A DNA stretch of 36,701 bases from a virus, in the IMG/VR virus record IMGVR_UViG_3300009136_000021, positions 1-36,701 of that record; one strand, written 5' to 3'. Made by a program: the position numbers and the translations under genes. The notes under the pieces are model-generated. The model saw nothing but the letters and a program-made list of their open reading frames with translations. It was not told the origin of the DNA and did no database searches. The first letter of the stretch is position 1; each line of letters opens with the position of its first letter. Below are positions 1 through 36,701 of this stretch, piece after piece.

Positions 1-1325
1 TAAAACTGATCGAACGCATCGATGTGGAACTTCTGTTCCTCGGGCGAGCCTACGTTGTTTTCAACAGCACGGATCAACTCTCTAAGCTTATCTTCTGGTG
101 CTGCACGCGTCTCTTGATCGTACTCTCTTGCTGCGTCCGCCTGCGATTGACGGTGGCGTAAGTATTGCTCCAGCATGAAGCCCTTCTCTTCGGTACCGGG
201 ACCTGTTGACATCCGCTGCGCAGCGTACTCCCCTTTGTCGATCATCTCATTCAGCATAAACATGTGTTCATCGATGATGCCGAGGTTCTCAGCTACACTT
301 GCACCGAGACGAGCGTTCTGTTGTTCGACTTTCGTGTACTCGAAGTCAGTCTTGCTACCTGTCAACAAGCGCAGGTCTTGCAAGATTTGTGCACCAAACA
401 TCTTATGCAGTGTCGCCAGCTCAACGTTGTCAGTGATGACTTCACTGATGCCCGCCCACTGTGCAACCTGACGCATCTTTTCGTTCAACCCACTCGTGTC
501 TTCATCCAGCCCTTGTAGGAGTCCATAGGCTCGCTGCAGTCGTGTAACCATGGGGATAGCATCCATGCCCTTCTTCGCGGTCAGGAACTGAGTTTTTGCA
601 GCCTCGCTTGCAACTTGCTCAGCTGTTTTCTGTGCAGCTGCCTGCGACGGTACCTTCCTCGGGTCAACAACGCTGTAAGGTATACCTCCCTCCGCGTAAG
701 GTATGTCGTCTACAGTTTCGATTTCACTGTGAGTATCACCATTGGGCATCATGACTGTGCTGAGGGTTACTCTCTTCGCCTCCGACTCTCTCATCAAACC
801 TTGATCAACCTTAGCCTGATCTCTCGGATCAGTTACTGTTATCGAACCAACAACGCGCGCACGACTGGTGCTCTTAAAACCTTCCAAGTTAGCGAGCGAA
901 TCAAAGTAGTCGCCTGCGATCTCGTACTCACGGTGGAGCAGACGTTCCTCTTCCTCTGCAAGCACTGCTTCCTGTTCGAATGTCTGCGCATTCACATCAC
1001 GTAGCTGACCTGCAGCCATGCCCACGTTCTCACCGAACGCACCTGTCCGTGTTGGCGACAGCATTGACTGCGCAAGTGCAAGCCATCTGTCCTGCTCCGC
1101 TCGCTGCTCCTGCTTGGTCCGACGTGCTGCCAAGGTATCGCGTGACTCACGCAGACGAGCCAACGCATCGTCCTTGGTCATCGTCGCCATCTTGCGCAGC
1201 TCGCCTATAGGATCCGGCTTCACCTCTTCGATGATCTCTTCGGTACCAGTCATCGCTGAAGGATCAAAGACCTCTTCCTCTTCTTCGGTTACCGCTGCCA
1301 GTCCACCTGCTTGATATGCTGCCAT
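1..1325 (-). CDS. Large virion-associated protein, C-terminus beyond the window (partial)
   Basis: An open frame starts at an ATG at 1323-1325 and stays open to base 1, giving about 441 residues with no stop; the C-terminus is missing. The N-terminus is acidic (a run of Glu near residues 15-19). It is followed by long, charged, Ala/Glu/Gln/Arg-rich helical stretches, with one YAEGGIPY segment near residue 210. It starts 3 nt after the stop of the preceding gene and is the third of three large proteins following the gp10-like hub gene. By position and composition it may be an internal virion or ejection protein, but I recognise no domain. The AEGG motif recurs in the two genes just upstream, which suggests that the three products work together. 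Confidence 0.8.
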   Translation of the reverse strand, partial: MAAYQAGGLAAVTEEEEEVFDPSAMTGTEEIIEEVKPDPIGELRKMATMTKDDALARLRESRDTLAARRTKQEQRAEQDRWLALAQSMLSPTRTGAFGENVGMAAGQLRDVNAQTFEQEAVLAEEEERLLHREYEIAGDYFDSLANLEGFKSTSRARVVGSITVTDPRDQAKVDQGLMRESEAKRVTLSTVMMPNGDTHSEIETVDDIPYAEGGIPYSVVDPRKVPSQAAAQKTAEQVASEAAKTQFLTAKKGMDAIPMVTRLQRAYGLLQGLDEDTSGLNEKMRQVAQWAGISEVITDNVELATLHKMFGAQILQDLRLLTGSKTDFEYTKVEQQNARLGASVAENLGIIDEHMFMLNEMIDKGEYAAQRMSTGPGTEEKGFMLEQYLRHRQSQADAAREYDQETRAAPEDKLRELIRAVENNVGSPEEQKFHIDAFDQF

Positions 1326-1328
1326 CTC

Positions 1329-2642
1329 TCAGTCCTGTTTCTCGTCTCGCCAGTTTCTCAAACGACCCGTCGATTCACTGTTGTTCGTAAGAAGCTTACC
1401 TCGACTTACTCCGACACTGTCGCCGACGTCAGGGTAGCCCCACTTGCCCATCCACCGATTGAAGCTCGGAAATCTATTCGCAATTCCTGAGCGGATGCGG
1501 TCGAGCACTTGCCCACCGAATGCGTACTGGGCCAGTCCGCCCTCAGCGTATCCTTTTGGGGACGCATACCCACCCTCCGCATAGTCAGTCATGTCGTCGT
1601 AGTCACCTTCAATGTAACCACCTTCCGCTGTCTCTCGTGGATTCATCCCACGGTACACACCGTACGCGCCAACAATTTGTGACAACGGTGACGGCTGGTA
1701 CACATCGGCAGGTCCATAGTCTTGACGCGTCTGGAATGTATCCATCGGCAGACCGCGAACAACTTGGTTCATGAATGCCAGTCGGTCGAACGGCAAGTTC
1801 CTCTGTTCGAGGAAGTCTTGGTATGCCAGATCGAGACTGCGTTGCGTTTGCGCTTGCTGTTGAGCACCGATGCCTTCCATCGCTGCAGCATCCGTGAGAC
1901 CCATGCGTTGAGCTTCTGAACCCAGCATGCCCAGACCTTCGGCACCTTGGTACATGCTCCGGGCACCTGCCTCTTCGAGAGCACCAACGATGCGAGCCAT
2001 CTCGGCTGATCGTGTCTGGTCCCCTGCAAAAATGTCTGCGCCCTGACCATAGGCTCCGTGAAGTGCTTCGAGCCGCTGTGCTTCGAGGCCTTCTTGAATG
2101 TCCCGGCCTCCCCGCATGGCAATGTCTTCCATCGAGCCTTCGCCACCGCGAGAGCCATACTGACCTGCACCTCCGAACATGCCGGAGATGCGGGGCATAA
2201 ATTCTTCTTCCAGTGTCCGCGTAGCGAGCGCTTCCTGTCGGTCGAGCACGTTCCCGATGTAGGGACTCATGTAAGCGTCAGCGACACCTTCGTCAGTCCA
2301 CGCTTGTGATCCTCGTTCAACGAAAGGAGATGCCGCTCGCCCGATGTTCGCAGCGCGACTCAGACCACCACCGTAGCCCGCTGCCGCACCTTCGAGGTAG
2401 GGCATGTACGCACCCATGTTCGCCTCGGTCATGCCGAACGCAGCCTGCTGCTCAGGCGAGAAGCCAGCCACCCTCGGACCACCGTATGGAATGTACGGCT
2501 CCGCTGCTGCTGCGTTCGCTCTGGCGATCAGACCCTGCGTGTAGTCCGACATCCATTTTGGGATCCCTTCGACGGTCTGTCCGTAAGTCGTAGTTGACTG
2601 CGGAGGTCTGCCCTCAAAGAGAAAGTTCGAAGTGCTAGGCAT
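1329..2642 (-). CDS. Putative internal virion protein with AEGG repeats
   Basis: 437 aa, rich in Gly, Ala, Gln and Met. Its ATG overlaps the preceding stop (TAATG), so it is coupled to the upstream 643-aa gene. Residues 1-300 are largely predicted helical and carry many small residues. A C-terminal segment (about 335-380) holds clustered AEGGY / YAEGGLA / FGGQ motifs like those in the neighbouring genes. There is no signal peptide and no catalytic motif that I can see. Proteins of this kind lie downstream of tail-hub genes in short-tailed phages and are often virion components. The ejection or internal role is inferred from position only. Confidence 0.8.
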   Translation of the reverse strand: MPSTSNFLFEGRPPQSTTTYGQTVEGIPKWMSDYTQGLIARANAAAAEPYIPYGGPRVAGFSPEQQAAFGMTEANMGAYMPYLEGAAAGYGGGLSRAANIGRAASPFVERGSQAWTDEGVADAYMSPYIGNVLDRQEALATRTLEEEFMPRISGMFGGAGQYGSRGGEGSMEDIAMRGGRDIQEGLEAQRLEALHGAYGQGADIFAGDQTRSAEMARIVGALEEAGARSMYQGAEGLGMLGSEAQRMGLTDAAAMEGIGAQQQAQTQRSLDLAYQDFLEQRNLPFDRLAFMNQVVRGLPMDTFQTRQDYGPADVYQPSPLSQIVGAYGVYRGMNPRETAEGGYIEGDYDDMTDYAEGGYASPKGYAEGGLAQYAFGGQVLDRIRSGIANRFPSFNRWMGKWGYPDVGDSVGVSRGKLLTNNSESTGRLRNWRDEKQD

Positions 2643-4573
2643 TACGCTCTCCCTGCTGCGGCTCGAAGCCGTCCCATGTAAGCCTCAGGTGACTTGGCCT
2701 TATGGCTGAAGCCACCCTTGCTCAGGTTCTTTGATTTGTGCTTGCGCATGTTCGAACGCATCTCATCGAGACGTTTCGCCCCAGCACTACCGGAACCGTC
2801 GCCCAAGAGTGCGACCGTTTCAGCGTCTATGACGTACTCACCGTCGCTCAGTCGCGCTGGAATATCATCGGACCTACCTGTGCCCGGTCCCTGTGTGTAG
2901 CCGCCAGAAGCGCTCACAGTGGGTATGGTGGCCGGTACGTCCTCGTTCTGGGCGAAGTGATCGAAGTAACCTCCGCGTTGGAAACCGGTGCCCTGACCCA
3001 ACGGCTGCGGTGGCATCCACGTCTGCGTATTCTGATCCAATGTGTAACCAGCTTGCGCGAGACGCCCACCGTTACCTCGGACCATGGCTGCTGGGATGGG
3101 CTGACCTGCAGCAATCATCTGCTGGATGCCACCCACTCCGGTAGCTCCCAGTCCACCAGCGGGGCCGGGATGTGTAGGCGTGCCCGTCTCCCCAGAGAAA
3201 GGATCTGGAGTGATGAACAAGCTCTCGCCTGTCTGCGCTGCCCCCGGAGACCCGTACGTGTAGTACGCATTCGGATCTGTCGGGCCGATGAACTGACGGG
3301 TGCTGTCGTAAAGTGGCAGCGGCTCCATCAGATGAGGGGGCAACTGAGGAGGTCCAACATCCTCTTCGCCACCACCACCCAGTGCGCCCATGCCTGCCAT
3401 CAGCGGGAGCCCGTACTTCATGAGCAGGTCTTCCGATCCTGCAGGCGGAGGAGCAGCAGCCGGGGCTGGTGCTGCAGCAGCTTCTGCGCCACCAACTGCG
3501 GGTGGTGCGACTGCTCCGGCGAACGGATCCTCTGGCATCAGCGCAGGATCGACCGGGCTCATCAGAGGTTCAAGGGGTGCTTCCTTCGCACCACCACCGA
3601 GGGTGATCAGATCTTGTGGAGGTTCTGCAACTGGCGACATCGCACCCGTCTCGGTTGGACGCACTGCCAAGATGCCACCGGCACCCGGATCTTCGAGGTT
3701 GAATATTTCCTGACCCTTCGCGGTGATGCCTTCCATCGTCGGCTGCATCATCTGGGTGAGCGCGCCTGACATGGCACCCTCGACGAAGTCGCCTCCAGTC
3801 AGTGAAGCACCTGCGCCACTCGCCAGACTGGATCCAACGATGGCTGCAGTGCTGTCAGACAATCCGGGAGCGACATCTTTGACGAAGCCACCTGCTACGT
3901 CGCCCAGACCCCCAGAGATAGCACCTGTCATTGCGCCTGTCATGAAATCACCACCTCCGGCTGCGGACATGCCGCCCCGGAGTAGCGCGTTACCTACCAC
4001 ACTAGCCGTTGTGCCTGACGCACCCAGTGCGCCACCGATCCACGAGCCCAGTCCGGGAGCGAAGATGCTCAGTGCGATTGGAGCAACGACTTTGAAGATG
4101 TCGGAACTGAAAACTTTCTTGACTGCCTTCTTTACCTTCTTCCAGATCTTGGAGAAGAAACCGTACTCGGGCATGCCGGTGTTGGGGTTGATGTCGGCCT
4201 TGCCCCACATTCCTTCGAGGACTCCCAGCTCTTCCGGCGTCATGTGCACCATCATGGAGTCACCGTTACGTCCACCTCGACGTGTCGTCTCAGCAGCTTT
4301 CGCCAGACCACCCTCGGCCTTTTCGACGTAGCCACCGATCTCGTAGAGCTTGACCTTTCTGGTTTCTGATGACTTGACGCCTGCCTTCTTCAGCAACTCA
4401 GTTGCAGCGAAGGAGTACAGCATCTCAGGACCACCCGGTACGGACTCGATCAGCTCAGCGGCATCAACAGTTTCTTGATCACCTCCTTGCTCTGTCAGCA
4501 TGGATGCGAGACCGCGTCGTGCACGGATGCCTTCGGCAGCTGTTGGTCCTCTGGAAGTATTTTGGTTAGCCAT
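2642..4573 (-). CDS. Putative ejection/internal virion protein with hydrophobic Gly/Ala core
   Basis: 643 aa. The N-terminal ~110 residues include GGYVEKAEGGLAKA. Residues about 160-290 form a long Gly/Ala-rich hydrophobic core (APIALSIFAPGLGSWIGGAL and similar), which could be membrane-active. A Pro/Ala-rich linker follows. The C-terminus contains SDDIPARLSDGEYVID and a basic tail (RKHKSKNLSKGGFSHKAK). The SDxIPARLSDGEYVI motif is a recurrent C-terminal element in large phage virion proteins known to me from marine phages. A hydrophobic core with a basic tail would suit a protein ejected with DNA through the cell envelope, but that is inference. The start lies 4 nt after the upstream stop. 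Confidence 0.85.
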   Translation of the reverse strand: MANQNTSRGPTAAEGIRARRGLASMLTEQGGDQETVDAAELIESVPGGPEMLYSFAATELLKKAGVKSSETRKVKLYEIGGYVEKAEGGLAKAAETTRRGGRNGDSMMVHMTPEELGVLEGMWGKADINPNTGMPEYGFFSKIWKKVKKAVKKVFSSDIFKVVAPIALSIFAPGLGSWIGGALGASGTTASVVGNALLRGGMSAAGGGDFMTGAMTGAISGGLGDVAGGFVKDVAPGLSDSTAAIVGSSLASGAGASLTGGDFVEGAMSGALTQMMQPTMEGITAKGQEIFNLEDPGAGGILAVRPTETGAMSPVAEPPQDLITLGGGAKEAPLEPLMSPVDPALMPEDPFAGAVAPPAVGGAEAAAAPAPAAAPPPAGSEDLLMKYGLPLMAGMGALGGGGEEDVGPPQLPPHLMEPLPLYDSTRQFIGPTDPNAYYTYGSPGAAQTGESLFITPDPFSGETGTPTHPGPAGGLGATGVGGIQQMIAAGQPIPAAMVRGNGGRLAQAGYTLDQNTQTWMPPQPLGQGTGFQRGGYFDHFAQNEDVPATIPTVSASGGYTQGPGTGRSDDIPARLSDGEYVIDAETVALLGDGSGSAGAKRLDEMRSNMRKHKSKNLSKGGFSHKAKSPEAYMGRLRAAAGRA

Positions 4574-4577
4574 CGCT

Positions 4578-4844
4578 CTATCCTGTGAAATTCGTTGTTG
4601 AGAACATTCTCATTGCCCACTCTTTCCAGTCGTCATAATCCATTGGATCAGGGACGTCCTGTCCCAGTGCATCGGTACCTCCGAACACGCCCATAGCCCA
4701 GTCCTGCCACTGCGAAGGGTCGTCCAAGCGCTCGTAGTTATCGTCGGCTCCCTGATTCCGGTCAGTGAAGAAGCCCAGCTGCCCGGTCATGATGTCAGCC
4801 CAGTCGCGTACGTCTTCGAAGCCGCGTGGATCGACAACACTCAT
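4578..4844 (-). CDS. Small acidic hypothetical protein
   Basis: 88 aa, acidic and Trp/Asp-rich. Its ATG overlaps the stop of the gp10-like gene (ATGA). Two similar segments, SQWQDWAMGVFGGTD and DDWKEWAMRMFSTTN, form an internal repeat of a W-x-x-WAM-x-(V/M)-F pattern. There is no signal peptide or known domain. Tight coupling between the hub and ejection-like genes suggests a small virion or assembly protein; the function is unknown. Confidence 0.75.
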   Translation of the reverse strand: MSVVDPRGFEDVRDWADIMTGQLGFFTDRNQGADDNYERLDDPSQWQDWAMGVFGGTDALGQDVPDPMDYDDWKEWAMRMFSTTNFTG

Positions 4845-6388
4845 GACTCGACCCTCCCGTCTGCCGGTTCGATATGCGCGTAGGTCTTGCCCAGTTCGAA
4901 GTTGCCTCCGCCAGTGTTCGACTCGAATTTGAAGCTCATCAGCCGACGGATGTCCTTAAATTTAACAGTTTCTTCGTCGCTTGCCGAAGGTGTCTCAAAA
5001 ATTGTCTCTGGATCAGAGGTCACGACGTCGGCTTTGGCGTTCGCACGACCCTTCACCTCTACCGTCATGTCACCTGCCTGAACGAAGTCAGGTTCGATCC
5101 GTGCAACCCGCAGAGACTTGTTCGAATCACCTTGGTCCAGCAGGGCAAACTCATGCGTTTCGTAGAACGAACGTATTGCGCTGATGTTACTCAAGCGGAT
5201 CTTGTCGAACGCTGTCTCGTGCTGCCAGATCGTGCGACCGTTTGACGTTTCAAAGTTGTCCACCATGAAGGGACGCTCGTACACGTCGGCGTAGATGCCT
5301 GCGCAGCGACCTTGATTGAGGTCGTCATTGTCAGGCAACGGAGTATCGAACCAGTAACCTTCGCGCACGTTGTAAACGATTGCGTGGGTGCACTCGGTAG
5401 CACTGCCTCTTGGATAACACCACCACAGCTCACCGTAGCGTGGGATCTTCATGCCGAAACATTTCTGCCGTGCACTGAAGTTGATGTTGTCAAAGAACCA
5501 GTTCTGATTCATGTTGTTTGGAATTTCTCGCACGACACCGTTGAACATGTACCAACGATCCACACCGGGCCAGTAGTAAATGCCGTCCATCTCGATGACA
5601 CCCTGCGAACTCATGATGGATGTGCCACGAGCAATGACGTCGTACGCGAAAGCAGGAGTAGCACCAGTAGAGGTGGCACGAATAACGGAGTCGAGCGACC
5701 AGAACAATGCAGCGGGACCTTGTCCAGATCCGCGAAGAGGCATGCCCTTCACAATCTTTTGCGTACCGATGTTGATGGCAGTCGGCTGCATCGAAAGATT
5801 GTTGGCTACTGACTGAAGGATGAGTCCGTCACTGCCGAAGGCCCACGTGTACACACCACTGACTACGACGCCACCGCTAACAGGACCCTCAGCACCACCG
5901 TTCCAATCCACGTGCAGACCTGTCGTGTTGAGTACGGTAGCTGCTTCGATGGAATCGATGTACAGCAACCCTGCCACGGAGTTGTCGATGTTCGCTGCAT
6001 TCGGAGCTGCGTGTGCCATCAGCACGTGGTTGCCTGTGCCACTGGTATCAGCGAAGACATCGAACTGCCACAAGTTGTTGAGATCTGCACTGAAGCCAGC
6101 GGGGGTTCGATCATTGAATGAGTTCAGTGATCCTTGCGACACCAAGTACTGACCAAGAGTGTTCGGGTGTCCAAGGTGGAGGTACTGAATGTTGTCAGCA
6201 GAGAACGAGTGCATGCCACGAGTAATCTCTGGCACGGTGTCGGTGACCTGCTGATAGCCGCCAATCTTTTTTGGTTTGCCACGCTGGAACCTGCACCACA
6301 TACCGTCGAGGTAGTGTTCGCTGTCGAAACGCGTTCCGTCCCGTTTGATACCGGGGGCAGACGCTAGCAATGCAGGTTGTTCAGCCAT
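4841..6388 (-). CDS. P22 gp10-like tail hub / DNA stabilisation protein
   Basis: 515 aa. The N-terminus (LLASAPGIKRDGTRFD, then MWCRFQRGKPKKIGGYQ) and repeated beta-propeller-like blades (GIYYWPGVDRWYMFNG, GELWWCYPRGSATECTHAIV, NVREGYWFDTPLP) match the pattern of packaged-DNA stabilisation protein gp10 of P22-like phages, which closes the portal and forms the tail hub. The ATG overlaps the upstream stop (TAATG). It sits between an appendage gene and the ejection-like genes, as expected for a short-tailed phage tail module. Family assignment is by pattern recognition; no alignment was run. Confidence 0.75.
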   Translation of the reverse strand: MAEQPALLASAPGIKRDGTRFDSEHYLDGMWCRFQRGKPKKIGGYQQVTDTVPEITRGMHSFSADNIQYLHLGHPNTLGQYLVSQGSLNSFNDRTPAGFSADLNNLWQFDVFADTSGTGNHVLMAHAAPNAANIDNSVAGLLYIDSIEAATVLNTTGLHVDWNGGAEGPVSGGVVVSGVYTWAFGSDGLILQSVANNLSMQPTAINIGTQKIVKGMPLRGSGQGPAALFWSLDSVIRATSTGATPAFAYDVIARGTSIMSSQGVIEMDGIYYWPGVDRWYMFNGVVREIPNNMNQNWFFDNINFSARQKCFGMKIPRYGELWWCYPRGSATECTHAIVYNVREGYWFDTPLPDNDDLNQGRCAGIYADVYERPFMVDNFETSNGRTIWQHETAFDKIRLSNISAIRSFYETHEFALLDQGDSNKSLRVARIEPDFVQAGDMTVEVKGRANAKADVVTSDPETIFETPSASDEETVKFKDIRRLMSFKFESNTGGGNFELGKTYAHIEPADGRVES

Positions 6389-8688
6389 TAAACACCTATC
6401 TCAATTGGGCACACCGTCATCCATGAGCCGCGCATACGACTCACAGTATCGAGTTGGCTCACTGTCGGAGCCCAGCGGAACCTGAACGTGCCAGTAGCAC
6501 TCATGCGGAAACGACCGGTGATGCGAACCATGGTCTCTTCAGAAGCACTGCCCAGATTGATCAGCTGGTCCGTGGTCTTGTCATCCCCATAACCGCTTCC
6601 TGATGGGACACCATCTTCCGTCCCGTAATCATAGGCGTAGTTGCACTCAGAGATGTTAGCGTCACCGTCGAAATCAAACTCTACGTTAGAGGTGCCACCA
6701 ACATCTCGGAAGTAAGCAAAGATCTCAAACTTCCAATAACCTTGGCGACAAGGACGACCACTGAACAGACGATTGTCATCTGCCATCGTAGTGGTCAGGT
6801 TGCGGTCGTCTTGAAGTCCACCCGTCATCATGTGATCGGTGTAGGTGGTGATACGTTCGTTGGAACCGGTACCTGTCGTGTTGTTGTTAAGCAGGGCTCC
6901 GCCACTGGTACCCTCATAGGGATACGCGGCACCAGATACTGGAGCAGTTCTGAGTACGCCAACACCACCGAAGTGAATCCAGACCTCACCATCAGATGCA
7001 AAGCCTTTGATGTAGGATCTGACGAAGGCTCCAGTTCCCTGAACGACATCGTTGATATACATGTCGCCAGTTCCGGTCTCAATCTCTATTGCAACGCCAC
7101 CACTGAAGTTCATCAGAGCAAGCTGGTGAGTGACCCCAGCGTTCTCGTAGATGAAGATGTCTTCCCCACCGGAGATGAGGAAATTCGTACCATCAAACTC
7201 CATCTGCACATCGTTGCCTGTGCCGAACCGAATCTGTTCGTTGTCCAGCAGGACAAGAGGTATCGCAGTCGTAATGGTGATCGTCTTGGTTCCAGCTGCA
7301 CCTGAAGCAACGACACCGTCGCCAACAAAGTCGAGGGTACTCGCCAGTGTCGCCAGAGGTACTCCCTCATCTTCAACGGTGATACCTGCGAGGTCGATGA
7401 TCTCTTGAATCGTCGCCTTGTACGTTAGGTTGTCGTCAATGTCCTCGAACGCGAGGAAGTCTCCCGCTGCCATCACAGGTGTCGTGTTCGCACTGTTGAT
7501 GTCGAGCAGCAACGTGCGGTCACCGGTAAGGTCACCACCCCCTGACAATCCAGCACCGGTATCGATCAGCCGTGAGTCCGGAGGCACCTGCAAATTAATT
7601 TGTGCACCACCCACTGTCGTCGCACCGGTACCACCCTGACCAATGGTGATCGGGAACGCCACACTAGTGGATGACGTCGCGTTAATTACGTCGGTGCCAT
7701 CGCAATAAGTAATTACGCTCTGCCCCTGCGGGACAGTTATTCCTACACCTGCTGCAGTGACAACCTCCAGCGTGAAAGCACCACTCGTCTGGTTGTCTGC
7801 CCAGTACTGTTGCGTCGTGTTCGGTACGATGATGCGTCGGTTACCCGTCAGTGCGCCTGTGAACCGATAAGATATGCGGTCGAGGTTCGCACCAGACAGG
7901 ATGAAGTCACCGGAGCCCGGTACCGCAAGCGACACGAAGTCGAACGCAATGGTCGAGCCGGAGCTAAGTCCGATGGTGTACCAATCAACACCGTCTGTGA
8001 AAAAGAATGCACTGTCATTCGGGTCGAGGTTGAGACTCGCACCACCATCGATGTTACCCGCTGGAGGCACGACGTTGAGGGTGCCGCTGCCAGAATTGCG
8101 CAGCATGCAGAACCAGTTGTTGAAGACTGTTCCTGCTGATGGCAAGTTCGCGGTACCTGCACCTGCCGTGTAGATCAGACACTTCGCCCGGTCGCCATCA
8201 ACTATGTTGAATGGTGTAGCAGCCTCCTCATCAGAGTCGATGATCTGTTCGAGCAGACCTCCACCACCAGCTTGCAAGCCTGCGCCCGCCAGTGCAGATG
8301 CAGAAGCGAGCGTTGTTGCTGCGCCCAGTTGGAACGCTGACCAGATGCCTGCCTCTGTCGAGTTGTCTGTCAGAACGAGGACCCATTGCTCACCTTGACC
8401 GACGAACTGAATCACTCCGCCTGTAGCATCGCGCATGGTGAAGTCTTGGGAGCCAATGTTGTTGACCGTGGTCTTGTTACCTGTGCTCGCACGTCGCGCG
8501 TCAGGCATGTCAATGTTGAGACCACCTACCGTGGCATCGATGTCGAGAAAATCTGCGACAACATTGTTACCTTCGATCTGCTGCTCAAGCGGCCAGACGA
8601 GTGTAGCGTCAACAGCTGTTGTGATTAGGAGGTAGCTGGTCTGTGAAGGGAACAGCAACTCTCCACCGAATACGTTGGTGTAACCCAT
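6388..8688 (-). CDS. Large beta-rich fibre/appendage protein
   Basis: 766 aa, Gly/Thr/Asp/Asn-rich with almost no Lys or Cys, typical of beta-structured tail fibres or spikes. The start overlaps the upstream stop (TGATG), with GGGAG about 8 nt before it. Residues about 430-475 carry a VEDEG...TLDFVGDGVVASGA...KTITI cassette that reappears near the N-terminus of the 827-aa protein at 16529-19012. The middle has DITGDRTL/LSGGGDLTGDR-like segments, and the C-terminus (about 640-766) could be a jelly-roll receptor-binding head. No enzymatic motif was seen. It lies between the adaptor and hub genes, so an appendage attached to the neck or tail is likely. Confidence 0.75.
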   Translation of the reverse strand: MGYTNVFGGELLFPSQTSYLLITTAVDATLVWPLEQQIEGNNVVADFLDIDATVGGLNIDMPDARRASTGNKTTVNNIGSQDFTMRDATGGVIQFVGQGEQWVLVLTDNSTEAGIWSAFQLGAATTLASASALAGAGLQAGGGGLLEQIIDSDEEAATPFNIVDGDRAKCLIYTAGAGTANLPSAGTVFNNWFCMLRNSGSGTLNVVPPAGNIDGGASLNLDPNDSAFFFTDGVDWYTIGLSSGSTIAFDFVSLAVPGSGDFILSGANLDRISYRFTGALTGNRRIIVPNTTQQYWADNQTSGAFTLEVVTAAGVGITVPQGQSVITYCDGTDVINATSSTSVAFPITIGQGGTGATTVGGAQINLQVPPDSRLIDTGAGLSGGGDLTGDRTLLLDINSANTTPVMAAGDFLAFEDIDDNLTYKATIQEIIDLAGITVEDEGVPLATLASTLDFVGDGVVASGAAGTKTITITTAIPLVLLDNEQIRFGTGNDVQMEFDGTNFLISGGEDIFIYENAGVTHQLALMNFSGGVAIEIETGTGDMYINDVVQGTGAFVRSYIKGFASDGEVWIHFGGVGVLRTAPVSGAAYPYEGTSGGALLNNNTTGTGSNERITTYTDHMMTGGLQDDRNLTTTMADDNRLFSGRPCRQGYWKFEIFAYFRDVGGTSNVEFDFDGDANISECNYAYDYGTEDGVPSGSGYGDDKTTDQLINLGSASEETMVRITGRFRMSATGTFRFRWAPTVSQLDTVSRMRGSWMTVCPIEIGV

Positions 8689-9332
8689 CAGACGTTCTCC
8701 CTCGTAACGTTTCTATCGACGATGCGTTTGATGTCTTGCCCTTCAAGAATCGCAACGTCCTTCTCGTAAATTGCTTCCCACGTAGCGATCCGTTCGTCGT
8801 TCTTTAAAAATGGAGTTGCCTGCAGGAGCGCGCCATGAAGTAGGGCGTTCGGGGCAAAGTCCGTCGTCCAGTTCGTTTGGTTGGTGCTATCCAGTAGCGC
8901 AGGCAACTCCCAGTAATTGACCTCGAATGGATATGCGAAGTCAGCTGACGGAGCTATCAGCCAGTTGAAGTAATCATAGTCCGCGTAAAACTTGGGCTGC
9001 GATGTCAAATCTTCATCCGGCCAATAGCGCCGACAGTACTCGTAGCTTCGGGCGAACAAGGGGGTGCGTACCTGTGTCGCGCCGACTCCGAAGTTGATGC
9101 TGATAGTGTCACGCCAGCGATCAGGCTTTGGTATTACCGATTGTCCGACACCTAACGTGTCTGTGACCACAGTCACGAAGCCGAGGATCTTCAACCGGTT
9201 TGCCAGCTCACGCTCAGCCAAATTGATCAGGCTGGGCAACTGGTCGAATACGGTTGGATCGACAGCTGTACCTCGCTCCAAATATGCGCGGAGATCCGCT
9301 TGAAGTGAGTCGAATGTCATCGAGACCGGCAT
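8688..9332 (-). CDS. Head-tail adaptor-like protein
   Basis: 214 aa. The N-terminus (MTFDSLQADLRAYLERGTAV, then QLPSLINLAERELANRLKI) matches the helical start of phage adaptor/connector proteins that dock on the portal. A beta-rich middle (PKPDRWRDTISINFG, YWELPALL) and a C-terminal helical part (ALLHGALLQATPFLKNDERI) also fit. A strong AGGAG lies about 6 nt before the ATG. It directly precedes an appendage gene and the gp10-like hub, consistent with a neck role. The assignment is based on family-like sequence pattern and position. Confidence 0.65.
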   Translation of the reverse strand: MPVSMTFDSLQADLRAYLERGTAVDPTVFDQLPSLINLAERELANRLKILGFVTVVTDTLGVGQSVIPKPDRWRDTISINFGVGATQVRTPLFARSYEYCRRYWPDEDLTSQPKFYADYDYFNWLIAPSADFAYPFEVNYWELPALLDSTNQTNWTTDFAPNALLHGALLQATPFLKNDERIATWEAIYEKDVAILEGQDIKRIVDRNVTRENV

Positions 9333-9345
9333 TAGCTACTCCTAC

Positions 9346-9786
9346 TCACCCGGTTACGGGTGGGTCTTCTTCTTCAGGTGGATCGACCGGCTCTTCAGTC
9401 GGTGTTTCCACTGCGGGTGAAGTTGGTTCAGGGTCAACGGGGTCGGTTGGTACTTCGTCGTCCACAGTTTCTTCCGGCTCTTCTTCTTCAAGAAGCTCCT
9501 CCTTCGCTGCCTGCAAACGTGCGTGCGCATCGTCGGATCGTGCACGCATGATGCTCCATTCGTCGTCCGAAGGAGGCCTGCCTTCTGCAGCCATAGCTTC
9601 AATGGCTGCAGTGAACTCCTTGAGATCGTCGAGCGCATCGTCACCCTGTGAGATTAGGGTACCGAGTATGCTGAGTAGCTCGGAGGCTTGGCCGAACTTC
9701 ACGCTGGTGCCACCACCCAATGCAGGGTTGGACAGCACTGTGCTCAGACCATTGATTGCGAGTATTGCTAGTGAGATTGGATCCAT
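9346..9786 (-). CDS. Hypothetical protein with hydrophobic N-terminus and acidic Pro-rich tail
   Basis: 146 aa. Residues 1-25 are hydrophobic (SLAILAINGLSTVLS), residues 45-105 form an Asp/Glu/Ala helix, and residues 105-146 are a disordered Glu/Pro/Asp/Thr tail. The start overlaps the stop of the lipoprotein gene (TGATG). It lies at the end of the lysis gene group. It could be a membrane-associated accessory of that group or a small virion protein; I recognise no family. Confidence 0.7.
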   Translation of the reverse strand: MDPISLAILAINGLSTVLSNPALGGGTSVKFGQASELLSILGTLISQGDDALDDLKEFTAAIEAMAAEGRPPSDDEWSIMRARSDDAHARLQAAKEELLEEEEPEETVDDEVPTDPVDPEPTSPAVETPTEEPVDPPEEEDPPVTG

Positions 9787-10196
9787 CAGTTTTGTGCTCC
9801 TTTGATGTTGCGAATTAATTCATTCATCAGGGGAGCTAAATCTGTAACCCAACCATCAAGTTCCCTCGACGCAGAAATAAAGCGCTGTTCGCTTGTTTCT
9901 CCCGCGTCGAACTCAGCTTTGATAATTAGAAAGGCTGTGTAGGCATCCAACAAACTGTCGGCCACCGGCTTCGCTCGTTCCTCTGCCTGAATGATGCGTA
10001 ATTTGACACCGCGAGAGATAGACGGTTCTTCAACGAGATCAGCCGCCTTTTCCTGCACGATGACAAACGTGCCGTAAGCAGCATAAGCTCGCTGCTCCGG
10101 TGTTTCTGCTGCCGCAATAGGATTAGCTGACTGACACCCTGCAAGAGCAAAGAGCCATAGCATTAACCATGCGTAGCGATAGTCGAGTTTCCTCAC
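9786..10196 (-). CDS. Lipoprotein, candidate outer-membrane spanin
   Basis: 136 aa from a GTG at 10196, chosen because GGAGG lies 6-7 nt upstream; an in-frame ATG at 10214 is on the wrong side of that site. The N-terminus MRKLDYRYAWLMLWLFALAG is a signal sequence ending in a lipobox (LAGC, Cys21), so the product should be a lipoprotein. The mature part is mostly helical and charged. It follows the holin-like gene, and a spanin-like inner-membrane protein is encoded 0.7 kb upstream, so an o-spanin role in outer-membrane disruption is plausible. The mature length (about 115 aa) is long for an o-spanin, so another lipoprotein function is possible. Confidence 0.7.
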   Translation of the reverse strand: MRKLDYRYAWLMLWLFALAGCQSANPIAAAETPEQRAYAAYGTFVIVQEKAADLVEEPSISRGVKLRIIQAEERAKPVADSLLDAYTAFLIIKAEFDAGETSEQRFISASRELDGWVTDLAPLMNELIRNIKGAQN

Positions 10197-10197
10197 A

Positions 10198-10428
10198 CTA
10201 AATACCTCCATCACCCGTTCCAGTGACTTTGTTCACCAAGCGTCGGGTGGTTAAGGCTTGGTAGTCTTTGAGAAATGCAACTGCCGCACCACCAACCAGA
10301 GAGACCCACGTTGCCGTGGATAGATCAGCGAACGTCATGTCAGGGTTGTTGGTGAATAGCGTTACGACGCTCGATCCGAATAGAATCAGCGCTGCAATAA
10401 ATGCTCCTACGAGAGTGTTAACGTTCAT
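10198..10428 (-). CDS. Holin-like two-helix membrane protein
   Basis: 76 aa from an ATG at 10428 preceded by GGAGG. Two hydrophobic segments are visible: residues 6-26 (LVGAFIAALILFGSSVVTLF) and 38-54 (TATWVSLVGGAAVAFLKD), separated by a short polar loop (TNNPDMTFADLS). A polar, basic C-terminus follows. Size and topology fit small phage holins, which permeabilise the inner membrane so that the endolysin can reach the wall. The gene overlaps the lysozyme-like gene by 11 nt, which supports the lysis role. Confidence 0.72.
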   Translation of the reverse strand: MNVNTLVGAFIAALILFGSSVVTLFTNNPDMTFADLSTATWVSLVGGAAVAFLKDYQALTTRRLVNKVTGTGDGGI

Positions 10429-10876
10429 GTCCTTCCCTCCAACTATTGATGTACTCGTCCGTCGTGCCACGTCCGAGGTCTGTGTTGTAGTGCTCCTTCC
10501 AGTAAGCTGCCTGATGTTTCAGGTCACCTGACTGGGGAAGAGGAGCGCGCACACGCCTATAATGCACACGACACATCGCAACTGCGTATTTCAAATTCCA
10601 GATCAGTTCACGGGCATCGGGACCACCCATCTCCAACACTGCGTTCGCTAACTTGTCACGGTAGTGCAGGTAGTTGTCCCAGATGTCATCGTGCGTGGCT
10701 GGTTCCATCTGGCATACGCCCAGCGCTGGACCAGTGCCCAGCTGCTTGATGTAAACCAGCCTCGACTCTTGAAGACATGTGCCCAGCACCAGCTCGGAGG
10801 CTGCTGCAGAGTACAAGCCCAGATCTTCGAGAGTCGGCTCGATGATCAGATCGATAAATTGTTCTCGGTCAATCAA
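10418..10876 (-). CDS. Lysozyme-like peptidoglycan hydrolase (endolysin candidate)
   Basis: 152 aa. The start is a TTG whose TTGA overlaps the upstream stop, with GGAG 8 nt before it; no ATG is available in that position. Residues 34-60 contain CLQESRL (Glu37 as candidate catalytic residue) followed by GTGPALGVCQMEPATHDDIW, the ES...GxAxGxxQxEP arrangement of lytic-transglycosylase/lysozyme-fold enzymes that cleave the glycan strands. A C-terminal helical part (HYRRVRAPLP, AAYWKEHYN) is also typical. There is no signal peptide, so release would need the holin encoded next to it. A virion-associated lysozyme is an alternative. Confidence 0.75.
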   Translation of the reverse strand: MIDREQFIDLIIEPTLEDLGLYSAAASELVLGTCLQESRLVYIKQLGTGPALGVCQMEPATHDDIWDNYLHYRDKLANAVLEMGGPDARELIWNLKYAVAMCRVHYRRVRAPLPQSGDLKHQAAYWKEHYNTDLGRGTTDEYINSWREGHER

Positions 10877-11223
10877 GATGTATTCTCCACCTCAAGAGCG
10901 ACCTTCGCTTCACGCAGTGCTTCCAACTCTATCTCTAGGTCGGCCAGATACTCCGCGTCATCCACAGTCCAGTCGGTGTCTTGACGTTGACGGAATTTCA
11001 ACGCTGCAATTTCTTTCCTCGTAGCGTTGATGTCACGAACGAGCAGAGCGACAAAAGCATTCTTGATTGGCTGAGCTTGTTGCTGAGCCGCTGACTTGAT
11101 GTCTTCTGCGAGTGCCGTTGAGATAACCGGCTTCCCAATGAACCACATGATCGGTAGCAGAGGTAGAAAAGCAACTACCCCTGCCAGTGTGATATGTAGA
11201 CCCTGCTCTTTCGTGACTTTCAT
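10873..11223 (-). CDS. Inner-membrane protein with coiled coil, candidate i-spanin
   Basis: 116 aa. One hydrophobic N-terminal segment (residues about 10-38, ITLAGVVAFLPLLPIMWFIG) is followed by a long charged helical region (about 45-112) rich in Glu, Ala, Leu and Arg with heptad-like spacing. This is the layout of Rz-type inner-membrane spanins, which pair with a lipoprotein to fuse the two membranes at lysis. It sits immediately upstream of, and coupled to, the lysozyme-like gene. The assignment rests on topology and position, not on sequence identity. Confidence 0.65.
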   Translation of the reverse strand: MKVTKEQGLHITLAGVVAFLPLLPIMWFIGKPVISTALAEDIKSAAQQQAQPIKNAFVALLVRDINATRKEIAALKFRQRQDTDWTVDDAEYLADLEIELEALREAKVALEVENTS

Positions 11224-11226
11224 ACC

Positions 11227-11538
11227 TTATCCTTCAGCGCTTGGTTCGCCCCCGTCTCCGTTTGCCCCTGCGTCGTTTGCTGGAGGCTGGTCCCCTTGGG
11301 GTGGGGTTTCCACGGGAGCTATAGGAGGGTTGGGCGCACCTCCCGTAATATTTTCTGGCTGAGGTGCTGCAAGCCCGATTTCACCACTTGCTAGTGCTTG
11401 CAACATCCCTTCGAGCACACCCAGTGCGCCAGACTTTGCGACCGACAGCGGTACCGGCAGGTCATCTACCTGTAATAGTTTTACACCTGCCGCTGCAGCC
11501 ATTTGAATCTGCTGTGCTGATACTTCTTGCTTTGCCAT
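11227..11538 (-). CDS. Small hypothetical protein with Pro/Gly-rich C-terminus
   Basis: 103 aa from the ATG at 11538, preceded by AGAGGAT at suitable distance; a longer in-frame version to 11613 would overlap the end of the fibre gene and lacks a good ribosome site. Residues 1-55 are helical (SAQQIQMAAAAGVKLL), and residues 55-103 are disordered and rich in Pro, Gly, Asn and Glu. It lies between the 666-aa appendage gene and the lysis group. The function is unknown. Confidence 0.7.
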   Translation of the reverse strand: MAKQEVSAQQIQMAAAAGVKLLQVDDLPVPLSVAKSGALGVLEGMLQALASGEIGLAAPQPENITGGAPNPPIAPVETPPQGDQPPANDAGANGDGGEPSAEG

Positions 11539-11567
11539 TTTTATATCCTCTTTGCTTTGGTTGAAAT

Positions 11568-13568
11568 TTATGCTTCTACTAGTGGTACGACTGACATCGT
11601 GGGGAAGGTGCATAAACCATCTCCTCCCGCGTCAGCATTCTTAGCGACTCGCAGGGATACAGTTTGTCCTGTCGCCCCTGTCTTTAACATGCACACAATG
11701 GTGAAGAAGGTTCCATCATCAACTCCGCTGCCGTCAGTATCGACAACGATGGTGTTGGTGATCACTTCGCCCAAAGCGCTTCTTATCCCTTCAGATGCCC
11801 CCATCGAATCAGTGTAAAGCCCAGTCAAGACAGAGTTGGTGTCGCAAGTTATTTCAAGCTTGCCGTCATCAGCAGCATTCGGGGTAGTCATCTGCCCCGT
11901 GATAATCAATGTGTAAAACGTATTAGGCTTCGGAGCTATGTTGACCACACCAGTGTAGGTCGTAGTCGCCATGAGAAAAGAACCATCAAGAAGATCACCG
12001 TTATACGGGATGCCTGCTACTTCGAATTCGCTACCGTTGTCGTTGACGTACACCAATGTGTTGGAGAATGAGTCTGCTCGGACGTACAGCTGACCTTCAC
12101 CACTGATGTCTGCTGCAGACGCTTGCTCTCTGATAAAGATGCTCGGCGACTCCAGTCTTACGAAACTCGTCTGGGCAATCTCGAATACACCGGAGCCAAA
12201 GTCTGCACCCGCGATGCCTATCTGAAATACTGGACCGTTGTTCTGAATGAACGTCGTGCTAGTGTCAGCATTGTTGCGCATTTCGAGCTGCGTGCTCACA
12301 TCGAGCACTAACCCATCGATAGCGTTATCGAAAATCCACTCGCCCGTGATGGTTTGATCGCTCGCAGGATCGAAAGCACCCCCAGCGTTAAGAACGAAGT
12401 CAGCACCAGTATCATCGGTAAACATAGGCACATTCGGGGCATCATTGCGTACCCAGAACTCACCACGTTGAGCAGTGACTGCACCTTGTGCTGCCTTCTG
12501 TTCGATGTAGCAAGAGCCTTGTTCCAAATAGATGCCTGTCGCATCAGTCTCCAGTACGTGCAGACCAGAAAGACCATGCTGCAGTCGTACTGCAACGCCG
12601 AACTCGATCTCGATGTTGGCACTGTTCAGTCCACCGATGATCGTGTCAGACCCGGAGGTTCCTGCACCGTCAACATTGACAAACAGTGTGGAGTTGAAGC
12701 TGAACGCACTTGGCTTCGTCTGGATGCGTTGTCGTGAGAGCTGCGTCATGCCCTGCGTACCAGTCAGGTTCGCACCGATGTTGATCGGGACATTGATGTA
12801 CGGAGCACCCAGAGTTGAAGTAGACAACGCACTGGTCAAGTTGATCGAACCGAGGATCAGCGGATCTGATGGAGCACCTGATGGCGGAACAGAGTACGCA
12901 CCTGTTTCATCGAGGTAATTTGTGGCTACTCCGCCGGTCGTAAGAACGACGCCATTAATAGTCATGCCAGAGATCGAAGCATCGAGGTTAACGATTGGAT
13001 CAACTGCGGTACCTGTGACGTTTATGTTCGTGCCGCCACTGACACTATCTACCTGACCACCCCCAGCAGGTGCGGAGTAATTGCCTGTCTCATCGAGGTA
13101 GTTCGTTGCGACACCACCCGCATCCAGAATGACACTATTGACCGTCATACCTGAGATCGCAGCAGGGAGATTCACAATTGGATTCACAGGATCTGTGGCA
13201 TCGACACTGATGTTCAGACCACCAACGACAGAGTCCACCTGTCCGCTGCCTACCGGCACAGAGTAATTACCTGTCTCGTCGAGGTAGCTTGTCGCACCTC
13301 CTATAGAGCTGAGCACGACACCGTTAACCGTCATGCCTATGATCGATGCATTCAAGTTAACGATAGGGTTGAGAGGATCGGTATTATCTACGGTGATGTT
13401 CACACCAGAGTTGACGCTAATAACCGCGCCGCCAATACCCATCTCGTCCGCAGTGATCTTACGACTGACATTTACGCCAGCCTCGATAGTCTGCACCTCG
13501 AAGAAACTGAAGTCTGGGTCCAGAGGTAGCGTTACTGGTGCGAGATCAGATATTTTTATGTTCGCCAT
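11568..13568 (-). CDS. Beta-rich fibre/appendage protein with three N-terminal tandem repeats
   Basis: 666 aa. After an N-terminal ~48 residues (ISDLAPVTLPLDPDFSFFEV), three near-identical ~62-residue units follow (residues 49-110, 111-172, 173-232), each ending in LDETGxYSxP. The middle is beta-rich. Two 'GQLYV/GEFWV' modules (REQASAADISGEGQLYVRAD and EQKAAQGAVTAQRGEFWVRN) resemble modules in the 1045-aa protein at 31992-35129. The C-terminus (about 545-666) is Thr/Val-rich and may be a globular beta domain. No catalytic motif was seen. Composition and repeats point to an elongated virion fibre or an adhesive appendage. Confidence 0.78.
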   Translation of the reverse strand: MANIKISDLAPVTLPLDPDFSFFEVQTIEAGVNVSRKITADEMGIGGAVISVNSGVNITVDNTDPLNPIVNLNASIIGMTVNGVVLSSIGGATSYLDETGNYSVPVGSGQVDSVVGGLNISVDATDPVNPIVNLPAAISGMTVNSVILDAGGVATNYLDETGNYSAPAGGGQVDSVSGGTNINVTGTAVDPIVNLDASISGMTINGVVLTTGGVATNYLDETGAYSVPPSGAPSDPLILGSINLTSALSTSTLGAPYINVPINIGANLTGTQGMTQLSRQRIQTKPSAFSFNSTLFVNVDGAGTSGSDTIIGGLNSANIEIEFGVAVRLQHGLSGLHVLETDATGIYLEQGSCYIEQKAAQGAVTAQRGEFWVRNDAPNVPMFTDDTGADFVLNAGGAFDPASDQTITGEWIFDNAIDGLVLDVSTQLEMRNNADTSTTFIQNNGPVFQIGIAGADFGSGVFEIAQTSFVRLESPSIFIREQASAADISGEGQLYVRADSFSNTLVYVNDNGSEFEVAGIPYNGDLLDGSFLMATTTYTGVVNIAPKPNTFYTLIITGQMTTPNAADDGKLEITCDTNSVLTGLYTDSMGASEGIRSALGEVITNTIVVDTDGSGVDDGTFFTIVCMLKTGATGQTVSLRVAKNADAGGDGLCTFPTMSVVPLVEA
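12873..13424 (-). repeat. Three tandem ~186-bp coding repeats
   Basis: Units at about 13239-13424, 13053-13238 and 12873-13052 (186, 186 and 180 bp) lie in frame within the 666-aa fibre-like gene. Each encodes a block of the form VxSVxGGxNIxV..DPxxPIVNL..I.GMTVN.V.L...GxAT.YLDETGxYSxP. A related terminal block, GAATNYLDETGAYSVPAGSG, is found once in the 1045-aa protein near 32795-32855. The units look like duplications of a structural module and not a DNA-level regulatory repeat. Confidence 0.85.
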
Positions 13569-13924
13569 TAGGCTTCCTCATTTCCGTCAATCTCCGACGA
13601 CTCAAGCACGCGTAACCTGCCGTCTTCCGTCTCACGTGGACTCTCACCAAGAGCCTCACGCACGCCACCCAAAAAGTTAACGTTCGGATCTGGACCTCCT
13701 GTCGTCAGGTCTTGGTCCGGTCGATAGAACGGCAGCGTGATGCGATCAGCCTGACGCGGAGCCAGACGATACGGATCGTAGTCATCGAGATCATCGATGC
13801 AAACCTTTATCCCCGGACTGTTCGGGTCCGAGTGTAGATCTTCCAGAAAAAACTTACATGAGCATCGCGCGCAAATGCCGATGCCGAATGTTGTCTTCCC
13901 GGTTGGATCTAAAAAGATGCTCAT
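13568..13924 (-). CDS. Zinc-ribbon-like small virion/assembly protein
   Basis: 118 aa. Cys18, Cys21 and Cys23 (CARCSC) and Cys42 (KVCIDD) could bind a metal. The segment DDYDPYRLAPRQADRITLPF after the Cys cluster resembles a small family often encoded beside head/neck genes in tailed phages, which has a Cys knuckle followed by a Pro/Arg-rich segment. The fourth ligand of a classical CxxC...CxxC ribbon appears altered. The C-terminal ~45 residues are acidic and probably disordered. It lies between the neck protein and a fibre-like gene. The role is unknown. Confidence 0.7.
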   Translation of the reverse strand: MSIFLDPTGKTTFGIGICARCSCKFFLEDLHSDPNSPGIKVCIDDLDDYDPYRLAPRQADRITLPFYRPDQDLTTGGPDPNVNFLGGVREALGESPRETEDGRLRVLESSEIDGNEEA

Positions 13925-13926
13925 GT

Positions 13927-15000
13927 TTACCTCGTGTACGGTGCGATGTTGGGCCGGATGTATGCCTCCGATTCATCAGTCTCACCATCCCATGCGTCTT
14001 TCAAATATTTGTCTGCGTCGGTGTCGATGTAGGGCAACTGAGAGAGATCGACTTCTTTGATCTCACGGCTCAGCTGTCGAGCAAGCTCACATACGATAGC
14101 GAGGTACCACGTGTCCGGGACCTCCAACTCATCGGTAAGAGCGCCGACGTCCTGCACCTGTCGCTGAATAAATCCTGTCACCTGATCGAATGTAAATTCT
14201 GCACCGGGGTTCGGCCACAACTCGATCTCCGGTTGCGTACGTTGCTTGTCGTACCAGAACTGCGTTGGTCGCCCAGTGCTCGCTTTGTCAGGCAGGTTTG
14301 CGTAGTCGTTCCGATTGAGTTTGTACATCGGAATCTCGTTGGGCTTGTTCCCGTAGTACAGTTCAATCACGTCGAGCACTGTCGTGCCGGTCGCACGCAG
14401 ACGCCAGTACTGATACTCAGTGACACGACTCGGTGCCTGCACATCTTCCCAAAGCCACTCGTCTTGCACGACCTCTTGCTCGGTCTTCGTAATGTAAGCC
14501 ACCGACGTAGCGAAGTTGTCGTTTGACGCTTCGATCACATAGTCCCACGTCCCAGAAACGTTAGGCATGATCCCGAAGATGGGAATTGCAGTGGCACCGT
14601 CCGTGCCCAGATCCATGGTGATCGTACCGAGAGCAGCCACCTGCGTGCACGCTGTCGTCAGGTCACCGTCGAACGCGTTATCAGCAGTTCCTTCCGACGC
14701 AGTTGCATCACCAGTAACTCGATTAGAATTACGCAGGTTGATGGTGTAGGTGTCTGTGGTTCCCAATGGACACGGTACCGTCTGGTTACGCTCGTAAATA
14801 GGCAAGATGATTGGGTCAACATTCCAGAGCTTGATGCCCTTATTGCTGAGCGTCATGACATACAACCACAGCAGGTCGAGAGCAATCGTAATGTGCTCGC
14901 CTGTTATTTGTTGCTCGACCATTTTGCAACGACGAAAAGCATGATCAATGATCTGCTGATTCAAAAATGTCGTTGAGCCGACTGTTCCTGATGTTGGCAT
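13927..15000 (-). CDS. Neck/adaptor-type protein with inserted discoidin-like domain
   Basis: 357 aa. Residues 1-90 (INQQIIDHAFRRC-like helix, ALDLLWLYVMTLSNKGIKLW) and 225-340 (PTQFWYDKQRTQPEIELWPN, then VPDTWYLAIVCELARQL) look like two halves of a phage neck or tail-adaptor protein. Between them, residues about 92-217 have the features of an F5/8 type C (discoidin) beta-sandwich: TADNAFDGDLTTACTQ, ITMDLG, WDYVIEASNDNFAT, YWRLRATG and VLDVIELYYG. Such domains often bind glycans. The gene starts right after the stop of the 29-aa mini-gene (TAG then ATG). The core assignment is moderate; the discoidin-like insertion is clearer. Confidence 0.7.
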   Translation of the reverse strand: MPTSGTVGSTTFLNQQIIDHAFRRCKMVEQQITGEHITIALDLLWLYVMTLSNKGIKLWNVDPIILPIYERNQTVPCPLGTTDTYTINLRNSNRVTGDATASEGTADNAFDGDLTTACTQVAALGTITMDLGTDGATAIPIFGIMPNVSGTWDYVIEASNDNFATSVAYITKTEQEVVQDEWLWEDVQAPSRVTEYQYWRLRATGTTVLDVIELYYGNKPNEIPMYKLNRNDYANLPDKASTGRPTQFWYDKQRTQPEIELWPNPGAEFTFDQVTGFIQRQVQDVGALTDELEVPDTWYLAIVCELARQLSREIKEVDLSQLPYIDTDADKYLKDAWDGETDESEAYIRPNIAPYTR

Positions 15001-15090
15001 CTATCTCGCTCCGCGTGCGCGACTTCCTCGCCCACCTCTTGGACGTTGCTGATGTCCGCGAGGGCGAGGAGCCTTGATGTGTTTGTCCAT
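15001..15090 (-). CDS. 29-aa Arg/Gly-rich mini-protein
   Basis: A short frame begins at an ATG (15088-15090) with GAGG five bases before it and ends in TAG at 15001-15003, abutting the ATG of the neck gene. The product begins MDKHIKAPRPRGHQQRPRGG and continues RGSRARGAR: about one third Arg, strongly basic, with RGG/RG motifs. It fills what would otherwise be a gap of about 110 nt in a genome with almost none. The ribosome site and exact fit between neighbours support translation. Possible roles are DNA or RNA binding in the virion, or simply a leader for coupled translation of the neck gene. Confidence 0.6.
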   Translation of the reverse strand: MDKHIKAPRPRGHQQRPRGGRGSRARGAR

Positions 15091-15113
15091 TACATCCTCA
15101 GCTTCTCGCCTCG

Positions 15114-15737
15114 CTATTTTTTTACGCTGCCACCTCGCGCTTTGTGCACTGTGCCGCCGCACGCTTTCACGTTCTTCGGCATGCCTTTCTTCGAAGCAGC
15201 AGTACCTGCTTTATCAGGTGCCTTCATCCTCTTGTCAGGCTTCAACACCGCGCGTGCTCTACGGAGAGCAGCGTCAGCCAGTGCACCACCACCAGAGGAA
15301 GCCACACCTTTCATCTTCGACTTCACCTTGCCGCCCTTCTTCAGTCCGGGCAGTAATCGTCCAGTGCCTCCAGCTTCTGCTTGGGCTGCATTACGAGCAT
15401 TCTTCCCACGACGTGCAGGTTGAACACCCGTGTCCATCGTCTTCTGCTTGCCACGCTTGGCTTTGAACTCGCCGGAGGTGTCCTTCACACGACCACCATA
15501 GGCAAAGCCCATCTTCGCACCGTGCTTAACGAGCTTGTTGTGTACGGCACCACCTTTCGCACGCGGTACGGTGACAGTAACGTCATCGACTGCGATCTCA
15601 CGTTCAGGTCCCATGAAGCCGCCCGCCATTTTCTTCACTACACCACCGCGTTTGTATCCCTTGACGCGCGAGCCAGTGAAGCCCTGTTCCGCAGGGAACT
15701 CAAAGTCCCCGTAGGTTAATCCAACGTTCTTCTTCAT
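15114..15737 (-). CDS. Basic Lys/Gly-rich protein, probable virion component
   Basis: 207 aa, extremely basic. It carries repeated KRGGVVKK, GGFMG, KGGAVHNK, YGGRVK, KKGGKVKSK, CGGTVHKA and GGSVKK motifs, i.e. GGxV(K) units separated by 15-30 residues. There is no signal peptide or enzyme motif. It overlaps the upstream gene by 4 nt (ATGA). The GGxVxK pattern resembles the AEGG/KGG elements in the large proteins at the left end of the window. A DNA-binding virion protein packaged with the genome is plausible by charge, but this is inference. Confidence 0.75.
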   Translation of the reverse strand: MKKNVGLTYGDFEFPAEQGFTGSRVKGYKRGGVVKKMAGGFMGPEREIAVDDVTVTVPRAKGGAVHNKLVKHGAKMGFAYGGRVKDTSGEFKAKRGKQKTMDTGVQPARRGKNARNAAQAEAGGTGRLLPGLKKGGKVKSKMKGVASSGGGALADAALRRARAVLKPDKRMKAPDKAGTAASKKGMPKNVKACGGTVHKARGGSVKK

Positions 15738-16225
15738 GAGTCTGGGTCTCCTGTGATCTGTCTGATTCGTTCCCGAATCTCTTCTTTGTGCCCTTGCAAA
15801 TTTTGGATGCCTTGATTCAAAGCCTCCTTGACCTGACGGGTTGCGCCAGTCTTAAAGCCCTGCATCGAGGCAATACTTGTGTTGATCTCATCCCGATCAG
15901 CTCGCAGCTCGATCAACTCCAGAGCTGGAATAGCTGGTTGAGTTTCCGGAAGCTGTCCAATAGTACTGAGCGAATCGAACAGCGCGCGATGCGCTACTGC
16001 GTCGTCGATGATGTTGCCGCGCAGATTGCTGTAAGTAGGATTGTTGATCACGCCCAAGCGATTGAACTCAGTTGCAACCGCATCAATCCAATCGGTAGCC
16101 TCAGCGTTGCTGAAATTACTCGTGATGACTGTGCGAATCGCATCAGCGAAGTCGCCTTTGTTAATCGTGTTGTCGGCAACGACTGCGTCAATCCCAGCTT
16201 GCCATGCGTCGTTAATTGTCGTCAT
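15734..16225 (-). CDS. Hypothetical helical protein
   Basis: 163 aa from the ATG at 16225, whose ATGA overlaps the stop of the preceding gene; a longer version to 16273 is possible but would overlap more. It is mainly helical: residues 1-50 (INDAWQAGIDAVVADNTINK), then a charged C-terminal coiled-coil-like part (VKEALNQGIQNLQGHKEEIR). No known domain was recognised. Tight coupling on both sides places it among structural or assembly genes. Confidence 0.72.
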   Translation of the reverse strand: MTTINDAWQAGIDAVVADNTINKGDFADAIRTVITSNFSNAEATDWIDAVATEFNRLGVINNPTYSNLRGNIIDDAVAHRALFDSLSTIGQLPETQPAIPALELIELRADRDEINTSIASMQGFKTGATRQVKEALNQGIQNLQGHKEEIRERIRQITGDPDS

Positions 16226-16536
16226 ACCACCACCGCTAGTTCTGAATTCGCAATCCCGGTAACGACTCTCCAATCAATCGAGTCCGGGTCGATAGCTCCC
16301 GCTGTCGGATTGAACAGCGTGAACCTCAATACGTCTGTCACCGGGACAAATACCTGTATGACCAAATCATCCAAGCTGGTCGCGTCCGTGATCGGTGCGA
16401 AAGAAATTACCTCGGTGCCCTGCGCGAGTGTAACAGCCACGTCAAAGAATACACTTCCGTTCGACGGGACAGACGGGAAGTTGATCGTCGTCTCGACGAC
16501 CTGAATATTCTGAAAGACTGTGTCGAATCTACGCAC
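16222..16536 (-). CDS. Small beta-rich structural protein
   Basis: 104 aa from a GTG at 16536, chosen because GGAGG lies 6 nt upstream; the longer frame to 16596 would overlap the fibre gene by over 60 nt. Alternating hydrophobic strands dominate (IQVVETTINFPSVP, SVFFDVAVTLAQG, LVIQVFVPVTDVLRFTLFNP), ending in DSIDWRVVTGIANSELAVVV. This looks like a compact beta-sandwich. It directly follows the 827-aa appendage gene and overlaps it by 8 nt, so it may cap or attach that appendage. The function is unknown. Confidence 0.7.
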   Translation of the reverse strand: MRRFDTVFQNIQVVETTINFPSVPSNGSVFFDVAVTLAQGTEVISFAPITDATSLDDLVIQVFVPVTDVLRFTLFNPTAGAIDPDSIDWRVVTGIANSELAVVV

Positions 16537-19012
16537 CGGTACCCTCCAACATCCTCCAACGAGCTGTGCCAGTGTCGTCGTACCAGAGCCAGACACATTC
16601 GTTAGGTCCGATGATATAGCCTACGCCTGTCGAGGTAATGATGCGATTAGCAGCTGCGCTCAGTACATCTTGATTGGTCAACGTCAGGTTAAATGCGCCA
16701 GTGTTGTACAGGCAGATTCGGTCGCCATCTTGCCCAAACCCAAACGAGGAATCGATGCCCGTGATGTTGTACGCCGCATCACTGTCAAGCAGATTCATCG
16801 TTCGCTGATTGTTATTGGTACCTAGCTGGTAGTCATTCTGGTTCGCAGTGATCTGCGCTTCGACGTTGCTGCCGTTGTTCATGTGCCCGTCGATTCGCGC
16901 ACGTCCAAGAACTCGGAGAGACTGCACTCGCGTAGCGTTCGCGCTTGCCTGACCAGCAACGTACAGCGTGGAAGAATCTTGGACTGTGCCACCATTCAAG
17001 ATGGTAGCTACCGAGTTGATCTTGAATGCTTGGAGGTCAGAAACTGCCTGACCATTTACATCGATTGATCCGCTAGCAGTCCACAGGACGTCAGAGTATT
17101 CGCCGCCGATTTGAACCTGCCGCAGGTTTGGTCCAGCGAACTGAACGAACCAGTTGTTGCTGTTCGGAGTCGGTGCTGTGGTGCCAAAGACGATAGCGTT
17201 AGTGTTGAAGCCGAGGCCAATGTCTAACGTGCCTCCGTTGTCTTGTTGGAAGGTCCACTCGTCATTGGCTGTTGCGCGCAGGTACAGAGGGTTACCTCCG
17301 ACACCGAAGAACGTACTGAACGCCAATGCTGACTGAGAGGGTTGCCAGAACGCGAACATGTCAGGAGCAGTGATGGTGTTGCCCCACTTAACCCCAGCTG
17401 CATCGTCGAAGAAAATGTCACCGGCACCAAAGTCCGAATCCGCTCCGCCATTATTCTGTAAGAAGAAATTGTCTGTTGCATTGACCAGCGCTGACCGAAC
17501 AACTGCTCGCACACCCGTGACAGAGATGTTGATGTTGTTGAAGTCAAGACCGATGTAATTCGCAGCGCGCTCAGTACCGAGAGACTGTCCGAAAAGAGCC
17601 TGTGCAGGGTTGAGCATGTGGACACCACGAATGGTGCCGAAGTCAACGATGGCTGTTGCGTTGTTCGTATTCCACAGTGGACCTACCGTCACACCGTTCA
17701 CGTTACCAATGGTCAGAGTGTCACCAGCATTCCGTGCTCGAAGAATCGGGGCAAAACTTAATGCTCGGTAAGTGCCAACACTTGTTGCTCCAGACCCTTG
17801 AATGTCATAAGCACATTGGGCCGCGTACACGAAGGTCTGAGCCGGAGAGATACCCGGAGTCAATGATCGGTAAGTCTGGCGAGCAAAGAATAGGGTTGTA
17901 ACTGAGAAGCCGGGATTCACAGTCCATGTAAGAATGGAGTTGTCATCCAATGCCGACATGATGAACAGAGCGTTGTTGACCGTGACGGTGTTCGCTAAGA
18001 AGATGTTCGCTGATATCAAGCCGCCTGACAACGGAATGGTGTTTGCAAATCGAATGCCGCCTGCTGTGATGGCGTCAGTCGTCCAGTCCCAATCGATGTC
18101 CATGCCTCCATGGACTTCAACACGTCCCCGGTCAGCATCCTGAGATCCCTGAAGATCCAGCGTTCCACCTGCAGCGACACTTCCCATTAAAAACTGATTA
18201 GAGCCTAAGAGCAGTGATAGGAGCGCGATGTTCGAGCCGTCAGGAACAGTGAAGAACGCCAACTCAGCCGGAGACGATGTCGCACTGATGGTTCCCGTAG
18301 GAGCCATGCGAGCATCAATCACCGCACCGAAGTCGTAGCCAGAAGCACCCGTCCATGCCGTGAAGATGATGGACCCGATGGTCTGACCTAAAGTAACAGG
18401 GATGTGAGCGGACGTATCACTGTTGGTCAGAGCGAACGTCATGATCGGTGGCGCTACTGTCGAATGTCTGTGAAGGATAAAGGTAGCGTCAAGAACACCA
18501 CCGATATCATTGATCTTCACGTGAGCGTCGTAGTTAGCACCGTTGACCAAGATGCCGCTTTGCTCAGTACCCGGATTACCAAACCCGACGTTCTCAGTGA
18601 GCATCATCGGAACCGTAAGGTCACCCATCGCGACAGTGTCAACGTCAAAGTTGGAACCGTCATCTTGGTAGAGGGTGTTGGCTGCTACTACGCCCGGATT
18701 AACCGCTTGAGATACGAACTCAAGCCAATCGGTTGAGGCAGGTCCACCACCTCCGGGGATCGTTATGGTCTTGGTTGTTCCTGCGCCACTGGCTGTGACG
18801 CCTGCGCCGACGAAGTCAAGGGTGTCTGCCGGAACACCGACTGGGGCACCCTCATCTTCGACAATGATGGTGCTTGCACCACCACCTCCGGCAAGCCAGT
18901 CGTAGTCGTAGTTGTCTGCGGTGAGCTTGGTAAGGACTGTACCGGGCGCACCGTCATCCGGAATTTGTATCGCTACAATTCCAGAGAAACCCAGACCCGA
19001 CTGCGCAGTCAT
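16529..19012 (-). CDS. Large beta-rich fibre/appendage protein
   Basis: 827 aa, Gly/Thr/Asn/Ala-rich and Cys-poor. The N-terminus (SGLGFSGIVAIQIPDDGAPG, DYDWLAGGGG) is followed by a VEDEG...DTLDFVGAGVTASGAG.TKTITI cassette (residues about 45-85) shared with the 766-aa protein. The middle has repeated short strands such as GRVEVHGGMDIDWDW and GLDFNNINISVTGVRAVVRS. The last ~90 residues (ALNSDAAYNITGI-like, DRICLYNTGAFNLTL, CVWLWYDDTGTARWRMLEG) form a probable C-terminal beta domain seen at the ends of phage fibres. No enzymatic motif was seen. It probably forms a trimeric appendage. Confidence 0.77.
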   Translation of the reverse strand: MTAQSGLGFSGIVAIQIPDDGAPGTVLTKLTADNYDYDWLAGGGGASTIIVEDEGAPVGVPADTLDFVGAGVTASGAGTTKTITIPGGGGPASTDWLEFVSQAVNPGVVAANTLYQDDGSNFDVDTVAMGDLTVPMMLTENVGFGNPGTEQSGILVNGANYDAHVKINDIGGVLDATFILHRHSTVAPPIMTFALTNSDTSAHIPVTLGQTIGSIIFTAWTGASGYDFGAVIDARMAPTGTISATSSPAELAFFTVPDGSNIALLSLLLGSNQFLMGSVAAGGTLDLQGSQDADRGRVEVHGGMDIDWDWTTDAITAGGIRFANTIPLSGGLISANIFLANTVTVNNALFIMSALDDNSILTWTVNPGFSVTTLFFARQTYRSLTPGISPAQTFVYAAQCAYDIQGSGATSVGTYRALSFAPILRARNAGDTLTIGNVNGVTVGPLWNTNNATAIVDFGTIRGVHMLNPAQALFGQSLGTERAANYIGLDFNNINISVTGVRAVVRSALVNATDNFFLQNNGGADSDFGAGDIFFDDAAGVKWGNTITAPDMFAFWQPSQSALAFSTFFGVGGNPLYLRATANDEWTFQQDNGGTLDIGLGFNTNAIVFGTTAPTPNSNNWFVQFAGPNLRQVQIGGEYSDVLWTASGSIDVNGQAVSDLQAFKINSVATILNGGTVQDSSTLYVAGQASANATRVQSLRVLGRARIDGHMNNGSNVEAQITANQNDYQLGTNNNQRTMNLLDSDAAYNITGIDSSFGFGQDGDRICLYNTGAFNLTLTNQDVLSAAANRIITSTGVGYIIGPNECVWLWYDDTGTARWRMLEGTGA

Positions 19013-19020
19013 GGGTTACC

Positions 19021-19572
19021 TCACAACGCAGCGTTGATTGCGTCTCGTGCTGTGACGAGTCGCGCTCGATCTCCTTTAAGCTCTTGTTCTCGACTGGCGA
19101 GTTCATCAGCTTGCTGTTGGAGTGCAGCTTCCACATCACCCAACTCATCCTCGCGGACTTGAAGGGCTCCCTTTTCTGATTCCACGGCAGCCATGGCACT
19201 CTCGGCTCTACTTAGCGCTAATTTTGCGCCCTCATTCCGACTCGCTGCCTCTTCAGTCAGTCTGTTCGCTTCTTGTGTTGCTTTTTCTACGATCAACTCT
19301 GCCTGATTCTTCGCCTCTCCCGTAATGGCGTCAGCTTGATCAAGCGCATCATCGACCGCTTCCTGTGCAGCTTTCTGATCTTCATCGATTGCCGCACGTA
19401 TGGAAAGAATCTCACTGGCAGGACCAGCGAGGGTAATTTGCTCACGTGCAGATTCCTCAGCAGACTTGAACGCCTCTATCGCGCTCTGTAGTCGCTGAGG
19501 ATCAGCAAGTAATTCCAGTGCAGCAAAAGACTGCGACTGGCCTCCGGCAATACCGGCTCCTGCGCCACTCAT
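19021..19572 (-). CDS. Coiled-coil protein
   Basis: 183 aa. After a Gly/Ala-rich N-terminus, almost the whole chain (residues about 20-180) is a continuous charged helix rich in Ala, Glu, Gln, Arg and Lys with no Pro after about residue 50 and clear heptad spacing. It overlaps the upstream gene by 4 nt (ATGA) and precedes the 827-aa fibre gene by 8 nt. A role as a fibre shaft, a fibre chaperone or a virion component is possible; nothing in the sequence decides between them. Confidence 0.72.
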   Translation of the reverse strand: MSGAGAGIAGGQSQSFAALELLADPQRLQSAIEAFKSAEESAREQITLAGPASEILSIRAAIDEDQKAAQEAVDDALDQADAITGEAKNQAELIVEKATQEANRLTEEAASRNEGAKLALSRAESAMAAVESEKGALQVREDELGDVEAALQQQADELASREQELKGDRARLVTARDAINAAL

Positions 19573-19892
19573 GAGACTGCCCCTGCTTGGATGAGGTTAA
19601 GGATTGCCGATCCCGCACCCGCTGTCTGGTTCAACCTGACACCAGTCGGGGGGAATGCGTAGTTACCGTCGCCATCGGCGGACAGTGCTGCGAGAGTCGG
19701 ATGAGGGAACCAGACAGCTGTCGCTGGGTTGAAGTTTTCGTCGAATACATCGTCGAAGGTATGTTCAACCGTGTACGTCGCGGGAGCCGTTATATCAACA
19801 CCCAACCCGATGTTAGTCGGGTTAAGGTATTGATCAATCGGAATGACCTCAGACGTACTGATTCCCGAAGTAGTTACTCTTACGGGTCTCAT
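19569..19892 (-). CDS. Small conserved virion-like beta protein
   Basis: 107 aa. Features such as MRPVRVTTSGISTSEVIPID, TYTVEHTFDDVF, NPATAVWFPHP and YAFPPTGVRLNQTAGAGSA match a small protein I know from tailed phages, encoded just after capsid and decoration genes. It is beta-rich and has no signal or Cys. GGAGAG precedes the ATG. A surface or neck structural role is inferred; the biochemical function is not established. Confidence 0.72.
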   Translation of the reverse strand: MRPVRVTTSGISTSEVIPIDQYLNPTNIGLGVDITAPATYTVEHTFDDVFDENFNPATAVWFPHPTLAALSADGDGNYAFPPTGVRLNQTAGAGSAILNLIQAGAVS

Positions 19893-19903
19893 ATCAGCTC
19901 TCC

Positions 19904-20590
19904 TTAGCTACGCTCGGTCGCCGCGAAGAGGTAATCGAGGTCCAAAGTTACGGCACCTGCGGCACCAGCGAATACGCTGAGCGTCGGAGACAAAACTCCA
20001 ACAGGCAACGTTGCTGCGTCGAGGAAGCCCAGAGCGTTACCGTTCATGCCGTAGTAGACACGGTCGATACCATCCCAGTAGAACTCGACAGTGAACGACG
20101 TGGCATCAGCAATCGATGCAACAGCCGTATCGACATCGATGTCTGCGCTCGCAGAACGAACGAGAACATCCATATCGAGATCCGCAGTGTCCTTGCGGAA
20201 CTGGACGCAGTTGTTCGGAGCCAATGCAGCACTGTCGGCCAGACCGACATTGATGTTGCACTCCGTTGCCTCGTCCACCTCGATCTTCGCACGGAAGTAC
20301 GTCGGAATGGATGCAAGCATCTCGAAGTTGCCGACCGCTTTGATCAGCGACTCTTCATTGGTTGCCACCGCTCCAGTTACGAGTCGAAGCACGCCACCGT
20401 CAAGAGCTTGCAGCGCAGTCGCACCCGTGGTGACCAGTGTCCAGTCGCCAGCGGTAAAGGAATCGAAATCTTCCATGAAGTTATGGAAGCGTGTGGGATC
20501 GAGTTGAGCCATCGAACCGAAGGGGTCCGCAGCGTTACGGTTGTTTACACCGTTCTCGAAGTTGGTCATCTGGATGTTAACTAAACCCAT
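19904..20590 (-). CDS. Capsid decoration-like / structural protein
   Basis: 228 aa. A helical N-terminus (TNFENGVNNRNAADPFGSMA) is followed by a beta-sandwich-like region with FDSFTAGDWTLVTTGATALQ, IPTYFRAKIEVDEATECNIN, FTVEFYWDGIDRVYYGMNGN and LSVFAGAAGAVTLDLDYLFA. This pattern resembles a concanavalin-like or jelly-roll fold. It is the first gene after the MCP and is separated from it by a strong hairpin, so it may be made at a different level. A head decoration or vertex protein is the likeliest role. Confidence 0.68.
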   Translation of the reverse strand: MGLVNIQMTNFENGVNNRNAADPFGSMAQLDPTRFHNFMEDFDSFTAGDWTLVTTGATALQALDGGVLRLVTGAVATNEESLIKAVGNFEMLASIPTYFRAKIEVDEATECNINVGLADSAALAPNNCVQFRKDTADLDMDVLVRSASADIDVDTAVASIADATSFTVEFYWDGIDRVYYGMNGNALGFLDAATLPVGVLSPTLSVFAGAAGAVTLDLDYLFAATERS

Positions 20591-20623
20591 TTTGGTTTCT
20601 CCAATTCACGTATGGAGAAGTTA

Positions 20624-20647
20624 GGGGAGCCATTCGATAGGCTCCCC
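20624..20647 (-). terminator. Hairpin between MCP and next gene, possible attenuator
   Basis: GGGGAGCC and GGCTCCCC form an 8-bp perfect GC-rich stem with an 8-nt loop, just after the MCP stop. On the minus strand it is followed by TAACTTCTCC, without a clean T run, so it may be a weak terminator, a processing site or a 3' end stabiliser for capsid mRNA. Confidence 0.55.
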
Positions 20648-20668
20648 ACCCTTCTGCGTTTTTGGGAC

Positions 20669-21598
20669 TTACAGTCCCGGTGTGCCGTAAACCGCACGCG
20701 GGTCCGTCCAGTCCGGAATGTAACGTTCCGTGGACTTGTACCGCATGGAATCGGTTTCGAAATCACCTTCCATCGACTTCTCCAGCCCGCGACGTTTCAT
20801 CAGCTGCAAGCCGCGAGGTGCATCCGTCTGGACCCACCATGCAGTTGTGCTCGTGATACGCGACAGATTGGCCTGACCCTGAGACAGAAGTCCCATTGAA
20901 AGGATCGGGTTGATGTCGTTGTTCGCTGTGCCAGCGCGCAGGACGCTCTTCAGCAGAACTTCTGCTTGGAACACCTGACTCGGACCCGTGACGATCTTGA
21001 GAGGCTGCAAACGAATCCGCTTGCCGTTATTGTCCACGGCATTTCGGATCTGAATGAGCATCTGCTCAAGTGACGTTTGCGACAGAGCCGCAGCAGTCGT
21101 CAGTAGGTTCGAGAAAACGCCACCAGCAGATCCACCCGGTGCTATTGGGTGATTGGTAACGTTCAGCGCTACACCGTCACCACCAACGAACGCACCATTG
21201 AAGGCACGGTTGAGGATGTTGGCGCAGAGCGTCTCTTTCGTTTCGATCATAGACTGGGCGAGATGCTCAGAATAAATCCGACCGATACGAATGTGGTCGC
21301 CGTCTTCGACCAAGACTTTGGTAAGCGCGAACGCCAGACCGAAGACCTTGTAGACGTAACGCTGAATGAACAGCACTCCGCCTGCGTCGAATGTCACCGG
21401 GGTGCCGTCAGGCATTTCCGGTGCAGCATTGAAACCGAACAGGACCGGCTCTTCATGGTACGAACGGGGGGTACCCTTTCGATCCGTGAAAACACCTTTC
21501 CATTCATCGGCGCGTTGGTTATAGATTCCGTCAAAAGTCTCGTTGAGTATCGGCTCGACAATTGATCGGAAGTCAGTACTTCTCATTGGCACTGCCAT
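20669..21598 (-). CDS. Major capsid protein (HK97 fold, Mu gpT-like group)
   Basis: 309 aa. An N-terminal part (FDGIYNQRADEWKGVFTDRK, YHEEPVLFGFNAAPEMPDGT) leads into the family's conserved middle: YVYKVFGLAFALTKVLVEDG (81-100), then AQSMIETKETLCANILNRAF (114-133) and GGDGVALNVTNHP (139-151). The latter is the long-helix region typical of this capsid family. A C-terminal part holds LQPLKIVTGPSQVFQAEVLL and WVQTDAPRGLQLMKRRG. AAGGAG lies 7 nt before the ATG, one of the strongest sites in the window, as expected for the most abundant virion protein. It follows the scaffold and head genes and is followed by a stable hairpin. Confidence 0.9.
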   Translation of the reverse strand: MAVPMRSTDFRSIVEPILNETFDGIYNQRADEWKGVFTDRKGTPRSYHEEPVLFGFNAAPEMPDGTPVTFDAGGVLFIQRYVYKVFGLAFALTKVLVEDGDHIRIGRIYSEHLAQSMIETKETLCANILNRAFNGAFVGGDGVALNVTNHPIAPGGSAGGVFSNLLTTAAALSQTSLEQMLIQIRNAVDNNGKRIRLQPLKIVTGPSQVFQAEVLLKSVLRAGTANNDINPILSMGLLSQGQANLSRITSTTAWWVQTDAPRGLQLMKRRGLEKSMEGDFETDSMRYKSTERYIPDWTDPRAVYGTPGL

Positions 21599-21627
21599 GA
21601 TTTAACTCCTTATCAGTTATCCAGCGT

Positions 21628-22191
21628 CTACGACTTCAGTACGTTGTACGCATTGAAGGCATGCTCAGCGATCTGTACCTGTGCGATGGTGAACGCGTCA
21701 CCGGGCACATTATCAGGTGCAGGATTGATGCCAACAACACGGAGTTGTAAGGCAGCATTCGCAAGCGTGCCTGTGTCCAGCGCAACTGAAGACAGACCTG
21801 TAGTGGTATTCCCGGCAAGGGCAGTGTAGTCGGCTTGATCACCAACATTCAGCTGAGCGATTGGACCGTCACCCTGAATCTCGTAGATCGTGAACGGATC
21901 ACCGACGTAGTAAGCGACAATATCTGTGCCCACCTCGTTTGCAATCCACCGATTACCCACACGCCGACGACCGTCGGTGCCAGTCCATTCGACGCCTGCG
22001 AAGACGCCAATGACTCCTGCCACACCTGCGACCGCTTGGATCAGCGCGCCTGTCGCATCATCGATGCGTACCGGGGAGAATTGAAAAATATCCGTCGGGT
22101 GCCCGGAGACTATCGTGCTCAGCTGTTGCCTAATAATGCCTGAGGGATGGAATGCCGGTTTCAACCCGAACGGAGATGCTACTGAACTCAT
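21628..22191 (-). CDS. Head-associated (cement/decoration-like) protein
   Basis: 187 aa. The N-terminus MSSVASPFGLKPAFHPSGII matches a small protein encoded next to MCP genes in many marine tailed phages. The rest is beta-rich with Gly/Ala segments (AVAGVAGVIGVFAGVEWTGT, IVAYYVGDPFTIYEIQGDGP). GGAGG precedes the ATG. Its place directly before the MCP and its small beta-barrel-like composition suggest capsid cement or decoration; this is position-based inference. Confidence 0.7.
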   Translation of the reverse strand: MSSVASPFGLKPAFHPSGIIRQQLSTIVSGHPTDIFQFSPVRIDDATGALIQAVAGVAGVIGVFAGVEWTGTDGRRRVGNRWIANEVGTDIVAYYVGDPFTIYEIQGDGPIAQLNVGDQADYTALAGNTTTGLSSVALDTGTLANAALQLRVVGINPAPDNVPGDAFTIAQVQIAEHAFNAYNVLKS

Positions 22192-22211
22192 AACAGAGTC
22201 CTCCGGTTAAG

Positions 22212-22796
22212 TTAATACTCATCCGGAGCTTCCCCTGTCGCACTTGCGAACGAGGGAGGCTCTGGAGCCACTCCCAACGCTGCTGTGCCATCTTCAAGTT
22301 CGAGGCTTACCGTACCGCGTTTTGCTGCGGCGTTCATCTCAGCTTCCATCGCACGGATTTGGCTGCTCAACTTCTCTTCTTCACTGAGAGGTTGCTCATG
22401 GTGATTGATGTACATGTACGATTCGTACAATTCGAGAGGAAGCTTGAAAGCAATCATCTCGTTAACACCAATACAGCCTTCCCACTCACCGGTCTTGATG
22501 GACGCATGGTCCCAACCGGCTATGTCCGAAACTCTGATCGGCTCGTAGCCCAGCCGAATGCGCGCATGAATCGGGTCTCGTGGATTTTCCGTGGTCAGCC
22601 AACAAACGTGGTAACCATCGATCTTCGGAATGTCTGGCAATGCAGATTGGAAGTACTGCTGGCGAAACTCAGCCACCCTCTCATCGTCTGACAGTGCTCG
22701 GTCTTGCGTCACATTACGGTCTTGCATGTGACGATCTGCGCGCGCTCCCGATTGATCGGAATTCAGTCTCGTGTCACTTCGTCTTTTCGCTGTCAT
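22212..22796 (-). CDS. Conserved head-module protein of unknown function
   Basis: 194 aa. A basic polar N-terminus (MTAKRRSDTRLNSDQSGARA) precedes a compact middle with DGYHVCWLTTENPRDPIHAR, LGYEPIRVSDIAGWD and GCIGVNEMIAFKLPLELYES. A charged helix (LSEEEKLSSQIRAMEAEMNA) and a Pro/Ala-rich tail follow. It begins 2 nt after the scaffold stop. Proteins with this WLT.ENPRDPI..R...GYEP pattern occur between scaffold and MCP genes of marine tailed phages as far as I recall; their role is unknown. Confidence 0.7.
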   Translation of the reverse strand: MTAKRRSDTRLNSDQSGARADRHMQDRNVTQDRALSDDERVAEFRQQYFQSALPDIPKIDGYHVCWLTTENPRDPIHARIRLGYEPIRVSDIAGWDHASIKTGEWEGCIGVNEMIAFKLPLELYESYMYINHHEQPLSEEEKLSSQIRAMEAEMNAAAKRGTVSLELEDGTAALGVAPEPPSFASATGEAPDEY

Positions 22797-22798
22797 GA

Positions 22799-23788
22799 TT
22801 ATGCTCCCTCCGCCTGTGCCTGTTTATCGTAATCTGAATACGACTTCAGGTACTTGTTGCGGAGCACTGGATCGTCCCACACACCTGCCTCGATCATTGC
22901 TTCTTTCCGATCAGGGCTGATATAAACTTCGTTCTTCCTCAGCGGACGTTCCCGTCCACCAGTTCGGAACTGCGGCCCACGATTGCGAGGTGTCTCTTGC
23001 CCATTGGGCTTGCCACCTGCGCCTCCGTCGCCTCGGTTGCCGGATCGCGAGTCATACCGGCTGGGTACTGCTTCTTCGGTACGAGCACGAAGCTCGTCCC
23101 AGTAATCTTTCTGCGTAGGGTCGAAACCCTCTTGGACCAATGAACGGTCAATCTGCAGCACTGCCGCAGAATCCTGATCGCGTCCAGCGGGATCCCACCA
23201 GTCGTTGTCGATCATGAACTGTTGGGCATGCGCGACGTGACGCGGATCCAAATCTCTGGGACTTGGTGGAGCTTCACGCCGCTGCGGCTGCGACAGGTAA
23301 TTTTTGGCCTGTTCGAGATCACGCATGTTGTCGCGAATAGTGTCGCGGTGGTCGAGTGCCTCAGCGAGGTTCTTACCATCGTTCGCAGCAACTGCTTGCT
23401 CGATGACCTGATTAGCAAGGGCGAGGTCGCCTCTTGCCTTGGTGATACCCTGATCAATGCTGTGAATTTCACTGCCAGCGATGCGGGCATCAGTTTCTTG
23501 CTCGAACTTACTGAAGCGTTGCTCCAGATCTGCGTTACGCGTGCGGAGGAAATTTAATTCGCGATCACTACGGTCGCGTGCTTCCTTCTGACGCTGACGA
23601 CGCGTTTTGTTCTCAGAGCGACGACGATCTTGCTTGTCTTCGGGATCTTCTTGATCACCAGCTAGACGTTCATCCTGCTGACCACCATCATCATCCAGAT
23701 CGTCGTCATCTACTTGTTCTTCGACGGCAACGAATTCTTCTTCCTGCTCGTCGTCAAGTTTTTCAACGTGTTCATTTTCAGGGGACAT
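22799..23788 (-). CDS. Scaffolding protein (putative)
   Basis: 329 aa. An acidic N-terminus (Asp/Glu runs, residues 1-55) is followed by a basic patch and a long coiled-coil (about 65-170: LNFLRTRNADLEQRFSKFEQ), then helical segments with many Asp/Arg. A Gly/Arg-rich linker (near 245-285) and a short C-terminal helical end (PVLRNKYLKSYSDYDKQAQA) complete it. Strong acidity, coiled coil and position just before the MCP block are the usual signs of a capsid scaffold that is removed on maturation. GGAGG precedes the ATG. No protease gene is evident nearby. Confidence 0.75.
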   Translation of the reverse strand: MSPENEHVEKLDDEQEEEFVAVEEQVDDDDLDDDGGQQDERLAGDQEDPEDKQDRRRSENKTRRQRQKEARDRSDRELNFLRTRNADLEQRFSKFEQETDARIAGSEIHSIDQGITKARGDLALANQVIEQAVAANDGKNLAEALDHRDTIRDNMRDLEQAKNYLSQPQRREAPPSPRDLDPRHVAHAQQFMIDNDWWDPAGRDQDSAAVLQIDRSLVQEGFDPTQKDYWDELRARTEEAVPSRYDSRSGNRGDGGAGGKPNGQETPRNRGPQFRTGGRERPLRKNEVYISPDRKEAMIEAGVWDDPVLRNKYLKSYSDYDKQAQAEGA

Positions 23789-23798
23789 GCTTTACCTC

Positions 23799-24248
23799 CT
23801 ACAGATAAGCGATGACGTCCATTGGGTTACATGTGATCTGACCAATCAGATCGAGATCGTTGAACAAAGTGAAGCACGCCTGATCGCAACCCGTGCGCTC
23901 ACGTACTTCGTCAGAGAGATCAACCATCCATTTGTCGCCGCCATATTTCGGCACGCGTACAAATGCTCCTGCTTCACACCAGTTGCCTTCCGGCCAAACT
24001 TCCAGAGAGTCGCGATTCTTAAAAGCCGCTGGACCAAGCGTGATGACTTTAGCCACTTGAGTGTTCCAGAACTCAGTGTCTTGGGTATCATCCGGAACGA
24101 TAATCCCACCTTTAGTGACCGCACGTGGCGAACGCTTCTGAACCAAAACCCGCGAACCAAACGGTACCAGACCCGGATCGGCCTCCGGAAATGCCTGATC
24201 AACTGAGTCGTAGTCCAAAATTGTTCTTAAGCGTGCAACCATGGTCAC
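23799..24248 (-). CDS. GroES-like co-chaperonin
   Basis: 149 aa. The start could be the GTG at 24248 (AGGA 7 nt upstream) or the ATG at 24242. Residues 28-52 (VPFGSRVLVQKRSPRAVTKG, GIIVP) match the N-terminal strand and mobile-loop region of Cpn10 proteins; residues 63-72 (TQVAKVITLG) match the following barrel strands, and 91-109 (CEAGAFVRVPKYGGDKWMV) the dome part. The C-terminus DVIAYL corresponds to the last strand. Phage co-chaperonins such as T4 gp31 replace host GroES so that GroEL can fold the capsid protein. Its place between portal and scaffold/MCP supports that role here. Confidence 0.82.
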   Translation of the reverse strand: MTMVARLRTILDYDSVDQAFPEADPGLVPFGSRVLVQKRSPRAVTKGGIIVPDDTQDTEFWNTQVAKVITLGPAAFKNRDSLEVWPEGNWCEAGAFVRVPKYGGDKWMVDLSDEVRERTGCDQACFTLFNDLDLIGQITCNPMDVIAYL

Positions 24249-24446
24249 CTAGTTCCTGTCATCTTCTTCGCCAACTACTTCCTCGAACAGCTGCTCGGCG
24301 CGACACAAGCCATGATAAGTTCCGCTTGCTTCACCGTATCCGAAAGCTGTTTTGTCTTTCGGTGTCGCGAGCAATGCGATGCACCCGGCCTGTTCCTCTT
24401 TCAGCCTCTGCAGAAACTTCTGCAGAATTACGTTCTCGGCGGACAT
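24249..24446 (-). CDS. Small hypothetical protein
   Basis: 65 aa. It begins with a charged helix (AENVILQKFLQRLKEEQAG), has a Gly/Tyr-containing middle (KTAFGYGEASGTYHGLCRAE) and an acidic end (EEVVGEEDDRN). The stop is immediately followed by the GTG of the GroES-like gene. No family was recognised. Strict spacing between portal-side and chaperonin genes supports that it is translated. Confidence 0.65.
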   Translation of the reverse strand: MSAENVILQKFLQRLKEEQAGCIALLATPKDKTAFGYGEASGTYHGLCRAEQLFEEVVGEEDDRN

Positions 24447-24470
24447 ATTAGCCCCAAACTTATGTTAAAT

Positions 24471-24677
24471 CTAATAATTGGGCAATTTGCATGCTTTGGG
24501 GGAGCCGCCGCGCGGACCTCCGGTGTCGCCAGACGACGAAATTTTGCCGCCTTTGCCCATGCCGCCCTTCAAATTCACCTCGCCACCTTTGTTAGCCGTA
24601 TTGGCTTTGCGCAAGGGTTTGCCAGTAGCCAGCAGCTTGTGCTGGTTCATTGGTCCTGCGGGATATTTGTTTTTCAT
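24471..24677 (-). CDS. Small basic Gly/Lys-rich protein
   Basis: 68 aa, Gly/Lys/Asn-rich and probably unstructured. Repeated GG motifs are visible (NKGGEVNLKGGMGKGGKISS, TGGPRGGS). A very strong AGGAGAGGAG site precedes the ATG. The KGG elements are like those in the 207-aa basic protein and in the ejection-like proteins at the left end, so it may be a small virion protein bound to the same partner or to DNA. The function is unknown. Confidence 0.68.
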   Translation of the reverse strand: MKNKYPAGPMNQHKLLATGKPLRKANTANKGGEVNLKGGMGKGGKISSSGDTGGPRGGSPKACKLPNY

Positions 24678-24754
24678 CGTCTCCTCTCCTGTTGAATTAT
24701 GGAGTCCTTACGGAACAATTTTCACGTTCAAGATCTGCTTCTCGGATCAACTCG

Positions 24755-27367
24755 TCAAGTATCCGTGCGTGGTCGGGGGTTCGTAGACCCTGTTCCTGAC
24801 TTGATCTTTGAACGATCAGTTACTGCCTTGAGGCCTGCGATTTTAAGTGCCGTGGCGTTATCCTCGGCATTGATAACCTCGCTGGAAGTGATTTTCATTT
24901 CAGTGCGCTCGTCCTCAGCACGCTCGCGCTCAACCAGCTCTTCGAGACGAGCAGCGTACTCCTGAGCCTTTTGTGCGTCGTCGCGAGCCAAGTCTAGAGC
25001 CTTCTGTCGCTCCTCTGCCTCAAGCTCCATAAACGTTTTCTCGGTGTCATGCTCACGCTGTTCGCGCTTGTCCACCAGAGTCAGTTGCGTACGTTCGCGC
25101 TCTCTTTCGTCTCTTGCCTGATCTGCTTCGCGCTCCTGCTCGATAGCTGCCATCGCATTTGGATCGACCGGTGGCTGTGGCTCTTCGGGCTGGAATTCCT
25201 GCATAGCTTGTTGCAGTTGCTGAATGACCGGCATGATTCCAGATAAGACATTGTCCAGCGCGGGAATTACATCCTGCGACTGGTACGCGAGAGTTTTGTC
25301 CATCTCTTTGCGCACTTCTGGATCGCGCAACTTCATCATTTGCGCAAATTCATCGTCACTCATTCCACTTGCTGTCTGCAGAAGGTCAACGTTGTAAGAG
25401 ACGTAATAGAGCGCCACGTGTTCAATAATGTGCCCCATGAGCATGGGGATATACCGAGGCGCAATTAAGGGATTCATTCCAAGTGCAGGTGATGTCGCGT
25501 AATCGAGATGCACCTGTAAATGCGCCAGATGATCCTGTTCGGGGAATGCGGCCACAGGTCTGCCCATTGACATCGCTGCGTTCTCATTGACGGCGTTTTG
25601 TTCCTCTGGTGTGTCATCGGGTAACAGTAGCTCGTCAGGGTTCGGTATTTTGGTTCGTTCGAGAATGCGCTTCTCGACTTCCTTAATGTTGTAAACCTCC
25701 GGCATCTGCGCGGCACGATCTGCAACGATCTGCAGCTGCGCCATACGCTGAACGTCGGAGAAGATCTCCGGATCTGCAACTGGCATGACGTCGTACGGAG
25801 GATCAAAATCTTTTCGGTAAGCGAGTAGCTGTCCGTGCTCGTCTTTCAGCTCTTCCTCGTCGAGGTACATCCGGTTGATGCGACACAGGATCTCCAGAAC
25901 CTTGTCCATCGCTTGGAACATGCGCAAATGAATTGCGCTGAAGACAGTCATGCCCTCTTCGATCAGTGCGAGGGTCGTGCCAACAGGCATCTGCGTGCTC
26001 TGTTCACCCAGTTTCTCGAAGGTTGTCTGAACTAGCCCACGTCCGAGACCGTCGCAGATACCAAGTAACTCGACCAGTACATTCGACGGTGGGTTGAACG
26101 GCACCGGCATGATCAACTTGCGAATGTCGTCACCAGCTACGCCACCTTCAATCTCGGTGATCGCAGCAACACGCAGCTCCTTGCTCTGCCCACTGAAATT
26201 CGCCCCTTTAAGTCGTATGAGTGTGGGCAGGTTATTCATATGAGCGGAGTCAAGGAGTGCGCGAAGTGCGCCTGTAGCAGCTCCGGACAGGGAACCAATC
26301 ATCTGGCCGAGGCCAACTGATCCAGCCCCACGCCACGGAATGAACGGGAACTCCACGCCCCAGTCCAATTTCAGCTTGTTCTTATCTTCCTCTTCCCAGT
26401 TGCGATTGATCGCGCAGATTTTCTGGGAGGGACCATGAATAGTAATGCGATACGGAGCGTACGTTTTGCCGTCTTCCAACTCGTCGGAGAAGCAATTGAC
26501 TTCGTAGATGTTGTGCAGTCCGTCTTCGTTGTACGCCTGCAGGTTTTCTTTGCCCTCGACTGCATCAGTCGCTTTTTGTGGGCGAGATTCTTCTTCGACG
26601 ACACCAGCTTTGATCATCTCAGGACCGAGGTCCGAATACATGCCGCCATGCACGCGCTGCTTGTACTCAAACTCAGTTATGTGATCAACAAAAGTGACGC
26701 GGTCGGATGTGTAAAAGTTCGAGGCCGCGTAGGGGATGTAAACGTCATCACTAGGCCAGAATGATGGCACGGGACGTTTCTTTTGGTCATCCCAGACGAG
26801 TCGCATGTACTGCGAGCCACCCAGCGGCGTTTGTGACAAGAGCTGTTCCAGCTCTGTGCGAAAGTCGGGCATCTGCTTAATGAACTGCCAGTTCATGTAG
26901 TTCTTGATGCGCTCGCCTTTCTTAAAGCGATCTATCTCAGGATTGTCACCGGGGATATATGATTTGACGGGACCGTTCGGTGGCATCAGCTCCTTGATCG
27001 CACGCGATTGAAAATCAACCACCGCTTCAGTAAGCATGGGATGCACTGCTTTAGATGCACCTTCGAAATCTGCGCCTCCGGGGGTTTCCTTGCCCAGCCC
27101 TGTGCGCTTGATCGCTTCTTCGTAATCCTTCTCCCGTTTCTCGCGGGCTTTTTTGTCGCGCTCGATGTCTTCCATCAAACGGGTTGCGATTTTAGTTTTT
27201 ACGCCTTCTTCAAAATCGTCCGCGATGTTATCGAACCACTCGCGGTTGGGTTTGCCTTCGTCGTCACCCATCTTGATGATGGCACCACCGTCATCAGTGT
27301 CGATGACCTCCTCTTTGGCTTCGGTGAATTTTTCTACTGAGCCGATTTGGTCTTCGGGTGTTGCCAT
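24755..27367 (-). CDS. Portal protein
   Basis: 870 aa, large for a portal but usual for podovirus-like phages with C-terminal extensions. An acidic N-terminus leads to KETPGGADFEGASKAVHPML, then FQSRAIKELMPPNGPVKSYI and LLSQTPLGGSQYMRLVWDDQ, which are typical of this portal group. The clip/stem region contains PFIPWRGAGSVGLGQMIGSL, MPVPFNPPSNVLVELLGICD and QSTQMPVGTTLALIEEGMTV. Residues about 740-850 are a charged coiled coil likely to line the inner barrel. The ATG overlaps the previous stop (TGATG). The portal forms the dodecameric DNA channel and the docking site for terminase. The C-terminus may be extended by frameshift (see findings). Confidence 0.87.
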   Translation of the reverse strand: MATPEDQIGSVEKFTEAKEEVIDTDDGGAIIKMGDDEGKPNREWFDNIADDFEEGVKTKIATRLMEDIERDKKAREKREKDYEEAIKRTGLGKETPGGADFEGASKAVHPMLTEAVVDFQSRAIKELMPPNGPVKSYIPGDNPEIDRFKKGERIKNYMNWQFIKQMPDFRTELEQLLSQTPLGGSQYMRLVWDDQKKRPVPSFWPSDDVYIPYAASNFYTSDRVTFVDHITEFEYKQRVHGGMYSDLGPEMIKAGVVEEESRPQKATDAVEGKENLQAYNEDGLHNIYEVNCFSDELEDGKTYAPYRITIHGPSQKICAINRNWEEEDKNKLKLDWGVEFPFIPWRGAGSVGLGQMIGSLSGAATGALRALLDSAHMNNLPTLIRLKGANFSGQSKELRVAAITEIEGGVAGDDIRKLIMPVPFNPPSNVLVELLGICDGLGRGLVQTTFEKLGEQSTQMPVGTTLALIEEGMTVFSAIHLRMFQAMDKVLEILCRINRMYLDEEELKDEHGQLLAYRKDFDPPYDVMPVADPEIFSDVQRMAQLQIVADRAAQMPEVYNIKEVEKRILERTKIPNPDELLLPDDTPEEQNAVNENAAMSMGRPVAAFPEQDHLAHLQVHLDYATSPALGMNPLIAPRYIPMLMGHIIEHVALYYVSYNVDLLQTASGMSDDEFAQMMKLRDPEVRKEMDKTLAYQSQDVIPALDNVLSGIMPVIQQLQQAMQEFQPEEPQPPVDPNAMAAIEQEREADQARDERERERTQLTLVDKREQREHDTEKTFMELEAEERQKALDLARDDAQKAQEYAARLEELVERERAEDERTEMKITSSEVINAEDNATALKIAGLKAVTDRSKIKSGTGSTNPRPRTDT

Positions 27368-27723
27368 CAGTTGACGCTCCCGTATTTTCCGTGCATGAGG
27401 TCAGCAGCATGCTGAACAATGTTGGCGAACGCACATACGGGGCACCCGGCGTTCTCTTCTACTACTCGGTCAGGACCGAAGATCTCTAGCGCACCCATGT
27501 TGAGCATGTTGCACGCTTCCCAGCAAGGATCCAGCTCGCCTGCAGCGAACTTGGCGTTCAGTTCTTCGGGAGTTTCTGCGATTTGGTCGTCGAGGCCGCG
27601 ATCTTTCAGGGCGAACATCAGCTCTGCCCAGTGGCCTTCGCACCACTTAATGCACTTCAGCTCACTCGCTTCCGGGAGGCTCATAGCAGGTATATCGAGC
27701 AAGACGGCTTCTCTGTCACCCAT
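27367..27723 (-). CDS. Cys-rich hypothetical protein between terminase and portal
   Basis: 118 aa, overlapping the terminase gene by 8 nt and coupled to the portal gene. Cys24/Cys28 (CIKWC), Cys67/Cys71 (CWEAC) and Cys94/Cys97 (CPVC), with several His (31, 105, 111), suggest a metal-binding fold. The C-terminal half, ENAGCPVCAFANIVQHAADL, looks like a zinc-knuckle helix. I do not recognise the family. Position suggests a packaging accessory, perhaps a small-terminase replacement or a nuclease partner, but there is no direct evidence. Confidence 0.7.
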   Translation of the reverse strand: MGDREAVLLDIPAMSLPEASELKCIKWCEGHWAELMFALKDRGLDDQIAETPEELNAKFAAGELDPCWEACNMLNMGALEIFGPDRVVEENAGCPVCAFANIVQHAADLMHGKYGSVN

Positions 27724-29311
27724 AAGGATTCTCTTTCTTCTTCAACCGTCGCTCCGCAATGTCACGTGCACGTGCACGTTCACGATCTTCGGTGGAGTCT
27801 ACCACGGTGAACGGACCAAAGAATTTATCCATGAGCAGTCGCAGGCCTTGGGTGGCTGTGTCGAGCAGATCGTCGCGTTCCGTAGAGCCGGGGCCGACGT
27901 AGGAACAAACTTGTGAAATGAGTGGATCTGCCCATGTTTTAAACTGCCCCGGATTGATATCAGACTCAACTGCCCAGACTCGACCGGCTGCAAACATTGG
28001 GGAGACGTAGTGCAGCCTCGTTAACTTGTCTTCATTACCCGGATTGTAGCCGTGAGTCAAGATGTTCTCTTCCGCGAGCTGCTGTCTGATAGAGATACCG
28101 GAGGCCTTCTCTTCGATCAAAACGATGTCAGCTGGGCGTCCCTGATGTTTTGCGCGCTGACGTTTCGACTTGATTAGCGGCTTTATGATTGGTTCGTCCG
28201 CGTCACCATAGGTGTACGCCATCTCTTTCTTGAGGCGACGCACGAGGTTCGGGAAACCCAGCCAGTCTTCCCATGCGTCGAGCAAGATGACGTGTGGAAT
28301 AGGCGGCTTACCCTCACGTGGTTGCATGAACACGCCCCAGACACTGGACGCTGTCGGGTCGCTCTCCATTTTGCGCTTGTCGTAATTGCGCTCCTTGAAA
28401 GCTGGATCGATGGACATGACGATGAAGCTGAACTTCGGTAAGGGCTTTTCTCTCGGCCAAACGCGCCACTGGCTGCGCTTGACGAACCCTTCCTCTTCCG
28501 GATCCAACACCTCACCGTGAATTTCTTGGCGACCGACGCGCGTGCCTTCGTACTTAGCGATGGACTCGAAGAAGTAGGAGGTCAGGTTCTCCCGGTTCTC
28601 GTACGTGGCACCAACGACGTCCACCGTGCGCTTATCAGTCTGCAATCTGCGCACGAACGGTGTCGGCTTCGGCGTACCCGTTACGCACATGCGGGGATTG
28701 TCACCGAGACGCAGACCAAACATCATGTTGTCCCACGCCTCCTGTGGGTACTTCCACGATGCAATCTCGTCTGACCAGATAGCTGCGTGCTGCGGTCCAC
28801 GTAACCGCTCAGGGGTATCCCCCGCAAACCCACGAATGATCGACCCGTTCTTAAGGGTGATTGAAGGCAGGGCTTGGTTCCGATCATGAATGAGCTGCGG
28901 GGGAATTACTGACATGAGACCCGTAGGTCCCTCGAAGCAGGTGTACCGAACATCATCATGCGTCGGTGACACTACTGCATAGAAACTGGGAAACAACCAC
29001 GCCTGTTCACCGATCCAGTTTGCTCCGGTAAGCGTCTTACCAAAACCACGTCCAGATCTGATGAGCCATATCGGCTTCATCATGTTGATGAATTCTTCGG
29101 GTGGGAGTTGCTTGGCTCGTGCCATCGCTTGCCAGCAGATGCGCCAGCGTAGGAAGTGGAGATCCTCTTCCGAAAACATCTGCAAGATCTCAGCAGTGTC
29201 TTCGGGCAGCTGCTCTCTTATCTCTTCGTCGAGATCATCAAAGTCGAAGTCGTAATCGAATTCGGGGGGCTGATGAACGAGCCCAAAGTTGAGAGAGATA
29301 ACCTGACCCAA
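27716..29311 (-). CDS. terL: Terminase large subunit
   Basis: 531 aa from a TTG at 29311, with AGGAAG about 9 nt upstream. The ATPase domain has Walker A RSGRGFGKT (85-93), Walker B AIWSDE (177-182) and the coupling motif TGTPKP (211-216). The nuclease domain has SIDPAF (Asp302), IVLIEEKASG (Glu400/401) and ERDDLLDTATQG (Asp480/481). These are the full catalytic sets that pump DNA into the capsid and cut concatemers. No small terminase subunit was recognised upstream; the 118-aa Cys-rich gene lies directly downstream. A terminator 50 nt upstream separates terL from the previous gene, so it may have its own phage-type promoter. Confidence 0.93.
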   Translation of the reverse strand: MGQVISLNFGLVHQPPEFDYDFDFDDLDEEIREQLPEDTAEILQMFSEEDLHFLRWRICWQAMARAKQLPPEEFINMMKPIWLIRSGRGFGKTLTGANWIGEQAWLFPSFYAVVSPTHDDVRYTCFEGPTGLMSVIPPQLIHDRNQALPSITLKNGSIIRGFAGDTPERLRGPQHAAIWSDEIASWKYPQEAWDNMMFGLRLGDNPRMCVTGTPKPTPFVRRLQTDKRTVDVVGATYENRENLTSYFFESIAKYEGTRVGRQEIHGEVLDPEEEGFVKRSQWRVWPREKPLPKFSFIVMSIDPAFKERNYDKRKMESDPTASSVWGVFMQPREGKPPIPHVILLDAWEDWLGFPNLVRRLKKEMAYTYGDADEPIIKPLIKSKRQRAKHQGRPADIVLIEEKASGISIRQQLAEENILTHGYNPGNEDKLTRLHYVSPMFAAGRVWAVESDINPGQFKTWADPLISQVCSYVGPGSTERDDLLDTATQGLRLLMDKFFGPFTVVDSTEDRERARARDIAERRLKKKENPYG

Positions 29312-29361
29312 GGGAGGTGCTTCCTATACGGTTGACCAAAGCTGACCTCGCCGAGGGTACA

Positions 29362-29389
29362 GAAAAAAAGAAGGGCTCGCTAGGAGCCC
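29362..29389 (-). terminator. Rho-independent terminator
   Basis: On the minus strand, GGGCTC-CTAGC-GAGCCC (29373-29389) forms a 6-bp stem with a 5-nt loop, followed by TTCTTTTTTT. It overlaps the last codons of the zincin-like gene and closes that transcript before terL. Confidence 0.85.
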
Positions 29390-29910
29390 CGTTCTGCTAA
29401 CACATTGTCGTAGTAGCGTTTCTTCTTCTTCAGCTTCTTCAGTGCGTTCGCCGCGCGCTTCAGTTTCGTCTCCCAGCGCTGGATGTTGGCGTCCACTCTG
29501 CCTGCACGTTCAGCCACAAAGTCCCGCTCCTTCTTGGGCTCCACGTAGGGCTCGTCCATGAGGAACCGCTTCACAATCAGTGCAGCTCCGTTGCGTTCGA
29601 GCCTGAGGTGCTGGTCAGTGTGTGCGCCACCGGTCTTGCGACGCTCGATGAAATGACTCATGTCGTGGTTGATGTCGTGCCAGCCCTGCGCAGGGTTGAC
29701 GGTAAACACTCCACTGTGGAGCCACGTGCGTCGGTTACCTGTACCGATGCGAATCTTCCATCGGAACTTGCTACCGACTTCTTGTTTCCAAAATGCTCGG
29801 ATGTAGTTCATCGCGAGATTCGGATGAACGTTACGTCGTTGCTCCTTGGTCGAGCCTTCTTTCCAGATCGACTCGACTATTCGTTCATACTCCGCTGGTG
29901 TAGCTGTCAT
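29380..29910 (-). CDS. Zincin-like basic protein in its own transcription unit
   Basis: 176 aa from an ATG at 29910 preceded by AAGGAA; a longer frame would run through the promoter. Residues 78-105 contain GWHDINHDMSHFIERRKTGG and then HTDQHLRLE: an HDxSH pair (82-86) plus His97, His101 and Glu105. This spacing recalls HExxH-type metallopeptidases, but with Asp in place of Glu, so activity is uncertain. The C-terminus is a very basic helix (KLKRAANALKKLKKKKRYYD). The gene has its own extended -10 promoter and terminator. It may be a metalloprotease-like moron product; this is inference. Confidence 0.7.
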   Translation of the reverse strand: MTATPAEYERIVESIWKEGSTKEQRRNVHPNLAMNYIRAFWKQEVGSKFRWKIRIGTGNRRTWLHSGVFTVNPAQGWHDINHDMSHFIERRKTGGAHTDQHLRLERNGAALIVKRFLMDEPYVEPKKERDFVAERAGRVDANIQRWETKLKRAANALKKLKKKKRYYDNVLAERGS

Positions 29911-29914
29911 CTTT

Positions 29915-29940
29915 GCGTTCCTTGAATTACACAGGAACGC
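29915..29940 (-). promoter_or_regulatory. Perfect inverted repeat at the 5' end of the zincin-like gene
   Basis: GCGTTCCT and AGGAACGC are perfect 8-bp arms separated by 10 nt. The repeat lies directly after the -10 box, where transcription should begin, and its gene-proximal arm holds the ribosome-binding AAGGAA. It could be an operator or an RNA hairpin that hides the ribosome site. Confidence 0.6.
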
Positions 29941-29941
29941 T

Positions 29942-29950
29942 ATTATAGCA
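29942..29950 (-). promoter_or_regulatory. Extended -10 promoter
   Basis: The minus strand reads TGCTATAAT, a perfect extended -10 (TGn plus TATAAT), downstream of an A/T-rich stretch (CAATTTTTTTCTAGA). No good -35 is seen at 17 bp, which is normal for extended -10 promoters read by host sigma-70. It fires toward the gene at 29380-29910. Confidence 0.65.
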
Positions 29951-29998
29951 CATCTAGAAAAAAATTGTTTTAGCGAAAAAGCGCGCACCCACCCCCAC

Positions 29999-30012
29999 GC
30001 CTCCGAGGAGGC
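29999..30012 (-). terminator. Small hairpin after the Fn3-like gene
   Basis: GCCTC-CTCG-GAGGC forms a short GC stem right after the stop of the 30014 gene. The only T run (TTTTT) comes about 18 nt later, so it is at best a weak terminator. The 100 bases between 29911 and 30013 hold this hairpin, the promoter and the palindrome, and no gene. Confidence 0.35.
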
Positions 30013-30013
30013 C

Positions 30014-30370
30014 TTACTGCAGCACAAAAACGGGCGGCTTGGGATTGGCGAGCGTCACAGTAAAAGGGACGGTGTTGCTAGGATCAGATTCCAGACCTCC
30101 TGTATCAACCGTTGTCGCGTGACAGTTGTGAGGACCAAGCGCGAATGAACCCGCTGGTGCTTCCCATCGTTCGTCTGCGCCCGGTTGATTAGTCTGTTGC
30201 CAGATCGGTGTCGGAGCCCCGTCGCAATAAATGTTGTAACTTGCGATCTCGATGTCAGGCAATGCAGTGCCGTCCTCCCTCTCGGTCGGTGGCGTCCAAG
30301 TGAATGTCTTTTGCACAGTGCCCTGTGCGAACACCAACGAAGAGAGGAGCAGCAGTGCGACGATACGCAC
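30014..30370 (-). CDS. Secreted Fn3-like domain protein
   Basis: About 118 aa. The start is either of two GTG codons (30370 or 30376); 30370 is preferred because it gives a classic signal peptide (RIVALLLLSSLVFAQ) and nearly abuts the upstream stop. The mature part is one fibronectin type III-like beta sandwich: KTFTWTPPTEREDGTALPDI, IASYNIYCDG, GPHNCHATTVDTGGLESDPS and NTVPFTVTL. Two Cys in the mature part could form a disulfide in the periplasm. Such domains mediate binding. Its role could be superinfection exclusion or a virion decoration; neither is shown by the sequence. Confidence 0.68.
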   Translation of the reverse strand: MRIVALLLLSSLVFAQGTVQKTFTWTPPTEREDGTALPDIEIASYNIYCDGAPTPIWQQTNQPGADERWEAPAGSFALGPHNCHATTVDTGGLESDPSNTVPFTVTLANPKPPVFVLQ

Positions 30371-30606
30371 TAACACGTCGAAGCCTTGTCACCATCGATC
30401 TTGCCAGACCCCATGTACTGGAATGGAGGATCAACGAGCGAACCGCTCTCGCAGTAAGTCATCTCACCATCTTCCACGTTCTTGTATATCTCAACGTCAA
30501 CCTTAGCTGCGAAGAAGCCGAGTGCGGGGAAGATCACGAACAACACCACGATGAGTGCGATGAGTCGGTTGATCCAGATTTCTGTTGCTGTCAGATTTGC
30601 AGTCAT
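30370..30606 (-). CDS. Small single-pass membrane protein
   Basis: 78 aa. The hydrophobic segment IWINRLIALIVVLFVIFPAL (residues about 10-32) is followed by a polar domain (KVDVEIYKNVEDGEMTYCES) with two Cys. The ATG overlaps the previous stop (ATGA), and GGAG lies 7 nt upstream. The C-terminal part would be periplasmic if N-in. It forms a small membrane/secreted cluster with the genes on either side. No family was recognised. Confidence 0.68.
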   Translation of the reverse strand: MTANLTATEIWINRLIALIVVLFVIFPALGFFAAKVDVEIYKNVEDGEMTYCESGSLVDPPFQYMGSGKIDGDKASTC

Positions 30607-30770
30607 AATTTTCTCCAGTCTTTCGGCTTGAGATGATCGAACTCAATCCCAACCGTTATTAACGTCAAAACAAATGCCGTCCAGCTTCCCGTCTCAGGCC
30701 AAACAAAAACCCAGATGATGAACAGTTCAAGTGCCCAACGGAGAAGATGTGCGAATCGTAGGTACGTCAT
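30603..30770 (-). CDS. 55-aa membrane protein with two hydrophobic segments
   Basis: A short frame with ATG at 30770 (ATGA overlap with the upstream stop) and TGA overlapping the next ATG. It exactly fills the space between two genes. The sequence starts MTYLRFAHLLRWALELFIIW, continues VFVWPETGSWTAFVLTLITV and ends IEFDHLKPKDWRKL: two hydrophobic segments around a short PETGS turn. It could be a small holin- or pinholin-like protein or an accessory for the adjacent membrane protein. Double coupling makes translation likely. Confidence 0.65.
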   Translation of the reverse strand: MTYLRFAHLLRWALELFIIWVFVWPETGSWTAFVLTLITVGIEFDHLKPKDWRKL

Positions 30771-31444
30771 TGGTCTGTCGTGAACGGTCTGCGTGTGGCC
30801 TCGTCACTTTCCCAACGGAGACTGCCCGCAATATCCGGTCTCATCACAGCATCGACCAGTCCGAAGCCAAGGTCGTTAGGTTCAACCCACGTGGGATCGA
30901 TCAGCTTGTACTCGTCGATCATGACCTGTCGTGCGCCTGACATACCAAGTCTCGGTGCGGCCTCGATGATGTTGCCGCCGATTGATTCAACGTAAAGGTA
31001 TTTGGAGACTCCTTGCAAAGCTGCTGGTAATGCTGGGGCTTCAGTCAGTGCGACATCTTCGACACCGACCCACCGCTGATTCACAGCGTGCGTGTACGGC
31101 TCTGAGTAGGAGCACCATCGTGCAACGTCATCGATGTACTGCGTATACGCATGTCGCCCAGTGAACTGTTCACACCAGAAGTAACCGGGGTTCGCATTCG
31201 GCGCATTGTCCCACGCAGCGAAAGGCCACTCGTCGTACTCGAAGAATCCGCCACGACCTTCACCGAAGATGTTCATCTGCGGACGTACGATCACAGCCGT
31301 CTGCACAGCAGGGCGCGTACCGATAGGTCCGCACGTGTGCCCTAATCGTTCGGCCACTTGCAGTTTGTTGAAGATCCAGCGATCTGCCACAGGAGCTTGA
31401 TGGTAGGCATCGCGTTCGTAAATGTACGGAGGTAGTGTAATCAT
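30767..31444 (-). CDS. Hypothetical virion-like protein
   Basis: 225 aa, aromatic-rich (many Tyr, Trp, Phe). It contains PPYIYERDAYHQAPVADRWI, GFFEYDEWPFAAWDNAPNAN and WVGVEDVALTEAPALPAALQ. There is no signal peptide or known motif. The ATG overlaps the previous stop (ATGA). It belongs to a three-gene block that follows the 1045-aa appendage gene. It may be part of the appendage tip or its assembly; unknown. Confidence 0.68.
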   Translation of the reverse strand: MITLPPYIYERDAYHQAPVADRWIFNKLQVAERLGHTCGPIGTRPAVQTAVIVRPQMNIFGEGRGGFFEYDEWPFAAWDNAPNANPGYFWCEQFTGRHAYTQYIDDVARWCSYSEPYTHAVNQRWVGVEDVALTEAPALPAALQGVSKYLYVESIGGNIIEAAPRLGMSGARQVMIDEYKLIDPTWVEPNDLGFGLVDAVMRPDIAGSLRWESDEATRRPFTTDQ

Positions 31445-31995
31445 GTTTGTACAGCCCTAGCGGTGACTTCCCATTCGGTGAAGTTTGCGGTATCAGCAAT
31501 CTCACGGAGTCTAAAATCTGCAATGCACTGACTCGTACCCGGAGTGTACGCTTTTGCTCCCGGCCTGTTCATTCGCCATGTGATGTCGGTAGCCGAACTG
31601 AGCGTTGTGTACACGCCGACAGCAGCATGTTCGACACTCCACGACCCTGACACGAGGTTGACGCAAGCAACTTCCCACTCCGAAGCAGTGATGACCTGAG
31701 TAGTCCACTCACCTGTATGGTCAACCGGACTGCCTGCATCATCATTGCCCATGAGGATGTCATTCGCAACTGAGTGTCGCTTGTAAATTTCGCGAGCGTC
31801 GAGTGCACCCAGTTCGTTGAACGTAATGCCTGCGTTGCAGATGCCTGAGGCGACAGTGGACTCAATGAACATGTCTGTGGCGAGCGGCACGACCTGTCCA
31901 ATAATAGCCTGCGTACCTGCGGGGAACATATGGAAGTTGCCACGCTGACGGAAGCGCGAAGGCAAAATCAATCTCTTCTTACGAGTTAGGATCAC
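31441..31995 (-). CDS. Hypothetical virion-like protein
   Basis: 184 aa from a GTG at 31995, which forms a GTGA overlap with the upstream stop; a TTG two codons earlier (32001) is the alternative. A basic N-terminus (ILTRKKRLILPSRFRQRGNF) is followed by mostly beta-rich sequence (VPLATDMFIESTVASGICNA, WSVEHAAVGVYTTLSSATDI) and a C-terminal strand region. It lies immediately after the 1045-aa gene. It could be a fibre-tip or attachment protein; unknown. Confidence 0.68.
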   Translation of the reverse strand: MILTRKKRLILPSRFRQRGNFHMFPAGTQAIIGQVVPLATDMFIESTVASGICNAGITFNELGALDAREIYKRHSVANDILMGNDDAGSPVDHTGEWTTQVITASEWEVACVNLVSGSWSVEHAAVGVYTTLSSATDITWRMNRPGAKAYTPGTSQCIADFRLREIADTANFTEWEVTARAVQT

Positions 31996-34900
31996 GTCCA
32001 ACCACTACCCCAGACGATGTAGTTCGTTGTTGTCTGTCGAGTGATCGACACGATGCCTTGCGATACGACGACACCTCCTACCGTGTCATTACCTGCATCA
32101 TCGAAGAGTGTTGTTCCTGCTCCTTCAACAACCGTTTGGTTACCGCTGCCGGGAGCGATGATGGTGATCGTCGTGTAGAGCGGCCACTCAGTTGTACTGG
32201 TGCTGTCCTCAAGCGTGATCGTGTTGTTGCCACCGTCGAAGTAATGACCAATCCAGTTATCAGCAAAGTTACCTGCTGTGTTGAAGTTGAACGATGCGTT
32301 GACCGTGACGTTGTCGCCTACTGCGCCACCCGATATGGCGACAACGTAGTCATCACCATCACCGTTTGTGAACCGAAGCCGGTTTGAATTATCGCTGCTT
32401 ACCCAGAGCTGACCTTGGTTGGCAATATCTCCTTGTGACGCTGCCCGCTCTTGCAAGTAAAGTCCGCTGACGCTACGAATGATCTCATTGCTGAAGTCGT
32501 AGATGCTGCCACCGTTGAAGTTGACATCGGTGACGTTAGTGAAGTCGAAGTCAATCCCGCCAGTGTTGTCCGCACTAAGCGCGAAGATCTCGGTGCCTGC
32601 CCCGGAGTTAGTCATGAACAGACCGAGGTTGGTCGGGTTGAGATCCGCTCGCAGTCCACCGTTCGCGAGGGTGAGGTTGGTGCCGTCGTAGGTCAGGTCG
32701 GCGTCGCCCTCGATGTCGGTCCCGCCGGTCCAGACCGCGATCTGATTGTTGAGCGGAGAGCCAGAGATCTGCGCGCCACTCCCAGCTGGAACTGAATAAG
32801 CCCCAGTCTCATCGAGATAGTTGGTCGCTGCGCCAGCAGTCGTCAACACTACACCGTTGAAATCGTCAGCGTCACAGGTTCCGGTCACCGTAAGGTTGCC
32901 GGTATCAATGTCGAGGATCATGCGATCCGCATTGACTGTATCGCGATCTTCCCAGATCAGATTGCGGGTAGTCTGGTTGAAAAAGACGCGCAGCTTCGTG
33001 TCGCCAGCTACCTGATACGAAGTGCTCATGTTGTTGGCTGCGCCGGAACTGTCGAAGCGCAGCGTAGCCTCAGTGCCGTTGCCTTCGATAGTAAGTATCG
33101 GATCAGTCCAGTACAGCCTGCCTGCTGTATCTAACCAATCACCAGCAGACTTGAAGAGCAGATCACCAGTCGCAACACCTGACGTGTCAACATCTGACAG
33201 GTCATTAAGAGCAATAGAAGGTACGGCAGTCAGGACGAAGTTGACTCCAGCTTCAGTTTGGTAATTGAGGCTGTCATCGGCAGAGTTAACCCAAAGCTGA
33301 CCATGACCAGCCAGATTGGCAGCAGCCGCACCTTGTTCCTCGATCTTGAATGACGCGGCAGCTTGGATGCGAACATTGGCAAGCAAATCGAGCGTGAGCA
33401 TATCGGTGTTGGTCGATGCGATCCTCGCACCAAAGGACATCTCGCCCGCGACTCGCTGGTACCCCTGAAGAAAGCCGTTGTTCGGATCAGTGCCGTACAC
33501 GAAATCCATGACGGTGTCGGCAGCACCGAGAGGTCGCATAATCTGTGGGCTGGTTGTGCTGTATCCCGATGTCGTGCCGAGTTGCAATCGACCACCGAGA
33601 GGTGGCGTCAACGGGTTGATGTTAATCAGTGAACCAGCTGCCTGCCACCGGTTTGTTGAGCCCTCCCAATATGGAATATCGTTTCGGTTGGCTACATCTG
33701 TTCCGCCTCCCAAGTTCGCTGAATTGTAAAACTCGAACAGTATTTCAGTGCCATTGGGAATCGAAGCATCCCCGTTGCCGAACAGATAATCGACACTGAC
33801 TTGATACCAGCCAACATTGTTAACAATTGCAGTGATCGTATAGACGCGCACCTGCGTGTTGTCGTTTGCATTACGCATGACCAACTGACTACCGGCAAAA
33901 GCGGTGTCAATGAGGTTCTGGATGTCTAATCCGTTAGCGTCAGCGTCGTTGAAATAGAAGCCAGTTACGCTTACCGGATTGCCCGTACTCGTGCGAAATT
34001 CGTTAGCACCGGGATCTGCGGGACCAGCAATGGTATTGTCGTAAATCCAAGAAGCACTTCCACCAGCACCACCCCCACCACCACCTGAAGCAGTTAGATC
34101 TATGTTGCCTGCTCCGTTGTACTTGTAGTTCAAACTGCCATCGGCAGAATTGACCCACAGCTGACCATGGGCACTTAGATCGGCTTGTGCTGCCGCCACA
34201 TCATCGAGGTAAAGGGTAGCGCCATCGGTAACTTGAACCCGTCCATTTCCAACGGTGGTTATGATCTTAAATGCGCTCGAACCCTCGGTGCCGCCAAGGT
34301 GTATATTGCCCTCGTTTTCGATTTCCCAAATCGTACCCCCAGCGCTAGATTCCAGTAAGAATTCATGGTTGGCAGAAGATAGGCTGTAGTCGTGTCGGAA
34401 CTGGAACCACGAGGTAGCCTGATCTGACATCCTCAACGCGATGTAGTTGGTTGAGTGAGTCGGGATGAGATTTATCGCGATGTTGGCAGCGGACAGGTTG
34501 AGCTGCAAACTTTGCGCAGCCGCATCGTACTGGATGCCCGGTGCCTCGTCCCAGTCATTGCCCGCTAGATCTGCGACCAGTAGGGCATTGTCGGTGGTCA
34601 CTGCCGGGAGCGTACCTGACGGTGTGTCACTGGTCGTCAGTACGCGCTCGAATCCGGCACCTGTTGCGAGGTTGTTAATCTCGATACCACCAGACGCTGC
34701 CGGGACCGTTCGGAAGACGGTCGTGCCCACTTCGTCCATCTGGACAGAGTTTGGTCCTGCAGGGGTAATCAGAATCTGATCGGTCGCCGCCCAAATGTTC
34801 GGCGCAGTTTCGATGTACTGGATCTCGCCCTGAAGACCTAACGGAGGAGGAGTGCCAATGGGGACTGATTGAAGAACCGCTACGTCGAAGCCTGAAGCAG

Positions 34901-35129
34901 GGCTACCTTGTCGTTGCTGGTAGTTCTGAACTTCCTCTTGGCACAGCTTAATATCAGCAACAGCTGCCTCGAACGCAGGAACGCCACCCGAACCCGTGAC
35001 AGGTCCGAGATCCGCTTTCTGGATCCGAATAGCGGCGTTCCACAGGAAGTCCGCGTTATGTGGAAATTCCTCGCCAAGGTCGAGGACAATAGTTTGCAGC
35101 TCTTGTAGCTGGGTCGGGGTAAGCGACAT
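31992..35129 (-). CDS. Giant beta-rich fibre/appendage protein
   Basis: 1045 aa. Residues 1-75 are helical (TPTQLQELQTIVLDLGEEFP), likely an attachment domain. The rest is Gly/Asn/Asp/Thr-rich beta sequence with three copies of an 'AxxDxxxxGQLWVxSxD' module: HGQLWVNSADGSLNYKYN near residue 320, HGQLWVNSADDSLNYQTE near 608 and QGQLWVSSDNSNRLRFTN near 905. It also contains GAATNYLDETGAYSVPAGSG (about 765-785), matching the repeats of the 666-aa protein. The last ~100 residues (VTVNASFNFNTAGNFADNWI, then GSGNQTVVEGAGTTLFDDAG) form a C-terminal beta domain. AGGAG precedes the ATG. It is probably a trimeric receptor-binding or side fibre. Confidence 0.78.
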   Translation of the reverse strand: MSLTPTQLQELQTIVLDLGEEFPHNADFLWNAAIRIQKADLGPVTGSGGVPAFEAAVADIKLCQEEVQNYQQRQGSPASGFDVAVLQSVPIGTPPPLGLQGEIQYIETAPNIWAATDQILITPAGPNSVQMDEVGTTVFRTVPAASGGIEINNLATGAGFERVLTTSDTPSGTLPAVTTDNALLVADLAGNDWDEAPGIQYDAAAQSLQLNLSAANIAINLIPTHSTNYIALRMSDQATSWFQFRHDYSLSSANHEFLLESSAGGTIWEIENEGNIHLGGTEGSSAFKIITTVGNGRVQVTDGATLYLDDVAAAQADLSAHGQLWVNSADGSLNYKYNGAGNIDLTASGGGGGGAGGSASWIYDNTIAGPADPGANEFRTSTGNPVSVTGFYFNDADANGLDIQNLIDTAFAGSQLVMRNANDNTQVRVYTITAIVNNVGWYQVSVDYLFGNGDASIPNGTEILFEFYNSANLGGGTDVANRNDIPYWEGSTNRWQAAGSLININPLTPPLGGRLQLGTTSGYSTTSPQIMRPLGAADTVMDFVYGTDPNNGFLQGYQRVAGEMSFGARIASTNTDMLTLDLLANVRIQAAASFKIEEQGAAAANLAGHGQLWVNSADDSLNYQTEAGVNFVLTAVPSIALNDLSDVDTSGVATGDLLFKSAGDWLDTAGRLYWTDPILTIEGNGTEATLRFDSSGAANNMSTSYQVAGDTKLRVFFNQTTRNLIWEDRDTVNADRMILDIDTGNLTVTGTCDADDFNGVVLTTAGAATNYLDETGAYSVPAGSGAQISGSPLNNQIAVWTGGTDIEGDADLTYDGTNLTLANGGLRADLNPTNLGLFMTNSGAGTEIFALSADNTGGIDFDFTNVTDVNFNGGSIYDFSNEIIRSVSGLYLQERAASQGDIANQGQLWVSSDNSNRLRFTNGDGDDYVVAISGGAVGDNVTVNASFNFNTAGNFADNWIGHYFDGGNNTITLEDSTSTTEWPLYTTITIIAPGSGNQTVVEGAGTTLFDDAGNDTVGGVVVSQGIVSITRQTTTNYIVWGSGWT

Positions 35130-35202
35130 CGCGTGCTCCTGAACAGGTCAACAAGGCACCCACGCTGACGGAGCTTACCCCTATTTGCCCCGAACTCCCA
35201 GC

Positions 35203-35424
35203 CTAATCAGTAATGATCATCCAATCGTTCGCGAGCAGATCGGTCTGTGATGCAAGCCATGGAACCAGTTCACCATCAACTGGCGAAATGTAAATGTACG
35301 GCTTGCGCATCTTGCTGTGTTCGTCTGGTACCTGCAATTCCAAGTACTGGCCCGGACCATTCCAACCCTCTCGTGTAACCTTACTGCCGTGTCGCATTGC
35401 TGCGATTGCGTCTCCAATATTCAC
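35203..35424 (-). CDS. tad2: DUF2829 / Tad2-family protein (Thoeris anti-defence)
   Basis: 73 aa from a GTG at 35424 with AGGAG about 9 nt upstream. The N-terminus IGDAIAAMRHGSKVTREGWN, then GPGQYLELQVPD, and the C-terminus DGELVPWLASQTDLLANDW are the signatures of DUF2829. The founding anti-defence member, Tad2, sequesters the glycosylated cyclic ADP-ribose signal of Thoeris, blocking the abortive response. Length is near the family norm, with a shorter middle than larger members. It lies at the end of a coupled accessory gene run, where phages often carry counter-defence genes. Family membership is strong; binding activity of this copy is inferred. Confidence 0.85.
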   Translation of the reverse strand: MNIGDAIAAMRHGSKVTREGWNGPGQYLELQVPDEHSKMRKPYIYISPVDGELVPWLASQTDLLANDWMIITD

Positions 35425-35434
35425 TTTGCTTCTC

Positions 35435-35656
35435 CTATAGCGGACTTGGTGCCTGATTTCTTTTTTCGATCAGTACAAGTTGTGACGGTGGCACCCAGTA
35501 TTGCCCCTGCTTCTCTCTGCACAAGGTATGTTCAGCGGTGACCCAAAAGCCGTTTTTCAAGTCGTCGAGGGACCAATGTTCGTGATCGGGCGTCGGTTGT
35601 TTGCGCGGTCGGCCTGCGATTGTGAACGTGACAAAAAAGGGACCTTCAACTGACAT
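35435..35656 (-). CDS. Small hypothetical protein
   Basis: 73 aa from the ATG at 35656, which overlaps the stop of the Tat-like/capsid-fragment gene; GGGAG lies 9 nt upstream. A beta-rich start (GPFFVTFTIAGRPRKQPTPD) is followed by LDDLKNGFWVTAEHTLCREK and GQYWVPPSQLVLIEKRNQ. The pattern VPPSQLVLIE suggests a small SH3-like barrel, but I cannot assign a family. Its place between the capsid-fragment fusion and the Tad2-like gene suggests an accessory or host-interaction role. Confidence 0.65.
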   Translation of the reverse strand: MSVEGPFFVTFTIAGRPRKQPTPDHEHWSLDDLKNGFWVTAEHTLCREKQGQYWVPPSQLVLIEKRNQAPSPL

Positions 35657-36041
35657 ACATCTGCTCCCGTGAGATTCCTTCGACGTGTAGGAAATCCCGC
35701 TCGTCATCCCACCATGTTTTGAATGCGACCGGGTGCTCACTCGATTCGAGTGCGACACCGTCTCCGAACGCGCGATTGAAGACGTTCGCTGTGATGCGCT
35801 CTTTCGTTTGCATCATGGAGCGCGCCAGTGCACGAGCACGACTGTCAGCGATCTCAATGCACATCTGTTCGAGGCTCTGCTCGCTCAGATCGGCGGGAGA
35901 GATCAAGCTGTTTTCCAGTGACTCTCGCGGGATCACGTAGTGCGCAGTGCCATACGTTTTGTGAGTGTACTTTTCAGTACCCGGCAAAGCAGCTGCAACG
36001 ACTGCAGCAACGGTACCTTTCAAAAATTTACGTCTGTCCAT
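35646..36041 (-). CDS. Tat-like signal joined to a capsid-protein fragment
   Basis: 131 aa from an ATG at 36041 that overlaps the end of the preceding gene. Residues 1-22 (MDRRKFLKGTVAAVVAAALP) match a twin-arginine signal (RRxFLK plus hydrophobic region). Residues about 28-104 resemble the middle of capsid proteins: LARSMMQTKERITANVFNRA and GDGVALESSEHP align with MCP residues 112-151 of this same genome. I count 21 identities in 34 aligned positions, with one 6-residue gap. The capsid N- and C-terminal parts are absent. The last ~27 residues (FKTWWDDERDFLHVEGISRE) are unrelated. It is not a complete capsid protein, so it is probably a repurposed fragment. Confidence 0.75.
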   Translation of the reverse strand: MDRRKFLKGTVAAVVAAALPGTEKYTHKTYGTAHYVIPRESLENSLISPADLSEQSLEQMCIEIADSRARALARSMMQTKERITANVFNRAFGDGVALESSEHPVAFKTWWDDERDFLHVEGISREQMYVS

Positions 36042-36327
36042 TGAACATCTCGTCCGGGAAACGTCCCCGATTGCTTTTCTTCTTTTTTGATTTCGGCATT
36101 GCGCTGGTATTGCAACGCACGTGAATTTCATTAAGGATCCACGCGCGCCAATCGTGACTGTCACCCTGACCCGGAAATTTAGGCCGACCGAGACTGGGCG
36201 CGTGTCCATGGCGAGTACCAGCCTGTTGCAGTTCCTCACGCATGAATTTCGCGATCATTTGCCGGTTTACACCTTCAGCATTAGCCCACTGCACGATGTC
36301 GTCCGGAATCTCGACAATGAATTTCAT
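36028..36327 (-). CDS. Small protein with possible ribbon-helix-helix start
   Basis: 99 aa. The N-terminus MKFIVEIPDDIVQWANAEGV followed by NRQMIAKFMREELQQAG has the strand-helix-helix pattern of ribbon-helix-helix DNA-binding proteins. The middle (HDWRAWILNEIHVRCN) is followed by a Lys-rich tail (PKSKKKKSNRGRFPDEMFNG). It could be a small regulator of this gene group, but no operator is seen and the match is by pattern only. It overlaps the next gene by 14 nt. Confidence 0.6.
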   Translation of the reverse strand: MKFIVEIPDDIVQWANAEGVNRQMIAKFMREELQQAGTRHGHAPSLGRPKFPGQGDSHDWRAWILNEIHVRCNTSAMPKSKKKKSNRGRFPDEMFNGQT

Positions 36328-36336
36328 GCGCGGAGT

Positions 36337-36522
36337 CTAACAGACGCAGTGATCAGTTAGTTCCTTGAAATACGCCACGGGGGAATCTTTTCCGGATTGC
36401 GTGACTACACGCCAGCCCTCCCACTCACCTTTGCCATGCTTCACGTACGTGCGAGAGCCGCCTTTCTGGTTCTTGCGTAGGGCTTTTAAAGTGCAAAAAT
36501 TGCACTGAGTCAGTTCGCTCAT
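36337..36522 (-). CDS. Cys-rich mini-protein
   Basis: 61 aa from the ATG at 36522, which overlaps the upstream stop (ATGA). A longer frame to 36552 lies inside the upstream gene. Cys7/Cys10 (CNFC) and Cys59/Cys61 (DHCVC) could form a zinc ribbon around a central beta part (SRTYVKHGKGEWEGWRVVTQ). Small zinc-ribbon proteins are frequent in phage accessory regions; the function is unknown. Confidence 0.65.
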   Translation of the reverse strand: MSELTQCNFCTLKALRKNQKGGSRTYVKHGKGEWEGWRVVTQSGKDSPVAYFKELTDHCVC

Positions 36523-36701
36523 AAATAAGCCAGTACTTTCTCGGTTACGCACCTTTGGGCGAGCCCTTTGGACTGTTTTTTCTTCACCAGCTCGATCCGG
36601 AAAGCAGCCGCGTTGACTTGACCAATTCCCATGCGTTTTTCGAGTTTTTCGAAGATTTCCAACCCTCTCGCAAGCTTCGAGTTTTTATTTGGCGTTTTTC
36701 C
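36519..36701 (-). CDS. C-terminal part of a hypothetical protein (partial)
   Basis: A frame enters from the right edge and ends in TGA at 36519-36521, giving 60 residues: KLARGLEIFEKLEKRMGIGQ, then VNAAAFRIELVKKKQSKGLA and QRCVTEKVLAYL. It is basic and helical. The N-terminus lies outside the window. Its stop overlaps the ATG of the next gene. No family was recognised. Confidence 0.6.
   Translation of the reverse strand, partial: GKTPNKNSKLARGLEIFEKLEKRMGIGQVNAAAFRIELVKKKQSKGLAQRCVTEKVLAYL

Follow-up and report, generated by a model that had tools for sequence, protein, structure and literature searches.

Small phage genes joining a targeting module to shuffled segments of the major capsid protein

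Introduction

Why does a phage that encodes a full-length major capsid protein (MCP) also carry a small intact gene in which pieces of that protein family follow an export signal? The question is raised by a gene, here called Q, in the window, by which is meant the whole stretch of DNA analysed (IMG/VR record IMGVR_UViG_3300009136_000021, 36,701 nucleotides), a linear virus record of 36.7 kb whose structural genes lie on the minus strand. A preliminary description, made from the sequence without database searches, had read Q as a Tat-like signal joined to one capsid fragment, and had considered a decoy, an exported capsid-derived factor or a relic of capsid recombination. MCP-sensing defences, among them CapRel, Thoeris, CBASS, Lit and PifA, form a growing class, and to our knowledge little is known of phage counters to capsid sensing other than mutation of the capsid.

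The Q gene and its product

Q lies in a gene cluster that includes a Tad2-like gene, and its frame overlaps those of both neighbours (Table 1). The upstream gene y is kept in three other records (G038, L004 and G002), and Tad2 adjoins a minigene of the Q type in one clade only. No promoter match was found near Q. The model of the full MCP matches the HK97 capsid 1ohg in Foldseek (E=4e-10), and its PDB matches are HK97 capsids and encapsulins. Upstream of the MCP gene, positions 23799-24248 read as a GroES-like co-chaperonin gene, which is annotated as such in cultured relatives.

Table 1. Positions in the window of Q, its segments, its neighbours and the full MCP gene
Feature	Coordinates	Strand	Evidence or remark
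Full MCP, 309 aa, Mu gpT-like, HK97 fold	20669..21598	-	PF10124; AlphaFold2 pLDDT 83.6; Foldseek
Tad2-like gene (Thoeris anti-defence 2)	35203..35424	-	PF11195 87.5 bits, cut-off 25
x, gene downstream of Q (MSVEGPFF...)	35435..35656	-	11-nt overlap with the end of Q
Q, Tat-headed minigene with MCP segments, 131 aa	35646..36041	-	Intact ORF
Q residues 1-22, Tat signal (MDRRKFLKGTVAAVVAAALPGT)	35976..36041	-	TIGR01409 above cut-off, PF10518 just below
Q residues 23-48, YTHKTYG motif (MCP 79-89)	35898..35975	-	Weak alone, 54/2000 shuffles as good
Q residues 49-66, ADLSEQSLEQMCIEI (MCP 170-184), transposed ahead of the spine-helix segment	35844..35897	-	0/2000 shuffles as good
Q residues 67-93, spine-helix segment (MCP 113-133)	35763..35843	-	0/2000 shuffles as good
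Q residues 94-107, DGVALESSEHP loop segment (MCP 141-153)	35721..35762	-	0/2000 shuffles as good
Q residues 108-131, without MCP similarity	35649..35720	-	1115/2000 shuffles as good
y, gene upstream of Q, 99 aa	36028..36327	-	14-nt overlap with Q

The N-terminal signal that had been proposed is borne out by the twin-arginine model TIGR01409, against which Q scores 19.8 bits (cut-off 16.7); the score against PF10518 is 22.2 bits, below the cut-off of 22.7, and no clear AxA cleavage site was found in the signal. Similarity to the MCP of the same genome is detected by blastp (E=9e-12) and phmmer (6.7e-12), and a profile of 30 MCPs matches Q at E=7.7e-16, with no unrelated family found. Q 68-106 aligns with MCP 109-153 with a single 6-residue gap, and the fragment originally described (MCP 112-151, 21 identities in 34 positions) is consistent with this alignment.

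Each segment of Q was compared with the phage's own MCP using 2000 shuffles (Table 1). The fragment is real and the last residues are unrelated to the MCP, as the preliminary description had it, but its picture of a single fragment missed both the weak match at residues 23-48 and the transposed segment at residues 49-66 (PADLSEQSLEQMCIEIAD). The latter precedes the match to MCP 113-153, whereas in the MCP residues 170-184 come after it, and a second MCP profile (FAM 4) recovers the same transposition, with hmm 148-184 placed ahead of hmm 110-154. The segment order of Q differs from that of the MCP. The motif ALARSMMQT in the spine-helix segment is the A1 invariant. AlphaFold2 did not fold Q with confidence (pLDDT 45, 5 sequences), and in place of the complete collinear HK97 fold (N-arm, E-loop, P- and A-domain) the protein holds reordered pieces only; Q is therefore not an MCP.

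A family of shuffled minigenes

The preliminary description covered one gene. Q is in fact one of a family of minigenes built from shuffled motifs, and this family is more telling for mechanism than the single fragment. The build of signal plus capsid fragment recurs in other phages, and tblastn-confirmed scans of IMG/VR place the family in 25 virus records including the window, some of them with identical proteins. A complete or near-complete MCP gene is also present in 11 of the 25, and in the nine longer of these the distance from it to the closest minigene is about 9-17 kb (14 kb in the window); in one clade a minigene immediately precedes the large terminase gene. The L004 protein is 79% identical to Q over its full length, and L006, L015, L022 and others have in common RRxFIKG...ALP, YTHKTY and ALARSMMQT.E..ANVFNRAF. 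Family matches to the MCP profile reach E values down to 1e-16.

For description, the MCP was divided into seven conserved segments in MCP order: N (5-33), E (E-loop, 55-74), Y (80-96), H (spine helix, 102-138), G (DGVxLxSxxHP, 140-155), L (LSExSLEQ, 165-185) and C (C-terminus, 277-305). These seven segments at most are split across the minigenes in varying order; one minigene holds up to four of them, often in an order absent from any MCP. The order is Y-L-H-G in the window and L004, G-Y-H in G038, G-Y-H-L in G041, H-Y in L172 and G032, E-H-Y in L234 and L236, E-Y-H in L237, G-E-L-N in set B (L006, L022, L174, L209), G-E-L in L231 and L233, G-E-N in L230 and Y-H in others. Several genomes hold two or three minigenes, often adjoining and overlapping (also L157 and L172): G043 combines a TM-tailed N-C with Tat-C and Tat-G-E-N, and G047 combines Tat-C with Tat-E-H-Y. 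Taken singly, certain segments match weakly (for example Y in G032 and G in L118), and the family claim is one of totals and recurrence. The pattern Y.[HY].T, written like the other motif patterns after the sequences had been seen so that its counts are descriptive, occurs in 17 non-MCP ORFs, all of them family members, versus about one in shuffled ORFs. In L006:3483-3848 and its set-B relatives, a stretch LLHDAAHHDL that is absent from the MCPs looked at stands ahead of the E-loop piece; its invariant HDAAHH could bind metal.

The segments travel on several carriers. TIGR01409 is matched by 17 of the 26 family proteins tested and PF10518 by 14, and M1, R3 and R4 are invariant in the alignment. 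C-terminal hydrophobic TM tails are found in L006:4983-5189, L233:9888-10118 and L230:7577-7801. One case among the carriers, G032:50607-50846, joins DGVALCSTAHP to a ClpX-like C4 zinc finger, which matches PF06689 (zf-C4_ClpX) at E=2e-5 with 24.8 bits, below the cut-off of 27.

Controls and database searches

The main control applied the MCP profile to 22 member records (645 kb, 10,926 ORFs of at least 35 aa). Nearly all non-MCP matches at E<=5 were minigenes, the exceptions, at E 0.5-4.5, being C-terminal-motif frames (L174, G040, L004), one L006 frame and one G037 frame. Reversed ORFs gave one match only (E 4.8); an earlier, smaller set gave none at E<3 and one at 4.5, so that no reversed ORF scored below E 4. 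Chance similarity is ruled out by these reversed-ORF controls together with the shuffles. When 24 conserved families were used as profiles, the MCP alone was dispersed in pieces and the terminase, portal and tail families were not, which rules out a general fragmentation of structural genes; the other matches were truncated full-length homologues, antisense frames or the shared Tat signal (FAM 18).

No minigenes were found in 80 other MCP loci (1.12 Mb, 17,292 ORFs), where flanks extend to at most 10 kb and more distant genes could be missed, or in two cultured relatives, Caulobacter phage RW and Alcaligenes phage QDWS535. Searches of cultured phages by tblastn with Q, a set-B protein, L236 and the second of the G032 proteins returned only MCPs, chance matches or nothing, and a prevalence search with A1 mostly recovered MCPs again. 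GTDB genome contigs and PDB sequences gave no family match. In Pfam, NCBIfam and PHROGs no family-level match was found beyond Tat, two weak capsid matches and the zinc finger, and the matches to phrog_35485 and phrog_10981 (E about 0.001-0.01) are too weak for use. In the open-access papers searched, no description of phage Tat proteins with capsid pieces was found; since most subscription papers lie outside that search, the novelty of the capsid-motif minigenes is provisional.

Selection and turnover

The minigene family is under purifying selection. Between Q and its L004 homologue dN/dS is 0.21, and other minigene pairs give 0.23-0.47 (genes x, y and set C apart). In the same comparison of Q and L004 the Tat segment is almost unchanged (pN 0.04, pS 0.57), residues 49-66 (the LSEQ segment) have pN 0.02 and pS 0.40, the helix segment has pN 0.14 and pS 0.34, and the GDGV loop segment (94-107) is relaxed (pN 0.35, pS 0.29). 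A decayed MCP duplicate or pseudogene is ruled out by the intact frames and the dN/dS of Q; no frameshifted copies were found, in agreement with the preliminary description, which had argued against a decaying pseudogene.

The payloads are subject to turnover. The window and G038 are 84% identical in DNA over gene y and the first 18 codons of Q, are then unalignable, and regain similarity at the stop codon. As read from this alignment, the difference is a swap of the whole payload cassette behind the Tat signal, and the payload appears to be a hypervariable cassette. The MCPs of the window, G038 and G002 are nearly the same, and their payload orders differ. The Q helix is identical to its own MCP at 13 of 26 positions and to the G038 minigene at 22 of 26. 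In general a minigene helix is closer to the helices of other minigenes than to that of its own MCP. G032 is the exception: its helix is similar to that of the clade-1 MCP (19/26), which suggests a separate capture. The E-loop motif FGLAxxKxEG, by a likewise descriptive count, is present in 12 minigenes and absent from all 11 MCPs in the member records. Mimicry of the phage's own MCP is unsupported in view of the helix identities and the absence of this motif from the MCPs.

Discussion

In the Q family, small phage genes couple a targeting module to segments cut out of the MCP, which often stand in scrambled order. The linear segments are individually conserved, freely reordered and retain MCP consensus residues, which suggests that each binds on its own, and the tag for the membrane or for export that the proteins have in common suggests that a bound partner is moved. 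From these two points together it is proposed, as a possible but by no means probable reading, that the capsid segments are baits with a disposal route and serve as a defence decoy. A protein that binds MCP segments would take the bait in place of the MCP and would be held at the membrane or hitchhike out through Tat; with the zinc-finger carrier, the bound partner would be handed to ClpX. The prey would most likely be an MCP-sensing host defence protein, such as Thoeris ThsB1, CapRel, Lit, PifA or the CBASS sensors, and next most likely the MCP subunits of a rival phage. Among the options of the preliminary description, a predicted exported capsid-derived factor fits all that was computed, including the Tat model match and the conservation of the architecture in other phages.

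In Sau-Thoeris, ThsB1 is the sensor of the MCP, and escape mutations fall in the E-loop and P-loop (PMC11312562). Lit can be activated by the linear MCP peptide Gol, and CapRel is triggered by the MCP (PMC9712102). Co-export of hitchhiking partners through Tat is established, and PaoA export needs its partners (PMC4273604). The bait-and-disposal proposal is favoured by the independent carriers (Tat and TM tails) that would reach the same compartment, by the dispersal of the MCP alone among 24 families, by the hypervariable payload, and by the different payload orders that go with nearly identical MCPs; the Tad2-like neighbour of Q points to a defence protein as the prey. Against a decoy, the sensors studied mostly read the folded MCP (for Thoeris, the hexamer), which scrambled pieces cannot copy, and the MCP of the same phage is not what the pieces track. 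The restriction of Tad2 adjacency to one clade and the low-confidence AlphaFold2 model of Q also count against baits. Unfolded payloads are poor candidates for passage through Tat, which speaks against bait export.

More broadly, the minigenes may form a new class of phage effector, in which shuffled capsid-peptide baits on interchangeable disposal modules (Tat, membrane tail, ClpX-type zinc finger) are cassette-swapped and module-reordered and eliminate either host factors that recognise the capsid or the capsid subunits of rivals; we place this somewhat short of an even chance. If true, the family could be used directly to find out which capsid segments are recognised, by which proteins and in which part of the cell, and it would be an unusual case of protein evolution in which conserved linear segments are kept while their order changes freely.

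Excised pieces of an HK97 fold would most naturally bind other MCP subunits, and the pieces are nearer to the family consensus than to the phage's own MCP. Both points fit a weapon against competing phages, in which MCP interface pieces (N-arm, E-loop, spine helix, C-terminus) would bind the MCP of a co-infecting phage and either poison capsid assembly or draw that MCP to the membrane, while the MCP of the carrier phage would have drifted from the motifs. Phage factors that block virion assembly are reported to exist (PMC10884400). This explanation is nonetheless rather unlikely: Caulobacter phage RW has no minigenes though its MCP is of the same clade (78% identical), so that divergence of the own MCP is not tied to minigenes, and Tat export would take the inhibitor out of the cytoplasm. 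A role at the membrane in regulating or nucleating the assembly of the phage's own heads would suit the gene position upstream of the terminase and the derivation of the pieces from assembly-active MCP parts, but is improbable given the lack of minigenes in the 80 MCP loci (1.1 Mb, flanks of at most 10 kb) and the two cultured relatives, and the different piece orders in phages with near-identical MCPs.

Exported capsid pieces might also hinder an incoming virion from the periplasmic side, as Ltp does through the tape measure protein; such superinfection exclusion is very doubtful, because an infecting phage is not known to bring its MCP into the periplasm and no lipobox was noticed on reading the sequences. 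Phage-encoded, surface-anchored proteins aimed at virion proteins do exist (PMC3952083). Least credible of all is non-functional debris of capsid-gene recombination, the relic of the preliminary description. A scrambled order is what illegitimate recombination would produce, but the selection analysis contradicts this origin (dN/dS 0.2-0.5), as do the conserved Tat header, the intact frames in many phages that overlap their neighbours, and the confinement of the effect to the MCP.

The minigenes take their segments from the Mu gpT-like HK97-fold MCPs (PF10124; PHROG 4523/371). They hold no more than pieces of these proteins, arranged in an order foreign to the MCP and attached to Tat or TM carriers, and they lack the capsid fold. 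Like Tat substrates (TIGR01409, PF10518) most begin with RRxFxKG and a hydrophobic stretch, but they lack an enzyme or cofactor domain, carry a shuffled capsid-motif payload and, in Q, have no clear cleavage site. Tad2 shares the gene cluster with Q and is unrelated to it in sequence. It is a signal sponge and not a capsid mimic. The Ltp lipoproteins of phage TP-J34, whose repeats bind the tape measure protein, are phage-encoded and membrane-targeted, with an active part aimed at a virion protein (PMC3952083), and the minigene products are predicted to be alike in this; the two differ in signal type and in that the minigene payload is MCP-like pieces, and no model for an Ltp-type HTH repeat domain was matched in Pfam scans. 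The Gol peptide of T4 is a further parallel, being a short linear stretch of the MCP that acts on the Lit protease, a host defence protein (PMC9712102), but Gol sits in an intact MCP and activates Lit, whereas the minigenes are separate genes with reordered pieces.

Related reading frames

Several other frames in these and related phages share parts of the architecture. L206:4608-4847 (minus strand) and G032:50607-50846 have the MCP loop motif DGVALCSTAHPRS at the start and a ClpX-type C4 zinc finger at the end. In another phage, L258:6001-6252 is a Tat-headed ORF of 83 aa whose payload (VVKGNLKVLGDIVLTEDGAIRI) resembles, by eye, a tail-fibre repeat and not the MCP, and is perhaps an analogous device built on a different virion protein. 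L004:1870-2130 and L171:4435-4701 are Tat-headed ORFs of 86-88 aa (MNKTRRGFLK...) near a capsid-motif minigene, with a dN/dS of 0.13 and no significant MCP similarity. A larger Tat-headed family of about 200 aa lies in the same region (L172:1889-2494, L236:5681-6265, L230:6623-7420); it is without MCP motifs, the first two members have no Pfam match, and its signal is of the type common to the minigenes of L119, L230 and L234. Finally, the small non-Tat gene L004:98-505 holds a weak MCP C-terminus motif (EKYVPGWDDPKK; E about 1-3, not significant alone), and its homologue runs off the end of the window at 36519-36701.
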